Assembly: GCA_001801685.1 (NCBI GenBank) | Contig: MGYJ01000026.1 | Location: 1 to 64,000, forward strand | Direction: 5' to 3' | Source of the DNA: Gammaproteobacteria bacterium RIFCSPHIGHO2_12_FULL_63_22 | GTDB lineage: Bacteria > Pseudomonadota > Gammaproteobacteria > Xanthomonadales > Xanthomonadaceae | DNA: 64,000 nucleotides | Shown: in pieces, positions 1-64,000 of the stretch | Position numbering within the stretch: the stretch's first letter is position 1 | Layout of the letters: the number at the start of each line of letters is the position of its first letter | Program-made: the position numbers and the translations under genes | The notes under the pieces: generated by a model | Database searches by the model: none | Seen by the model: the letters and a program-made list of their open reading frames with translations, nothing else | Told to the model about the DNA's origin: nothing

Positions 1-630
1 TTGTTCGAAGACCAGCAACTGGGCGACTGCATCGATTGCACGATCTGCGTGCAGGTCTGCCCGACCGGCATCGACATCCGCAACGGCCTGCAGTACGAGT
101 GCATTGCCTGCGGCGCCTGCATCGACGCGTGCGACGAAGTGATGGACAAGATGGGCTATCCGCGCGGACTGATCCGCAACTCGACACAGAATGCGATCGA
201 CGGCAAGAAGACCCGGATCATCCGGCCACGCATCATCATCTATGGCTTGTTGCTGCTGGCGCTTTGCGTGGGCTGGGCATGGGGCGTCACCCATCGCAGC
301 CCGATGATCGCCGAGGTGTTGCGCGACCGGAATGCCCTCTACCAGGTGCTCGCCGACGGAGGCGTGGAGAACAGTTACACGCTGAAGATCGTCAACAAGA
401 CGGTCGAACCCAAGAGCTACCGGATCCGCGTGATCGCCGGCAGCGGCATCGAACTTGTCGGTGGGCAAAAGATCGTGCCCGCGGCAGCGGAAGAAGTACT
501 GGACGTGCCGCTGACCCTGTCCGCTCCTGCAAGCACGCATGGGATCCAGTCGGTGCAGTTCGTCATCGAGGCCACTGACGCCAGCGCCAGCAAGTCGGTT
601 GAATCCAGTTTCTTTGGGCCGACGCAATGA
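1..630 (+). CDS. ccoG: Cytochrome c oxidase accessory protein CcoG/FixG, C-terminal part
   Basis: The gene is cut by the window start, so the visible 209 residues are roughly the C-terminal half of a protein that is usually about 470-490 residues. A ferredoxin-like region carries two 4Fe-4S cysteine sets, CIDCTICVQVCPTG near residue 10 and CIACGACIDAC near residue 34. A hydrophobic segment follows at about residues 78-97, and then an Ig-like periplasmic tail typical of FixG. CcoG is a membrane copper chaperone/reductase for cbb3-type cytochrome oxidase assembly. Its stop overlaps the start of fixH (ATGA), and fixH, ccoI and ccoS follow. The ccoNOQP structural genes probably lie upstream, outside the window. 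Confidence 0.93.
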   Translation: MFEDQQLGDCIDCTICVQVCPTGIDIRNGLQYECIACGACIDACDEVMDKMGYPRGLIRNSTQNAIDGKKTRIIRPRIIIYGLLLLALCVGWAWGVTHRSPMIAEVLRDRNALYQVLADGGVENSYTLKIVNKTVEPKSYRIRVIAGSGIELVGGQKIVPAAAEEVLDVPLTLSAPASTHGIQSVQFVIEATDASASKSVESSFFGPTQ

Positions 631-1121
631 CGGGCCGAGCTGCAATGCGCGAACCCATGGTATGGCTGGTCTGGGGCTTGCCCGCTGCCTCCGTGGTAGC
701 CGGTGTCTTGCTGGTGGTCTCTGCAGTGCGCAGCGGCGGCGCCGATGAGGTCACTGACAAAGTGCAGCGCCGCGCGCAGATCCAGGTCAGTGAACTGGGA
801 CCGGACCAGCGCGCCAGCGCGATGAAACTTGCGGTCATCCTGCGGATCGGCCCTGAGTCGATCGACGTGCTGCCAGTCAGTGGCGACGTGCCGCGCGCCC
901 AGCCCCTGGTCCTGGACCTCAACCACCCGACAGACTCCACGCGCGACCAGCGCCTGGTCTTGCAGCCGTCCAACCATGGTTGGAGCGTTCCGGCAAAAGC
1001 AGAAATCGATCACGACTGGATCGCCCGACTGGGTCCCACCGATGGTGCGTGGCGTGTACTGGGTCGCGTGCAAACCGGCGGCCACGCCGTTCGGCTGGGT
1101 TCGGCGCTGGACGTGAACTGA
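627..1121 (+). CDS. FixH family protein (CcoH), cbb3 oxidase assembly
   Basis: This is a 164-residue protein with one N-terminal membrane segment at about residues 9-32 and a periplasmic domain, the usual FixH layout. FixH/CcoH is needed for stable assembly of cbb3-type oxidase and acts at the inner membrane with the CcoI copper pump. The family is weakly conserved, so the call leans on position: the start codon overlaps the ccoG stop by 4 bases, and ccoI begins 4 bases after its stop. The order ccoG-fixH-ccoI-ccoS is the classical one. Confidence 0.85.
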   Translation: MTGRAAMREPMVWLVWGLPAASVVAGVLLVVSAVRSGGADEVTDKVQRRAQIQVSELGPDQRASAMKLAVILRIGPESIDVLPVSGDVPRAQPLVLDLNHPTDSTRDQRLVLQPSNHGWSVPAKAEIDHDWIARLGPTDGAWRVLGRVQTGGHAVRLGSALDVN

Positions 1122-1125
1122 TCCG

Positions 1126-3498
1126 ATGGACGTCCGCGCGCGAGCGGCCTGCTTCCATTGTGGCGAACCGGTTGCAGACGGGCCCGCGACTCGCTCGATC
1201 GCGGGCGACGAACGCGTGTTCTGCTGCGAAGGTTGCGCCGCCGCCGCGGACTGGATCGCGAGCGCGGACCTGGGCGACTACTACCGCCTGCGCAGCGAAT
1301 CGGGGACGCGGGTTGACGCCGAGGCGACGGATTTCTCGGCATGGGACCGCGACAACTTCCTGGCCGCGCAAACCCGGATCGTGGATGCTGATCGCGAGAT
1401 CACCGTAATTACCCAGGGCATGCGCTGCGCTGCGTGTGCGTGGCTGATCGACCGGGCCCTGCGCTCGGAAACAGGCGTCACCGACGCCACCGCCAATGCA
1501 ATCACCGGCCGCGTGCAGGTGCGCTGGGATCCGGCCATCGTCAAGCTGTCGTCCTTGATGAGCCGGTTGTCGAGTCTCGGATACCGGCCGTGGCTGGCGT
1601 CGGGCGAAGGCCGTGAGCAGGCACTTCGAATCGAGCGCCGCACCGGCTTGATGCGACTGGGCGTCGCGGGCCTGGGCGCGATGCAGGCAATGATGTTCGC
1701 CGAAGCGCTTTACTTCGATTCCAACGGCGAAATGGCTTTTGCCACGCGCGATTTCTTCCGCTGGATAACCTTCCTCGTCGCCACTCCGGTTGTTTTCTAT
1801 TCCGGTTGGCCATTCCTGCAGGGCATGGCTCGCGAATTTCGGGGCCGCCGGATCGGAATGGATACCCTGGTCGCCGGTTCCACCCTGCTCGCTTACGGCG
1901 CCAGCCTCGTGGAAACCATTCGCGGCGGCCCGCAGGTCTGGTACGACGCGGCGGTCATGTTCGTACTGCTGCTGTTGTTCGCGCGAATGTTGGAACTGCG
2001 CGCCCGACGGCTGGCAGGTGCGCGCGTCGATGCGCTCGCCCGTGCCCGCCCGGTGCTTGCCACCCGCGAAACGGCCGACGGCACGCGCGAGGAAGTTTCG
2101 ATCGAGGAACTGAGGATCGACGACGTGGTGTGGGTTGCCCCGGGCGAAAACGTGCCGGCAGATTCGCGCGTGCTCGACCAGGTCGGAAGTTTCGACGAGG
2201 CACTGTTGACTGGGGAATCCACGCCCGTCCTTCGCAACCCCGGCGAACCGGCACTTGCCGGCAGCGTCTGCGCCGGCCAGGCAGTCCGTCTCCGCGTGGA
2301 GCGGACTGGAAGCGACACGCGCGTTTCAGAGATGACGCGCCTGGTCGAACGGGCGCAGGCGGGTCGGCCTGCGCTCGCCCGGACGGCTGACCGGATCGCC
2401 AGCGTCTTCGCGGTCGCCTTGATTTTCTGCGCGGCTGTCGTCTATGCCTGGTGGCATGCGCACGATCCATCGCGGGCACTGGAAGTGACACTTGCCGTCC
2501 TTGTCATCAGTTGCCCCTGCGCACTGTCGCTGGCCATTCCCGCCGCGCTGACGGCGGCGCATGGTCGGCTTGCGGCGATGGGAATACTTGCCTTGTCACC
2601 TGATGCGATGGCGACGCTGGCGCGCGTTGACTGCGTGCTGTTCGACAAGACCGGAACACTCACGCTTTCGCGACGATCGATTGCCGCCATGGATGTCTGC
2701 GCCATGGAAGACCCGGCGCGCCTGCTGGAAATCGCCGCTGCACTCGAGCGCGACAGCAAACACCCCATCGCGACCGCCTTCCACGACCCCAAGGTGCTGC
2801 TACCGGTAACGTTGCGCCGCGAAGTGCCGGGCACAGGCATTGAAGGAACCATCGGTGGTCGCCAGTGGCGAATTGGCCGGCCGGGCTTCGCCGCCGGCAA
2901 TGTGGACGACGGGCGCATCTGGCTCGGTGACGGCCGCACCGGCCATGCCAGTTTCCAATTGCTCGAGGATATGCGCGCCGACGCAGGCGAAGCCGTCCAG
3001 CGCCTGACCGAACTCAGTATCTCCGTGGCGATATGCAGCGGGGATTCGGACGCCGCCGTGCGCTCAGTGGCCGACAGGCTTGGCATCGACAGTGTGTCAG
3101 CACGACAGTCGCCGGAAGAAAAGCTCGCCCGTGTCCGCGCGCTACAGTCGGAAGGTCGTGTCGTGGCCATGATCGGTGACGGCATCAACGATGCCCCCGT
3201 GCTTGCCGGCGCCGACGTTTCGCTGGCGATGGCCGATGGCGCCGCCGTTGCCCAGCGTGCCGCCGACCTTGTGATGACGAGTCCATCCTTGTCCCGCCTT
3301 CCGGAAGGCATCGAGTTGGCGCGTCGAACCCGTCGCATCGTGCGTCAGAATCTCTCGTGGGCGGTGGCGTACAACGTGCTTGCCCTGCCGCTGGCGGCCA
3401 GCGGTACCCTGTCTCCCTGGCTGGCGGCCGTCGGCATGGCGACATCGTCGCTGCTGGTCACCCTCAACGCATTGCGCCTTGCGCGCGGACGGGCCTGA
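1126..3498 (+). CDS. ccoI: Copper-translocating P-type ATPase CcoI/FixI
   Basis: This is a P1B-type ATPase of 790 residues. The N-terminal region has cysteine clusters (CFHC near residue 9 and VFCCEGC near residue 33) and a heavy-metal-associated domain with GMRCAACAW near residue 100. It also has the TGES actuator loop (about 361), the intramembrane CPC metal site (about 463-465), the phosphorylated aspartate in DKTGT (about 507), the HP motif in SKHP (about 545) and GDGINDAP (about 685). This set marks a Cu(+) exporting pump. In the cco cluster it delivers copper for cbb3 oxidase biogenesis rather than for resistance. It starts 4 bases after fixH and is followed 1 base later by ccoS. Confidence 0.95.
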   Translation: MDVRARAACFHCGEPVADGPATRSIAGDERVFCCEGCAAAADWIASADLGDYYRLRSESGTRVDAEATDFSAWDRDNFLAAQTRIVDADREITVITQGMRCAACAWLIDRALRSETGVTDATANAITGRVQVRWDPAIVKLSSLMSRLSSLGYRPWLASGEGREQALRIERRTGLMRLGVAGLGAMQAMMFAEALYFDSNGEMAFATRDFFRWITFLVATPVVFYSGWPFLQGMAREFRGRRIGMDTLVAGSTLLAYGASLVETIRGGPQVWYDAAVMFVLLLLFARMLELRARRLAGARVDALARARPVLATRETADGTREEVSIEELRIDDVVWVAPGENVPADSRVLDQVGSFDEALLTGESTPVLRNPGEPALAGSVCAGQAVRLRVERTGSDTRVSEMTRLVERAQAGRPALARTADRIASVFAVALIFCAAVVYAWWHAHDPSRALEVTLAVLVISCPCALSLAIPAALTAAHGRLAAMGILALSPDAMATLARVDCVLFDKTGTLTLSRRSIAAMDVCAMEDPARLLEIAAALERDSKHPIATAFHDPKVLLPVTLRREVPGTGIEGTIGGRQWRIGRPGFAAGNVDDGRIWLGDGRTGHASFQLLEDMRADAGEAVQRLTELSISVAICSGDSDAAVRSVADRLGIDSVSARQSPEEKLARVRALQSEGRVVAMIGDGINDAPVLAGADVSLAMADGAAVAQRAADLVMTSPSLSRLPEGIELARRTRRIVRQNLSWAVAYNVLALPLAASGTLSPWLAAVGMATSSLLVTLNALRLARGRA

Positions 3499-3499
3499 C

Positions 3500-3682
3500 A
3501 TGACGATCCTCCTGGTATTGGTACCGATCAGCCTCGCACTGCTGGGCCTCGCGATCTGGGCCTTTCTGTGGGCGGTGAAGAGCGGCCAGTACGATGATCT
3601 CGACAGCCCGTCCATCGACATGCTTCGTGACGATCCGAAGCCGGTGCCTCCTGCCGAATCTGCCAAACCCGATGACGCCTGA
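3500..3682 (+). CDS. ccoS: cbb3-type cytochrome oxidase assembly protein CcoS
   Basis: This is a 60-residue single-pass membrane protein. An N-terminal hydrophobic helix (about residues 3-24) is followed by KSGQYDDLDSP, the family signature around which CcoS proteins are recognised. CcoS is needed for cofactor insertion into cbb3 oxidase. The ATG lies 1 base after the ccoI stop, and a longer upstream reading of the same frame is only a shadow inside ccoI. The 3' end overlaps the next gene by 11 bases, so the cluster is probably co-transcribed through the SafE-like gene. Confidence 0.93.
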   Translation: MTILLVLVPISLALLGLAIWAFLWAVKSGQYDDLDSPSIDMLRDDPKPVPPAESAKPDDA

Positions 3683-4394
3683 CTGGCTGACGATCGGCGC
3701 GGCCCTCATGGCCGGCTTGCTGGGCGGCGCACATTGCGCTGCGATGTGCGGAGGCATCGCCACCGGTTTCCAGGCCTTGTCGAGTCGAAGCGGCTGGGGC
3801 ACGGCGGTTGAAACCAATCTCGGCCGCGTGGGTGGTTACATCATCGCCGGCGCGGTGGCAGGCGGGCTCGGCCAGGGCATCGTCCAGGCCGCGCGCATGG
3901 AATGGCTGGCGGTCGGCGCGCGCGTGCTGGTCGGCGCGGTGCTGGTGCTGGCCGCGTTGCGCCTGTCGGGCCTTCTGCTGGGACCAGGGGCGTTCCGGGT
4001 CGGCACGGGCGCTTGGCGCTTGCTCGCACCGCTGCAGCGCAGGCTGCTGCCGATCGACAGCAGACCGAAACGAATCGCGGCAGGAATGCTTTGGGGCTGG
4101 TTGCCTTGTGGGCTCAGCACCACCTTGCTGGTGGCTGCCTGGTTACAGGCAAGCGCGGCGAACGGCGCGTTGACGATGGCTGCCTTCGGCCTCGGCACCC
4201 TGCCCGTGATGCTTCCGCTCACCTGGTCGGGCGCCCGGCTGGGCAGGTGGCTGCACGATCCATTGCGGCGAAATGCGGCCGCCGCATTCGTATTCCTGGC
4301 GGGCCTGCTAACGCTTGCCGCGCCGTGGCTGGCCCACGTACCCGTGCTGGGCGGCGTGCTGGCAGCGCTGGGCTGCCTGCCGGTGCGGGTTTGA
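3672..4394 (+). CDS. Sulfite exporter TauE/SafE-like membrane protein (DsbD_2 type)
   Basis: This 240-residue polytopic protein has about six hydrophobic segments. The first helix carries GGAHCAAMCGG, the hallmark of the family found behind ccoS in many proteobacteria. A second conserved patch, WGWLPCG, lies near residue 140. The family is usually named sulfite exporter TauE/SafE, but no sulfite function is shown here; a role in copper or thiol handling for cbb3 assembly is an inference from context and the conserved cysteines. The start at MTPDW overlaps ccoS by 11 bases; a longer frame reading would begin inside ccoS without support. Confidence 0.85.
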   Translation: MTPDWLTIGAALMAGLLGGAHCAAMCGGIATGFQALSSRSGWGTAVETNLGRVGGYIIAGAVAGGLGQGIVQAARMEWLAVGARVLVGAVLVLAALRLSGLLLGPGAFRVGTGAWRLLAPLQRRLLPIDSRPKRIAAGMLWGWLPCGLSTTLLVAAWLQASAANGALTMAAFGLGTLPVMLPLTWSGARLGRWLHDPLRRNAAAAFVFLAGLLTLAAPWLAHVPVLGGVLAALGCLPVRV

Positions 4395-4402
4395 ACGTGG
4401 GT

Positions 4403-5167
4403 TCAGATCCGGCGCGCTTGGCGAGTGGCTGGTTCCACTTCCGCAAAATGGGCCATGCGATCAAGCTCGACCTCGTTGGTGATCTCCACTTGCCGACCGT
4501 GCACCGCAATCACACCCTCTTCCTGCAAACGGGTGAAGCCCCGGCTCACGGTTTCAAGAGCGAGACCGAGGAAGCGCGCGATGTCTTCGCGACTCATGGG
4601 CAGCTTGAAGGAAAGCGCGGACGAACCGATCAATCGATAGCGCTCGCTCAAACCATGCAGGAAGAGCGCGATACGCTCGTTCGCCTGGCGGCGCACCAGG
4701 ATTTCCCGATGGTCGGTGTCCCGATTGAGACTTTGGCCGATGACGCGAAGCAACTGGTTCTGCAAGCTGGGCAATTGCGCGGCCACACTGGTCAGATCCG
4801 CAAACGGAACCTCGCAAACATTGGCCGTGGTGAGTGCAATGGCCTCGCAGCGATGGAATCCGTCTCCCAGCGCATCCAGCCCAATCAACTCGCCGGCAAG
4901 ATGAAACCCAAGGATCTGTTCCTCGCCGTCTTCGCTGACGCTGACCGTCTTGAAGGCGCCATCGCGGGCCACGTACACCGAGGACATCGGATCACCGGGC
5001 CGGAACAAGCGGTCGCCACGTTCAACCGGCCGACGTCTCCGCACGATTTCATCCAGACGGGCCAAGTCGCCCGCGCCGATCCCCGCAGGCAGGCACAGCT
5101 GCTGCAGCGAGCAATGCGCGCAGCCTTGTCGCAGCCGGACGAGGTCGAGGGTTACGGAAGTCGTCAT
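4403..5167 (-). CDS. FNR/ANR-type oxygen-responsive regulator (Crp-Fnr family)
   Basis: This 254-residue Crp/Fnr protein has the full FNR iron-sulfur ligand set. Three N-terminal cysteines are spaced C-x2-C-x5-C at residues 16, 19 and 25, and a fourth, Cys118 in VCEVPF, matches the central FNR cysteine. The recognition helix reads ETVSR at 205-209, giving the E--SR contact pattern of FNR for TTGAT-N4-ATCAA sites. It should form an oxygen-labile 4Fe-4S cluster and activate microaerobic genes, plausibly including the facing cco genes. The start MTTSVTL was chosen because it places the cysteines as in FNR; an in-frame ATG 9 bases upstream is possible. Confidence 0.93.
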   Translation of the reverse strand: MTTSVTLDLVRLRQGCAHCSLQQLCLPAGIGAGDLARLDEIVRRRRPVERGDRLFRPGDPMSSVYVARDGAFKTVSVSEDGEEQILGFHLAGELIGLDALGDGFHRCEAIALTTANVCEVPFADLTSVAAQLPSLQNQLLRVIGQSLNRDTDHREILVRRQANERIALFLHGLSERYRLIGSSALSFKLPMSREDIARFLGLALETVSRGFTRLQEEGVIAVHGRQVEITNEVELDRMAHFAEVEPATRQARRI

Positions 5168-5271
5168 CTGATACATGATCGCATGGAGGCTTCCGAAGTT
5201 CGCGACCCGTGTTGTGAAGGTCCACGGATTCGCAGCTCGGTACAGGCCACCTACCCGCAAGGAATCAATTC

Positions 5272-6666
5272 ATGAATGTGAAGAATCCCGTCGGCTCGCC
5301 ATTCGAACTGACCTTCCTTGGGGCCAACGCGACAGTGACAGGCTCCCGCCACCTGGTCCAGGCGGGAAACGCCAGGATCCTCGTCGACTGCGGCCTGTTC
5401 CAGGGCTACAAGACGCTGCGCCTGCGCAACTGGGCGCCCTTCCCGGTAGAAGCGCGCAGCATTGACGCCGTCATCCTGACCCATGCCCACCTCGACCATA
5501 GCGGCTACCTGCCCCGGCTGATGCGGCAAGGCTTTCGCGGCCGGGTCTGGTGCACGCGCGCAACCCGCAGCCTGTGCAAGATCCTGTTGCCCGACTCCGG
5601 CCGATTACAGGAAGAAGAAGCGGGATTCGCGGAACGCAAAGGTTCGTCGCGCCACCACCCCGCCGAACCCCTGTACACCGAGGCAGACGCCCTGCGTAGC
5701 CTGGAACTGCTGCGCGGCGTCGACCTGGACGACGAGTTCGAACCCGCACCCGGGGTCCGGGCCGTGCTCCGCCAGCAGGGCCACATCCTTGGCGCAGCTT
5801 CCGTCGGTGTTTCCTACGAAGGGCACAGAATCACCTTCAGCGGTGATATCGGCCGACCGCATGATCCGATGATGCTGGCCCCGGCCCCGCCTCTGGAAAG
5901 CGACTGGATCGTGACCGAATCCACGTACGGCAACCGGCTGCACCCGCCGGACGGGCTCGAACAGGAACTCACGGACGTGCTGCGCAGGACGATCGAGCGC
6001 AAGGGCGTCGTTGTCGTTCCAGCTTTCGCGGTCGGGCGCGCGCAGTTGCTCCTGCATGCGATCGCACGCATCCAGGCCAGCGGCGCGATTCCCGAGGTGC
6101 CCGTCTACCTCAATAGCCCGATGGCGACGGATGTGACGACCTTGCTCCGGAAGTATCCGGACTTGCATCGCCTTACGAGTGCGGACCTGGATGCGATGCG
6201 ATCCATGACGCGCCTGGTGAACACGGTCGAGGAATCCAAGGCACTGAATCGCCGCAAGGGCCCGATGATCATCGTCTCGGCAAGCGGAATGGCTACCGGT
6301 GGTCGCGTCCTGCACCATCTGATCGCCTTCGCCCCGGATCCACGCAATGCCATCGTGCTTTCCGGCTTCCAGGCCGGCGGCACGCGCGGGGCGTCGCTGG
6401 CCAGCGGCGCGAAGTCGATCCGCATCTATGGGGAAGACGTGGCGGTGAATGCCGAAGTCGTGCAGTTGGCCAGCGCTTCCGCGCACGCCGACGGAAACGA
6501 AATCATTTCCTGGCTTCGTTCGGCGCCGAAACCCCCACGCCGCGTGTTCATCACGCATGGCGAGCCGGAAGCGGCGGAGGCATTGCGCGTCCGCATCGAC
6601 CGGGAACTTCACTGGGACGCCCACGTCCCCGACTACCGCGAAGTGGTTGACCTGCGCAGGCCATGA
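5272..6666 (+). CDS. MBL-fold metallo-hydrolase of the beta-CASP RNA-processing type
   Basis: This 464-residue protein has a metallo-beta-lactamase zinc site (HAHLDHSG near residue 71), an inserted beta-CASP region with SASGMATGGRVLHHL, and the C-terminal beta-CASP histidine motifs SAHADGNE and THGEPEAA. This is the layout of the YSH1/CPSF-like RNA-specificity exonuclease family. The substrate of this bacterial branch is not settled. The stop overlaps the start of the next gene, a P-type ATPase, by 4 bases, so the two are translationally coupled. They lie divergently from the FNR-like gene across about 100 bases. Confidence 0.88.
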   Translation: MNVKNPVGSPFELTFLGANATVTGSRHLVQAGNARILVDCGLFQGYKTLRLRNWAPFPVEARSIDAVILTHAHLDHSGYLPRLMRQGFRGRVWCTRATRSLCKILLPDSGRLQEEEAGFAERKGSSRHHPAEPLYTEADALRSLELLRGVDLDDEFEPAPGVRAVLRQQGHILGAASVGVSYEGHRITFSGDIGRPHDPMMLAPAPPLESDWIVTESTYGNRLHPPDGLEQELTDVLRRTIERKGVVVVPAFAVGRAQLLLHAIARIQASGAIPEVPVYLNSPMATDVTTLLRKYPDLHRLTSADLDAMRSMTRLVNTVEESKALNRRKGPMIIVSASGMATGGRVLHHLIAFAPDPRNAIVLSGFQAGGTRGASLASGAKSIRIYGEDVAVNAEVVQLASASAHADGNEIISWLRSAPKPPRRVFITHGEPEAAEALRVRIDRELHWDAHVPDYREVVDLRRP

Positions 6667-9134
6667 CCGACGCCGGCGCCCCCCCAGGACTAACCGGCGA
6701 GCAAGCGCGCGCCCGACTCCTGGTGGAAGGCGGCAACCAGCTGCCGCAGCCCGAGCGGCGCGACTGGCTGGCGATCGCGATCGGCGTGCTGCGGGAGCCC
6801 ATGCTGCTTTTGTTGGTCGCGGCGTCGGTGCTTTATGTCGTGCTCGGCGATGCGCGCGAAGCCGCGCTGCTGGGCGTGTCCGTGCTCCTCGTGGTCGGCA
6901 TGACCATCGCGCAGGAACAACGTTCGGAAAAGGCGCTGCAAGCCTTGCGGGAGCTTGGCAGCCCCAAGGCGCGGGTGCAGCGCGATGGCGCGATCCAGGT
7001 CATTCCGGTGGAAGAAGTCGTTCGGGGCGACCTGATATTCATCTCGGAAGGGGACCGCGTGCCCGCCGATGCGCGGGTGATCGAACAATCAGACCTGCAC
7101 GTGGACGAATCGATGTTGACCGGCGAATCGGTGCCGGTGGCACGAACCGCGGCCGATGACCCCGGCCTGAGCACCATCCATGCCAGCACGCTGGTGGTTC
7201 GCGGCCGCGGCATGGCCGAAGTGACCGCGACGGGCGTGCACACCGCAGTCGGTCGGATCGGCGCGGCATTGCACGCGATCCATCCAGGCGCCACGCCCCT
7301 GCAGCTCGAGATGCGCCGCGTGGTGGGCTTGTTCGCCGTGCTTAGCTTCGTCTCTTGCGCGGCGATGGCCGGCTGGTACTTCGCCGTCCGCGGCGATTGG
7401 GTGGATGCGATGCTGGCCGGCATCACCCTGGCCATGGCCAATATTCCCGAAGAATTCCCGGTGGTGCTGAGCGTGTTCCTGGCGTTGGGCGCGTGGCGCA
7501 TGGCCCAGCACAAGGTGTTGGTGCGCCGTTCGTCGGCGATCGAGACCCTTGGCGCCATAACGGTGCTGTGCACGGACAAGACGGGAACCCTAACGCAGAA
7601 CCACATGGCTGTGGCCCGGCTCGTGCCGGACAGTACGACCTCGGACGGCGACGCCATCGACGCCGACGAACTGCTTCGCATCGCCGTCGCAGCAAGTCGA
7701 CCGGAATCGATAGATCCGATGGAAAGGGCGCTGCGCGAACGCGCTGCCAGCTATCCGGCGGGCCGAATGGACCGCGTACCCACCGAACAGGTTCGAGAGT
7801 ATCCATTTTCCGCGGAATGCCCGGCAATCGCCTACGCGTGGCTGCAATCACCCGGTGTGCTGGTCGCCTGCAAGGGCGCGCCGGAGACGGTGGCCAGCCT
7901 GTGCCGGCTCGATGCCGAACGTCTGGCCCGAGTCCTGGCGGAAGTTGAACAACTTGCGCGCCATGGCCTGCGTGTCCTCGCCGTCGCCAGCATCGAATTA
8001 CCAACAGTTGGGCAATTGCCCGGTTCGATGCAGGAGTTGTCGCTTCAATGGCGGGGACTTGTCGCTTTCGACGATCCCTTGCGGCCAGGCGTCGTCGAGG
8101 CCATTGCAGAAGCGCACGCCGCCGGCATACGAATCCTGATGCTGACCGGCGACCATGCCGCGACCGCAGCAGCAATCGCCAGCCAAGCCGGCCTTCCCGG
8201 TGGCGCCGCGGTGGTTGCCGGCGCCGAACTGACGGCACTCGATCCGGCGGCGCTGCAGCGCCTGGTGGATGCAAGCAATGTGTTTGCCCGCGTGCAACCG
8301 GACCAGAAATTACGCCTCGTCGAATCGCTGCGTGGATCCGGCCAGGTCGTCGGCATGACAGGCGATGGCGTCAACGATGCTCCTGCCCTGCTGGCGGCGC
8401 ACGTCGGAATCGCGATGGGCGGACGCGGTACCGACGTGGCGCGCGAAGCGGCATCGATCGTGCTGCTCGACGACAACTTCGTCAGCATCGTCAGGGCGGT
8501 CCGGCTGGGACGCGGCATCTACGACAACATCCAGCGAGCCATGCGCTACATCCTGGCCGTGCACGTGCCGATCACCGGGCTCGCGCTGCTGCCGCTGCTG
8601 ACCGGTGGGCCGATGCTCCTGTTGCCCCTGCACGTCGTCTTCCTGGAACTGATCATCGATCCGGCATGCACGATTGCGTTCGAACGCGAGGCGCCAGCCG
8701 GCGACCTGATGCAACGCAAGCCAAGATCACCCAACGAACGATTGCTGACCGTGCAAAGCCTTGTCAGCAGCCTGGGACAGGGTTTCATCATGTTCCTGGT
8801 GGTGGCCGCGATTTACTTCATGGGCCACCGCCTGGGCTTGGCTGCGGGTGAATCCGCTGCGCTCGCTTTCACCGCCCTGGTAGCGGGCAACATCGGGCTG
8901 ATCGTCCTGCATCGCTCCGGGGACAGCGTGATCTCGCGCCTGCGCCAACCCAACAGCGCGTTCTGGACGATTGCCTTGCTCGCGTTGGGATTTCTTGTCC
9001 TCGCCACGCAGGTCGCGCCGGTTGCCGAATGGTTCAGGTTTTCGCCCCCGCCGATCGGCCCGTGGCTGATTGCGTTGCTGGTACCCATCGCCGTTGCACC
9101 CGCGCTGGGTTTCCTCCACGTGCGTCGCGCGTAG
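6663..9134 (+). CDS. Cation-transporting P-type ATPase (P2-like)
   Basis: This 823-residue P-type ATPase has the actuator TGES (about 154), the phosphorylation motif DKTGTLTQN (Asp about 305), MLTGDH, TGDGVNDAPAL and a C-terminal helical bundle. The order and the absence of a heavy-metal domain or CPC place it with Ca2+/Na+/K+-type (P2) pumps rather than CcoI-like pumps. The helix-4 ion site reads PEEFP where SERCA-like pumps have PEGLP, so the cation cannot be assigned. It is translationally coupled to the beta-CASP gene upstream (ATGA overlap). Confidence 0.88.
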   Translation: MTDAGAPPGLTGEQARARLLVEGGNQLPQPERRDWLAIAIGVLREPMLLLLVAASVLYVVLGDAREAALLGVSVLLVVGMTIAQEQRSEKALQALRELGSPKARVQRDGAIQVIPVEEVVRGDLIFISEGDRVPADARVIEQSDLHVDESMLTGESVPVARTAADDPGLSTIHASTLVVRGRGMAEVTATGVHTAVGRIGAALHAIHPGATPLQLEMRRVVGLFAVLSFVSCAAMAGWYFAVRGDWVDAMLAGITLAMANIPEEFPVVLSVFLALGAWRMAQHKVLVRRSSAIETLGAITVLCTDKTGTLTQNHMAVARLVPDSTTSDGDAIDADELLRIAVAASRPESIDPMERALRERAASYPAGRMDRVPTEQVREYPFSAECPAIAYAWLQSPGVLVACKGAPETVASLCRLDAERLARVLAEVEQLARHGLRVLAVASIELPTVGQLPGSMQELSLQWRGLVAFDDPLRPGVVEAIAEAHAAGIRILMLTGDHAATAAAIASQAGLPGGAAVVAGAELTALDPAALQRLVDASNVFARVQPDQKLRLVESLRGSGQVVGMTGDGVNDAPALLAAHVGIAMGGRGTDVAREAASIVLLDDNFVSIVRAVRLGRGIYDNIQRAMRYILAVHVPITGLALLPLLTGGPMLLLPLHVVFLELIIDPACTIAFEREAPAGDLMQRKPRSPNERLLTVQSLVSSLGQGFIMFLVVAAIYFMGHRLGLAAGESAALAFTALVAGNIGLIVLHRSGDSVISRLRQPNSAFWTIALLALGFLVLATQVAPVAEWFRFSPPPIGPWLIALLVPIAVAPALGFLHVRRA

Positions 9135-9151
9135 CCAGCCCCACAACGAAA

Positions 9152-9173
9152 AAACCCGGCCGAAGCCGGGTTT
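9152..9173 (-). terminator. Rho-independent terminator after tRNA-Ala/tRNA-Glu
   Basis: A perfect 9-base stem (AAACCCGGC / GCCGGGTTT) closes a 4-base loop. Read on the minus strand the stem is followed by a run of six T, so it ends the minus-strand tRNA transcript. It may also act, less strongly, on the plus-strand ATPase gene ending at 9134. Confidence 0.85.
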
Positions 9174-9196
9174 GATCGTTGCTCTTGCGAGCGATA

Positions 9197-9272
9197 TGGC
9201 GTCCCCACGGGGATTCGAACCCCGGTCGCTACCGTGAAAGGGTAATGTCCTAGGCCTCTAGACGATGGGGAC
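9197..9272 (-). tRNA. tRNA-Glu (UUC)
   Basis: The 76-base minus-strand sequence folds as a cloverleaf. The acceptor stem starts GUCCCC and ends GGGGAC with encoded CCA, the anticodon loop is CUUUCAC giving UUC, and the T arm has GGUUCGAAUCC. It lies 32 bases after tRNA-Ala on the same strand and shares that gene's promoter and the terminator at 9152-9173. Confidence 0.96.
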
Positions 9273-9304
9273 AAAGACTTGAAACGTGCCGCTTTGAATC
9301 CGGG

Positions 9305-9380
<76 letters not shown>

Positions 9381-9398
9381 ACCGAAAGGAGAACGCGA

Positions 9399-9427
9399 AT
9401 TTTAGCGATGGCTCGGGCGCTCGTCAA
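9399..9427 (-). promoter_or_regulatory. Sigma-70 promoter of the tRNA-Ala/tRNA-Glu unit
   Basis: On the minus strand TTGACG (9422-9427) and TAAAAT (9399-9404) are 17 bases apart. The -10 is followed directly by TCGCG, a GC-rich discriminator, and the mature tRNA-Ala begins 18 bases after the -10. The -35 overlaps the stop codon of the upstream DUF1249 gene. Confidence 0.8.
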
Positions 9428-9912
9428 GCGAACGCGACACTTGCCTCGTCGGCAGCCTCCAGCGGAACCAGGGTGTGCGGGCCGTGACCCTGCCCGACCA
9501 GGTAGTCCAGCCACTTGTTGAGGAAGCTGTTCATGCGCAGGCGATGGCCGAACATCACCTTCGGGGAAGGATGCAGGCCCAGAACATCCTGCCAGTGGCG
9601 ACCGATGTAGCAGTGCGTCACTTCGGCCTGGCGCGCATCGCGGTAAATGCGGACGTAGGCCGACGGATCGGGCTGGCCCGTGACGGGGTCGTTCATGCGG
9701 TAGCTGAGCCGAAGCTCCAGTGTATAGGGATGGACTTCGAGTACTTCCACCACCAGGTCCAGTCCGTTTGCGCAGCGCGACAGATAGGCGCCGGGCGCGA
9801 GTTCGCGCAGGTCCAGCAGTCGCGCCATGCGCTGGTAATTTTCGCCGTACAAGCCCATCAGCCAGCTCAGGCGGCTGAAAGACGGTAGTTCCCGGGGTCG
9901 AAAAACGGGCAT
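9424..9912 (-). CDS. DUF1249 domain-containing protein (YqiB-like)
   Basis: This 162-residue soluble protein matches the DUF1249/YqiB family as I recall it: an N-terminal LSWLMGLYGENYQRMARLL stretch, a central beta-rich part with LEVHPYTLELRLSYRM, and a C-terminal NSFLNKWLDYLVGQGH. The function is unknown. In enterobacteria yqiB sits next to cpdA, which is not visible here. The gene stands alone, upstream of the tRNA-Ala promoter and about 65 bases from the end of ppsR. Confidence 0.82.
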   Translation of the reverse strand: MPVFRPRELPSFSRLSWLMGLYGENYQRMARLLDLRELAPGAYLSRCANGLDLVVEVLEVHPYTLELRLSYRMNDPVTGQPDPSAYVRIYRDARQAEVTHCYIGRHWQDVLGLHPSPKVMFGHRLRMNSFLNKWLDYLVGQGHGPHTLVPLEAADEASVAFA

Positions 9913-9978
9913 GGATCGATGCTAGCACGGGCATTGAAAAAGGCCAGAGAGGCTTGCCCCTCCGCTCTCACGCCTGAT

Positions 9979-10800
9979 TCAGAACATGTGACGATGTATA
10001 CCGAATTGCGCCAGTACCTTGCTCGCGATCTCTTCGATCGAGGTGTGCGTGGTGCTCAGGTTGGGCAGTTGCTCCGACCGGAACAGCATCTCCGCCAGCG
10101 CCACTTCCTTGCGGCATTGCTCGATGGTCGCGTAGCGCGAGCCGGGTTTGCGCTCCGTGCGAATCTGCTGCAGGCGGATCGGGTCGATGGTCAGGCCGAA
10201 CAGCTTGCGTTTGTGCTTCTTGAGCTGGCGCGGCAATTCGTCGGCGGACAGGTCGTCCTCGGTCAAGGGGTAATTGGCCGCCTTCACGCCGTAGTGCAGC
10301 GCAAGGTAGAGGCAGGTCGGCGTCTTGCCCGATCGCGACACACCCACCAGGATCAGGTCGGCCTCGTGATAGTCGAGGTCGATGCCATCGTCGTGCGTCA
10401 GCGCGTAATTGGTGGCATTGATGCGCGCCTCGTAGGCAGCGAAATCCACCATGCCGTGCGCACGGCCCATTCGCGGCTGGCGTTTGGTGCCCAGTTCCAG
10501 TTCCAGTGGCAGGATGAACGGCGCAAAGATATCCAGCATTAGCGCCCCGCTTTCCACCAGGATCGCGCTCAGCTCCTGGTCCACGGCTGAATTGACGACG
10601 ATCGGACGCACGCCTGCCTGCTCGCCGGCAAGACGGATTTCATTCGCGGCTGCCAGCGCCTTGTCGCGGGTGTCCACGAACGGGATGCGCAAGGTGCGGA
10701 AATCGGTTCCAGTGAACTGGGTAAGCAGGCTGTGGCCGATGGTTTCGGCCGTGATTCCGGTGCCGTCGGAGATGAAGAAAACAGGTCTGGGCTGGGTCAT
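9979..10800 (-). CDS. ppsR: Phosphoenolpyruvate synthase regulatory protein (PSRP kinase/pyrophosphorylase)
   Basis: This 273-residue DUF299-family protein carries [12 protein letters not shown] at the N terminus and the P-loop VGVSRSGKT near residue 155. The family inactivates PEP synthase by ADP-dependent phosphorylation of a threonine beside the catalytic histidine and reactivates it by phosphate-dependent removal. It is divergent from ppsA, its target, across 127 bases, which is the usual arrangement. The start at MTQPRPVFF matches the family; upstream in-frame codons belong to a shadow of ppsA. Confidence 0.95.
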
Positions 10801-10858
10801 GGGCTTCCGCCTGCGTGCCAGGGCACATTGTGCCCCAGCTGCCCGACGCAAGGTTTGC

Positions 10859-10888
10859 TTGTCGCTGGGTTGCCCGGGGCGAGATAAT
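10859..10888 (+). promoter_or_regulatory. Candidate ppsA promoter
   Basis: TTGTCG (10859-10864) and GATAAT (10883-10888) are separated by 18 bases in the ppsR-ppsA divergent region, and the ppsA start lies 39 bases beyond the -10. The -10 is good and the -35 is weak. Confidence 0.5.
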
Positions 10889-10927
10889 GGCGGTCTTGGT
10901 TCTTCGCCCCGTCTTTTGGAGTCCGCC

Positions 10928-13300
10928 TTGAGCGCCCACGTCCTTTGGCTGCACCAGCTGCGCATGTCCGACCTGGCCCAGGTCGGCGGCAAGAATTCCT
11001 CGCTGGGCGAGATGATCGGACACCTGGGAGAACTCGGCGTCAGCGTGCCTGGCGGCTTCGCAACCACGGCGGACGCCTTCATCGAGTTCGTCGAGTTCAA
11101 CAACCTGTACCAGCGAATCGTCGACCGACTCGCCTCGCTCGACATCGAGGACGTGGACGCGTTGGTACAAGCGGGCAAGGAGATTCGCAGCTGGATCATC
11201 GCGGCACCGCTGCAGCCCGCACTGGAATCAGCCGTGCGCGAGGCCTATGCACGGCTTTGCGAGGAAGCAGGCAGCGCGGACATCGCTGTCGCGGTGCGTT
11301 CTTCCGCCACGGCGGAAGACCTGCCCGATGCCAGCTTTGCCGGCCAGCAGGAAACCTATCTCAATGTCACCGGCATCGAGGAAGTGTTGCTGAAGATTCG
11401 CGAGGTATTCGCGTCCCTCTACAACGACCGCGCCATCGCCTACCGCGTGCACCATGGCTTCAAGCACGAGGAAGTCCATGTGTCGGCCGGCGTGCAGCTG
11501 ATGGTGCGCTCGGACGTCGGCGCGTCGGGCGTCTTGTTCACGCTGGATACCGAATCTGGTTTTCGCGATGTCGTCTTCATCACCTCGAGCTACGGACTGG
11601 GCGAGATGGTCGTGCAGGGCGCGGTCAATCCCGACGAGTTCTACGTGTACAAGCCCACCCTGCGCGAAGGCCGCCACGCGGTGCTGCGCCGAACCCTGGG
11701 CAGCAAGCTGATCCGGATGGTCTATTCCGATGTTGATGGGGAGCGCGTGCGCACCGAGGAAACGCCGGCGGCGCTGCGTTCGCAGTTCTCGATCAACGAC
11801 GCCGATGTCGAGGAACTTGCGCGGCAGTCACTGGTGATCGAACAACACTATGGCCGGCCGATGGACATCGAGTGGGCGAAGGACGGCCACACCGGCAAGC
11901 TGTACATCGTGCAGGCCCGCCCCGAGACGGTGAAGTCGCGCGGCAAGGTCACGCAGATCGAGCGCTACCACCTGTCCGGCCGTGGACCGGTACTCGTCGA
12001 GGGTCGTTCCATCGGCCATCGCATCGGCGCCGGCAAGGCTCGCGTCGTGCGTGGCATCGACCAGATGAACCAGTTCCAGGCCGGCGACGTACTGGTGGCC
12101 GACATGACCGACCCCGACTGGGAACCGATCATGAAACGCGCCTCGGCCATCGTCACCAATCGCGGCGGCCGCACCTGCCATGCCGCCATCATCGCCCGCG
12201 AACTGGGCGTGCCTGCGGTGGTCGGCTGCGGTGACGCCACCGATCGCATCGCCGACGGCGCGGAAGTGACCATCAGCTGCGCCGAAGGTGATACCGGCTT
12301 CATCTACGAAGGTTTGCTGGCGTTCGAAAAGATCACCACCGACCTCGACAACATGCCGCCGGCGCCGCTCAAGATCATGATGAACGTCGGCAATCCGGAG
12401 CGCGCGTTCGACTTCGCACAGTTGCCCAACCAGGGCATCGGCCTGGCTCGCCTGGAATTCATCATCGCGCGCCAGATTGGCGTGCACCCCAAGGCACTGA
12501 TCGAATACGACAAGCAGCCGGCAGCGCTGAAGCAGCAGATCGACACGCTGATCGCCGGCTACGCGAGCCCGGTGCATTTCTACGTCGAGCGATTGGTCGA
12601 GGGCATTGCAACGCTGTCGGCGGCGTTCGCGCCGCAGACGGTCATCGTCCGCCTGTCCGACTTCAAGTCCAATGAATACGCCGGCCTGGTCGGTGGCGCG
12701 CAGTACGAGCCGCACGAAGAAAACCCGATGATCGGTTTCCGCGGCGCATCGCGCTATGTGGATCCGAGTTTCGCCGACTGCTTCGCGCTGGAATGCCAGG
12801 CGGTGAAGAAAGTGCGCGACGTGATGGGCCTGACCAATTGCTGGATCATGATTCCCTTCGTTCGCACGCTGGATGAAGGCCGCAAGGTCATCGATGTGCT
12901 CGCGAAGAACGGCTTGAAGCGCGGCGAGAACGGCCTGAAGGTCATCATGATGTGCGAGGTGCCCTCGAACGCACTGCTCGCCGATGAGTTCCTGGACATC
13001 TTCGATGGCTTCTCGATCGGCTCCAACGACTTGACCCAGTTGACCCTCGGCCTCGACCGCGATTCCGCCGTTGTCGCGCACCTGTTCGACGAACGCGACG
13101 CCGCGGTGAAGAAGCTGCTATCCATGGCCATCCAGGCGGCGCGGGCCAAGGGCAAGTACATCGGCATCTGCGGCCAGGGTCCGTCCGACCATCCGGACCT
13201 CGCCGATTGGCTGATGGCGCAAGGCATCGAGTCGGTATCGCTGAACCCTGACACCGTCGTCGACACCTGGCTGCGCCTGGCCAAGATCAAGGCTGGCTAA
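10928..13300 (+). CDS. ppsA: Phosphoenolpyruvate synthase (pyruvate, water dikinase)
   Basis: This 790-residue enzyme converts pyruvate, ATP and water to PEP, AMP and phosphate for gluconeogenesis. An N-terminal nucleotide-binding domain opens with [12 protein letters not shown]. The phospho-carrier histidine lies in GGRTCHAAI (about residue 418), and the PEP-binding barrel ends with [11 protein letters not shown] and [11 protein letters not shown]. The start is placed at TTG 10928, because [14 protein letters not shown] then aligns with the usual N terminus and a GGAG lies 6 bases upstream; the first ATG would cut off 12 conserved residues. It is probably controlled post-translationally by the divergent ppsR product. 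Confidence 0.96.
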
Positions 13301-13305
13301 CCGGC

Positions 13306-14184
13306 ATGATGGAAAGAACCACCCGCCTGTTCGAAAGCTGGATGAGCAGCGCGCTCGAGCACGACTGGGTGTGGCGCATCCTGGTTGCCATCGCCATGGC
13401 CGTGGTCGGCCTGTGGCTGGCGCGCTGGCTGGCCCGCCTGCTCGATCGCCTGATGGTTCGCTTTGCGGTCGAAGACATCATGCGCAACTTCCTGCGCAAC
13501 CTCGCCTACGCGATCGCGCTGGTCATCGTCTTCATCGCGGCGCTGGATTTCGCCGGGGTTCCAACCACGTCCTTGCTGGCGGTGGTGGGCGCGGCCGGCC
13601 TCGCCATCGGCCTCGCGCTGAAGGACTCATTGTCCAATATCGCTTCCGGCGTCATGTTGATCGCGCTACGACCGTTCCGTGCCGGCGACAGCGTGCAGAT
13701 CGCGGGCCTCGAGGGTGTGGTGGAAAGCGTGCGGATCTTCCAGACGCGCATGCACACGTCCGACAACCGCGAAATAATCCTGCCCAACAGCCAGATCACC
13801 GCCGCGCCCATCATCAACTTCACCGGCCGCGGCGAACGACGCGTGGACGTGACGCTGCCCATGGCTTTCGGCGATGACCTGGCGGTGGTACGTGCGAGCT
13901 TGCTGGCGATCGCGCGCGCCAATCCGCGTGTCCACGAAACGCCTGCGCCGGAAGTGCTGGTCAGCGCCTTGGGCGAAGGCACGGTGTCCGTGCAGTTACG
14001 CGCCTGGACCGGTTCCCGGGAGCACGCCATCACCCAAGCGGAGTTGATGGAGGCGGTGTTGGCCGACTACACGCGGCGTGGAACTCGCGCGCCCCTGCCC
14101 CGTCGCGAGGTCCACGTGTTCCACCACGGCGGACCGGCCGAACCGGGCGCCGCGACTGACGAAGCGCTGAAGCCGGTCTTGTGA
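13306..14184 (+). CDS. Small-conductance mechanosensitive channel (MscS family)
   Basis: This is a 292-residue MscS-type protein. Three hydrophobic segments occupy roughly residues 25-50, 65-85 and 90-112. The pore-lining third helix is GAAGLAIGLALKDSLSNIASG, followed by the beta-domain start ALRPFRAGDSVQIAG and the C-terminal vestibule. It should open under membrane tension to release solutes on hypo-osmotic shock. It starts 5 bases after ppsA, so it may be read through from ppsA. The start could be either of two adjacent ATG codons. Confidence 0.92.
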   Translation: MMERTTRLFESWMSSALEHDWVWRILVAIAMAVVGLWLARWLARLLDRLMVRFAVEDIMRNFLRNLAYAIALVIVFIAALDFAGVPTTSLLAVVGAAGLAIGLALKDSLSNIASGVMLIALRPFRAGDSVQIAGLEGVVESVRIFQTRMHTSDNREIILPNSQITAAPIINFTGRGERRVDVTLPMAFGDDLAVVRASLLAIARANPRVHETPAPEVLVSALGEGTVSVQLRAWTGSREHAITQAELMEAVLADYTRRGTRAPLPRREVHVFHHGGPAEPGAATDEALKPVL

Positions 14185-14211
14185 GCCCGCAGCTGTGCGC
14201 GCGGCGATGCG

Positions 14212-14784
14212 TCAGGACTTCTGCCCGCCCAGCTTGCCCATGAACTGGCGGTAGTAAGCGAGCTCGTTTACTGATTCGCGAATGTCTGCCATGGCCGTGT
14301 GGCTGCCGGCCTTGGCGAAACCATTCACCAGTTCAGGCGACCAGCGCCGCGAGAGTTCCTTCAAGGTGCTCACGTCGAGGTTGCGATAGTGGAAATAGCG
14401 TTCCAGTCGCGGCATCAGCCGGACCAGGAAGCGCCGGTCCTGGCAGATCGAATTTCCGCAGATCGGCGACTTGCCGGCAGGCACCCAGTGCGCCAGGAAG
14501 TCCACGGTCAGCGCTTCCGCCTGCGCGAGGCTGACCTCACTGGCGAGCACCTTGTCCCAGAGCCCGGACTTGCGGTGCGTGCCGCGGTTCCAGTCATCCA
14601 TGGCTTCAAGTCGTTCCAGCGGATGACGGATGGCCAAGTCCGGCCCTTCCGCGAGCACGTTCAAGTCCTGGTCGGTGACCAGGGTTGCGATCTCGATGAT
14701 CGAATCGGTGTCCGGATCGAGACCGGTCATTTCCAGGTCGATCCAGATCAGCCGGGTGTCATTGGTCGGGGGCGTCGAGCTCAT
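14212..14784 (-). CDS. orn: Oligoribonuclease
   Basis: This 190-residue DEDDh-type 3'-5' exonuclease degrades di- to oligoribonucleotides and clears pGpG, the product of c-di-GMP hydrolysis. Motif I is [10 protein letters not shown] near residues 14-23, motif II includes [10 protein letters not shown], and the terminal HTAMADI carries the catalytic His and Asp. The start at MSSTPPTND was preferred over an ATG 33 bases upstream because the family begins just before the DLEMTGL motif. It is divergent from the DUF2721 gene and convergent with the mscS-like gene. Orn activity is relevant to the EAL protein encoded at 25435-29280. Confidence 0.96.
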
Positions 14785-14840
14785 GCGTTTCCGGTACGGC
14801 GAAAGATGCGCCATCATACTTCAGCCCTTCGAGAGCCCCC

Positions 14841-15302
14841 ATGTCACCCAATAGCGCGCTGGACCATTACCAGATCCTTACCTCCCTGCTCGCCCCGGCC
14901 TTGTTCCTGGCGGCGACCGGATCGCTGCTGGTTTCCGCCAACAACCGGCTGGCGCGCGTCGTGGACCGCTTGCGCGTGCTGATCGCGCTCTGGCCGACGA
15001 TCCAGCCGCCGCAGCGGGATGGACTCGAAATGCAGATCGCACGGCATCGCCGCCGCAGCCGCTATGTGCTGCATGCCTGCGTGTTGTTGTACTGCGCAGT
15101 GGGAGGATTCGTCGGCACCAGCCTGGCCCTGGCGGTGGACGCCTACAGCGGCTTCCGCTTGCCCATCCTGCCCACCGGAATGGCCGTGGTGGGCGTGCTG
15201 TGCCTGCTGGGCGCCAGCGTGTACCTGGGTTTGGAAGTCAGCCTGGCGGTGCGCAGCTTTGACGAGGAACTCGACCTCGACCTGGAACGGCGGACGGACT
15301 AG
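14841..15302 (+). CDS. DUF2721 domain-containing membrane protein
   Basis: This 153-residue membrane protein has an N-terminal hydrophobic segment carrying LTSLLAPALFLAATGSLL and two more segments near residues 75-95 and 105-130. The NNRLARVVDRLR stretch after the first helix is typical of DUF2721. Its function is unknown. Its stop codon shares the palindrome CTAG with the stop of the convergent tadA. Confidence 0.8.
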   Translation: MSPNSALDHYQILTSLLAPALFLAATGSLLVSANNRLARVVDRLRVLIALWPTIQPPQRDGLEMQIARHRRRSRYVLHACVLLYCAVGGFVGTSLALAVDAYSGFRLPILPTGMAVVGVLCLLGASVYLGLEVSLAVRSFDEELDLDLERRTD

Positions 15303-15811
15303 GCCTGCGTCGTGCGTTTGCGGCGGAAGTAGTCTCGCAGGGCGAGCCCTGCTTCTTCGGCCAAGGGTCCACGATCGATCTGCACGCGATGGTTGTGGCG
15401 CGGGTCCGCCAGCAAGTCGAACACGCTGCCACAGGCGCCCGTCTTGGGGTCGCTGGCGGCATACACGACGCGCGCCACCCGCGCGTGCACCATCGCCATC
15501 GCGCACATGGCGCAGGGTTCCAGCGTCACGTACAGGGTGCAGCCGGTCAGCCGGTGATTGCCCAGGCGCGATCCCGCCCTGCGCATGGCCACGATCTCTG
15601 CATGCGCGGTGGGGTCGTGTTCGGTGATATTGCGGTTCCAACCTTCCGCGAGCAATTCGCCCTCGGCGTCCACCAGTAACGCACCCACTGGAATCTCGTC
15701 GTCCTCGCGCTCGGCGCGGTCTGCCAGTTGCAGCGCGCGGCGCATCCAGCCGAGATCGGTTTCATCCCAGCCAGTGGCAGCGGCATCGGCAATGACGGGC
15801 CGGTCGACCAA
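15299..15811 (-). CDS. tadA: tRNA-specific adenosine deaminase
   Basis: This 170-residue zinc deaminase converts A34 to inosine in the tRNA-Arg(ACG) wobble position. The catalytic HAE is at residues 70-72 and the zinc ligands PCAMC at 99-103, the standard cytidine/deoxycytidylate deaminase signature. The start lies 5 bases after guaA, so it is probably co-transcribed with guaB-guaA. The gene ends convergently against DUF2721 with overlapping stop codons. Confidence 0.94.
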   Translation of the reverse strand: MVDRPVIADAAATGWDETDLGWMRRALQLADRAEREDDEIPVGALLVDAEGELLAEGWNRNITEHDPTAHAEIVAMRRAGSRLGNHRLTGCTLYVTLEPCAMCAMAMVHARVARVVYAASDPKTGACGSVFDLLADPRHNHRVQIDRGPLAEEAGLALRDYFRRKRTTQA

Positions 15812-15816
15812 TCAAC

Positions 15817-17385
15817 TCACTCCCACTCGATCGTCGCTGGCGGTTTGCCACTTATGTCATAAACTACGCGAGATATACCACGTAACTCATTGATTATACG
15901 GTTAGAAACTGCGCCTAAAAGCTCGTAAGGCAGATGCGCCCAATGGGCTGTCATGAAATCCACCGTCTCCACCGCACGCAGCGCAATCACCCATTCGTAG
16001 GCGCGCGCGTCGCCGACCACGCCAACCGATCGCACCGGCAGGAACACCGCGAATGCCTGGCTGGTCTTGTCGTACCAACCCGACTTGCGCAGCTCGTCAA
16101 TGAAGATGGCATCTGCTTGCGCCAGTAAATGCGCAAACTCGGGCTTCACTTCACCCAGGATTCGGACGCCCAGTCCCGGCCCGGGGAACGGATGGCGATA
16201 AACCATCTCGCGCGGCAGGCCGAGCTCGACGCCGATGCGCCGCACCTCGTCCTTGAACAACTCGCGCAAGGGCTCGACCAATCCCAGCTTCATGTTCTCG
16301 GGCAGGCCGCCGACATTGTGGTGGCTCTTGATGACGTGGGCCTTGCCGGTCTTGCTGCCGGCCGACTCGATCACATCGGGATAGATCGTGCCCTGCGCCA
16401 GCCACTTAACGTCTTTCAGTTTCGAGGACTCTTCGTCGAAGATCTCGACGAACAGCCGGCCGATGATCTTGCGCTTGGCTTCGGGATCAGCCACGCCGGC
16501 GAGCGCTGAGAAATAGCGGTCCGCGGCATCCACGCGGATGACATTCAAGCCCATGTGCTCGGCGAACATCGCCATTACCTGGTCGCCCTCCTGCCAGCGC
16601 AGCAAGCCGGTATCCACGAACACGCAGGTCAGGCGATCGCCGATGGCCTTGTGCAGCAGTGCCGCGACCACCGACGAGTCGACGCCGCCAGACAGCCCGA
16701 GCAGCACGTTGTCGTCGCCGATCAGCGCGTGCACGCGCTCGATCTGGTCCTCGATAATGTTGGCTGCCGTCCACAGGGTCGCGCAGCCGCAGATGTCCAC
16801 GGCGAAGCGGCGCAGCATCGCCTCGCCCGATTTGGTGTGGGTGACTTCGGGATGGAACTGCACGCCGTACCAGCGACGTGCCTCGTCGGCCATGGCGATG
16901 ATCGGCACCGACTCGGTGCGCGCGGTGATGGTGAAGCCTGCCGGAATCTCCGTCACGCGGTCGCCGTGGCTCATCCAGACGTCGAGCCGCGGCGGTGAAC
17001 CGGCCTGGTCCTTCAGGCCGTCGAGCAGCGCGCACTCGGCGGTCACTTCGACTTCCGCGTGTCCGAATTCGCGATGGTGGCCACCCTCGGTTTCGCCACC
17101 GAGCTGCAGCGCCATCGTCTGCATGCCGTAGCAAATGCCCAGCAGTGGCACGCCGGCGTCGAAAACTTCCTGCGGCGCGCGCGGTGAACCGGCTTCCGTG
17201 GTCGATTCCGGGCCGCCCGACAGGATGATGCCCCTGGGTGCGAACCGGGCGATCTCGGCAGGATCATGGTCCCAGGCCCAGACCTCGCAATAGACGCCGA
17301 ACTCGCGAACCCGCCGGGCAATCAGCTGCGTGTACTGCGCACCAAAATCGAGGATCAGGATCTTGTCGCTATGGATATCGGTCAT
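15817..17385 (-). CDS. guaA: GMP synthase (glutamine-hydrolysing)
   Basis: This 522-residue enzyme aminates XMP to GMP with ATP and glutamine. The class I amidotransferase domain has the nucleophile Cys85 in GICYGMQ and the histidine in QFHPEVTHT. The ATP pyrophosphatase domain follows with the PP-loop GLSGGVDSS near residue 230, and the C-terminal dimerisation domain ends PPATIEWE. It lies 38 bases downstream of guaB, with tadA following after 5 bases, so guaB-guaA-tadA form one likely operon. Confidence 0.98.
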
Positions 17386-17423
17386 TGGCCACTCGGTGGA
17401 AAAGGGACTGCGCCGCGCAGCGG

Positions 17424-20201
<2,778 letters not shown>

Positions 20202-20205
<4 letters not shown>

Positions 20206-20681
20206 GCGGCGCCCACTTCAGGCGGTGGTTCAAAGGCGGCGACGAGGAATCGCAGGCTCATCAAGGCGAACGCCAAGGGAAACGCCAGCATCGGCCACCA
20301 GCTCGGAATGCCGGGCACGAACCACGCTGGCAGTTCGCGCTCCATGCCGACCATGCCCCAGCCGTACCACGCCAGCAGGGCGCAGATCAGGGACGTGGCG
20401 ATTTGCGAAATCGCCCAGGCAACCCGGTGCCAGCGCGGCGACAACAGGCGTGGCAAGGCGTCGATGGCGATATGGCGACGTGTGCGGGTGGCACCCATTG
20501 CGCCGAGCAATGCCAACCAGAGCACGCCCATGCGGCCGACTGGCTCAGCCCACTCCAGGCCCGCGCCAAGAAAGACGCGCAAGCCGATCTGCACCAGCGC
20601 CAGCAAAAGCAAGGCGCCAAGCAATCCTGCGAGCAGGAAGTCTTCGGCGCGGTGCAATCCGCGCAATAGCCGGCCTGGCAC
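20202..20681 (-). CDS. TRAP transporter small permease, DctQ type
   Basis: This 159-residue protein has four hydrophobic segments, at about residues 12-32, 48-64, 85-105 and 125-150. The conserved RRHIAIDALPR loop follows the second helix, as in DctQ subunits. The start codon is GTG directly next to the dctP stop, with a GGAG 8 bases upstream. It forms the membrane complex with DctM. Confidence 0.9.
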
Positions 20682-21674
20682 TCAGCGGGCTCCGGCGTTG
20701 GCCTTGCGCAAGGCGGTCAGCATCGGCGTCGAAATGCGCTGCGCCGCTTCCATGTCGCGCGTAACCTGCGCACCGATCTGGCGCCAGCGGGCTGCTTCGG
20801 CGGCGTCGAGGGAGGTCACGACCAGGCCCTGCTTCTTCATCGCGGCAAGGGCTGCGGCGTCATCGCGCTTGATGTTGGCGTCCACGCGTTGGCCCGCCTT
20901 GCGGAATGCCGCGGTCAACACGGCCTGGTCGGCGGGGCTGAGTTTCTGCCAGGCTTTCAGGTCCATGACCACGTAGCCGACCACGAATGAAAGCGGCAGG
21001 TCGAGCATGGTCTTGAGCTTGCCGTGCCACTGCAGCGCCACCGCGCCGGATGGCGTGTTGGCGACGGTGTCCACCAGGCCGGTCTGCAGGCTGGTGAAGA
21101 CATCGCCCAGCGGCAACAGGATCGGACTGACGCCGCCCAGCTTGAAGGTGCGCTCGGCGATTTCGTCGTTCTGCGGAATCCACAACTTCGTCGCTGCCAT
21201 GTCCGCCTTGCTGCGCAGGGGACGCGTGCTCATCAGGTAGGCAAAGCCGACGTTCGCGGCCGTCAGCATCTTCATGCCCTTGGTCTCGAATCCGCGCGCA
21301 AGCAAGGGATCCACCTGCGGCCGCGCCTTCTCGAGCTGCGCCCAACCATCGAACTGGAACGGCAGGCTGTAGATGGCCGCATCGGGATACAAGGTTGCCA
21401 GCTCGCTGGACGTCAGCACCCCGCCCTGCAATTGGCCGAGGCGCATCTTGCGCAGCACAACGGAGTCCGAGCCCATCACGCCGCCCGGGTAGAACTTCAC
21501 CTGCACCCTGCCCTGCGCGCCGGTCTGGACTTCAGCTGCGGCGGCGCGCAGTTCGCGCATCCAGGACGAGCCTTCGGGGGCGATGGTGGCGATCTTGATC
21601 ACTTGCTGCGCGCCGGCAGGCAGCGCGAGCAACAGCAGGAAGGGAAACAACAGTCGACGCGTGAGGCGCTTCAT
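20682..21674 (-). CDS. TRAP transporter substrate-binding protein, DctP type
   Basis: This 330-residue periplasmic protein has a signal peptide (about residues 1-22, ending PAGAQQ). The mature part starts VIKIATIAPEGSSWM and has FYPGGVMGSD and GDVFTSLQTGLVDTVANTP, all typical of DctP. At the position where most TRAP binding proteins have the carboxylate-binding arginine (LRVP-like), this protein reads LWIP with Trp165, so an organic acid ligand is doubtful. Its ATG overlaps the tatT stop by 1 base. A co-encoded TatT lipoprotein suggests the TatPT type, proposed to handle hydrophobic ligands. Confidence 0.92.
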   Translation of the reverse strand: MKRLTRRLLFPFLLLLALPAGAQQVIKIATIAPEGSSWMRELRAAAAEVQTGAQGRVQVKFYPGGVMGSDSVVLRKMRLGQLQGGVLTSSELATLYPDAAIYSLPFQFDGWAQLEKARPQVDPLLARGFETKGMKMLTAANVGFAYLMSTRPLRSKADMAATKLWIPQNDEIAERTFKLGGVSPILLPLGDVFTSLQTGLVDTVANTPSGAVALQWHGKLKTMLDLPLSFVVGYVVMDLKAWQKLSPADQAVLTAAFRKAGQRVDANIKRDDAAALAAMKKQGLVVTSLDAAEAARWRQIGAQVTRDMEAAQRISTPMLTALRKANAGAR

Positions 21675-22537
21675 CAGAAATAGTCCTTGCCGCTTTCCAG
21701 CAGTTTCCGGGCGCGATCCTGCGCCAGGGTATTGGTGAGGGTCAGGCCGGGCGCCCGGGGGTCGGCGGCCAGCACTTCATTCAGGAGTCGATCGTGCAGC
21801 GCCTGGTCGAAAACCAGGCGCGCATAGAACTCAGCGAACAACGTCTTGGCGTACAAATTTCGGCCATTGGAGATCGCAATCGCTTTTTCGAACGACTGCC
21901 GCCCAACATCAGGCTTGCCTCCGATCGCTTCGGGACGCAGGGAGTTGAGCACGCCCAGGTAAACCCAGGCCTGGCCTTGATCGTGGCTGGCGTCGAGTTG
22001 CACCACGCGTTCGAGCAGGCTCTGGATCTTGGGCAGGTCGGCGATGGCGCCCCACTCTTCCGAATTGGCCTGCAGGTAGCCAGCCCAGCTCGAGGCGAGC
22101 ACGTACATCAACTCGACATTCGTATCGGCGGCCACCACGGCGGCGAATTTTTCCGGGTCGCCCTCAATCGCCGCACACAAGGGCGCATCCTGCAGGCACG
22201 TGGCAGTGCGCGCGTAACGGAAACTCTTCTCCGACAAGCGTCGCGCACGCAGCTTGTCGTCCCCGGTGAAGTTGCCCGCGTAGGCTCCATTCAATTTCGC
22301 CGCTGCCAGCAGGACCGAAGCATTGTCCTTTTCACCGGACTTCTGGCCCGCGACCAAGCTATCGAGCAGGAGCAGATAGGCGGGCAAACCGTCACGAACG
22401 GTCGCAGGGTCTTCGCTGTCGAGCACCGCTGCGCCCAGGTTGCGCGAGAAAGCGTCGCTGGCATTGCGAACCACGGAAGCACAACCTGCCAGGGCCAGGA
22501 CGGCCGCGACCAGCAGGAATTTGAGCCAGGGATTCAT
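21674..22537 (-). CDS. TRAP transporter TatT component (T-component lipoprotein)
   Basis: This 287-residue protein has a lipoprotein signal (LAGC, cysteine at residue 19) and a helical, TPR-like body with conserved WGAIADLPKIQSLLERVV and KTLFAEFYARLVFDQALH. It matches the TatT family described for Treponema pallidum, where TatT trimers associate with a TRAP binding protein. It is the first gene of the operon and overlaps dctP by 1 base, which supports the pairing. It is probably anchored to the periplasmic face of a membrane. Confidence 0.85.
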   Translation of the reverse strand: MNPWLKFLLVAAVLALAGCASVVRNASDAFSRNLGAAVLDSEDPATVRDGLPAYLLLLDSLVAGQKSGEKDNASVLLAAAKLNGAYAGNFTGDDKLRARRLSEKSFRYARTATCLQDAPLCAAIEGDPEKFAAVVAADTNVELMYVLASSWAGYLQANSEEWGAIADLPKIQSLLERVVQLDASHDQGQAWVYLGVLNSLRPEAIGGKPDVGRQSFEKAIAISNGRNLYAKTLFAEFYARLVFDQALHDRLLNEVLAADPRAPGLTLTNTLAQDRARKLLESGKDYF

Positions 22538-22559
22538 CGCGGCCGATTATCCCACGCGC

Positions 22560-23429
22560 TCATGTCGAAGCCGCGTCAGCTGCATCGGCGGCCTCGAGCG
22601 TGTTCTGCATCAGGGTCGCGACAGTCATCGGCCCGACGCCGCCGGGCACCGGCGTGATCCAGCTGGCGCGTTGCGCCGCGGCCTCAAAGCCGACGTCACC
22701 CACCAGCCTGCCGTCATCCATCCGGTTGATTCCCACGTCGATCACCACCGCGCCAGGTTTGACCCATTCGCCGGGGATCAGTTCCGGCCGACCGACTGCG
22801 ACCACCAGGATGTCCGCCTGGCGAACCTGGGCTTCCAGGACGTCGCGCGGGGTGAATTTGTGGCAGGAAATCGTCGTGCATCCGGCGATCAACAGCTCGA
22901 GCGCCATCGGCCGGCCGACATGGTTGCTGACCCCTACGATCACCGCCGTCGCGCCGCGCACCGGTCGATCGGTGTAGGCAAGCAAGGTCGTTATGCCGCG
23001 CGGTGTGCAAGGCCGCAGGCCGAACTGGCGTAGCGCAAGGTGGCCGACGTTTTCCGGGTGGAATCCGTCCACGTCCTTCATTGGGTCGATGCGATGGATC
23101 AAGTCGCTGGCGTCACGCAGGCCGGGCAAGGGCAATTGGACGAGGATGCCGTGGATGCCCGGGTCGGCGTTCAGGCGATCCACCAGCGTCGCGAGCTCCG
23201 CCTCAGTGGTGCTGGCGGGAAGATCAAAATCGTGGGTCTCGATGCCGACCTTGCGACAGGCGCGGCGCTTGTTGCGCACGTAGACGGCGGATGCCGGATC
23301 CTCACCCACCAGCACGACGGCCAGCCCCGGGCGTCGCCTGCCCGCAGCCACCCGCGCCTGGACCCTTTTGGCCAGGTCATCGAGCAATGCATCGGCAACT
23401 CGCTTGCCGTCGAGGATACGGGCGGTCAT
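22560..23429 (-). CDS. folD: Methylene-THF dehydrogenase / methenyl-THF cyclohydrolase
   Basis: This 289-residue bifunctional folate enzyme interconverts 5,10-methylene-THF and 10-formyl-THF using NADP+. It has [15 protein letters not shown] with the catalytic lysine, [10 protein letters not shown], and the Rossmann segment [28 protein letters not shown] is a slight variant of the common GRSxxVGxP. The C terminus has [15 protein letters not shown]. The start at [11 protein letters not shown] matches the family; in-frame codons further upstream lie under the divergent DUF1244 gene. Confidence 0.96.
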
Positions 23430-23532
23430 TGGATTCCTTCGGCTGGGGCTGCGTGCATCGCGTGCTGGCCGTGACGCACAATACAGGCCACCGGCGTTCC
23501 CCACGACGACAACCCAGGCGCGATTATCCCCG

Positions 23533-23847
23533 ATGCAGTCCCCACCCCGCCATACGAACGATGAAATCGAACTGCAGGCTGCAGCCTTCCGTCGCCTGCT
23601 GGAGCATCTGAACGCCCGCAAGGACGTGCAGAACATCGACCTGATGACCCTGGCCGGCTTCTGCAGGAACTGCCTTGCGGATTGGTATCGGGAAGCGGCG
23701 GAAGCGTCGGGCCGCGCGATGGACAAGGACGAGGCGAGGCTGGCCATCTACGGCATGCCGTTCGCCGAATGGAAATCGAAGTACCAGCCCGAGGCAACGC
23801 CTGCGCAGCTGGCTGCCTTCGAGGCCGCCCGCAAGGCGCACGGCTGA
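23533..23847 (+). CDS. DUF1244 domain-containing protein
   Basis: This 104-residue protein matches the DUF1244 family: [35 protein letters not shown] and the terminal [13 protein letters not shown]. The family is small, helical and of unknown function; the two cysteines of CRNC might bind metal. The ATG 23533 was chosen because the conserved domain begins soon after; an ORF extension upstream runs back across folD. It ends convergently with the phasin-like gene, separated by an inverted repeat. Confidence 0.87.
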
Positions 23848-23856
23848 CGGACCACA

Positions 23857-23880
23857 AGTCCGGCCGCATCGGGCCGGACT
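23857..23880. terminator. Inverted repeat between convergent genes, possible bidirectional terminator
   Basis: A perfect 9-base stem (AGTCCGGCC / GGCCGGACT) encloses a 6-base loop between the stops at 23847 and 23898. There is no clear T-run on either side, so termination strength is uncertain. Confidence 0.5.
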
Positions 23881-23897
23881 CGCGAATCAAGCCTGGA

Positions 23898-24293
23898 TCA
23901 GGCTGCCCGGCGGCTGCGCTTGGCGATAGCGCGGGAACGCGTGGCCTTGCGGCGCTGCGGACCGATCTTTACGCCGAGGCGGGCGAACACGGGAGCCAGG
24001 GTGGTCTGGGCCTGCTTGCGGAATCCTTCGACCCGCTTGCTGAACTGCTTGCGCAGCGAAACAGCGCGCTTCTGGATGTCGGCGACCTGCTGGCCGAGGG
24101 TGCTGGCGGCAGCCTGCACGACTTCCTGGGTGCGGTCGGTCAATTCGACCACGCCGTCGAATCCGCTTACATAGGCGTTGGCAATCTGCTTGCGGCCGAG
24201 CGAAAACGCGCCGATGCCGGCAAGCAACAGGTCCTGCGGCTGGTAGGTACGACGACCAGCGGTGGTCGCGCGCTTCTGGGTCTTACGGGCCAT
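23898..24293 (-). CDS. Phasin-like polyhydroxyalkanoate granule-associated protein
   Basis: This 131-residue protein begins with a basic stretch, then LLAGIGAFSLGRKQIANAYV and a long amphipathic helix, and ends in a lysine/arginine-rich tail (KIGPQRRKATRSRAIAKRS). That is the PhaF/PhaI-like phasin layout, in which the helix coats PHA granules and a basic tail may bind nucleic acid. No PHA synthase is in the window. The start is supported by GAGGTG upstream. A divergent TPR-like gene begins 154 bases away across a region with repeats. Confidence 0.75.
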   Translation of the reverse strand: MARKTQKRATTAGRRTYQPQDLLLAGIGAFSLGRKQIANAYVSGFDGVVELTDRTQEVVQAAASTLGQQVADIQKRAVSLRKQFSKRVEGFRKQAQTTLAPVFARLGVKIGPQRRKATRSRAIAKRSRRAA

Positions 24294-24375
24294 GGAACAC
24301 CTCGATTTGATGGATGGGGCCAGGTCGTGGCCGGGATAGGCAAGTGGAAGTGTTCGCCTTGGCCTTGGAGTTTTC

Positions 24376-24406
24376 ACACTAGTGTTTGAAACGCTTGCAT
24401 GAAACG
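24376..24406. repeat. Palindrome and direct repeat in a divergent promoter region
   Basis: ACACTAGTGT (24376-24385) is a perfect 10-base palindrome. It is followed by TGAAACG at 24387-24393 and again at 24400-24406, a 13-base period. Their position between the phasin-like and TPR-like genes suits operator sites, but no regulator is assigned. Confidence 0.45.
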
Positions 24407-24447
24407 TTCCGCCGGGACATCCTCGGCAAAAATCCAGGGGAATTGGA

Positions 24448-25305
24448 ATGGCTACCCGAAAGAGTGGATGGGCAAAGTTTCCGCATGACGCCAAGGCGTT
24501 TGACGTGTCGGGTGACAAGCTCAAGAAGGCCTGGCCGACGCTGCATGCCGGGGATGGCGAGCCTTTTCCGGACGAAAAGCGCGCCGCGGCTTTGTTAAAG
24601 TCAGCTGGCAAGAAAGCTCCCAAAGACATTGATTCCACTAGTCTTTCCTCGCAGCTACAAGCGGGCTGGCGGGCATTCCATCATGGTGAGTTCCAACAAG
24701 CCTTTGAAATCGGGGAGGCGCTGGGACCCGTGGGCGCCTCCGTCGCCATCAAGGCCATCGGCATCCACGCCACTTATCTGGTTGACGATGAAGACGAACA
24801 ATTGGCGCGCTTCAACCGGGCGGTCGATCTGGCCGAGACGGCGATCGCCGCGCTACCGGGCGATGCCAACTCCCACTATCGCCACGCGTTCGCGCTGGGC
24901 CGCTACAGCCAGCGGATCAGCGTCGCCAAAGCCCTGAAAATGGGACTGGCCGGAAAAGTTCGCTCGAGCTTGGACAAGACGCTTGCCCTCGACCCAAAGC
25001 ATGCCGAAGCGCATACGGCGATGGCCATCTACCACGCCGAGATCATCGGAAAGATCGGCGCATTGATCGGCGGGATGACCTACGGTGCAAAGGCCAGCGA
25101 GGCTGAAAAACACATTGCGCAGGCACTGAAGCTGACGCCGGACTCGCCGATCGCGCACGTCGAGCACGCCAACCTGCTGCTGTTGCTCCATGGCGACAAG
25201 AAGGAAACGGCCGCCGCGAATGCCTACGAGAAAGCGGCCAAGCTGAAACCACGCGACGCCATGGAAAAACTCGATGGCGAGTTTGCCCGATCGCAGATCG
25301 AGTAG
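24448..25305 (+). CDS. Helical-repeat (TPR-like) protein of unknown function
   Basis: This 285-residue cytosolic protein has no signal peptide. The N-terminal 60 residues are basic, with VSGDKLKKAWPTLHAGDGEPFP. TPR-like helical pairs follow, for example LDPKHAEAHTAMAIYHAEI and LTPDSPIAHVEHANLLLLL, with the typical A/P spacing near the C terminus. I recognise no named family beyond TPR. It is divergent from the phasin-like gene, so a link with carbon storage is possible but unproven. Confidence 0.65.
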   Translation: MATRKSGWAKFPHDAKAFDVSGDKLKKAWPTLHAGDGEPFPDEKRAAALLKSAGKKAPKDIDSTSLSSQLQAGWRAFHHGEFQQAFEIGEALGPVGASVAIKAIGIHATYLVDDEDEQLARFNRAVDLAETAIAALPGDANSHYRHAFALGRYSQRISVAKALKMGLAGKVRSSLDKTLALDPKHAEAHTAMAIYHAEIIGKIGALIGGMTYGAKASEAEKHIAQALKLTPDSPIAHVEHANLLLLLHGDKKETAAANAYEKAAKLKPRDAMEKLDGEFARSQIE

Positions 25306-25321
25306 GCGTGGAGACAGGAAT

Positions 25322-25396
25322 TGGTGGGCGGTACAGGGCTTGAACCTGTGACCCCTGCCGTGTGAAAGCAGTGCTCTACCGCTGAGCTAACCGCCC
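25322..25396 (-). tRNA. tRNA-Val (CAC)
   Basis: This 75-base minus-strand cloverleaf has acceptor GGGCGGU/ACCGCCC, anticodon stem CUGCU/GGCAG with loop UUCACAC giving CAC, T arm GGUUCAAGCC and encoded CCA. It is a single gene with its own promoter at 25410-25438. Confidence 0.96.
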
Positions 25397-25409
25397 GGAG
25401 AGAGCGCGA

Positions 25410-25438
25410 ATTCTACGGTTCGGCGCCGGGACGGTCAA
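25410..25438 (-). promoter_or_regulatory. Sigma-70 promoter of tRNA-Val
   Basis: On the minus strand TTGACC (25433-25438) and TAGAAT (25410-25415) are exactly 17 bases apart, and the -10 is followed by TCGCG. The mature tRNA starts 13 bases after the -10. The -35 overlaps the last codons of the upstream GGDEF/EAL gene. Confidence 0.8.
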
Positions 25439-28400
25439 CCGAGGGCGTCAGGTGGCGTGGGTTGCGGCGGCATCAGCCACTTTTCCTGGAAGGCCTTCGG
25501 CGATTCAGGCCGGCCGAAGTAGTAGCCCTGGGCGAAGTCGCAACCCAGTGCCAGCAAGGCCGCCGCCTGCCCTGCTTCCTCGACGCCTTCTGCAGTGGTC
25601 TGCAACCCGAGGCTGCGCGCCATAGCGATGATGGTGGTCACGATGGTGTGGTCGTCGGCGTCGGTCAGCATGTTGCGAACGAACGAAATGTCGATCTTGA
25701 TCTGGTCGGCGGCGAAGCGCTTGAGATAGGCGAGCGATGAATAACCCGTTCCGAAATCATCGATCGACAGGCCGAAGCCGGCTGCGCTCAGCAATTCCAT
25801 CACTTCCACGGCGCGCTCGGGGTCGACCATCATGCTCGACTCGGTCAATTCGAGTTCGAAGCGATCAGGCGTCAGGCCCGCCTCGTGCACGATCTCGAGC
25901 AGGCGTCCGACGATATCCGGGTCTTCCATCTGCAGGGCCGAGACATTGATCGCGAGGCGCCCATCAAGTCGCAACCCCGACTCGGCCCAGGCATTCACCT
26001 GGCGACAGGCCTCGCGCAATACCCAATCACCCAACGGTCCCATCATCCCGCGTTCTTCGGCAATGGGAATGAAATCAGCCGGGCTGATCCAGCCAAGCAC
26101 GGAATCCTGCCAGCGCAGCAAGGCCTCCGCGCCCATCACTTTTTCCGAAGCCAGGTCGATCTGGGGCTGGTAGTACAACTGCAATTCGCCTGCGTCCATC
26201 GCGTGGCCCAGTCGCTTGGCGATGTTGAGCCGCTTCTCCAGCTCAACGCCCATCTCGGTCTGGTACAGGCGGTAGCCGCCGCCGCTGGCCTTGGCCTGGT
26301 ACATGGCGATGTCGGTGCGCTTGATCAGGTCTTCCGAGGTGTTGCCGTCGGCAGGATAGAAGGCGATGCCGATGCTGGCGCCAACGCTGTAGGGCTGGCC
26401 CATCAGGTCGAGCGGCTCGGACAAGACGCGCTGCAGGCGGCTGGCGATTCGGACCGCCGTCTGGTGGTCGGCATTTTCCGCGATCAACACGAACTCGTCG
26501 CCGCCCAGCCGCGCCAGCGTTTCTTCCTTGCGCGACACCGCCTGGAAGCGACGGGAGACTTCGACCAGGGCCATGTCGCCGACCGCGTGGCCCAGGCTGT
26601 CGTTGATTTCCTTGAAGCGGTCGAGATCGAGGAACAGGATAGCGCCCTGCCCGCCATGGCGTTTGGAAGAAGCCAGGGTCTGTTCGAGCCGGTCCAGGAA
26701 CAGGGCGCGGTTCGGCAGCCCGGTCAGGGAGTCGTAGAACGCAAGCTGTTCGATCCGGGCGGCCTGGATCTTCTGGTCGCTGACGTCCGCCAGGATGCTG
26801 ATGTAATGGCTCGGCGCCCCCGCGGCATCACAGACCGTTGCGACCGACATGGCGACCGGGTAGATCTCGCCTGTATTCTTCCGGCCCCAGGCTTCACCCG
26901 ACCATCGTCCGGTTGCAGCAAGGCTGTCGCGCCGGGCCGATCGGCTCACGGCATCGTCCCGGCCCGGGTCGAGGATGTCAGGCGACTGGCCGATCATCTC
27001 GGCGGCAGAGAAGCCTGTGAGCACTTCGAATGACCGGTTCACCATCAGTATCCGGTCTTCGGTATCGGTCACCATGATGCCTTCGAGGCTTTGCTCGAAG
27101 ACGACCTTTGCCAGTCGCCGGTCTTCGTGGTGCTGCGCACGTTCCAGCGCGATGGCGGCCAAGCCGGCGGAACGCCGGACCAACTCGACATCCTGGGGAC
27201 TCGGCACACCGGGTTCGGCGCGATAGATGGCAAAGGTTCCCAGTACGCGACCATCAGCCGAGAGCACCGGGTGGGACCAACAGGCGCGCACTCCTGCGCG
27301 CGACGCCAAGTCGCGCCAAGGCTCCCAGTTCGGATCCGTCATCAGGTCCTCGGACACCACCAGCTTTCCCAGGCTTGCGGCCGCCCCGCAGGTGCCGACG
27401 TCGGGTCCGATCGGCGTTCCATCCAGCGCCTGCACGTAGAACGAAGGCAGGCTTGGCGCCGACCCATGGGTCAGTCGCTTGCCGTCCGGCGACAAAAGCA
27501 GGATCGAGCACAACAGTCCCTCGGACTGGCGCTCGGCGAATTTCGCGAGTGATTCCAGCACCAGCGTCGTCGCAGTCTCCTCGGTGATCATGCTGAGCAT
27601 GTCGGCGTAATGGTGTTGCCATTGCTCGGCCCGTCGACGCTCGGTGATGTCTTCGATTTGCGAGATGAAGTGCTTGGGGTTGCCGAACTTGTCGTGCACC
27701 AGGGACACGGAGAGATTGATCAGGACGACGCTGCCATCGCGATGGAAATAGCGCTTTTCCATGGAGTAGCTCGGAATTTCTCCGGCCAGCAACTGATGCA
27801 GTTGTGCGAGATCCGCCTGGAGGTCGTCGGGATGGGTGATGTCCTGGAAGGTCCGGCGCAGCAATTGGTCTTCGCTGTAGCCGACGATCCTGCACAACGA
27901 GGAATTCACACGCAGGAAGCGACCGTCACGTCCTACCAGGGCCATGCCGATAGCGGAATGTTCGAAGGCGCTCTTGAACTGTTCCTTGCTCTCCTGCAAG
28001 GACGCCTCGGCCATCTTTCGTTCGTTGATGTCCTGCAGGGAGTTGAGGCTGTATACGCGATCGTCCAACTTCACAAGGCTGCCGCTGTAAAGCACGGTGA
28101 AGACCTCGCCGTCGCGGCGGCGCATCCGCGCTTCGAAATTGCGCACTGCTCCCTCGCGCAGCAGCAGTTCCAGGTAGCGCTGTCTCTCGGCGAGGTCGAC
28201 CCACACATTCAACTGCGTCGAACTCTTGCCCATCACCTCTTCACGGCTGAAGCCAAAGGCTTCGAGGCCTGCCGCATTCATTTCCTGGAACAGGCCTTCG
28301 GGGTAGCTGAGCAGGCAAATGATGATCGGGCTCTGGTCGAACACACTGCGGAACCGCGCTTCGCTTTGCAGCAAGGAATGCTGTGCCTGCTTGCGTTCGA

Positions 28401-29280
28401 CGGCAGCGGCCACCTGGTCGGAGACGAACTGCAGCAGTTCCTTGTGCTTTTCGGTGTATCGCACGGAACCCGAGTAAGTCTGGACGGTCAGCACGCCGAT
28501 GGTGCCGCGAGCCGTTTTCAGCGGAATGCCCAGCCAGTCGATGCCATCGGTGCCGATGAGCGCCACTTCTTCCGCCGTGTGGGTCCCGCTGCCGTGGTCC
28601 TCGCGCGACAACAACAGTGGTTCGCCGCTACGCAGTACGACGTCGGTCAGCCCCTTCCGTAGCGCCAGGGGCTTGGGCTCCGGCACCGGGTCAACCTCGT
28701 CCACCCAATAGGGAAAGCTGACCAGGTCGGAAACGGGATCGTGCAAGGCGACGTAGAAATTTCTCGCGGGCAACAACTCACTGATGATCGAGTGGATCTG
28801 CCCGAACAGACCCTGCAGGTCCGGCGCGGAATGCGCCGCCTCCGAAATCTTGCGGAGTGCTTCCTGCATCGCCTGGGCGCGCTGACGCTCGGAACCGTCC
28901 CTCAGGATTCCGCCGACCATGCGTTCGCCAGCGATATCGAGGTCGAACAGGTTGATCTCGAGCGGGAACTCGTGCCCATCCCGATGCAGGCCGACGGTAT
29001 CCACCGGCGCCCAGTCCATGCCGCGCTTGCCGGTGCGTGCGTATCGCTCCGCGCCACGGGTATGGGCGCGCCGAAACCTTTCGGGCTGCAGCTTGCCCAG
29101 TGGGCTACCGAGCAAGGACGCCGTGTCGTGGCCGAAGATTCGGGCCACGGCTGGATTGGCGTAGCGCACAAGCCCTTCGCCGTCGATCACCAGCAACGCA
29201 TCCGGGAGCGCATCCCAGATCTGTTGCTGGGGCGAAAGCCCGGCTTGCGTTCGCACCAGGATGGGGTCCTTGATGACCAA
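25435..29280 (-). CDS. Multi-sensor PAS/GAF GGDEF-EAL c-di-GMP protein
   Basis: This 1281-residue protein has no obvious membrane segment. The domains in order are approximately PAS (12-120), GAF (135-300), PAS (310-430), PAS (435-555), GAF (570-720), PAS (725-850), GGDEF (865-1025) and EAL (1030-1275). The cyclase motif GGDEF is intact near 927. The inhibitory I-site position reads RKEE, with Glu instead of Asp. The phosphodiesterase half keeps EALLRW, INVSALQ, ELTES, DDFGTGYSS and QGYYFGRP, so hydrolysis of c-di-GMP is likely. It is probably a cytosolic sensor switching c-di-GMP synthesis and breakdown. It stands alone; no sensor ligand can be named. Confidence 0.92.
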   Translation of the reverse strand: MVIKDPILVRTQAGLSPQQQIWDALPDALLVIDGEGLVRYANPAVARIFGHDTASLLGSPLGKLQPERFRRAHTRGAERYARTGKRGMDWAPVDTVGLHRDGHEFPLEINLFDLDIAGERMVGGILRDGSERQRAQAMQEALRKISEAAHSAPDLQGLFGQIHSIISELLPARNFYVALHDPVSDLVSFPYWVDEVDPVPEPKPLALRKGLTDVVLRSGEPLLLSREDHGSGTHTAEEVALIGTDGIDWLGIPLKTARGTIGVLTVQTYSGSVRYTEKHKELLQFVSDQVAAAVERKQAQHSLLQSEARFRSVFDQSPIIICLLSYPEGLFQEMNAAGLEAFGFSREEVMGKSSTQLNVWVDLAERQRYLELLLREGAVRNFEARMRRRDGEVFTVLYSGSLVKLDDRVYSLNSLQDINERKMAEASLQESKEQFKSAFEHSAIGMALVGRDGRFLRVNSSLCRIVGYSEDQLLRRTFQDITHPDDLQADLAQLHQLLAGEIPSYSMEKRYFHRDGSVVLINLSVSLVHDKFGNPKHFISQIEDITERRRAEQWQHHYADMLSMITEETATTLVLESLAKFAERQSEGLLCSILLLSPDGKRLTHGSAPSLPSFYVQALDGTPIGPDVGTCGAAASLGKLVVSEDLMTDPNWEPWRDLASRAGVRACWSHPVLSADGRVLGTFAIYRAEPGVPSPQDVELVRRSAGLAAIALERAQHHEDRRLAKVVFEQSLEGIMVTDTEDRILMVNRSFEVLTGFSAAEMIGQSPDILDPGRDDAVSRSARRDSLAATGRWSGEAWGRKNTGEIYPVAMSVATVCDAAGAPSHYISILADVSDQKIQAARIEQLAFYDSLTGLPNRALFLDRLEQTLASSKRHGGQGAILFLDLDRFKEINDSLGHAVGDMALVEVSRRFQAVSRKEETLARLGGDEFVLIAENADHQTAVRIASRLQRVLSEPLDLMGQPYSVGASIGIAFYPADGNTSEDLIKRTDIAMYQAKASGGGYRLYQTEMGVELEKRLNIAKRLGHAMDAGELQLYYQPQIDLASEKVMGAEALLRWQDSVLGWISPADFIPIAEERGMMGPLGDWVLREACRQVNAWAESGLRLDGRLAINVSALQMEDPDIVGRLLEIVHEAGLTPDRFELELTESSMMVDPERAVEVMELLSAAGFGLSIDDFGTGYSSLAYLKRFAADQIKIDISFVRNMLTDADDHTIVTTIIAMARSLGLQTTAEGVEEAGQAAALLALGCDFAQGYYFGRPESPKAFQEKWLMPPQPTPPDALG

Positions 29281-29383
29281 GGGCTCGTAGCTCGCTATCG
29301 GGTTTCAGTCCCGTCCAGCCTACTCCCAAAGCCTGCGCGGAAGTCGAGCCCGGATTGGCGGCGCGTCACAAAACACACGGCCG

Positions 29384-31015
29384 CTAGCGGAGCTTTGTGC
29401 TGCGCATCGCCATTGCCCGAGCAGGTGCGGCGAACGAGTCGCTGCGGGCCTCGGGCCAGAAGGCCTCGAAGACCGGGTGGTCAGGCAGCTTGCCATCGAG
29501 CAGTGTGCCGGGCTCGATGAATGGCATCAGCATCGACAACGAGGCGACCTTGGTGGAGGAAATACGGCGGATGATGTGCTCGGGACCCAGTTGCCCGGGG
29601 TGATCGAGACCGGCCGCCGCGATCAATTCGCGCAGGGCCATCAAGGTGTTTTCGTGGAAACGCAGCACGCGCGTCGCCTTGTCTTCCGGTACCAGCGCCC
29701 GTTGGCGAGCCTGGTTCTGGGTGGCGATACCGGTGGGGCATCGATCGGTGTGGCAACTCATCGACTGGATGCATCCCAACGCGAACATGTAGCCGCGGGC
29801 GGCATTGCACCAGTCGGCCCCCATGGCCATGGTTCGCGCGATATCGAAGGCGGTGATGATCTTGCCTGCGGCGCCGATGCGAATATGCGGTCGAAGCGAC
29901 AGCCCCACGAGGGTGTTGTGGACCAGCAGCAGTGCTTCCCTCAGGGGAACGCCGACATGATCGGTGAATTCCAGCGGTGCCGCGCCGGTGCCGCCCTCGC
30001 CTCCGTCCACCACGATGAAGTCGGGAAGAATCTTCGATTCCTGCATCGCCTTGGCGATAGCGAACCATTCCCAGGGATGGCCGATGGCCAGCTTGAACCC
30101 GGTCGGCTTGCCCCCGGAAAGTTTGCGCAGCCGATCCACGAACTGCAGCAATTCGATAGGCGTGGAGAACGCCGAGTGGCGGGCCGGCGACACGCAGTCC
30201 ACGCCGACGGGCACGCCCCGCGCCGCCGCGATTTCCGGTGACACCTTGACGCCGGGAAGCACCCCACCGTGCCCGGGCTTCGCGCCCTGGGACAACTTGA
30301 CCTCGATCATCCTGACCTGCGGCGAGCTGGCATTCGCCACGAAGGACGCTTCGTCGAAGCGACCCTCGGAATCACGACAACCGAAATAACCCGAGCCTAT
30401 CTCCCAGACCAGGTCACCGCCGTTTTCGCGATGGTATTGCGATATCGAACCCTCACCCGTGTCCTGGTAGAAGTTGCCTTGCCGCGCGCCTTCGTTCAGC
30501 GCCCTTATCGCGTTCGCCGACAAGGCGCCGAAACTCATCGCGGAAATATTGAACACGCTGGCGGAGTAAGGCTGGGCGGTGCCGGTGCCGATTTCCACCC
30601 TGAAATCATGCGATGGCACCGTGGTCGGCATGATTGAATGGTTGATCCACTCGTACTTGTCGGCATAGACATCGAGTTGCGTGCCGAATGGCCGTTTGTC
30701 GAGGGCGTTCTTCGCCCGCTGGTACACCACGGATCGCTGTTGGCGCGAGAATGGCCGCTCATCGTAGTCAGCTTCTATGAAGTACTGGCGTATTTCCGGA
30801 CCGAGGCTTTCAAGGAAATAGCGAAGGTGTGCAATTACCGGGTAGTTGCGCCGCAAGGTTTGTGGCTTCTGCAGCAGGTCGACGACGCCGACGATGGTCA
30901 ACAAGCCGAATATCGCAGCGGGCCAGGCCCATCCGGCGTGGGCCGGGATCGCGATCAGCGAAACCACCATCACCAGCACACAAACCGCGAAAGTCAGGTA
31001 GCGCGAAGGCATCAT
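29384..31015 (-). CDS. FMN-binding glutamate-synthase-like protein, membrane anchored
   Basis: This 543-residue protein opens with two hydrophobic segments (about residues 5-23 and 28-46), followed by the glutamate synthase central and FMN barrel region. It shows VVDGGEGGTGAAPLEF and a cysteine set CHTDRCPTGIATQ, like the Fe-S ligands of GltB. It lacks the amidotransferase domain, so it is a stand-alone FMN-binding glutamate synthase family member whose physiological reaction is not established. It lies 4 bases after the exported hypothetical gene at 31020, so the two are likely co-transcribed. Confidence 0.88.
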   Translation of the reverse strand: MMPSRYLTFAVCVLVMVVSLIAIPAHAGWAWPAAIFGLLTIVGVVDLLQKPQTLRRNYPVIAHLRYFLESLGPEIRQYFIEADYDERPFSRQQRSVVYQRAKNALDKRPFGTQLDVYADKYEWINHSIMPTTVPSHDFRVEIGTGTAQPYSASVFNISAMSFGALSANAIRALNEGARQGNFYQDTGEGSISQYHRENGGDLVWEIGSGYFGCRDSEGRFDEASFVANASSPQVRMIEVKLSQGAKPGHGGVLPGVKVSPEIAAARGVPVGVDCVSPARHSAFSTPIELLQFVDRLRKLSGGKPTGFKLAIGHPWEWFAIAKAMQESKILPDFIVVDGGEGGTGAAPLEFTDHVGVPLREALLLVHNTLVGLSLRPHIRIGAAGKIITAFDIARTMAMGADWCNAARGYMFALGCIQSMSCHTDRCPTGIATQNQARQRALVPEDKATRVLRFHENTLMALRELIAAAGLDHPGQLGPEHIIRRISSTKVASLSMLMPFIEPGTLLDGKLPDHPVFEAFWPEARSDSFAAPARAMAMRSTKLR

Positions 31016-31019
31016 CGAA

Positions 31020-31520
31020 TCAGTCCAGCAGCCGGTCGGGGAAATCGCTATCGCCGTCCACGATCCACTGTACTTCCTTCAGCGTCAGCTTGTTTTCGCG
31101 GGCAAAACGCTGGGGGTCGGCCATCAGCTGGCGCATCAGCAAGGCCCGACGGACTTCGCGGGCCTCTTCCTTCGCACTGGATTTCGCCGAACTGTTGTAT
31201 TCGAAGGCATGCGTCTTTCCGTCGATGCCCACGAAGGTTTTCGGCGGCTCCGACTTTGCGCTGCGTTCAACTTCGGCGCGATGCAATTGGGCGACTTCTG
31301 CGGGCGTGAGGGACTCGATGGGAGGCGCGGTGTAGCCCGGTACCTGCCCCACCGGCCGGGCGACCGGCGCAGGCGCAACGGTCGGCGTTGCGACAGGAAC
31401 CGAAGCATCCGGGCCGGCTTCCCCGTCCGGCGCCAAGGGTCGGTCCTGAAGGAACCACCAGGCCGCGAGCAGCAGCGCCAAGGCCGGCAACACCAGTGAC
31501 GAGAGTTTCATTTTCATCAT
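31020..31520 (-). CDS. Hypothetical membrane-anchored or exported protein
   Basis: This protein of about 166 residues has an N-terminal hydrophobic segment (LVLPALALLLAAWWF). A proline/alanine-rich linker follows, then a charged helical C-terminal part with LTPAEVAQLHRAE and LTLKEVQWIVDGD. I do not recognise the family. It is probably anchored in the inner membrane with the rest in the periplasm. Two adjacent ATG codons (31520 and 31517) could start it. It is followed after 4 bases by the glutamate-synthase-like gene. Confidence 0.65.
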   Translation of the reverse strand: MMKMKLSSLVLPALALLLAAWWFLQDRPLAPDGEAGPDASVPVATPTVAPAPVARPVGQVPGYTAPPIESLTPAEVAQLHRAEVERSAKSEPPKTFVGIDGKTHAFEYNSSAKSSAKEEAREVRRALLMRQLMADPQRFARENKLTLKEVQWIVDGDSDFPDRLLD

Positions 31521-31550
31521 GCCGCAAGATCCCGAGGGCCGGAAAACCAA

Positions 31551-31580
31551 GAAGCCGCGCAGGAATACCTGCGCGGCTTC
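31551..31580 (-). terminator. Rho-independent terminator of the secreted-protein gene
   Basis: Thirteen-base perfect arms (GAAGCCGCGCAGG / CCTGCGCGGCTTC) enclose a 4-base loop. On the minus strand the stem is followed by TTGGTTTT. It lies 33 bases after the stop at 31614. Confidence 0.8.
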
Positions 31581-31613
31581 TCTGGAGCCTGAGCTTATCG
31601 TATTAGCGGTCGA

Positions 31614-32810
31614 TCAGAAATCATCCGGCAGGTTGCCGACCAGCAGGCCGCGATTGGTGCCGTTGCCGCTGGCGCACTGCACGTTGTACTTGGTCGCATC
31701 GATGCCGGCGCCGTCGCGCGAGCCGACTTCGAGCGTCCACATTCCGTTGCTGCCGTTGTTCACGGTGCTCTTCTCACCGGTGAAGTACTCGCCAAACTCA
31801 TTGACGTCATCGCCACCGGCTACGATCGCGCCGGTCGGCGTGCGCAACTGCATTTCAGTATTGTCGGCGTTGCCACCCACGATGCGGCAGGAAATGAAGT
31901 CCGGATGCTTCAGGAAGAAGCCGAACACCGCCTTGCCACCGGCAGGAATGGACAACAGGTTGTTCAAACCGTCTTTCGGCTGGTTGGTGGAATACAGGCT
32001 GGTGCCGTCATCGGGGTTGATCGTCTTGGCCACGCGGAAGTCGGCGTCGGACGAAGTGTTGTTCTGTACGGTGCAGAACGCCGAGAAGGAAGGATTGCCC
32101 ACGGTCGCGATGTTCTGGCTGAATTCGGCGCGAACATTGGAATGATCGCCTTCAGCCGCGCCAGCGGCGGTGAAAACGTCCAGCAATCGAGTCGTGTCGT
32201 TGGCGCCGACCGCGATGGTCTGGGTGGTGCCCAGCTGCGTATTGGTCCCGTCGAACAAAGCCATGTCCACCGTTACCGCTTCGCCGATGGACGAAACGAA
32301 GCAATTGCTCTGGTAGGTCGGCGCCGCAGCCTGGCGGCGCAGGCCCAGTGTCACGCTGGCTCCGACGTCGTTGGCAAAATTGCCGATCGGAAAACCCTCG
32401 ATCGAGAACCCGTTACCGGACGGTGCCTGAACACGCGTATAGGCCGAAATCGGCCGCACGGCTGCGTCGGTTTCCCAGATGCGCATGTTGCCGAAATTGG
32501 AGCCGGCCGCGAGCGGGCAAACCGTGCCGAAGTCGAACTCCGCCGTGGTGCCGGCAGGAATCGAGTGCACGCCGCAATCCACGAATCCGGCGCTCGCAGT
32601 GCCCGTCGCACCGTAGTAGTTGAACTGGACGTCGGTGGCGGCGCCGTTCGGGTTGTGCACGAAAATCGTGCTCTGGAACGAAGCCGTATTGACTACGACC
32701 GGGATGTGGAGAATGGATGCGAAGCCGTTCGGCGACTGGGCCGACGCTGCACCCGCGAAGGCCAGGCTGGCGGCCGCCAGCAGGCTGACCCTGGAAAGGA
32801 CCTTGATCAT
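31614..32810 (-). CDS. Secreted protein of unknown function
   Basis: This 398-residue protein has a clear signal peptide cut after ASA (about residue 24). The mature part is rich in N, G, T and A, with beta-type segments such as STIFVHNPNGAATDVQFNYYG and several single cysteines, and no catalytic motif that I recognise. It resembles exported adhesin-like or matrix proteins only in composition. It is transcribed alone, with a GGGGAG 10 bases before the ATG and a strong terminator after the stop. Function is unknown. Confidence 0.75.
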   Translation of the reverse strand: MIKVLSRVSLLAAASLAFAGAASAQSPNGFASILHIPVVVNTASFQSTIFVHNPNGAATDVQFNYYGATGTASAGFVDCGVHSIPAGTTAEFDFGTVCPLAAGSNFGNMRIWETDAAVRPISAYTRVQAPSGNGFSIEGFPIGNFANDVGASVTLGLRRQAAAPTYQSNCFVSSIGEAVTVDMALFDGTNTQLGTTQTIAVGANDTTRLLDVFTAAGAAEGDHSNVRAEFSQNIATVGNPSFSAFCTVQNNTSSDADFRVAKTINPDDGTSLYSTNQPKDGLNNLLSIPAGGKAVFGFFLKHPDFISCRIVGGNADNTEMQLRTPTGAIVAGGDDVNEFGEYFTGEKSTVNNGSNGMWTLEVGSRDGAGIDATKYNVQCASGNGTNRGLLVGNLPDDF

Positions 32811-32954
32811 TTGAAACTACTCCCCTGATTGTCCGCCCCCCGGCGGCAGTCAGGATGCTAGCAATTCGATTCAGATTCGAACCGGTAGGTTTGGACTAGC
32901 TTTTGGAGTAGCAGCTGCCCATTGGGCGCCGTTCAAAAATGCAGATGTGTGATG

Positions 32955-33041
32955 TGGTGCCCGGGGCGGGGGTCGAACCCGCATGGCCTTGCGGCCGGGG
33001 GATTTTAAGTCCCATGCGTATACCAGTTTCGCCACCCGGGC
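32955..33041 (-). tRNA. tRNA-Leu (UAA)
   Basis: This 87-base class II tRNA on the minus strand has a long variable arm, acceptor GCCCGGG/CCCGGGC, anticodon UAA in loop CUUAAAA, T arm GGGUUCGACCC and encoded CCA. It lies 37 bases after tRNA-Cys and is probably co-transcribed with it; it corresponds in position to E. coli leuZ. Confidence 0.96.
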
Positions 33042-33078
33042 TTGCACGCATGGTGCCGCATTCACCGCGATTGCGCGA

Positions 33079-33152
33079 TGGAGGCCAGGGTCGGGATCGA
33101 ACCGGCGTACGCGGCTTTGCAGGCCGCTGCATGACCACTCTGCCACCTGGCC
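33079..33152 (-). tRNA. tRNA-Cys (GCA)
   Basis: This 74-base minus-strand cloverleaf has acceptor GGCCAGG/CCUGGCC with discriminator U73, anticodon loop CUGCAAA giving GCA, and encoded CCA. It corresponds in position to E. coli cysT. Confidence 0.96.
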
Positions 33153-33170
33153 GGTGACGTGTACGGGGAA

Positions 33171-33198
33171 AGCTTAGCGCGACTGGCGCGCTTGGCAA
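33171..33198 (-). promoter_or_regulatory. Candidate promoter for tRNA-Cys/tRNA-Leu
   Basis: On the minus strand TTGCCA (33193-33198) and TAAGCT (33171-33176) are 16 bases apart, downstream of the terminator that follows tRNA-Gly. The -10 is weak, but a promoter is expected here if that terminator is efficient. Confidence 0.45.
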
Positions 33199-33212
33199 CC
33201 CCGGATAAAACA

Positions 33213-33235
33213 AAACCCCGGCAAACGCGGGGTTT
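33213..33235 (-). terminator. Rho-independent terminator after tRNA-Gly
   Basis: The 8-base stem AAACCCCG / CGGGGTTT is followed on the minus strand by TTTTGTTTTA after the C-run. It separates tRNA-Gly from tRNA-Cys. Confidence 0.75.
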
Positions 33236-33243
33236 CGGGCTTC

Positions 33244-33319
<76 letters not shown>

Positions 33320-33330
33320 AGAAGACGCGT

Positions 33331-33360
33331 ATTTTTGGCGATTTGGCACCTTGCTGTCAA
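33331..33360 (-). promoter_or_regulatory. Sigma-70 promoter of tRNA-Gly
   Basis: The consensus -35 TTGACA (33355-33360) lies 18 bases from AAAAAT (33331-33336) on the minus strand. ACGCG follows the -10, and the mature tRNA starts 11 bases after it. It lies in the gap between pgsA and the tRNA, so the tRNA does not depend on the uvrC-pgsA transcript. Confidence 0.75.
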
Positions 33361-33385
33361 CACCTGATCGCCAATTGGCGTTCAG

Positions 33386-33946
33386 TCATCCACGTTTTCG
33401 CATCGACGGCCATGCCGCACGCAGGTAATCCCAACCCGACCAAAGCGTCAATGCCGCGGCAAACCCCAGCAGCCACTCGCCAATCAGGAATATCGGCAGC
33501 CCCAGCAAGGGCTCGCGAAAAATCAACAGGCTGATGGCCGTCATCTGCACGATGGTCTTGAGCTTGCCCAGGCCGGCCACCTTCACCAATCCGTGGTCGC
33601 CCATCTGCGCCATCCACTCGCGCAGCGCTGAAATGGTTATTTCGCGGCCGACGATTACCGCCGACAACAGTGCAATCGGCACCGTGTGGTGCCACTGCAC
33701 GATCAGGAAGAGCGCGACGGTTACCGCAAGCTTGTCGGCGACGGGGTCGAGGAAGGCGCCGAAGGCCGAATACATCTGGTAGCGGCGGGCGATCCAGCCA
33801 TCCAGGATGTCGGTGAGCGCGCCCAGCACGAACACGGCGCAGGCAAGCACGTTGCTCCAGGGATTGGCCCAGTAGAAGCAGAACACCAGCACCGGAACGA
33901 GCACGATGCGAAACAGCGTCAGCATCGTGGGGATCGTCAGGGTCAC
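33386..33946 (-). CDS. pgsA: CDP-diacylglycerol-glycerol-3-phosphate phosphatidyltransferase
   Basis: This 186-residue inner-membrane enzyme makes phosphatidylglycerol phosphate. The CDP-alcohol phosphotransferase signature is complete: DILDGWIAR at residues 46-54, then GAFLDPVADK with the aspartates at 67 and 71. About five hydrophobic segments are visible. The start codon overlaps the uvrC stop by 4 bases, and tRNA-Gly follows. This is the conserved uvrC-pgsA arrangement of gammaproteobacteria. Confidence 0.96.
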   Translation of the reverse strand: MTLTIPTMLTLFRIVLVPVLVFCFYWANPWSNVLACAVFVLGALTDILDGWIARRYQMYSAFGAFLDPVADKLAVTVALFLIVQWHHTVPIALLSAVIVGREITISALREWMAQMGDHGLVKVAGLGKLKTIVQMTAISLLIFREPLLGLPIFLIGEWLLGFAAALTLWSGWDYLRAAWPSMRKRG

Positions 33947-35817
33947 GGGCTCTCCGGGGCCGGGCTGGCAGGGCTTTCCAGTCCGTGTAGTGAAGCATAG
34001 ATGCGGGCCGCCAGGGCAGCGCTGACACCTTCCACGCGCGAAATCTCCTCTGCCCCCGCTTCCTTGAGGCCTGCGAGCCCGCCGAAGTGCTTGAGCAGGC
34101 TCGCTCGCCGACGCGGACCGATGCCGGCGATATCTTCCAGGCGACTGGTCTCGCGGGTCTTCTGCCGGCGGCCGCGATGGCCGGTGATGGCGAAGCGATG
34201 CGCCTCGTCACGCACTTGCTGGATCAGCTGCAATCCAGGCGATTCGACACCGGGTCGAATCTCCCGGCCATCAGGAAAGACCAGCGCTTCGTGCCCCGGG
34301 CGACGTTCCTCACCCTTCGCCACGCCGATCATGGTCACACCGGCCAACCCGAACTCGCCAATCACGTCCTGGGCCTGCGCAAGCTGCCCTGCGCCACCGT
34401 CGATCAGCAGCAGGTCCGGAAGCACGCCATCCTCGATGGCGCGTCGGAAGCGTCGTTCGAGCGCCTGGCGCATGGCGGCGTAGTCGTCGCCCGGCGTGAT
34501 GCCGGCGATATTGAAACGCCGGTATTGCGAGCGCACGGGGCCCTGCGCATCGAACACGACGCAGGACGCCACGGTGGCCTCGCCCATGGTATGGCTGATG
34601 TCGAAGCACTCGATGCGTTGCGGCGGCGCCGGCAACCCCAGCAGCTCTTGCAAGGACAGCAGGCGGCGATTCTGGGTCGCACTGCTGCTGGCCTGCGACT
34701 GCAGGGCGTGCTCGGCATTGCTTCGCGCCAGTTCCAGGTAACGCGCGCGCTCCCCGCGTACGCTGGGCTTGATCTCGACGCGCCGGCCTGCCTGTTCCGA
34801 AAACACCTTTTCGAACAAGTCGATGTCGGGGATGTCGTGGCTGAGCACGATTTCACGCGGCGGCCTTTTTTCCAGGTAGTACTGGCCGACGAAGGCCGCC
34901 AGCACCTCCTCCGCCGATTCCGCCCCATTGAGCTTGGGAAAGAACGGTCGCGTGCCCTGGTTCATGCCATCGCGGAACGAAAGCAACAACACGCAGGCCA
35001 GCGATGGCGTGAAAGCGCAGGCGAGCACGTCCATCTCGACCTGTTCGCCCTCGACATACTGTCGGGCCTGCACTTTGCGGATACCTGCGATCGCGTCGCG
35101 CAACAGCGCCGCCTGCTCGAATTCCAGACGCCCGCTGGCCGCATCCATGGACTTGGTCAGCTCATCCACCAACTCGCTGCTGCGCCCTTCCAGGAACAGC
35201 GCCGCGCGGCCCACGCTGGCGTCGTAGTCGCGGGTCGCTACCAGCCCGACACAGGGTGCGCTGCAGCGACCGATCTGGTGCTGCAGGCATGGCCGGCTTC
35301 GATTGCGGAAGACGCTGTCCTCGCAGGTACGCAGCTTGAAGATCTTCTGCATGAGGTCCATCGTCTCGCGCACTGCACCGGAGCCAGGGTACGGGCCGAA
35401 ATACCGGCCTGGGGTTGCGCGGGGGCCTCGGTGGTAGGCGATGCGCGGCCAGGTTTCATCGGTCAGCAGGATGTACGGGTAGCTCTTGTCGTCACGCAGC
35501 AGCACGTTGTAGCGCGGGCGCAGCGTCTTGATCAGCTGGTTCTCCAGGATCAGGGCTTCGCTGGCGGTGCGGGTGACGGTGATCTCGACCCGGGCGATCT
35601 GCGCAACCATCAATGCTATCCGCCGCGACGGCTGGTCGGCACGGAAGTAGTTGGCGACCCGCTTCTTCAGCGAGGCCGCCTTGCCGACGTACAGCACGCT
35701 GCCGTCGCCGGCGATCATCCGATACACACCCGGCGCGGTGGTGAGTTCGCGGACGAATTCCTTGCCGTCGAAGGGAGGACGAGCAGGTTCCGACTCGATG
35801 GGCGTCTTCGGGCTCAT
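33943..35817 (-). CDS. uvrC: Excinuclease ABC subunit C
   Basis: This 624-residue nucleotide-excision repair endonuclease incises both sides of a lesion with UvrAB. The N-terminal GIY-YIG domain has PGVYRMIAGDGSVLYVGKA (about residues 30-48). It is followed by a cysteine-containing region, a UVR motif near 220, the RNase H-like domain with ECFDISHTMGE, and two C-terminal helix-hairpin-helix units ending near the stop. The start at MSPKTPIES fits the family; the frame can be extended upstream to a GTG without support. It overlaps pgsA by 4 bases. Confidence 0.97.
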   Translation of the reverse strand: MSPKTPIESEPARPPFDGKEFVRELTTAPGVYRMIAGDGSVLYVGKAASLKKRVANYFRADQPSRRIALMVAQIARVEITVTRTASEALILENQLIKTLRPRYNVLLRDDKSYPYILLTDETWPRIAYHRGPRATPGRYFGPYPGSGAVRETMDLMQKIFKLRTCEDSVFRNRSRPCLQHQIGRCSAPCVGLVATRDYDASVGRAALFLEGRSSELVDELTKSMDAASGRLEFEQAALLRDAIAGIRKVQARQYVEGEQVEMDVLACAFTPSLACVLLLSFRDGMNQGTRPFFPKLNGAESAEEVLAAFVGQYYLEKRPPREIVLSHDIPDIDLFEKVFSEQAGRRVEIKPSVRGERARYLELARSNAEHALQSQASSSATQNRRLLSLQELLGLPAPPQRIECFDISHTMGEATVASCVVFDAQGPVRSQYRRFNIAGITPGDDYAAMRQALERRFRRAIEDGVLPDLLLIDGGAGQLAQAQDVIGEFGLAGVTMIGVAKGEERRPGHEALVFPDGREIRPGVESPGLQLIQQVRDEAHRFAITGHRGRRQKTRETSRLEDIAGIGPRRRASLLKHFGGLAGLKEAGAEEISRVEGVSAALAARIYASLHGLESPASPAPESP

Positions 35818-35892
35818 GGGTTCGATAGCGAGGAAATCCGGTGGCGGAGCCCATTCAGGAATTCGCCGACTTGGCAGCGCCTTCGGCCTGTA

Positions 35893-36684
35893 ATGGGCCG
35901 CGAGGGCTCCGTGCATATTACCATTGCGCACAAGGGCTCCAATGCCCGTGACGACAGGTCAGTCCCTCCCGTGTACGCCGCGAAGCTTGCCGATGTCTAC
36001 GATGCAATCCACTCGGGAAAGGATTACGCCCGCGAATCGGGCTATTTACTCGACGTCGTGAGGCGGCATCACCCGGCCGCGCGCACCTTGCTCGAAACGG
36101 CCTGCGGCACGGGCAGGTTCCTGGAGGCGCTCCAGGTGGAAATGGAGGTCACGGGCCTGGACCTCAGTCCGGGGATGCTCGCGCGTGCGGCCGAGCGGAT
36201 GCCTGGCGCGGCCCTGCATGTCGGTGACATGGCCGAATTTTCGCTGGGCAAGACTTTCGACGTCGTCTGTTGCCTGTTTCGTTCGATCGCCTACCTCAAG
36301 ACGAGCGACCGGCTGGCGGACGCCATCGGCACCATGGCACGGCATCTGGCTCCTGGCGGCATCGTCGTCATCGAGCCCTTTTTCACCCCGGAGAATTTCT
36401 GGGTAGGCCGGCTCACCTGCAACCACCACCGTGATGAATCGATGGACATCACCTGGATGTATGCCAGCGAAAGACCATCCAGCCGGCTGGGCCGATATCC
36501 CATCCATTTCCTGGTCGGCAGCGATGCAGGGGTCGATCATTTTGTCGAGGACCACGAGCTCGGCCTGTTCACGCCGCATGATTTCCAGGCCGCCTTCGAT
36601 CGGGCTGGCTTGAGTCTCGTCTACGATCCAGTCGGTCCCACCGGCATCGGCCTCTACATCGGCAAGCGCAGTTCGCGAGAGTGA
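35893..36684 (+). CDS. SAM-dependent methyltransferase, sugar N-methyltransferase-like (TylM1/DesVI type)
   Basis: This 263-residue class I methyltransferase reads VYDAIHSGKDYARE near the N terminus, then the SAM loop LETACGTGRFLEAL, LDLSPGMLARAAERMP, VVCCLFRSIAYL and GGIVVIEPFFTPENFW. The order and wording resemble TylM1/DesVI enzymes, which dimethylate the 3-amino group of dTDP-deoxyamino sugars; the substrate here is inferred. The start could be ATG 35893 or a GTG 18 bases later. It is divergent from uvrC and lies 10 bases before the methyltransferase-aminotransferase fusion, as first gene of the glycan island. Confidence 0.8.
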   Translation: MGREGSVHITIAHKGSNARDDRSVPPVYAAKLADVYDAIHSGKDYARESGYLLDVVRRHHPAARTLLETACGTGRFLEALQVEMEVTGLDLSPGMLARAAERMPGAALHVGDMAEFSLGKTFDVVCCLFRSIAYLKTSDRLADAIGTMARHLAPGGIVVIEPFFTPENFWVGRLTCNHHRDESMDITWMYASERPSSRLGRYPIHFLVGSDAGVDHFVEDHELGLFTPHDFQAAFDRAGLSLVYDPVGPTGIGLYIGKRSSRE

Positions 36685-36694
36685 GTGGGATACC

Positions 36695-38506
36695 ATGGCA
36701 ACCTCGCCTCCACGCAAGCCAACGATGACCGAACGCCCCGATGACGTCATCGTCGCCCATTACGACCAGGCACTGAGCCAGTTCGGCGATACGGCTCGCG
36801 GCGCGTTATGGCCGAACGAACAGGACCGGCAAACCCGATTCGACGTGATGCTCGACGTCCTTGCCGGCCATGTGGGCGAACCACTGGTTCTTTGCGACCT
36901 GGGCTGCGGCACCGGCGAGTTGCTGGCACGCATCCGGCAGCGCGGCATTTCAAACCTGACTTACATCGGCGTGGATCGTTCGGAAGCGGCCCTCGATTAC
37001 GCAAGGACGAAGTTTCCCGGCACGCGCTTCCTGCGCTTGGACGTGAATGCGCTCGATGCCGACCTCTCGCAAATCGACTGCGACTACCTGGTTGCAAACG
37101 GATTGTTCACCGTACGCCACGTGCTCGACGAACAACAGATGGCCGCCTTCGTCGATTCGACAATCCGTCGCGTGTGGCCACATGTGCGCGCAGGAATTGC
37201 GTTCAACCTCATGTCGGGCGTGGTGGACTGGCGTCGCGACGACCTGTTCCACGCGTCCATGGACGACATGGCCAGACTCCTGCATGAACTGGCCGGGCGC
37301 CGGGTGCGCATGCGCGCCGATTACGGCCTGTATGAGTTCACCTGCTATGCCTACAAGCCCATCGAGCCGCCCGCCACTGACGTTCGTTTCGATGCACCGG
37401 TGCGGGTATTGCGGCCCAGCCTGCCCACGGCCGACCGACTGCTGCCCTACCTGAGGCGGATCGACGGGGCGCGCATCTACTCGAACTTCGGTCCTTTGGT
37501 GCTCGAATTCGAATCTCGTGTCTGCACGTTGCTTGGGCTTCCAACCGGCGCAGTCGTGTCCGCCAGCACCGGCACGGCCGGGCTGGTAGGCGCCATCCTG
37601 GCGACGGCGGGACGCGCCACGACCACGCGCACGTTCGCCCTGATGCCGGCCTATACCTTTGTCGCGACGGCCGTGGCGGCCCGGGAGTGTGGCTACGAAC
37701 CCTATCTGGCGGACGTGGACGCCGAGACCTGGATGCTGGACCCGGATCGCCTGATGGATCATCCGTCGCTTGACCGCGTGGGCGTCGTCATCCCTGTCGC
37801 TGCGTTCGGAAAGAAGCTGGACCAAGCCGCCTGGCTGCGCTTTCGTGAGAAGACCGGCATCGCTGTCGTCATCGATGCGGCCGCGGGATTTGAATCCGTA
37901 AGCGAGAATCCACTGGCCTGCCTCGGGCCCATTCCCGTGGTCCTGAGCTTCCACGCAACCAAGAGCTTCGCGACTGGCGAAGGCGGCTGCGTGGCCAGCA
38001 CGGACATTGAGCTGGTGGCGCGAGCCTGCCAATGCCTCAATTACGGTTTCCGCTACTCACGCGACAGCCAGTCGGCGAGCATCAACGGCAAGATGAGCGA
38101 GTACCACGCCGCCGTCGGCCTGGCCGAATTCGATCAATGGGATGCAAAGCGCGATGCGTTTCAAAGCGTCGTGGACAACTACCTGAAGCGTGCTGCCGAG
38201 GCCGGAATCGGCACTCGACTGAAAACAGCGCCTGGCATTTCCTCGAGTTACATCCTCTTCCAATGCGATTCCATCGGACATGCCGAGCGCGTGCAGGCGG
38301 AATTGGCGGCAGACCATATCGAGTACCGGCTCTGGTACGGGATGGGCTTGCATCGGCAGACTCATTTCAGCGCGCTCCCGCGTGATCCCCTGCCCGTCAC
38401 CGGGCAGCTCACTCCTTGCGTGATCGGTTTGCCCATGGCAACCGACCTGGACGACGCCTCCATTGAGCGCATCGTGCGCGCGGTGGTGGCCGGAAGTCGG
38501 CAATGA
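36695..38506 (+). CDS. Fusion of SAM methyltransferase and DegT/DnrJ/EryC1/StrS aminotransferase
   Basis: This 603-residue two-domain protein has an N-terminal class I methyltransferase at about residues 12-222 (SAM loop LCDLGCGTGELLARI at 66-80) that ends RADYGLYEFTCYAYK. Residues about 235-600 are a PLP-dependent sugar aminotransferase of the DegT/StrS family, with VSASTGTAGL, VVIDAAAGF (Asp394) and the Schiff-base Lys423 in FHATKSFATGEGG. It would aminate a keto sugar and methylate the same or a related molecule. The next gene overlaps by 4 bases and carries a close copy of the methyltransferase half. I do not recall this fusion as a described enzyme. Confidence 0.85.
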   Translation: MATSPPRKPTMTERPDDVIVAHYDQALSQFGDTARGALWPNEQDRQTRFDVMLDVLAGHVGEPLVLCDLGCGTGELLARIRQRGISNLTYIGVDRSEAALDYARTKFPGTRFLRLDVNALDADLSQIDCDYLVANGLFTVRHVLDEQQMAAFVDSTIRRVWPHVRAGIAFNLMSGVVDWRRDDLFHASMDDMARLLHELAGRRVRMRADYGLYEFTCYAYKPIEPPATDVRFDAPVRVLRPSLPTADRLLPYLRRIDGARIYSNFGPLVLEFESRVCTLLGLPTGAVVSASTGTAGLVGAILATAGRATTTRTFALMPAYTFVATAVAARECGYEPYLADVDAETWMLDPDRLMDHPSLDRVGVVIPVAAFGKKLDQAAWLRFREKTGIAVVIDAAAGFESVSENPLACLGPIPVVLSFHATKSFATGEGGCVASTDIELVARACQCLNYGFRYSRDSQSASINGKMSEYHAAVGLAEFDQWDAKRDAFQSVVDNYLKRAAEAGIGTRLKTAPGISSSYILFQCDSIGHAERVQAELAADHIEYRLWYGMGLHRQTHFSALPRDPLPVTGQLTPCVIGLPMATDLDDASIERIVRAVVAGSRQ

Positions 38507-40509
38507 CCATGGGCGGTCCCGGACACGGCGCAGGTACCGATCGCGCCGACGACGTGATCCTCGCCCATGGCGACAAGGCGCTGCAGCTGCTCGGAGACAC
38601 TCCCGGGGGTGCCCACTGGCCGAACCAGGCCGATCGGCTTCGCCGCTTCGAAGTAATGCTGGACTTGCTTCCCGACCGCCTCCAACCCGTCGTACTCTGC
38701 GACCTGGGCTGCGGGACCGGTGAATTGCTCGCCCATATCCGGGCGCTTGGCTTGCACAACGTAAGCTATGTGGGCGTGGACCGCTCGGCCCTTGCCCTTG
38801 AGCACGCCGCACGCAAGTTTCCAGACGCCCGCTTCGTCCACCTCGACGTGAATGCAGGCGACGCGGACCTGAGGGCGATCGAGTGCGATTACCTGGTGGC
38901 CAACGGATTGTTCACGGCCAAGTGGGAGCTGTCGCACGAACAGATGCGTGGATTCATGGAGCAGACCCTGGCAAGGGTGTGGCCGATGGCAAGGCGTGGC
39001 ATGGCCTTCAACGTGATGTCCAAGGTGGTGGACTGGGAACGCGAGGATCTCTTCCACCTGGGCATGGATGAACTTGCGGCCTTCCTGCATCGGCTCGCCG
39101 GCCGCCGCCTGACCTTTCGCGCCGACTACGGATTGTACGAATACACCGCGTACGTGCTCAAGGATCCGGGCCCGCCGACGCCGGCAGAATCCAGCGCGCG
39201 CGATGAACTGACCGACCTGGTGCCTGCGGCCCTGCTGCAACAGGCCAGGCACAACCACGTCTATCAACAACAGTTCGTCAAGCAACTATTGCTGGACAAG
39301 CTTTCCGTGCCGGCGGCGTTCGATCGCTATACGCGCGCGCTCGACCTTCCGCACGCGCGCGCGCTGGTCACGAAGCAGCTGACGCCCCTGCGCGACGCCG
39401 TGCGTTCGCATGGCATCCACTTCAGGGAGCTGGCACGAGCCGGAGATGCGTTCGAAGTCCCACCGCCGCGTGTCATCGGACCTGGAAACCATCGCACGCT
39501 CCTGGGCCGCACCCGTTCCGAATTCATCGGCTGCCTGCCCGATGCGCGCGTGCGCAGCCGGTCTTCCGTCATCGAGCTCGATGAAATCATCGCGCTCGAT
39601 TACGAAGCGGGCGAACTTTCCAGCATCGACGATCGACTGAATCTGGATCCCGCGATTTTCCAGGTCGATGGCGAGACGGCGTTGATGCTTCCAGCCGGCG
39701 GCAACGAATTGGCGCTGGATGAAGTGTTTTCCCTGGTTGGCACGCACACTTGGGCGTTCGGCCACTGGCTTTGGGAGTACCTGCCCCGCTACGTCGCTGC
39801 GACGATGGCTGCCGACCTGCCAGCGATACCCGTACTGATCGACCAGGGCATGCCGGCGCAGCATCGCCAGGCGTTGGCAGCCTTGTTGCCGCCCGGTGCG
39901 AGCATCATCGAGTTGCCACCAGCGGGTCGTGCCCGCGTCGCTCGGCTCTGGTGCGCGCCGACACCGATGTACATGCCCCTGTTCGAGCACATGAACGAGC
40001 GCTTCCGGTGGGACCTGCTCGCCGCTGAACCGAGGCGATTTGCACGGGTCGTCGCTGAAATGAACCGTCGCCTGGGCCGGGAGGATGGCGCGCCCGGTGT
40101 TCGACGCATCTACCTCGCCCGGCGAGAAAACCGGCATCGAAAGCTGGTCAATCACGCGCAGATCGAGGCACTCGCGACCCGTCACGGATTCGATGTGGTG
40201 TATCCGGAAGACATGGACTTCGCCGGGCAGGTTCGAATGGCACGCGACGCCGAGTGGATCGTCGGACCGGAGGGTTCGGCAATGTTCCTCGCATTCTTCG
40301 CGGCCGCCGGAACGCGATTGTGCATCCTCAATCACCCCTACACCTTGGGGCTGCCCGTGTTGACTGGCCTGCTTGAGGAAATCGGCATCGACGTCACCGT
40401 AATGACCGGCCCAGCGGCATCGAGCAATGCTGAACTTCCGCATTTCATAGACTACCGGATCGACCCGGAAGGGTTCGAAGCGTTCCTCCTGGCAGTGCTT
40501 GCACGGTGA
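38503..40509 (+). CDS. Fusion of SAM methyltransferase and GT61-family glycosyltransferase
   Basis: This 668-residue protein has an N-terminal methyltransferase (about residues 14-222, SAM loop LCDLGCGTGELLAHI). It is a clear paralogue of the N-terminal half of the preceding protein. A helical linker (about 230-315) joins it to a C-terminal glycosyltransferase of the GT61/DUF563 type (about 325-660), with FGHWLWEYLPRY, RIYLARREN, RKLVNHAQIEAL, VYPEDMDF and IVGPEGSAMF. No signal peptide or membrane segment is seen, so it acts in the cytosol. It overlaps both neighbours by 4 bases. Donor and acceptor are unknown. Confidence 0.85.
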   Translation: MTMGGPGHGAGTDRADDVILAHGDKALQLLGDTPGGAHWPNQADRLRRFEVMLDLLPDRLQPVVLCDLGCGTGELLAHIRALGLHNVSYVGVDRSALALEHAARKFPDARFVHLDVNAGDADLRAIECDYLVANGLFTAKWELSHEQMRGFMEQTLARVWPMARRGMAFNVMSKVVDWEREDLFHLGMDELAAFLHRLAGRRLTFRADYGLYEYTAYVLKDPGPPTPAESSARDELTDLVPAALLQQARHNHVYQQQFVKQLLLDKLSVPAAFDRYTRALDLPHARALVTKQLTPLRDAVRSHGIHFRELARAGDAFEVPPPRVIGPGNHRTLLGRTRSEFIGCLPDARVRSRSSVIELDEIIALDYEAGELSSIDDRLNLDPAIFQVDGETALMLPAGGNELALDEVFSLVGTHTWAFGHWLWEYLPRYVAATMAADLPAIPVLIDQGMPAQHRQALAALLPPGASIIELPPAGRARVARLWCAPTPMYMPLFEHMNERFRWDLLAAEPRRFARVVAEMNRRLGREDGAPGVRRIYLARRENRHRKLVNHAQIEALATRHGFDVVYPEDMDFAGQVRMARDAEWIVGPEGSAMFLAFFAAAGTRLCILNHPYTLGLPVLTGLLEEIGIDVTVMTGPAASSNAELPHFIDYRIDPEGFEAFLLAVLAR

Positions 40510-41402
40510 GGGTCGCGGCGCATCTTGGCGTCAAGGACGAGGCCAGCCTGCTGGCACGGGCAATCGACCATCTCTATTCGATCGGCGTGGACCAGGTCAT
40601 CGCTACGGACATGGGCTCGACCGATGGTTCGCTGGAAATCTTGCGGCGATACCGCGACAAAGGGCCGCTGCAACTGGTGGAACTCGACGACCGCGCGCCA
40701 GACATGCTGCACGAATGGTCGCCTCGCGTTACTGCCCTGGTGAAGGCGGCCAACGTCGACTGGGCTATTTTTCTGGACGCCGACGAGTTCCCGTTGCCAG
40801 CGACGGGATCGATCAAGGATTGCCGTGCGCTGGCTACTGCGGACGTACTGTTGATCGATCGTTTCAACGTGCCGCTGTCACCAGCAGGAATTTTGTTTCC
40901 CGACGCCGTGGGACCTGGTGCCCATGCCAACATCTCGCTCATCGTCGAGCCGATCGCGGATTTCCATGATCACCTGCTGGCAAACCCGGACACGCCGTGG
41001 ATTCGCGGGGTGCCAATGCCGAAGGCATTGGCGAGGCCCGGCGCCATGGCAAGCGTGACTGTCGGCGGACATGACGTCGTTGCCATGGAGGGAGTGTCCC
41101 TGCGCAAGGTTCGCCCCGCCGACCTCGTGATCGCCCACCTTCCATTCACCGACAGGTCGCGCTTCGTATCCAAGGTCGAAAACGTGACATCCACCATTCG
41201 CGCCAACCCGAGCTTCTTCCAGGGTCGAATCGCCTGGCACTGGCGCCGATGGCTGGATCAACACCGCGATGGGACGATCGATGCCGAATTCGATCGCCAG
41301 GCGTTTTCGCCAGGGGCGCTGGAGGACTTGAGGGCGCAAGGCGTCATCATCGATGCCGCATCATGGTTTGCCCGGCAAGCAGGCGTGGACCGTCCCGCAT
41401 GA
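40506..41402 (+). CDS. Glycosyltransferase family 2-like protein
   Basis: This 298-residue protein with a GT-A-like start has VKDEASLLARAIDHLYSIGVD, TDMGSTDGS and the metal-binding DAD in AIFLDADEFPLP. The late AHLPFTDRSRFVSKVEN resembles the Glyco_tranf_2_4 subgroup. It is cytosolic and is probably a glycosyltransferase of the island's glycan. The start codon is GTG, overlapping the preceding stop by 4 bases, and the WbqC gene overlaps its end in the same way. Confidence 0.8.
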   Translation: MRVAAHLGVKDEASLLARAIDHLYSIGVDQVIATDMGSTDGSLEILRRYRDKGPLQLVELDDRAPDMLHEWSPRVTALVKAANVDWAIFLDADEFPLPATGSIKDCRALATADVLLIDRFNVPLSPAGILFPDAVGPGAHANISLIVEPIADFHDHLLANPDTPWIRGVPMPKALARPGAMASVTVGGHDVVAMEGVSLRKVRPADLVIAHLPFTDRSRFVSKVENVTSTIRANPSFFQGRIAWHWRRWLDQHRDGTIDAEFDRQAFSPGALEDLRAQGVIIDAASWFARQAGVDRPA

Positions 41403-42121
41403 GCACGCATTCGAGCCCGACCGCACACGCGCATCGGGTGGCGATAATGCAGCCCTATTTCTTTCCACATGGTGGATATTTCCGCCTGTTCTCCCAGGTT
41501 GATGAATTCGTCTTGCTCGACTGCGTGCAATTCCCCCGCACGGGTCGCGTCCACCGAAGCGAAGTGGCGAGACGCGGTCGGCCATCGGACTGGCTGACTT
41601 TGCCGCTGGCCAGGCAGCCGCGCGAAACGATCATTGCCGATCTCGCCTTTGCCGATGGCGCGCGCCGGGAATTCGACGACCGTCTTGCCGCCCAGCCCTG
41701 GATTCGCACGGCGCGGGGTCCCGCAGCGGACCAACTACGTGAGTACTTGCACGGCCCGATGGACTCGGTCGTGGACTTCCTGCAACGCGGACTTGAACTC
41801 GTGCTGGCGCAACTGGGCCTGCACACGCCCATCAGCCGAAGTTCGGCCCTCGACCTGCCGCCCGAACTGCGTGCGCAAGATCGTATCCTCGCGATAGCAG
41901 GTGCACGCGGGGCCCGTTCCTATTTGAACGCGCCCGGCGGACGGGCCTTGTACGACCCGGCTGCTTTCGAAGCCGCGGGAATTCAACTTCGATTCCTGGA
42001 AGACTATCGAGGCGAATTCACGCATCTCCTGCCCGCGCTGATGCAGCGTGAACCCATGGACATCGCACGCGACATACTCGATCTGTCTGCTCCCGCGCCG
42101 CTCGTTGGTCCGCTGCAATGA
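41399..42121 (+). CDS. WbqC family protein
   Basis: This 240-residue protein carries the WbqC signature: VAIMQPYFFPHGGYFRLFSQVD, VLLDCVQFPRTGRVHRSEV and WLTLPLAR at the N-terminal half, then SYLNAPGGRALYDPAAFEAAGI and FLEDYRG. WbqC proteins occur in O-antigen and flagellin-glycan gene clusters; the reaction is not established to my knowledge. Its start overlaps the GT2-like gene and its stop overlaps the GT61 gene, each by 4 bases, so it belongs to the same translated unit. Confidence 0.88.
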   Translation: MSTHSSPTAHAHRVAIMQPYFFPHGGYFRLFSQVDEFVLLDCVQFPRTGRVHRSEVARRGRPSDWLTLPLARQPRETIIADLAFADGARREFDDRLAAQPWIRTARGPAADQLREYLHGPMDSVVDFLQRGLELVLAQLGLHTPISRSSALDLPPELRAQDRILAIAGARGARSYLNAPGGRALYDPAAFEAAGIQLRFLEDYRGEFTHLLPALMQREPMDIARDILDLSAPAPLVGPLQ

Positions 42122-43431
42122 CCGAGGCGGAGCTCATTGCCCTGCACGAGGCGGAAATTCCGATTTGGGGGCACTTGCCGGCTGCCATGCGCTTCAAGCA
42201 GGCGGCGGTCCGGATGCTTGGGGTCGGCGCCGCGTTCGATCTGGTGCGCGGGCACGTGTCGGTTCCGTCGCTCGACCGCCTGCAGCCGCGACCCATCGTC
42301 AGCCTCCGGGAAGCCGCGCTGGATCGAGCCCTTTTTTTCAACGAGTTGTGGCAAGGCGGCAATCAATTCGAGCGCGCGGAACTGCGCGTCATCGGAAATG
42401 GCAACCATGGCCCCCTGCCGGGATGGGATCGTTCGGCCTTCCTTGCCTGCCTGCCCAACGCGACCGTGCGCTCGCGCTCGGCGCTGGTGTTTTCCGGCAC
42501 TGATGCGTTGATGGATTTCGAGGGTGACGAATATTCCCGCGTCACGGACATCCCGCAGTTCGACCCGAGCATCCTGCACCGCGACGGCGATGTTGCTTGG
42601 ACGATGGAATCGAACGCACCTGCGCTGGAAATCGACGAGGCCTTCGTGCTGTTCGGACGCAACGCGGTGGACTTCGGCCACTGGATCACCGAGTACCTGC
42701 CACGCTACGTACTGGCGCGCATGGCGGGCCTGCCCGACCAAGTTCCGGTCCTGATCGACCCGGGAGTGCCTGCGACCGTGCGCGACGCGCTTGCCAGCTA
42801 CCTGCCCGAAGCAAGCCGGCTCGTGATTGCGCCGCACTTGGCCGAAGTTCGCGTGGGACGGCTTTGGTGCGCGTCAAATCCGATCTTCTCGGCGTTCTAT
42901 CCGTCAGATTGGCCGCTTGAGCTCTGGTCGCACCTGGGCAGCGCGCCCGCACCATTGGCCCGCATCATTCGGGAGTGGCTGCGCATCGCCGGACCGGGAT
43001 TGCTCGAACCAACGGGTGACGATCGGATTTTCCTAGCGCGAAAACCGGCGACTCGGAACAAGCGCCTGCTCAACCATGTCGAGATCGAAGCGCTGGCAAT
43101 CGAGCGCGGATTCCGCATCGTCTATCCGGAAGACCTGAGCCTGCACGAGCAGATGCGGCTGGTGGCGAATTCACGACACATCATTGCGCCGGAAGGATCC
43201 AACGGGCTTCTTTCGTGGTTTGCGCAGCCCGGTTGCAAGGTCTGCCTGCTAAGCCCGCCGTACACGTTGCCGCTGGTTGACCTCAATGCCATCTTGCTCG
43301 AGCTCGGAATCAGCCTGACGGTATTGACCGGCCCGGACCTGCCAACGGCCTCGGAAGACTACTGCGGCTTCTGGAATGACTACCGTATCTCACCGAAGGT
43401 GTTCTCGGAGTTCCTCGACGGCTGGCTCTAG
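42118..43431 (+). CDS. GT61-family glycosyltransferase
   Basis: This 437-residue protein has a catalytic domain at about residues 95-430 that resembles the C-terminal domain of the fusion at 38503-40509: FGHWITEYLPRY, PVLIDPGVPA, RIFLARKPATR, LLNHVEIEALA, VYPEDLSLHEQM, IIAPEGSNGLL and LLSPPYTLPL. The N-terminal 90 residues replace the methyltransferase. It is the last plus-strand gene of the island, and its TAG stop shares CTAG with the stop of the convergent FemAB-like gene. Donor and acceptor are unknown. Confidence 0.86.
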   Translation: MTEAELIALHEAEIPIWGHLPAAMRFKQAAVRMLGVGAAFDLVRGHVSVPSLDRLQPRPIVSLREAALDRALFFNELWQGGNQFERAELRVIGNGNHGPLPGWDRSAFLACLPNATVRSRSALVFSGTDALMDFEGDEYSRVTDIPQFDPSILHRDGDVAWTMESNAPALEIDEAFVLFGRNAVDFGHWITEYLPRYVLARMAGLPDQVPVLIDPGVPATVRDALASYLPEASRLVIAPHLAEVRVGRLWCASNPIFSAFYPSDWPLELWSHLGSAPAPLARIIREWLRIAGPGLLEPTGDDRIFLARKPATRNKRLLNHVEIEALAIERGFRIVYPEDLSLHEQMRLVANSRHIIAPEGSNGLLSWFAQPGCKVCLLSPPYTLPLVDLNAILLELGISLTVLTGPDLPTASEDYCGFWNDYRISPKVFSEFLDGWL

Positions 43432-44453
43432 GGACGACCCGGACGACGCCATGGAGGGAAATATCCCGTCTCGTCCGCCGTTACGCCCACGGCTGCGCAC
43501 GCCAAGACGAATCGATCTCGATCGAAGACCTGCTTCAGCGCCAAGGTGGGAGAGCGCGCCGCACCCAGTCGGTCCTTGAAGTCCGACAGGCCATCGCCGG
43601 GTGAAATTCCGCCACCCAGGTTCAATACCTGCACGCCCAGCTCTCGCAAGCGCAGCATGCCCAGCCAATACAGGCCACGGGAATGTCGACGACCGGCCGG
43701 CGTTGCGGCGTTGAGGAAACTGTCGGCCGTCGTGCCGGCGTGCAGGAAAAGCGTGACCGCCTCGATCTCGCCCTGCGCGTTGCGCGCCCCGACCATCAGG
43801 CTGCCGGGAGCCGATGCAATCAGCGCAAGCGGCGAGTCGCCGTAGTGATAAATGGATGCAATTGCCTGGCGTTCGAGAAACTCGGCGTAGATGCGATTGA
43901 AATGCCCCAGCAGGACCCGCTGGTCCCATTCCACGTGCGCTTCCTCGCGCAACCATTTGCGAAGCAGTTGGCGATGCTTGGACGACATGCCCGCCAGAAG
44001 CGTGTCGGGATCCGGTCGCAGGTCCCAGCACCAGCAGTCCTGCGCAGGCTGCAGGAAGTCCGAAAGTTCAGGAATCAATTTCCGCCATCGTTCGGGTGAC
44101 AGAAATGGCGAAAGTTGCACGTATGCGGAAATGGCGCCGCGGCGCAGCCAGTCACGCGTCCACGCTTCGCCAAGCCCGGGCACGTCGCCCTCGATCGAGA
44201 AACCGGCGAATCCCAAGGGCGTGGCGATGTCGAAGCCGCCGGGTGCTTCACGCAGGGAAACGATGCAGGCCGCGCGGCCCGATTCGCCCGCGTAAGACCA
44301 CAGGGAAGTTGTCAGCCCGGTGACCGCCGTGGCCGCCAGTGCATATTCCGGACGATGGCCGAAATCATGTGGCAGGCCTTCGATCGCGCTCAGCCAGACT
44401 CCGGCATCCGATGCCGGAATGAGCCGGCAACGGCCCTCGTCGAGGTGGGTCAT
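43428..44453 (-). CDS. FemAB/GNAT-like acyltransferase
   Basis: This 341-residue protein resembles the FemAB-like GNAT branch found in polysaccharide loci (BioF2/acetyltransf_6 type). It has [20 protein letters not shown] near residue 155, [12 protein letters not shown], then [20 protein letters not shown] and [19 protein letters not shown] followed by DFKDRLGA. Such proteins transfer acyl or aminoacyl groups to sugars or peptides; the acceptor here is unknown. It overlaps kdsB by 4 bases, so it belongs to the LPS operon, while its stop meets the glycan island. It could modify the island's sugar or the LPS core. Confidence 0.75.
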
Positions 44454-45226
44454 GAAGCCGACGATTCGTCGTGCCAGCGCCGTTCCGCGCGCTGCAGGTC
44501 AGCCTCGGTGTCCACGCCCGGCGGAAACGGCACAGGCGTCAATCCGACGGCGATCCCGTATCCGGCTTCCAGCACGCGCAACTGTTCCAGTGCTTCCGCA
44601 AGCTCGAGCTTACCCGGCGGCATCTTCGAAAAAACGTCGAGGAAACCCGCGCGATAGGCGTAGATGCCGATGTGGCGCAGGCTGCCCGCAGGCGGGGCGC
44701 TGGTCCGATCGAAAGCGAAACGATCACGCTGCCAGGGAATCGGCGCACGCGAAAAATACAGCGCGTTGCCGTTGCAATCGCGCACCAGCTTCACCGCGTT
44801 GGGGTCGAACAGCGTGTCGCAATCGAGGATGGGCGCCGCCAGCGTTGCCATCGGGGCGTCGGATTCGGCGAGCGTCTTCGCGACGGCCAGGATTCCTTCG
44901 GCTGGCGCAAAAGGTTCGTCGCCCTGAAGGTTGACGACGATCTGCTGATCCGGCCAAGCCAGCTGCGTCGCGCATTCCGCCAGCCGGTCCGTGCCCGACG
45001 GATGGTCCGCGCGCGTCATGCAGACCGTGACCGGGTAATTCGCAACCGCCTGTGCAACGCGCTCATCGTCAGTCGCGACGACCACTTGCCTGGCGCCAGC
45101 ATCCAGCGCACGCCGCGCCACGTGCACGACCATCGGCTCTCCGCCGATCAGCCGCAGCGGCTTGCCTGGAAGCCGGCTCGCAGCAAAGCGCGCTGGAATG
45201 GCTACGATGAAATCAATGTTGGGCAT
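44450..45226 (-). CDS. kdsB: 3-deoxy-manno-octulosonate cytidylyltransferase
   Basis: This 258-residue enzyme activates KDO to CMP-KDO for the LPS inner core. It has [15 protein letters not shown] near the N terminus, the nucleotide-binding [15 protein letters not shown] and [12 protein letters not shown], all characteristic. It is cytosolic. The start at [13 protein letters not shown] lies inside lpxK, giving a 14-base overlap. The downstream FemAB-like gene overlaps its stop by 4 bases. Confidence 0.97.
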
Positions 45227-46211
45227 GTCTGACCGCCAGCCTGGCCTCGACGGCCTCGAAAAAACCCTCGGTGAACCGGGCATCCACCGGCACTGCCCAG
45301 GCATTGGGCAAACCGAGGTTCCGGCACTTTACCGCGTCCTTCTCGGTCATCAACACCGGACCTTGCATGCCGGCGAAGTCAGCTACGACAAAGGCGTGGT
45401 GGTCTTCGAAGGCATGTCGCCTGGTTTCAAGCCCGAGTGCTTCCAGCGCGTCGAAGAATCGGTTCGGGTTGCCGATGGCTGCGACGGCATGCACGGGGCC
45501 TGGAAGGAATTCGTGAAGTGCCCGACGGACCGGTGCTCCAACCGAAGCGACGGTGGCATCGTTGCCGTCGATGGCTACTGCATCCGACAGCTGCAAACGC
45601 ATTGACCAGGCACTGGTTCCGACGCCCTGCCCGTTCACCACCTGGAAATCGCAGGGCCTCGGCGCTTCGCGCAACGGGCCGGCCGGAATCAGCAATCCGT
45701 TTCCGTAGAGCCGGTCGGCATCGACCACTTCTATCTCCACGTCACGGGGAAGGCGACGATGTTGCAGGCCATCGTCGGCAATCAGGATGTCGCAACCTGT
45801 GGCAATGGCTGCATGGGCTGCGGCGAGGCGGTCGGCATCGACCAGCACCGGAAGACCGGTTCGTTCGAACATGAGGCGCGGCTCATCCCCGCACTCGGCC
45901 ACCGTCGTCGTGGCGACGACACGTACCGGCTGCCTGGACTGGCGTCCATGGCCCCGGCTGATAATGCCCGGGCTGCGTCCCCGGGCCTGGAAGTATTGCG
46001 CGAGCGCGATGGTCAGGGGCGTCTTGCCCGTGCCGCCGGCGGTGAAATTTCCCACGACGATGACCGGGACCGGAAGCGGCAAGGGCCGGTCTGCACGCGA
46101 GCGTCGCGACGTCATGACGCGATGGATGCCCGCAAGTGCCCGCAGCCCCAGCCCCGGCTCGACCCCGCCATACCAGCGTTGCGCCAGCCAGCGCTCGATG
46201 GTGGCCTTCAC
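45213..46211 (-). CDS. lpxK: Tetraacyldisaccharide 4'-kinase
   Basis: This 332-residue membrane-associated kinase phosphorylates the 4' position of the lipid A disaccharide. It has a hydrophobic N-terminal part, the P-loop [13 protein letters not shown] (about residues 53-65), and [24 protein letters not shown] and MTEKDAVKC. It overlaps msbA upstream by 4 bases and kdsB downstream by 14 bases, so lipid A phosphorylation, lipid A export and CMP-KDO synthesis are co-expressed. Confidence 0.96.
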
Positions 46212-47965
46212 CCGCGCTCCGCCTCCTCGCGGAACTGCATCCTGTGCAGGTGTGAATACAGGCCGCCCTGTGCCAGCAATTGGGCGTGGGTGCCCTGCTC
46301 CACCAGGCGACCCTGGTCGAGCACCAGCACCTGGTCGGCGTGTTCGATGGTGGACAGCCGATGGGCGATGACCAGTGTGGTGCGATCGGGAATGAGGTGG
46401 TTCAGCGCGTCCTGCACCAGGCGTTCGGACTCGTTGTCGAGTGCGGCGGTCGCTTCGTCCAGGATCAGGATCGGGGCGTTCTTGAGCATGGCGCGCGCGA
46501 TCGCGATGCGTTGCCGCTGGCCGCCCGACAGCAAGGCGCCGTTCTCGCCGATGGGCGTCGCCATCGCCTGCGGAAGCCGCGTGATGAATTCGCTGGCATT
46601 GGCGGCATCGGCCACTCGCTGGATCGCAGCTTCGTCAGAACGATTCTGGCCGTATGAAATATTGTCGGCAATGGAGCCGTCGAACAGCATTACCTGCTGC
46701 CCGACCAGCGCGATTTGGCGCCGCAGGTCTTCCAGCCGGTAATCGGAGATCGGCCTGCCATCAAGCAGCACCTGGCCTGCGCTCGGCTCATAGAACCTCG
46801 GCAGCAGGCGGATCAGCGTGGACTTGCCGCTGCCCGAACGCCCGACGATGGCGGTGACGGTGCCTGGTGACGCGCGGAAGCTGATGTCCTGCAATGCAGG
46901 CGTGACCTGACTGTCGTACTGCACGCCCACACTGACGAATTCGATCTCGCCGCGCGCGCGCTGCAGGGGCGTGCTGCCAGTGTCGGCTTCGTCAGGCTCG
47001 TCGAGCACGGCGAAGAGGCGCTCCGATGCCGCGATACCCTTCTGGACGGCGCTCTGGATATTGGTGATGCGCTTGAGTGATGGGATCAGCGCCATCATCG
47101 CCATCATCACGGAAACGAAGCTACCCGCGTTCATGCGGCCGGCCATCGCTTCGTTACCGGCGACGATCAGGATTACCGCCAATGCGGCGGCCGCCATCAC
47201 CTGCACCAAAGACGATGCGCTGGCGCGCGTGGTCTCGACCTTGAGGTTAAGGCGAAGGTTGCGCTCCGCGAGGTTGCGATAACGATCGATCTCGAGTTGC
47301 TGCGCGCCGTATATCTTCACTTCCTGCTGGGCCGAAAGGACTTCCTCCGCTGCCTGCGCCATGCCGGCCACGCCGGTCTGTATGCCGCGATTGATCCGCC
47401 GGTAGCGTGCGCCGACGTAGGCGGAGATGACTGCGATAAGGGGCGCGATCACCAGCATCGCCAGGGTCACGCGTACGCTCTGGTAGAACATCACGCCCAG
47501 CAAGGCGATGATGGTGAGGGTGTCGGTCACCATCACCTTCAGGGCTTCGCTGGTGGCCTGGGTCACCTGCTCGGTATCGTAATTCAGGCGGGACACCATC
47601 GCAGCCACGGGCTCGCGGTCAAAGCGCGAACTGGGAAGGCGCAGGAACTTCGAAAGCACCGCACTGCGCAAATCACGCACCACGCTTCGGCCGGCACGCG
47701 CCATGCCGTAGTCGGTGACGAAGGTCGCGATGCCGCGCATCAGGAACAGGCCCACGATCATCAGCGGCAAGGTCCAGCGCACGCCCGGGTCGCGGGCGAC
47801 GAAGGTCTCGTTGACCATCGGCTCCATCAGCTTGGCGAACAAGCCTGCCGAACTCGCCTCGACCACCATGCCCAGGAAAGCGGCCGCGAGGAACAGCCGG
47901 TACGGCTTGGCATATCCCAGCAGCCGCCGGTAGGTCTGCCAGGCGGTCGGCGGCAGCAGGCTCAC
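46208..47965 (-). CDS. msbA: Lipid A export ABC transporter, MsbA
   Basis: This 585-residue half-transporter has six membrane segments in residues 1-320 and an ATPase domain in about 340-580. Walker A is VGRSGSGKST, the signature is LSGGQRQRIAIARA and Walker B is ILILDEATAALD. It flips core-lipid A across the inner membrane. It is coupled by 4-base overlaps to exbD upstream and lpxK downstream, which fits MsbA rather than a drug exporter. Confidence 0.95.
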   Translation of the reverse strand: MSLLPPTAWQTYRRLLGYAKPYRLFLAAAFLGMVVEASSAGLFAKLMEPMVNETFVARDPGVRWTLPLMIVGLFLMRGIATFVTDYGMARAGRSVVRDLRSAVLSKFLRLPSSRFDREPVAAMVSRLNYDTEQVTQATSEALKVMVTDTLTIIALLGVMFYQSVRVTLAMLVIAPLIAVISAYVGARYRRINRGIQTGVAGMAQAAEEVLSAQQEVKIYGAQQLEIDRYRNLAERNLRLNLKVETTRASASSLVQVMAAAALAVILIVAGNEAMAGRMNAGSFVSVMMAMMALIPSLKRITNIQSAVQKGIAASERLFAVLDEPDEADTGSTPLQRARGEIEFVSVGVQYDSQVTPALQDISFRASPGTVTAIVGRSGSGKSTLIRLLPRFYEPSAGQVLLDGRPISDYRLEDLRRQIALVGQQVMLFDGSIADNISYGQNRSDEAAIQRVADAANASEFITRLPQAMATPIGENGALLSGGQRQRIAIARAMLKNAPILILDEATAALDNESERLVQDALNHLIPDRTTLVIAHRLSTIEHADQVLVLDQGRLVEQGTHAQLLAQGGLYSHLHRMQFREEAERG

Positions 47966-48387
47966 GGTTTGCGCTGCTCAGGCGTGGTGGCGATGGACAA
48001 CTTCTTGAAACCAAGCTGGCCCAGGGCGTCCATTGCAGTAACCACCGCCTGGTGCGGCGTGCGGCCATCGGCGCGCAGGATCACGGGCTGCCCGCGGTCA
48101 TCGCCGGCCGCCCTCACAATCGCTTCCTTGAGGGAGATGACGTCCGTCTTGGCCACTTCGTTGTTGCCGACGAAAAACTTGCCTTCCATGTCCACCAGCA
48201 CGATCAGCGGCGTGCCCTCATCCGGCACGACACCGGCCTGGGCTTGCGGCAACTGCAGTTTCAGTGCGGCGCGCTGGTTGAAGCTGGTGGTCAGTACGAG
48301 GAACAGGATCAGGCAGAACAGCACGTCGATCAGCGAGATCAGGTTGATTTCCGGCTCGTCGGCGGCAGCTGGATTTCCCAGTTTCAC
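47962..48387 (-). CDS. exbD: Biopolymer transport protein ExbD/TolR family
   Basis: This 141-residue protein has one N-terminal membrane helix. EINLISLIDVLFCLILFLVLTT includes the proton-path aspartate of ExbD/TolR, and the rest is a periplasmic domain. With the adjacent ExbB homologue it forms a proton-driven motor. There is no tonB or tolA gene nearby; its place between comEC and msbA suggests envelope work, but the partner is unknown. Confidence 0.92.
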   Translation of the reverse strand: MKLGNPAAADEPEINLISLIDVLFCLILFLVLTTSFNQRAALKLQLPQAQAGVVPDEGTPLIVLVDMEGKFFVGNNEVAKTDVISLKEAIVRAAGDDRGQPVILRADGRTPHQAVVTAMDALGQLGFKKLSIATTPEQRKP

Positions 48388-49028
48388 GCATCGCTCCGTC
48401 GGCGCGCTGGTTTGGCGGCAGGAAGGATGCCCTCGTCAATGGTGTCGAGCAGCGCGATGGCCGACTTTTCCATTTCGATCACGTACTCGGCGATGCGACC
48501 GCGGAAGTAGCGGTGGAACATCACCGCCGGAATCGCCACGCAGAGTCCACCCGCCGTGCTGATCAGGGCCTGGCCGATGCCACCAGCCAGCTGGTTAACG
48601 TCGCCTACGCCGGTGGTGAGGATCTTGAGGAACATCTGGATCATGCCGAACACGGTGCCAAGCAATCCTAGCAAGGGCGACACGCTGGCGATGGTGCCAA
48701 GCGTATTGAGGAAGCGCTCCATGTGGTGTGCCACGTGGCGCCCGACGTCTTCGACCCGTTCCTTGATCAATTCCCTGGGACGGAAACGAACGTCCAGGGC
48801 CGCGGCGAGCACTTCACCCAAGGGGGAATTCCGGCGCAGGACGTCGATGTGCTGGGGGTCGAGCTGGCGACCGCGAGCCCATTCCCGAACTTCGGCACCC
48901 AACCCGGGCGGCAATACCTCTTTGCTGCGCAAGCTCCAGAACCGCTCGATGATGATGGCCAGGGCCAGCACCGCGAGCAGCAGGATCGGCACCATTACCA
49001 GGCCACCCGCCTTGATCAGTTCCAGCAC
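48384..49028 (-). CDS. exbB: MotA/TolQ/ExbB proton channel family protein
   Basis: This 214-residue protein has three membrane segments, at about residues 5-28, 105-135 and 150-175. The conserved TIASVSPLLGLLGTVFGMIQMF and GGIGQALISTAGGLCVAIPAVMFHRYF are typical of ExbB/TolQ. It pairs with the downstream exbD (4-base overlap). Upstream comEC ends 3 bases before its start, so it is part of the long minus-strand run. Confidence 0.93.
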   Translation of the reverse strand: MLELIKAGGLVMVPILLLAVLALAIIIERFWSLRSKEVLPPGLGAEVREWARGRQLDPQHIDVLRRNSPLGEVLAAALDVRFRPRELIKERVEDVGRHVAHHMERFLNTLGTIASVSPLLGLLGTVFGMIQMFLKILTTGVGDVNQLAGGIGQALISTAGGLCVAIPAVMFHRYFRGRIAEYVIEMEKSAIALLDTIDEGILPAAKPARRRSDA

Positions 49029-49031
49029 GCC

Positions 49032-51377
49032 TCACCTGTCGCTTGATTGATTGCCGATAGCATAGCCTGAGCCGGGGTTGGCGGGTTCCCGCCAGTAGCG
49101 CGGCCGGTCTCCCCTTCGTTCCGAAATCAGCTGCGCTCCCGACGCGTCCAGCCTGAACGCGATGGCGCCGGCGCTGGCGGTATTGAGGACGATCGAGCCC
49201 GTCCGGGAATATCGATCCAGTACCTCGGCACGCGGCAGGCCGAAACGATTTTCCGCGCCGGCGCTGACCACGGCCCATCGCGGCGCAACCTGGTGGATGA
49301 ATGGCGTGCTGGAAGACGTCAGGCTGCCGTGATGCGGGACCAGCAGCAAATCGGCCTGCAGCTCGCCCGGATGCATGTTCAGCAGGCGCTGCTCCACCTG
49401 TCTTCCGATATCGCCGGGCAACAAGGCGACCCTTCCGCCCGCTTCGATTCGCAGGACGCAGGAACTGTCGTTGCGCAAGTACGGGAACAGCGGTGGCGGG
49501 TGCAGAACCCTGAAATTGACGCCGTCCCATCGCCATGCCTGGGTCGACTGGCACAAGCCCATGCCGGGCCGGGCCCAGCCCTCGACGCCCAGCACTCGAA
49601 CGCCAGGGTAGGCGCGGACCACCGCCTGCATGCCACCACTATGGTCGTTGTCGCCATGACTGATCAGCAGCGTATCGAGGTGCGACACGCCCAGCGCACG
49701 CAGGGTCGGAACCACTGCGGCCTCACCCATGTCCAGGCCGCGCGGACTCGCCGCCGCTGCGTCGAACAGCAAATTGTGCGACGCCGTTTGCACCAATACC
49801 GACAAACCCTGTCCCACGTCGATGACCCGGATCTCCACCTGGCCGGGGGCAGGAGGATTCAGGTCCGGCCACAACATCGGCAGGAACAAGACGCAGGCCA
49901 GCGCGCGACCTGGCGTGCCGCGGGGCAGCAGTAGCCAGAAGGCGGCCAGGCACGCGAGCGCGAAAGCGACGAATCCAGTTTCCGCCAGCCACATCATCGA
50001 GCCGGGCCAGTCGGCCATCGCCTCGAGTGCGCTCCAGAGCCAATCCATTACCCGGGCAGACGCGTGCCAGCAAAAGGCTGCAGCGGTCGCGGAAACTGTC
50101 GACAGCAAAAGGCCCAGCAATGCCAGCGGCACCACGCACAGGCTGATCACGGGCACACCGACCAGGTTAGCCACGGGACCAGGAATGGATGCCTGCCCAA
50201 AAAACCAGATCGTGAGCGGCAGCAAGCCGAGCACCGCCACGCCCTGTGCCTGGAGGAAACTGCGGACATGCCCGGTGCCGCGCGATTGCGGCAGGCACCA
50301 GATCAGCCAGCCGACACCCGCAAAGCTCAGCCAGAAGCCCGGCGCGAGCACGCTGAGGGGATCGAACAGCAGCACGGCGACCAGGGCGAGCGCGTACGAC
50401 TCTCGTCCCGATTGCGGTCGTCGCAACAGGCGCGCCGAAAGCACGACGGCAATCATCAGCCAGGTGCGGACGGTTGGCAGCGCGAAGCCCGCCAGCGCGG
50501 TATATGCGAAGGCTGAAAACATCGCCGCCAACGCAACCGCCTGCGGCCTTGGCAGGCGCCTGCCCCACCCTGGGAACAGTCGAAACAACGCGGACATGAG
50601 CAGTGCTCCAAGGCCGCCAACCATGCCGACGTGGAATCCCGAGATTGCGATCTGGTGCGTCAAACCCGTCGCGCGCAGCACCTCCCAATCGCCGGGCTGG
50701 ATGTTGCGGGTATCGCCAACGGCGAGTGCCTGCACGAAGCGACCATTGCCTTCGGGCAAGGCCTGCGCAATACGCGCGGAGATCTGGTCGCGCAATCGGT
50801 CGACGCCGCGGCCCGGATGCAGTTGCCGTGCGAGTCCTGGCTCGCGTACGTAACCCGTGGCTGCGATGCGCATGGCGAGTGCGCTGCGTTCAAAGTCGCG
50901 ACCGCCAGGATTCAGGACGCCCATGGGCCGCTTGAGTCGCACCCTGAATTGCCAACGGCTGCCCGGTTCGATTTTCGGCACGACCTGTCCGTACCAACCG
51001 AGTCGCACCCGTTCGCCGACCGGCGCGCCGACACTCCCCTTCTCGATCCGGAAATCGAAACGGATCGACTCGTCCTCGCGCTGTGGAAGGCCGAGGACTT
51101 GTCCCTCGATGGCGAAGTCCTGGCGCGAAAGCGCAGTAGGCAAACGCGATTCCATCACTGACTGCCCGACCAGGCAGGCCCAGGCAATGCCGAACAGCAC
51201 ACCACCGATGAACCGACAGCCATCGGATTGCCGAAACAGGATGGCGGCGGCAGCAAGAAGCGCGGCGCTCGCCCACAAGGGCGGCAGCCACGGAAACACC
51301 TGCACGACGGACACCCCGGCGAGTACCGCCACCGCCACCATCATTCCGAGGGGCGGGAGCGGCGTTCGCCAGTTCAT
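49032..51377 (-). CDS. comEC: DNA internalisation competence protein ComEC/Rec2
   Basis: This 781-residue inner-membrane protein has a DUF4131-type N-terminal region, a competence domain of many helices (about residues 210-490) with GNGRFVQALAVGDTRNIQ and HQIAISGFHVGMVGGLG, and a C-terminal metallo-beta-lactamase domain with LLISHGDNDHSGG near 590 and LLVPHHGS. It is the channel for single-stranded DNA uptake, so the cell may be naturally transformable. The start MNWRTPLPP lies 4 bases after lolD; longer readings overlap lolD. Confidence 0.93.
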   Translation of the reverse strand: MNWRTPLPPLGMMVAVAVLAGVSVVQVFPWLPPLWASAALLAAAAILFRQSDGCRFIGGVLFGIAWACLVGQSVMESRLPTALSRQDFAIEGQVLGLPQREDESIRFDFRIEKGSVGAPVGERVRLGWYGQVVPKIEPGSRWQFRVRLKRPMGVLNPGGRDFERSALAMRIAATGYVREPGLARQLHPGRGVDRLRDQISARIAQALPEGNGRFVQALAVGDTRNIQPGDWEVLRATGLTHQIAISGFHVGMVGGLGALLMSALFRLFPGWGRRLPRPQAVALAAMFSAFAYTALAGFALPTVRTWLMIAVVLSARLLRRPQSGRESYALALVAVLLFDPLSVLAPGFWLSFAGVGWLIWCLPQSRGTGHVRSFLQAQGVAVLGLLPLTIWFFGQASIPGPVANLVGVPVISLCVVPLALLGLLLSTVSATAAAFCWHASARVMDWLWSALEAMADWPGSMMWLAETGFVAFALACLAAFWLLLPRGTPGRALACVLFLPMLWPDLNPPAPGQVEIRVIDVGQGLSVLVQTASHNLLFDAAAASPRGLDMGEAAVVPTLRALGVSHLDTLLISHGDNDHSGGMQAVVRAYPGVRVLGVEGWARPGMGLCQSTQAWRWDGVNFRVLHPPPLFPYLRNDSSCVLRIEAGGRVALLPGDIGRQVEQRLLNMHPGELQADLLLVPHHGSLTSSSTPFIHQVAPRWAVVSAGAENRFGLPRAEVLDRYSRTGSIVLNTASAGAIAFRLDASGAQLISERRGDRPRYWREPANPGSGYAIGNQSSDR

Positions 51378-51381
51378 CGGC

Positions 51382-52089
51382 CTAGTCGTTCGGGCCGAGC
51401 GTCTGCAATTTTCCCTGGGTGAGTTCCAGGGTGCGGTCGAGCTTGCGAGCAAGGCGACGATCGTGGGTCACCATGACCAGCGCCGTGCCGATTTCGCGAT
51501 TGAGCTCCAGCAGGAGGTCGAACACGGACGCCGCTGTCTTTTCGTCGAGGTTGCCAGTGGGTTCGTCGCCCAGCACGCAAGCCGGGCGCGTGACGAGCGC
51601 ACGTGCGACAGCGGCGCGCTGGCGTTCACCGCCCGAGAGTTCACCGGGCTTGTGGCCCAGCCGATGGCCCAGCCCCACGCGCTCCAGCAAGGCGCGAGCT
51701 TCCGGCCGACAGGTGGACACGCTGCCGCCGCGAATCATCAGCGGCATCATCACGTTTTCCAACGCGGTGAATTCAGGCAGCAGGTGGTGGAACTGGTAGA
51801 TGAAGCCGAGCGCGCGGTTGCGCAACAGGCCACGCGCTTTTTCCGGTAGCGCCGAGATGGTCTGGCCGTCGACGATGACCTCGCCCGAGGTCGCGCTGTC
51901 GAGCCCGCCCAACAGGTGCAGCAAGGTACTCTTGCCCGCGCCGGACGCGCCAACGATCGCAACCGTCTCGCCGCGCGCAACGGCCAGGTCGAGGCCTTCG
52001 AACACGGGCGTCACGAGGTTGCCTTCGCGATAGGTCTTGCCCAATTGGGTGCAACGGATGACGCTGTCCATGCCGGTGGCCTCACTCAT
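51382..52089 (-). CDS. lolD: Lipoprotein-releasing system ATP-binding protein LolD
   Basis: This 235-residue ABC ATPase has Walker [11 protein letters not shown] (about residues 47-56), signature [15 protein letters not shown], and Walker [13 protein letters not shown]. It powers release of outer-membrane lipoproteins from the inner membrane to LolA. It overlaps the permease gene by 8 bases. Confidence 0.95.
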
Positions 52090-53326
52090 AACGCAGCGCC
52101 GATGCCGGGTCGGTACGCGCAGCGCGCCAGGCCGGATAGATGGTCGCCAGCAGGCACATCACCAAGGCGATCAATGCCACCAGCGCGACGTCGTAGGGTT
52201 CGACCGAGGTCGGCACGCCGCTGATGTAGTACACGTCCGACGGCATCAGCTCGCTACCGGTCAGGCCTTCGATGAACCTGACGATGATGGACAGGTTCTG
52301 CGAAAGCAGCACGCCACTGACCACGCCCAGCGCAACGCCAACGATGCCGATGACGGTGCCCTGCACCATGAAGACACGCATCACCGAGCCTGGAGACAGG
52401 CCAAGCGTGCGCAGGATGGCGATATCGGCTTGCTTGTCCTGCACCAGCATCACCAGCGACGACACCAGGTTGAAGGCGGCAATCGCGATGACCAGGGACA
52501 GCAGCACGAACATGATGGTCTTTTCCATCTTCAGCGAGCGGAAGAAGTTTTCATGGTCGCGGGTCCAGTCGCGGACTCGATACATTCCATCCATCTGGTT
52601 GGCGAGGCTTCGCGCCACGGACCATGCATCCCAGATATCGTCGAGCTTGAGGCGGACGCCGGTGACGCCATCGCCCATGCGCATCAAGCGCTGCGCATCC
52701 TGGAGGTGGATGACCGCGAGCCCGAAGTCGTATTCCTGGGCGCCGACCTCGAAGATGCCCGAAACCTCGAAGCGCCGCGCGCGGGGGATCGGCCCGATCG
52801 GCGTGACGGTCGCCTCAGACACGAAGACGTTGACCGAATCGCCCACGCCGACGCCGAGCATCTGCGCAAGTTCCTTGCCCAGGATGATGCGGTACTTGCC
52901 AGGCTGCAGGTCGTCGAGCCTGCCCTGCTTCATCTTTTCGCCAAGGATGGACACCGCCGGCTCGTAGGCGGGCAGCACGCCGCGGATCAGTGCGCCCTGG
53001 CGTCGGGAACCCTGCATCAGGGTCTCCGTCTGCACGTAGGGCGCGGCGCCCAGCACACGCGGGTCCTTCTTGCTGACTTCGATGGCCTGTTGCCAGTTGA
53101 CCAGCGGCCCATCCAGCCCGTCGATGGTGGCGTGGGAGACCATGCCGAGGATCCGTTCGCGCAGCACTTCCTGGAAGCCGTTCATCACCGAGATGGTGGT
53201 GATCAGCGCCATCACCCCGATCATGATGCCGAGGATGGACGCCAGCGAGATGAAGGAGATGAATCCATTGCGGCGCTTGGCGCGCAGGTAGCGCAGGCCG
53301 ATGGAGAACGACAGGGGTTGGAACAT
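52082..53326 (-). CDS. lolC: Lipoprotein-releasing system permease, LolC/LolE family
   Basis: This 414-residue protein has four membrane segments (near residues 25-50, 270-295, 315-345 and 375-400) and a large periplasmic domain. The N-terminal [18 protein letters not shown]-like segment is typical. A start at MFQPLSFS (53326) was chosen because AAGGA lies 5 bases upstream; an ATG 6 bases earlier sits on that site. Only one permease gene accompanies lolD, so the complex may be a LolF-type homodimer or have its partner elsewhere. Confidence 0.92.
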
Positions 53327-53342
53327 GGACATCCTTGGTGGC

Positions 53343-53798
53343 TCAGCCCGACATTGTCGCAAGAGCGGGGCCGGAATTGCCGATTGGACTGCCCGAAGCC
53401 AGCCGAAGTTGCCGACGGGCGGCTGCAGGCAGGGTATCTGGCCACCAATTCCACTGGATTGGACGGCCCGCGCCATCGCTGGCCTGCAGGAAGGCCATTG
53501 GGCCCCGGATGCCCAGGCGGGCCTTGGAGAACAGGCGTGGCGGCCGCCCGACGCACAGCAGGACCGCCCAACTGCCGTCACCGGCGATGCGCAGGACCTG
53601 CGCCGGCCGGGACGCAAGCCGACGGATGGCTATCCATGCGGGCACGACAATGGCCAGGACGCCCAGCCAGCAAGCCACCTGCGGCAGTGCGCTCAGGAAT
53701 AGGGAAAGAATGGCAAGCAGGGCCAGGACGCCGTGCGCGAGGCAGAGCAAGCGCGAAGGGCGCCAGTCAATGAGGAAGCTCGACGATGACCTGGACAA
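53343..53798 (-). CDS. YgfX family membrane protein (CptA-like)
   Basis: This protein of about 151 residues has two hydrophobic segments (near residues 18-35 and 40-60) and a beta-type tail with QVLRIAGDGSWAVLL and PIQWNWWPDTLPAAARRQLR. Layout and position just after sdhE fit YgfX, a small inner-membrane protein whose gene accompanies sdhE/ygfY in gammaproteobacteria. The start is uncertain: no ATG fits, and TTG 53798, inside the 3' end of sdhE, has a GGAG 10 bases upstream. The role in E. coli (CptA, a proposed cytoskeleton toxin) is disputed. Confidence 0.68.
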   Translation of the reverse strand: MSRSSSSFLIDWRPSRLLCLAHGVLALLAILSLFLSALPQVACWLGVLAIVVPAWIAIRRLASRPAQVLRIAGDGSWAVLLCVGRPPRLFSKARLGIRGPMAFLQASDGAGRPIQWNWWPDTLPAAARRQLRLASGSPIGNSGPALATMSG

Positions 53799-54015
53799 TG
53801 GACTGCAACTCCGGATCGGCGGGCCGTTCGCGGCCCATGCACCATTGCCAGAGCTTATCGTCCTCGCAATCGAGCAATCGTAGGAATCGCCCTCTTTCGG
53901 CATCGTCCGCCGTGGGCCATCGCCGGTCGAGGTAACGCAGCATCAACTGGTCCAACTCGCGCATGCCACGCCTGCAACGCCAGCGAAGCCTGCGGATTTC
54001 GGCGTCGTCGATCAC
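53767..54015 (-). CDS. sdhE: FAD assembly factor SdhE
   Basis: This 82-residue soluble helical protein starts IRRLRWRCRRGMRELDQLMLRYL, where RRGMRELD matches the conserved RGxxE region needed for flavinylation of SdhA. The family (DUF339/SdhAF2/YgfY) helps attach FAD covalently to succinate dehydrogenase. It lies 27 bases after sdhB, in the expected order sdhCDAB-sdhE. Confidence 0.93.
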   Translation of the reverse strand: MIDDAEIRRLRWRCRRGMRELDQLMLRYLDRRWPTADDAERGRFLRLLDCEDDKLWQWCMGRERPADPELQSIVQVIVELPH

Positions 54016-54042
54016 CCAGGGTTCCGGGGCGGACAGCGCCGG

Positions 54043-54828
54043 TCAGGCGCCGCGCCGCTGCAACATCAGCTGCTTGATCTCGCCGATCGCCTTGGCCGGA
54101 TTCAAGCCCTTCGGGCAAGTGCGCGTGCAATTCATGATGGTGTGGCAGCGGTAGAGCTTGAACGGATCTTCCAGGTCGTCCAGGCGCACGCCGGTGTCTT
54201 CGTCACGCGAATCAATGATCCAGCGGTAAGCCTGCAACAGGACGGCGGGGCCAAGGTAACGATCGCCGTTCCACCAGTAGCTTGGGCACGAGGTGCTGCA
54301 GCAGGCGCACAGGATGCATTCGTACAGGCCGTCGAGCTTGGCGCGGTCTTCCTTTGACTGCAGTCGCTCGGATGCCGGCGGTGCACTCTGGCTGCGCAGC
54401 CAGGGCTTGATGGACGCGTACTGCGCGTAGAACTGGGTGAGGTCGGGCACCAGGTCCTTCACCACCGGCATGTGCGGCAGCGGATAGATCGGCACTTCCT
54501 TCTTGCCGCACTCGTCAATGCCCTTGGTGCAGGCGAGCGTGTTGCCGCCGTCGATGTTCATCGCGCAGGAACCGCAGATGCCCTCGCGGCAGGAACGCCG
54601 GAAGGTCAGCGTCGGGTCCACTTCGTTCTTGATCTTGATCAGCGCGTCCAGCACCATCGGGCCGCAGGTGTCCATGTCCACGTCGTAGGTATCGGTGCGC
54701 GGGTTCTCCGCATCGTCCGGATTCCAGCGGTAGATCTTGAAGCTGCGAACGTTCTTCGCGCCGGCAGGCGCGGGGAAGTGCTTGCCCTTCGTGACCTTGG
54801 AATTTTTCGGGAGCGTGAACTCGGCCAT
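54043..54828 (-). CDS. sdhB: Succinate dehydrogenase iron-sulfur subunit
   Basis: This 261-residue subunit carries the 2Fe-2S set CREGICGSC, then [12 protein letters not shown] and [11 protein letters not shown], the ligands of the 4Fe-4S and 3Fe-4S clusters that wire electrons from FAD to quinone. It sits on the cytoplasmic face of the inner membrane. It starts 11 bases after sdhA. Confidence 0.97.
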
Positions 54829-54839
54829 CGTCTTGGGTC

Positions 54840-56633
<1,794 letters not shown>

Positions 56634-56640
56634 TGGGGGC

Positions 56641-57018
56641 TCAGGCGGTGAAGGCGATGCGGCCAATCGCGATGACGGAGGCCAGCGCGCCGAAGGCGCA
56701 GGCGAACTTGACGGCGATTTGCAGGGTGATTTCCAGCCAGCCGTGCACGTAGTCCTCGACCACCACCTGCAGGCCCAACTGCGCATGCCAGAACAGCGAC
56801 AAAACGAAGGCGAGCAACAGGGAGGCGTTGAGGGGCTGTGCCAGCGTATGGCGAACGCTGTAGTGGTCGGCGCCGATCAGCCCCAGCACCAGCCAGGCGA
56901 ACCAGGGCGCCAACAGCAGCAACGCCACCGCGGTCAGCCGCTGCACCCACCAGTGGCCGACGCCGTCCTTGGCCGAACCCAGGCCCCGTGCAATGGCGAG
57001 CGGATGGCGCAGGCTCAT
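56641..57018 (-). CDS. sdhD: Succinate dehydrogenase membrane anchor subunit D
   Basis: This 125-residue protein has three membrane segments. [18 protein letters not shown] near residue 22 and [17 protein letters not shown] near 75 carry the histidines and the tyrosine expected near haem b and quinone. It overlaps sdhC by 4 bases and precedes sdhA by 7 bases. Confidence 0.93.
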
Positions 57019-57410
57019 GGCGTGCCCCCGGCGCTGAATCCGAGGTAGGCGACGACTGCGGTCAGCACGATCGCGAGTGCGACGACGATCCAGCCGCTGG
57101 CAACTGCCTTCGGCAGCTCAAAGCCCCAGCCGATGTCCCATAGCAGGTGCCGGATGCCATTGAGCAGGTGGTAGGAAAGCGAGGCCGTCGCCGCCAACAG
57201 GAAGGCGACTCCCAAAGGCGAAGCGGCGCAGGCATTGAAACTGGCCAGGCCTTCGCCATCGCCGGCGACGGCGAACAGCCACACGACCACGGCGAACGCC
57301 GCGAACCCGAGGAACACGCCGGTGGCGCGATGCAGGATCGACAAGGTACCGGTGATTCCCTGCCGGTATATCTGCAGATGCGGAGACAGGGGTCGTTGCT
57401 GAGCAGCCAT
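57015..57410 (-). CDS. sdhC: Succinate dehydrogenase cytochrome b556 subunit
   Basis: This 131-residue protein has three membrane segments and the signature RPLSPHLQIY followed by SILHRATGVFLG. The haem histidine lies in SYHLLNGIRHLLWD. The start MAAQQRPLSPH matches the family; upstream in-frame codons overlap the SdhAF4-like gene region. It begins 46 bases after that gene. Confidence 0.95.
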   Translation of the reverse strand: MAAQQRPLSPHLQIYRQGITGTLSILHRATGVFLGFAAFAVVVWLFAVAGDGEGLASFNACAASPLGVAFLLAATASLSYHLLNGIRHLLWDIGWGFELPKAVASGWIVVALAIVLTAVVAYLGFSAGGTP

Positions 57411-57456
57411 GCGTTCGGGCTCTTCGAAGGTTGGGAGGTGCCGGCGAATGGCCGGA

Positions 57457-57663
57457 TCAAAAATCGATGCAGCGTCCGTTCTTTTCCCAGTCACCATAAC
57501 GGGTCGGGTCCAGCGCAGGACGATCGGGCTTCGGCACCGTCACTGCTTCGGCCGTAGCCTCGCCCGCACCAGCCGCAACCGGGCCCTGATCTGCCGGCGC
57601 GGCCCCGGGCTCGGCTGGATCAGCGCTTTGCCCTATGATCTGCGTGGTGGAAACCATACGCAT
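57457..57663 (-). CDS. SdhAF4-like protein (DUF1674)
   Basis: This 68-residue protein has a variable, alanine-rich N terminus. Its C-terminal DPTRYGDWEKNGRCIDF is the hallmark of DUF1674/succinate dehydrogenase assembly factor 4. In mitochondria SDHAF4 binds flavinylated SdhA and aids its joining to SdhB; a like role here is inferred from its place just upstream of sdhC. Start is either ATG 57663 (back to back with an ATG on the other strand) or ATG 57657. Confidence 0.85.
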   Translation of the reverse strand: MRMVSTTQIIGQSADPAEPGAAPADQGPVAAGAGEATAEAVTVPKPDRPALDPTRYGDWEKNGRCIDF

Positions 57664-57692
57664 ATGTTAAGTCCCGACCCCGTGACGTTCAA
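57664..57692 (-). promoter_or_regulatory. Candidate promoter of the sdh run
   Basis: On the minus strand TTGAAC (57687-57692) and TAACAT (57664-57669) are 17 bases apart. Transcription would start near 57657, at or next to the second possible ATG of the SdhAF4-like gene, so the message might be leaderless. Confidence 0.45.
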
Positions 57693-57702
57693 GGCAAATC
57701 GC

Positions 57703-58569
57703 ATGCCGGGCTCGCTTCCCCGGCTGCCAGGTCACTCGATTTTGGCCATCGAAGGCCCGGATTCGGGCGCATTCCTGCAAGCGCAGACGATGAACGACGT
57801 CAGCGCCCTTGCACCCGGCTCGTGGCAATGGAACGGGTGGCTGAGCGCCAAAGGCCGAGTGATCGCGCTGTTTGCGCTACTTCACGCCGAGCCCGGCATG
57901 TACTTCGCGCTGCTTCCGGATTTCCCGGCGCCGGAATTGCGCGATCGACTGCAGCGCTATGTGTTCCGAAGCAAAGTCACCCTTCGCCACGCGGAAGAAT
58001 TTTCCTGCGCATCGGCCTTCCCGGCGGACGCTCCCCTCGAGAATTCGCGCGACATGGCGATCGGCAATCGACAGGCCGGCTGGCAACTCGACATGAGTGG
58101 TGATGCGAGCACGCGACATCTGTTCGTCCTTCCATCCGACGATGCCTTCCTGGCGCCGCCAGACGCCGTTGCTCACACTCGATGGTTCGACCTGGATCTT
58201 TCCCATGGCTTTCCACGACTTGGCCCGGACCAGGTCGAAGCGTGGACGCCGCAGATGCTTTCCCTGGAACGGTTACGCGCATTCAGTTTGAAAAAAGGCT
58301 GCTATCCCGGCCAGGAAATCGTTGCACGCACCCATTACCTGGGTAAAGCGCGCAGGGGATTGGCGAGATTCACGGGCGTCGGCCTCGACAACGGCATGGT
58401 CTTGTCCAATCCGCAAAATGAACAAGTGGGACAACTGATCAGCGTGTCGCCCGATCGCGCGCAAGCGCTGGCTGTAGTGCATCTCGATCATGTCGACCAG
58501 TTGATTCGTGCTGGGGAAAAAGCTGTGACTGCACTAGCACTTTTGACAGGTCTGCAACGCCCTGTGTGA
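57703..58569 (+). CDS. ygfZ: Folate-dependent Fe-S cluster maturation protein YgfZ
   Basis: This protein of 288 residues (301 if the ATG at 57664 is used) has the YgfZ/GcvT-like fold with the signature KKGCYPGQEIVART, cysteine near residue 200. YgfZ supports repair or assembly of certain 4Fe-4S enzymes with tetrahydrofolate. The start at 57703 is favoured because AAGG lies 8 bases upstream; the ATG at 57664 has a poor site and abuts the opposite-strand start. It is divergent from the sdh run, which includes Fe-S proteins. Confidence 0.93.
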   Translation: MPGSLPRLPGHSILAIEGPDSGAFLQAQTMNDVSALAPGSWQWNGWLSAKGRVIALFALLHAEPGMYFALLPDFPAPELRDRLQRYVFRSKVTLRHAEEFSCASAFPADAPLENSRDMAIGNRQAGWQLDMSGDASTRHLFVLPSDDAFLAPPDAVAHTRWFDLDLSHGFPRLGPDQVEAWTPQMLSLERLRAFSLKKGCYPGQEIVARTHYLGKARRGLARFTGVGLDNGMVLSNPQNEQVGQLISVSPDRAQALAVVHLDHVDQLIRAGEKAVTALALLTGLQRPV

Positions 58570-58597
58570 CACGACTCACGACGCAGGGAAACTTGCA

Positions 58598-58626
58598 TTG
58601 GCGAAGCGTGATTAGTCTGCTATACC
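58598..58626 (+). promoter_or_regulatory. Candidate promoter for the PhnD-like gene
   Basis: TTGGCG (58598-58603) and TATACC (58621-58626) are 17 bases apart, 22 bases before the ATG at 58649. A GGGGGT lies about 10 bases before the ATG. Confidence 0.5.
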
Positions 58627-58648
58627 CGGGATTGGGGGTAACTCAATC

Positions 58649-59542
58649 ATGAACAACAGAAACAGATTTTCGCTTGGCCTGGTCCTTTCGCTGTTCACTT
58701 CGGTGGCGGCGCAAGCGGCTGATTTCACCGTCACCGTCGAACCGAACTATCCACCCGCCCAGGCACAGGACGTCTATCGTCCCTTGCTCGCTTATCTGTC
58801 CAAGGCCACGGGCCACCGCTTCATCCTGAAGACGGCCGGCAACTATCACGTGTACTGGCGCGACATGCGCGGTGGAGCGGCCACCGACTTTGCTTTCGAA
58901 GAAGCCCATTTCACCGATTACCGCGCCAATCGCCAACGCTTCACGCCGCTGGTGCGCGTCCTTGACCCCACCAAATTCACCTTGCTGGTCGATTCCGCCA
59001 ACGCGGATGCAGGCGCCAATGGCCTGATCGGCCGGCGGATCGCCAGCATGTCCGCACCGAGCCTGGGTTACCTCTTGCTCGGCGAGCTGTACAAGAATCC
59101 CATCGCGCAACCGGAAATCCAGTCCGTCGCCGCCAGTTGGAAGGACGGCGTTGAAATGGTGTTCGCCGGGGAAACCGATGCAGCGATGGTGCCGGGCTAC
59201 ATCGCCCAGACCTATCCGAATCTTGTTCCCGTGGCGACATCGCGTGATTTCATCGGCCGCGCCTTCTCGGCAAGCCCGAAAGTACCGATGGACGTTCGCA
59301 AGAAGGTAGCCGACGCGCTCTTGCGCCTGCACAAGGACCAGACGCTGTACGACGTGATCAACGAGTTGGGCGCAACACAGTTCGTGCCGGCGACCGCAGC
59401 CGACTACGTAGGCAGCGAGCGACTGCTGCGCGGCGTATTCGGCTACCAGCCGATGCCATCGCGCCCGGGTACGAACACGGCAGCGCCCGGCACGCAGCCG
59501 GCTCCGCAGGGAATTTCGATCAAGGCCGATCGCGGAGGCTGA
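58649..59542 (+). CDS. PhnD-like periplasmic binding protein
   Basis: This 297-residue protein has a signal peptide cut after AQA (about residue 23). The mature part, FTVTVEPNYPPAQAQDVYRPLLAYLSKATGHRF, and the later GLIGRRIASMSAPSLGYL resemble the phosphate/phosphite/phosphonate binding protein family (PhnD-like). No ABC permease or ATPase gene is near, so it may serve as a sensor partner or orphan binding protein. Its ligand is unknown. A terminator hairpin begins within its last codons. Confidence 0.82.
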   Translation: MNNRNRFSLGLVLSLFTSVAAQAADFTVTVEPNYPPAQAQDVYRPLLAYLSKATGHRFILKTAGNYHVYWRDMRGGAATDFAFEEAHFTDYRANRQRFTPLVRVLDPTKFTLLVDSANADAGANGLIGRRIASMSAPSLGYLLLGELYKNPIAQPEIQSVAASWKDGVEMVFAGETDAAMVPGYIAQTYPNLVPVATSRDFIGRAFSASPKVPMDVRKKVADALLRLHKDQTLYDVINELGATQFVPATAADYVGSERLLRGVFGYQPMPSRPGTNTAAPGTQPAPQGISIKADRGG

Positions 59543-59559
59543 TCTCCGCGTTGCTTTTT
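59531..59559 (+). terminator. Rho-independent terminator after the PhnD-like gene
   Basis: The 7-base stem CGCGGAG / CTCCGCG encloses a 6-base loop that contains most of the stop codon, and TTGCTTTTT follows. It lies before the convergent cyclase gene. Confidence 0.75.
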
Positions 59560-59568
59560 CGGCGTTGC

Positions 59569-60465
59569 CTATTCGGCGTTGAAGTGGATCAGGTCGTGGG
59601 TGTTCGCCGACGCGGCCTGGCCCATGCTGATGCTTCCCGACTTGCGCAGGTGCACCTCGTCGCGATGCAGGCGCAGTTCCGGATCCTGGCCGATGCACAC
59701 ATAGGTGGCATTGGTGGATCGGTCGGTAATCATGAAGTGGCCGCGCTTGTATTCGATCTGGGCGTGGGTGCGGCTGACCCAGTCGGCCTCCACCACCAGG
59801 TTGTTGCTGACTTCGCGACCCATCATGAAAGGCTCGGAGTTCTCGGTCAGTTCGATCAGCTTGCCGCGGTGTCGCAAGGTCAGCTTGGCGCCCGCAGGCG
59901 CGGCATCACCCATCCGGATGGCACTCTGCACCATGGTCATGCCGGAGGTGTCTTCCTGCCACACCACGTCCACGATTTCGATCGGCAACAACTTGCCGCT
60001 GACCCGGGCACGACCGAGGCTGCGCGTTTCGGGCAAGCGGGTTCCGGACAGGCCGTTCACCGTCGCAGCCGTGCTGACGATTTGCTCGCGCTTGGCCAGT
60101 GACGTCATCCGCGCGGCGACATTAACCGCATCGCCGAACACATCATCGTTTTCCTCCAGGGCATTGCCGTGGTGGAAGCCGATTCGTACCGCGAGGTTTT
60201 CCCGCACGAAATTGATGTCGCGCGACATCTTGCGCTGCATGTCGCAGGCGGCGAGCAATCCCGACATCGCGGTAGGCAGCGTGCACATGATCTCGTCGCC
60301 GATGGTCTTGATCACGCGGCCGCCGTGGCCCACGCAAACGATGCTCAGCGCATCGAGCACTGCGGCGATCAATCGACGTGCTTCGACATCACCCTTCGTC
60401 TCGAAGAGGCGAGTGCTTCCGCTGACGTCTGCGAAGAGGATGGTCTGGGGCCGGGTCTGGCTCAT
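59569..60465 (-). CDS. Class III adenylate cyclase with C-terminal FHA domain
   Basis: This 298-residue cytosolic protein has an N-terminal cyclase domain: FADVSGSTRLF with metal Asp13, VIKTIGDEIM with Lys53 and Asp57, and FGDAVNVAARM with the Asn/Arg pair that stabilises the transition state, all intact. The FHA domain covers about residues 200-295, with FMMGREVSNN, SRTHAQIE and DRSTNATYV, and should bind phosphothreonine. It likely makes cAMP under control of Ser/Thr phosphorylation. The start MSQTRPQTI was chosen because the catalytic domain begins directly after it. Confidence 0.9.
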   Translation of the reverse strand: MSQTRPQTILFADVSGSTRLFETKGDVEARRLIAAVLDALSIVCVGHGGRVIKTIGDEIMCTLPTAMSGLLAACDMQRKMSRDINFVRENLAVRIGFHHGNALEENDDVFGDAVNVAARMTSLAKREQIVSTAATVNGLSGTRLPETRSLGRARVSGKLLPIEIVDVVWQEDTSGMTMVQSAIRMGDAAPAGAKLTLRHRGKLIELTENSEPFMMGREVSNNLVVEADWVSRTHAQIEYKRGHFMITDRSTNATYVCIGQDPELRLHRDEVHLRKSGSISMGQAASANTHDLIHFNAE

Positions 60466-60520
60466 GCGTTCAGTATAGGTCAAGCAGGCGCGGCGGTCTT
60501 CGCCTCAGAAGGTAACGGGG

Positions 60521-62788
60521 TCAGGTCAGTTTCCCGGCCATCGCCACGATATCTGCTTCACCGGGCAGGACGAGCAGGGCCGCACCAGCCAATGGCGTGA
60601 AGGTGTCGGCGCCCACGACCCGTCGCAAGGGCTTGGCGCCTTGCCCGGACTCCACCACGGCCGTGACGATGCCCTCGCCCACGCCAGCACTGCGCCGGCC
60701 TTCGTCCACCACCAGGATGCGCTTGCAGGCCGCGGCATGCCGACCGATGGCCGCGTCGTTCAAGGGCAAGAGCCAGCGCAGGTCCACCACCCTTACTTTC
60801 CATCCCTGGCGTTTCTCGATTTCACGTGCGGCGCGCAGGCTCATCGGCACGCCATTGCCGAATGTGAAGATGACCAGGTCCTCGGCCTCGATCCCGTACA
60901 CGCGCTCTTCGCCGGGCAGCAAGGCCTGGTCGGGCGCGGGATACGTTGCCTGCCACAGGCCATCTCCAGGCTCGTAGAGGTCCTTGGTCATGTACAGGGC
61001 AATGGGCTCAAGGAAGGCGCAGACCCTGCCGTCCACCTTCGCCATCGCGCTCATCGTGCGCAGCATCATCGCGGCGTCGTCGCCGCGGCTCGGGCAACCC
61101 ACGACCAGGCCCGGAATGTCACGCAAGGCCGTGATCGAATTGTCGTTGTGGAAATGGCCGCCAAAGCCCTTCTGGTAACCCAGCGAGGCAATGCGCATCA
61201 CCATCGGGTTGCGGTACTGGTCGTTGGAGAAGAACTGCAGCGAACAGGCCTCGCCCCGGATCTGGTCGCAGGCATTGTGGAAATAGGCGAGGTACTGGAT
61301 TTCCGGAAACGGCAACATGCCCATGTTGGCGAAGCCCTGCGCCAGGCCCAGGATCATCGTCTCGTCGAGCAGCGTGTTGAACACGCGCGCGCCCTTGAAA
61401 GCCTTGTTCAAGCCCTTCGTGACGGTGTACACGCCGCCCTTCTGGGCGACGTCCTCGCCGAACAACAAGGCCTCGGGATACTTGCAAAACAGGTCATGCA
61501 GCGTGTTGTTGATCAGCACCGCCAGGTGCCGCGGCGGCTGGTTTTCAGGCAGCTTCGCCTCGCTGCCGAACACGGCCAGGCGGCGTTCCGCGTAATCGGA
61601 CCGGACTGCCTCGGCAGCTACGGCGGCGGGCGTACTCGGCGCCAGGGGCTTGATGATGTCCGCGAGGCTGTCGAGCTTGGGACGGCGATCGGCCTCGTCA
61701 GCGGCGGCGAAGCACTTGACCCGGGTGAACTCGTACAGGCCGAGCACGTCATCCGCCGTCATCAGGCCCGACTCCAATGCGATCGCTGCCGACCGCAGAA
61801 GCGGGTCACTCGCCTCCACTGCCATCAACTCCTCGAAGCTGCGCCACTCGATCTCGAAGTCGGTGCCGGCGTGACCCATCACGCGCGTGGTGCGCAGATG
61901 AAGGAAGGTGGGCCGGCGCGTCTTGCGACAGTGTTCGACCGCACGTGCGACCTGGCCGTAGCCCGTGGCGATGTCGAGGCCGTCGGCGTAAAAATAGTCC
62001 AGGCCCGGGCGCTGGCGGAAATTGCTGGCGACCCAGCCTTCGGGTGTCTTCACCGAAATGCCGATGCCATTGTCTTCGCACACATACAGCACGGGCGCGG
62101 GAAGTTGCTGGTAAGCGGTCCAGGCGGCCGCGTTGAAGGCGGTCTGTGCCGTGGCATGGTTGCTGGACGCGTCGCCGAACGAACAGATGGCGATCGAGTC
62201 GGCTGGAATCGGCAAGCGATGGCCGACGCGGCGCGCTTGTTCGATCGCCACCGCCGTGCCGAGCGCCTTGGGAAGGTGCGACGCGATGGTGGAAGTCTGC
62301 GGCAAGACCCACAATGGCTTGCTGCCCCAGACCTTGTGCCGGCCGCCGGAAATCGGATCTTCCTTGCTGGCCGCGAAGCTCAGCGCGGAATCCATGATCG
62401 GATCCATGCCCGGCAACTTGCGGAAACGCTCGGCCATGAAACCGCCGGAACGATAATGCAGGAAGGCGGGGTCGGTATGCCGTGCGAGCCGCGCGACCAT
62501 CGCATTGCCCTCGTGCCCCGAAGAACCGATCGTGTAGAAGACCTTCTGTTGCACGCGCAACACGCGCGCCATCAAGTCCAGGTGGCGAGACACCAACTGC
62601 GACTCGAACAGTTCCAGGAAGTCCGCCGCGGTGCACTCGCTGCCGGGAAGCACCGGCGCATCCGGTGCCGGCTTGCGCGAAGGCCGGCCATTCCAGCCAC
62701 GCACGAACTCCTGGAAGTTTTCATCGCAGACCTGCGCCCGGTTGACGTTCTTCTGGCGCGCGGGGATGACGGATACGGGGGCGGACAT
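60521..62788 (-). CDS. Branched-chain-type 2-oxoacid dehydrogenase E1, alpha and beta fused
   Basis: This 755-residue thiamin-diphosphate enzyme has an alpha-like half (about residues 1-400) with IGSSGHEGNAM, CSFGDASSNHATAQTAFN and CEDNGIGIS, and a beta-like half (about 420-755) with LLFGEDVAQKGGVYTVTKGL and VVDLRWLLPL. It decarboxylates a 2-oxoacid, probably branched-chain, and passes the acyl group to an E2 subunit. No E2 or E3 gene is in the window. The start MSAPVSVIP is used; upstream in-frame ATG codons overlap the GST gene. Confidence 0.92.
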   Translation of the reverse strand: MSAPVSVIPARQKNVNRAQVCDENFQEFVRGWNGRPSRKPAPDAPVLPGSECTAADFLELFESQLVSRHLDLMARVLRVQQKVFYTIGSSGHEGNAMVARLARHTDPAFLHYRSGGFMAERFRKLPGMDPIMDSALSFAASKEDPISGGRHKVWGSKPLWVLPQTSTIASHLPKALGTAVAIEQARRVGHRLPIPADSIAICSFGDASSNHATAQTAFNAAAWTAYQQLPAPVLYVCEDNGIGISVKTPEGWVASNFRQRPGLDYFYADGLDIATGYGQVARAVEHCRKTRRPTFLHLRTTRVMGHAGTDFEIEWRSFEELMAVEASDPLLRSAAIALESGLMTADDVLGLYEFTRVKCFAAADEADRRPKLDSLADIIKPLAPSTPAAVAAEAVRSDYAERRLAVFGSEAKLPENQPPRHLAVLINNTLHDLFCKYPEALLFGEDVAQKGGVYTVTKGLNKAFKGARVFNTLLDETMILGLAQGFANMGMLPFPEIQYLAYFHNACDQIRGEACSLQFFSNDQYRNPMVMRIASLGYQKGFGGHFHNDNSITALRDIPGLVVGCPSRGDDAAMMLRTMSAMAKVDGRVCAFLEPIALYMTKDLYEPGDGLWQATYPAPDQALLPGEERVYGIEAEDLVIFTFGNGVPMSLRAAREIEKRQGWKVRVVDLRWLLPLNDAAIGRHAAACKRILVVDEGRRSAGVGEGIVTAVVESGQGAKPLRRVVGADTFTPLAGAALLVLPGEADIVAMAGKLT

Positions 62789-62838
62789 TGTTGATTCCAG
62801 GGATTCGAATGGGTCGGGGATGCAGCCAGCGGATGCGA

Positions 62839-63447
62839 TCAGTAACGGTGTGGCACGAAACCGGGCGTCGCTTCGACCCGCGTCAGCCAACCGCGAACGG
62901 CTGGATAGGAGGCAAGATCAAAGCCGCCCCGGTGGGCTTCATGCGTGTAGGCGTAAAGCGCGATGTCGGCCACGGAGTAGCCCGTATCGACGAAAAACGG
63001 CTGTCCGGCCAAGTGCCTTTCCATCACGTCCAGCGCCTGGTATCCGCGTTCTCGAAGGCGCGGCAATTCCGCGCGGCGCGCGCTGTCTTCCGGCAGCCAT
63101 CCCATGATGAAGCGCGCGACGGCGATGTAGGGTTCGTGGCTGTATTGCTCGAAGAACATCCACTGCAGGGCCTGCGCCCGCTGCCAGGGGTCCGATGGCA
63201 ACAGCGGCGAGCCCTCAGCCAGGAAACACAGGATGGCGTTCGATTCGGCGAGCACGCGGCCATCGGCGAGTTCGAGCAGCGGCACCTTGCCATTTGGATT
63301 TTTCGCAAGGTATCCGGGCGTACGTGTTTCGCCGGCCGCGCTATTGACCTCGACCCAGCGATAAGGCCGGCCGGTCTGCTCGAGGACCAACTGCACCTTG
63401 AAGCAGTTGCCCGAGGCCTTCATGCCGTAGACCGTCACCGCGTCCAT
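62839..63447 (-). CDS. Glutathione S-transferase family protein
   Basis: This 202-residue protein has the thioredoxin-like domain first: YGMKASGNCFKVQLVLEQTG with a Ser/Cys near the active position, NPNGKVPLLELADGRVLAESNAIL with the conserved cis-proline and Glu-Ser pair, and then an all-helical domain ending GWLTRVEATPGF. It is a cytosolic GST of unspecified substrate. Its ATG overlaps the stop of the GNAT gene upstream by 1 base. Confidence 0.92.
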   Translation of the reverse strand: MDAVTVYGMKASGNCFKVQLVLEQTGRPYRWVEVNSAAGETRTPGYLAKNPNGKVPLLELADGRVLAESNAILCFLAEGSPLLPSDPWQRAQALQWMFFEQYSHEPYIAVARFIMGWLPEDSARRAELPRLRERGYQALDVMERHLAGQPFFVDTGYSVADIALYAYTHEAHRGGFDLASYPAVRGWLTRVEATPGFVPHRY

Positions 63448-63998
63448 CACTTCGTCACTCCCGCGCGGCGCGCCAGCCATTTCTCGCGGCTCTGCGACCA
63501 GATATCGATTGGTTCGTTCTCGAAGGGCGCCGGCAGCTTGCCGGGCCCGCTGTTGCACGCGCCCAATCGTCGAGCCAAGGCCTGCGAGGCGATGTTGTCG
63601 GGATGGATGGAGTGGATCACGGTGGTCCATCCCAGGTGTTCGAAGGCCCAGTCCACGGCCGCCAGTCCGGCTTCCGTCGCGAAGCCCTGGCCCTGTGCGG
63701 AGCGGTCAAGCGCCCATCCCACTTCAGTGCCGGGCCAACCTTCCGGTTGCCAGGGGCCCAATTGGCCCAGCCAGCGCCCACTGGTTTTTTCGATGATCGA
63801 GAACATCGCAAAGCCCTGCAGCAGCCACGCACCGGGCATCTGCAGGAATTTGCGCCACGCCGCAGCACGCGGCAGCGTGCCGCCGATGAAGCGCATGTTG
63901 TCCTCGTCGGTGTTCATCGCCGCGAACGCGTCGAAGTCCGACGATTGTGGAACGCGCAGGATCAGGCGTTCGGTCTCGAGTACAGGTCCCTCGAACAT
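63447..63998 (-). CDS. GNAT family N-acetyltransferase (RimJ/RimL type)
   Basis: This protein of 183 residues begins VLETERLILRVPQSSDFDAFAAM, typical of RimJ/RimL-like acetyltransferases. The acetyl-CoA region is DRSAQGQGFATEAGLAAVDWAF, followed by IHPDNIASQALARRLG. The substrate is not known. The ATG lies 2 bases from the window end, so an earlier start beyond the window cannot be excluded. It is coupled to the GST gene by a 1-base overlap. Confidence 0.88.
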   Translation of the reverse strand: MFEGPVLETERLILRVPQSSDFDAFAAMNTDEDNMRFIGGTLPRAAAWRKFLQMPGAWLLQGFAMFSIIEKTSGRWLGQLGPWQPEGWPGTEVGWALDRSAQGQGFATEAGLAAVDWAFEHLGWTTVIHSIHPDNIASQALARRLGACNSGPGKLPAPFENEPIDIWSQSREKWLARRAGVTK

Positions 63999-64000
63999 GT

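Follow-up and report, generated by a model that had tools for sequence, protein, structure and literature searches.

Two methyltransferase fusions, to a DegT aminotransferase and to a GT61 glycosyltransferase, in a putative surface-glycan operon of a Xanthomonadaceae genome

We investigated a 64,000-nucleotide stretch of contig MGYJ01000026.1 from Gammaproteobacteria bacterium RIFCSPHIGHO2_12_FULL_63_22 (hereafter, the window). Two adjacent genes in it encode proteins that both begin with a methyltransferase (MT) domain, which is joined to a DegT aminotransferase in protein A and to a GT61 glycosyltransferase in protein B. We consider, with a probability of about one half, that the surface-glycan operon containing them synthesises a methylated 4-amino-4,6-dideoxyhexose and attaches it by means of the DegT domain of A, the MTs, and the GT61 domain of B. 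The arrangement is best read as a variant of known viosamine-type surface-glycan clusters. The fusions tie an anonymous MT family to DegT amino-sugar synthesis and GT61 transfer, and because they name the partners of the MT, a guess at its substrate becomes testable. The genes and gene parts concerned are listed below.

35959..36684, + strand: stretch searched, within which lies a different class I methyltransferase, upstream of A (Pfam Methyltransf_25, 1.4e-16); 35959 is the start of the stretch searched, not necessarily the start codon
36695..37372, + strand: N-terminal MT of protein A, class I SAM domain (Pfam above cut-off)
37373..38506, + strand: C-terminal DegT/DnrJ/EryC1/StrS aminotransferase domain of protein A (Pfam DegT)
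38503..39180, + strand: MT domain at the N-terminus of protein B; the stop codon of A and the start codon of B overlap (ATGA)
39181..40509, + strand: C-terminal GT61 glycosyltransferase part of protein B (Pfam Glyco_transf_61, 4.4e-20)
40506..41402, + strand: GT2/GT92-like glycosyltransferase with a GTG start (Pfam Glyco_tranf_2_4, 5.2e-11); 4-base overlap with the end of B
41399..42121, + strand: WbqC-family protein (Pfam WbqC, 1.8e-31); overlaps the GT2-like gene by 4 bases
42118..43431, + strand: second, unfused GT61 (Pfam, 8e-20); overlaps the WbqC gene by 4 bases
43428..44453, − strand: FemAB/GNAT-like protein, convergent with the operon (weak match, NCBIfam FemAB 17.3 bits versus 260)

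Because 4-base overlaps occur at four successive gene junctions, from A through the second GT61, the genes for A, B, the GT2-like protein, WbqC, and the second GT61 look like one operon, of which the FemAB/GNAT-like protein is a probable associate. The reading frames of A (36695..38506) and B (38503..40509) are both open, and the fusions described in the initial annotation are real, all Pfam assignments for the two proteins being above the curated cut-offs. In A, Methyltransf_31 (residues 65–141) is followed by DegT_DnrJ_EryC1 (PF01041; residues 252–597, 7.2e-49, 167.4 bits against a cut-off of 19.8, profile positions 10–359 of 360), and in B, Methyltransf_12 (residues 67–152) is followed by Glyco_transf_61 (PF04577; residues 419–607, 72.8 bits, cut-off 27). 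The DegT part of A resembles DesI in that PLP_DesI, the DesI equivalog model TIGR04427, is its best NCBIfam match, but its score of 149.2 bits is far below the cut-off of 650, which counts against our best explanation. In the PDB, this part matched 3ju7 (1.1e-46), a putative aminotransferase, followed by 2po3 (5.5e-38), which is named a 4-dehydrase and which we take to be DesI. Aminotransferases of the DegT/DnrJ/EryC1/StrS type have a PLP-binding lysine; a candidate in A, located by eye, lies in SFHATKSFATGEGG. The GT61 part of B shares 39.8% identity over 407 columns with the GT61 at 42118, and a PDB sequence search with it gave nothing useful. A GPHGA-type motif near the C-terminus is typical of GT61; B has GPEGS at this position, and GPHGA is found in the other GT61 type of L040, a related locus in another genome.

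Both MT domains are, judging from sequence, class I SAM-dependent methyltransferases, and the AlphaFold model of the MT of A (mean pLDDT 93.5) agrees with this assignment: it matched 750 PDB chains at E ≤ 0.001, with known methyltransferases at about E = 1e-8. The fold matches were mostly named methyltransferases of mixed substrates (among the matches listed, 50 of 750). A PDB sequence search with the MT profile gave 53 entries, the best of which, the N,N-dimethyltransferase 3bxo (1.1e-07; presumably DesVI), spanned only residues 37–103 of 205. Since the sequence match is partial and the fold matches are mixed, the SAM fold does not tell the substrate of the MT. The identity of the best match, together with several dTDP-3-amino-sugar N,N-dimethyltransferases among the 53 entries, is in line with an N-methyltransferase similar to DesVI or TylM1 that acts on the new 4-amino group, so that A would make a monomethylamino or dimethylamino sugar, which B would complete before transfer. 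A direct fusion of the amine maker with the MT would also suit N-methylation. However, the resemblance to these enzymes does not extend beyond the SAM-motif region, and the 53 entries also include enzymes with different substrates; we regard this reading as possible, though rather unlikely.

The initial annotation described the two MTs as near-identical, an overstatement given only 58% protein identity and 63% codon-aligned DNA identity. In the alignment of the N-terminal parts of A and B, 132 of 226 columns are identical (58.4%) and the score is 690 (200 shuffles: mean 33, maximum 56); the C-terminal parts gave no alignment above the shuffle level (score 34). Nevertheless, the two MTs have more in common than the generic SAM fold: all four shared stretches quoted in the annotation are present, and both carry the family-specific blocks GDT..G..WPN, NG.FT, AFN.MS, VDW.R.DLFH, and R.DYGLYE. 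Over 68 rows, A and B included, 50 family columns are conserved to 90% or more; A retains 48 of these and B all 50, as would suit two active copies. Paralogues in fusions can turn into scaffolds, and one MT domain might accordingly be a structural leftover with the other catalytic, but the retention of these columns speaks against such a role and makes it very improbable. When the whole genome was searched with A, no third copy of the MT appeared: the four matches were A, B, and two that covered the DegT part alone. An assembly artefact is unlikely, since about 42% of residues differ between the copies and each copy has its own partner.

The proposed history of duplication followed by partner swapping is not borne out as stated: over the tree columns, the MT of A shares 68% identity with that of the MT–DegT fusion at L040 and 61% with that of B. 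In the MT tree (41 rows of 91 available), A is next to L040 (95/78), and B is placed with the stand-alone MT of another locus, L042, with support of 87/69, which is not strong. In the DegT tree (40 rows of 60 available), A is next to a third locus, L041 (97/84); the two trees thus disagree on the neighbour of A. Recent tandem duplication in place is not favoured because the MT of A is closer to that of L040 than to that of B. The pairing of the two MTs of the window was not rejected (AU p = 0.136), so that an old duplication and separate capture are both possible.

Searches for the two fusions as whole architectures, which the initial annotation had proposed, gave a divided answer: MT–DegT recurs, and MT–GT61 was found only in the window among the genomes searched. 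The MT–DegT fusion is present at three further loci (L040, L041, and G101); in the DegT tree the fusions group together, though weakly supported (64/72). G101 came from a separate search and is absent from the order-sample matches at E ≤ 1e-20, presumably not having been drawn. As in the window, UvrC lies upstream in L040 (505 of 637 columns identical), and GT61, GT2, WbqC, and FemAB homologues lie downstream; its relative of the GT61 at 42118 (55% identity over 436 columns) is on the opposite strand there. An alignment-based scan of genome contigs yielded 338 MT relatives, and the locus counts given here cover the best 80 of them; a single-sequence scan had given 27 pattern matches and no relatives. 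No MT–GT61 fusion was found in these 80 loci (best 80 of 338), where long-tailed MT ORFs occurred only in L040 and L041 and an apparent C-terminal tail in L043 was read as a split match. Samples of 398 order, 369 class, and 398 phylum genomes (overlapping and drawn from larger groups) likewise contained none among their matches at E ≤ 1e-20, several of which were partial (e.g., G678 and G823); no other open frame among these matches exceeded 314 aa. Literature searches, at the level of search results, returned neither architecture; with an alignment that goes beyond the generic fold, neither of the outcomes named in the initial annotation as refuting it was observed. The single occurrence of MT–GT61 counts against our best explanation.

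We found that MT relatives occur in ten phyla, mostly as a separate gene near DegT, WbqC, a NeuD/VioB-type acetyltransferase, and a glycosidase-like protein (best 80 of 338 loci). All four partners were present together in 42 of the 80 loci (best 80 of 338), in seven phyla. A DegT homologue was found in 69 of the 80 (best 80 of 338), within 3 kb of the MT in 60 of the 69. Among the 47 loci with full flanks, DegT was present in 45, always within 8 kb of the MT, WbqC in 36, a sugar acetyltransferase in 35, and the glycosidase-like protein in 33. WbqC homologues were found in 60 and FemAB/GNAT-like homologues in 10 of the 80 loci (best 80 of 338), the latter including L040 (9e-95). In Acuticoccus, DegT, GT61, GT2-like, WbqC, and MT are separate genes in one cluster. 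Both this cluster and the proximity of DegT to the MT in relatives uphold the view that the MT and its partners share one glycan setting. On its own, a nearby DegT is weak evidence, given how often enzymes of this type occur in glycan clusters.

The window shares with this cassette homologues of the MT, DegT, and WbqC, whereas it has GT61 and GT2 genes and carries the MT fused twice. Neither the window nor its genome has a close match to the cassette acetyltransferase (one query; the matches are short hexapeptide ones of 31–32%, the best being 32% over 77 residues), and the glycosidase-like gene had no match in this genome, which is a weak test. This acetyltransferase would block the amine; that it has no close match in the own genome (one query) and was not seen near the MT in L040 or L042 would favour N-methylation, but a homologue coexists with the MT in 56 of the 80 loci (best 80 of 338), where it should presumably take up the amine. 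Another conceivable target of the MT is not the amino sugar itself but, for example, a putative amino-acid substituent added by WbqC/FemAB-like proteins, or the glycan end, methylated as a chain terminator. In 39 of the 80 loci (best 80 of 338), the first labelled ORF upstream of the MT, at ≤600 bp, is WbqC. Among the PDB matches of the WbqC model, none of them significant, are several aminoacyl-tRNA synthetases of class I as well as nicotinate nucleotide adenylyltransferases. However, no PDB fold match of this model reached E ≤ 0.001 (the best was at 0.042, and TM-scores were ≤0.40 among the 50 matches listed), and a PDB profile search found nothing; we consider such a target quite unlikely. 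In a limited literature search, nothing on WbqC function was evident.

In the preferred reading, a methylated 4-amino-4,6-dideoxyhexose, RmlA and RmlB, whose genes lie on another contig, would make dTDP-4-keto-6-deoxyglucose, which the DegT domain of A would transaminate at C4 in a DesI/VioA-like manner. The MT of A would methylate the resulting amino sugar (at O or N, most likely at a ring hydroxyl), and the GT61 domain of B would transfer the methylated sugar to a glycan acceptor. The MT of B would be a second active copy that completes methylation at the hand-over to the glycosyltransferase or methylates the attached sugar; it is possible, as first suggested, that the MT acts at two steps of one pathway. 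Fusion would join enzymes that are encoded elsewhere by neighbouring genes, and since the relatives examined mostly keep the MT as such a separate neighbour, the synthesis, methylation, and attachment of one rare sugar may be coupled here. In the own genome, RmlB (56% identity to the query) and RmlA (61%) lie side by side on contig C5, both above the NCBIfam equivalog cut-offs. RmlA homologues (E ≤ 1e-103) were found in 12 and RmlB homologues (E ≤ 1e-115) in 6 of the 80 loci (best 80 of 338), including L042, the source of both queries, which pass the NCBIfam cut-offs for RmlA and dTDP-glucose 4,6-dehydratase. Loci of this kind are a minority, and dTDP-rhamnose would account for the RmlA and RmlB homologues as well.

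The viosamine island of P. syringae (vioA, vioM, vioT, vioS, vioB, vioR, and acp) likewise combines an aminotransferase, a methyltransferase, and a transferase for one methylated 4-amino-4,6-dideoxy sugar of a surface glycan, and vioM deletion gave a modified viosamine without the methyl group (PMC3927599). There, the genes are separate, in contrast to the fusions in the window; VioM is comparable to our MT in its role. The window additionally has WbqC, GT61, and a doubled MT, and its genome has no close match to a VioB-type acetyltransferase (one query), so that the pathway is not the textbook viosamine one. In Mimivirus, R132, a class I methyltransferase modelled by its authors on MycE, has been proposed to methylate N-acetylviosamine, and L142 is described as an acetyltransferase fused to a putative glycosyltransferase and split in some relatives (PMC10117803). 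These proteins differ from ours in their fusion partners and in using UDP sugars; R132 resembles the window MT in its proposed role. A more speculative and, in our view, unlikely extension is that A and B form a relay, in which the sugar-making and sugar-attaching enzymes carry cognate MTs that impose two obligatory methylations, or a methylation check, between synthesis and transfer, and that the cassette (MT in ten phyla, full set in seven) makes an undescribed family of methylated amino sugars. The MT family sits in a five-gene cassette spanning Bacteroidota to Bacillota, and one biochemical experiment could help annotate many genomes; this widespread uncharacterised cassette is a more general lead than the fusions.

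Composition did not mark the operon as a horizontal island: the GC content of its genes and the upstream MT (0.623–0.637) shows no sharp break against that of uvrC, kdsB, and msbA (0.646–0.655). Phage origin was also rejected, as the MT of A had no match in a phage collection and only a weak, generic PHROG match. The name lpxK was assigned by eye, there being no NCBIfam match at E ≤ 1e-60. The names UvrC, KdsB, MsbA, RmlA, RmlB, RmlC, kynureninase, and 3-hydroxyanthranilate dioxygenase were checked against NCBIfam.

We examined two overlapping open reading frames, A and B, each of which joins a class I SAM methyltransferase (MT) domain to a different partner. They and their neighbors are as follows:

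35959-36684, separate class I methyltransferase, upstream of the operon
36695-38506, A, open reading frame of 603 aa, MT and DegT
38503-40509, B, open reading frame of 668 aa, MT and GT61
40506-41402, GT2-like gene
41399-42121, WbqC
42118-43431, second GT61
downstream, FemAB/GNAT-like gene, facing the operon

Pfam matches exceeded the curated cut-offs for the methyltransferase domain in both proteins, for DegT_DnrJ_EryC1 in A, and for Glyco_transf_61 in B. In pairwise alignment, the N-terminal parts shared 132 identities over 226 columns (58.4%) and scored 690, where 200 shuffles reached at most 56; the C-terminal parts did not score above shuffle level. The Pfam domains and the alignment agree with the fusion anatomy described in the initial annotation, which overstated the likeness of the MT domains as near-identical (codon-aligned DNA identity was 63%). 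A search of the same genome (4.26 Mb, 99 contigs) with A yielded no third MT copy, and its two other matches covered the DegT part only. The stop of A overlaps the start of B by four bases (ATGA), and four-base overlaps also occur at the B/GT2-like (GTGA), GT2-like/WbqC (ATGA), and WbqC/second GT61 (ATGA) junctions. The GT61 part of B and the second GT61 were 39.8% identical. Farther out lie UvrC on one side and KdsB and MsbA on the other, and base composition revealed no compositional island at the operon. The upstream methyltransferase scored 72 bits on a daptide RiPP methyltransferase model (cut-off, 175), and its membership in that family was rejected.

Relatives of the MT recur in a widespread and uncharacterized DegT-WbqC-MT-acetyltransferase-glycosidase-like cassette, which is a more general lead than the fusions themselves. 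An alignment-based scan of 84,980 species genomes found 338 MT relatives, of which we analyzed the best 80, many of them from metagenome bins. By record titles, these 80 loci spanned ten phyla: Pseudomonadota (25), Bacteroidota (24), Planctomycetota (12), Bacillota (9), Acidobacteriota (3), Campylobacterota (2), Verrucomicrobiota (2), and Cyanobacteriota, Actinomycetota, and Fidelibacterota (1 each). In flanks reaching at most 8 kb to either side of the MT, we found homologues of DegT (69 of the 80 loci), WbqC (60), an LbH sugar acetyltransferase (56), and a glycosidase-like protein (52); among the 47 of these loci with full flanks, the counts were 45, 36, 35, and 33, respectively. All four partners were present in 42 of the 80, across seven phyla, and the nearest labelled ORF was WbqC upstream of the MT in 39/80 and the acetyltransferase downstream in 50/80. 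This shared neighborhood was not built in, because the loci were picked by the MT alone. Plasmid-borne MT genes in Acuticoccus, Azospirillum, Bernardetia, and Rhizobium likewise had WbqC, acetyltransferase, and DegT-type genes nearby. Among the acetyltransferases, one example passed the cut-off of 160.8 for the NeuD/PglB/VioB model (177.9) and another fell below it (151.6). The glycosidase-like protein weakly matched a beta-1,2-mannobiose phosphorylase model, which we take to be GH130 (35.5 bits; cut-off, 450), and exceeded the cut-off of Pfam Glyco_hydro_32N in one of two examples. Among the same 80 loci, radical SAM homologues adjoin the MT in five, and homologues of the 35959-36684 methyltransferase occur in four.

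The fusions are real and ordinary in kind, and the architecture of A and B is new as far as our searches went. MT-DegT fusions were found in two of the best 80 loci (L040 and L041) and in a further genome of the window's own family (G101), whereas we saw no MT-GT61 fusion in these 80 or in the E <= 1e-20 matches from overlapping genome samples of the order (7/398 genomes with a match), class (13/369), and phylum (27/398), where several matches were partial and the longest other open frame was 314 aa. None of the eight same-genus genomes listed had a match at this threshold, and the literature search gave no publication on point for either fusion among the matches listed. L040 shares with the window an upstream UvrC (505/637 columns identical) and downstream GT61, GT2, WbqC, and FemAB homologues. 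The gene after its fusion is a different GT61 without MT, which resembles the GT61 of B only locally and an L042 GT61 at 43.6% over 250 columns, and the L040 relative of the window's second GT61 lies on the opposite strand. The GT61 subgroup of B and of L042 13460-15004 carries GPEGS, where GT61s of the other type, found in L040 and L042, have GPHGA or GPHGS. The G101 cassette contains a B12-binding radical SAM gene and lies between kynureninase and 3-hydroxyanthranilate 3,4-dioxygenase genes (L039 1241-2515, L006 2367-2900).

In the MT tree, A paired with L040 (95/78), L041 joined next (94/89), and B fell with the stand-alone L042 MT (87/69), all on branches below the program's strong level. 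Forcing A and B together was 11.4 log-likelihood units worse (AU p = 0.136). The DegT tree placed all four fused DegTs in one weakly supported group (64/72), in which A was closest to L041 (97/84), not L040. The simplest reading is a single MT-DegT fusion event, with GT61 joined in the window's lineage by another MT that either arose in an older duplication or was captured separately. The L042 contig, which holds the nearest stand-alone relative of B's MT together with RmlA, RmlB, and RmlC, is binned as Cyanobium, reflecting either horizontal transfer or mis-binning.

Of the 50 columns at least 90% conserved across 68 rows, the MT of A kept 48 and that of B all 50, and this conservation leads us to expect activity from both. 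In its predicted structure (mean pLDDT, 93.5), A's MT matched many SAM methyltransferases of mixed substrates in the PDB; by sequence, an N,N-dimethyltransferase ranked first, over the SAM-motif region only. The DegT part was closest to the DesI model, with a score far under its cut-off. RmlA and RmlB, which yield the precursor of dTDP-4-amino-4,6-dideoxy sugars, are neighbors on contig C5 in the same genome, and strong homologues were present in 12 and 6 of the best 80 of 338 loci, respectively, including L042, the query source. Because both enzymes also serve rhamnose, they permit an amino-sugar proposal but do not prove it. Taken together, these observations lead us to propose that A may make a methylated 4-amino-4,6-dideoxyhexose, which B would attach. 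O-methylation is preferred, because most of the best 80 of 338 loci also have a homologue of the acetyltransferase, which would be expected to block the amine. The main rival, N-methylation of the amino sugar, is opposed by this same co-occurrence, although it is favored by the window's own genome, in which no close relative of the acetyltransferase was found.

The viosamine island of P. syringae encodes vioA, vioM, vioT, and vioB as separate genes, unlike the fused A and B, and a vioM mutant makes modified viosamine without the methyl group (PMC3927599). Mimivirus has a candidate methyltransferase, R132, and a protein, L142, in which a viosamine acetyltransferase is fused with a putative glycosyltransferase (PMC10117803).

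For WbqC, no publication on function was evident among the papers listed, judged from titles and abstract openings. The predicted structure of WbqC (41399-42121; pLDDT, 91.5) had only non-significant PDB fold matches, several of them to class I aminoacyl-tRNA synthetases and nucleotide adenylyltransferases. HUP enzymes carry the motif HIGH, and a PY.GY stretch conserved in WbqC could, as a lead only, occupy the corresponding place.
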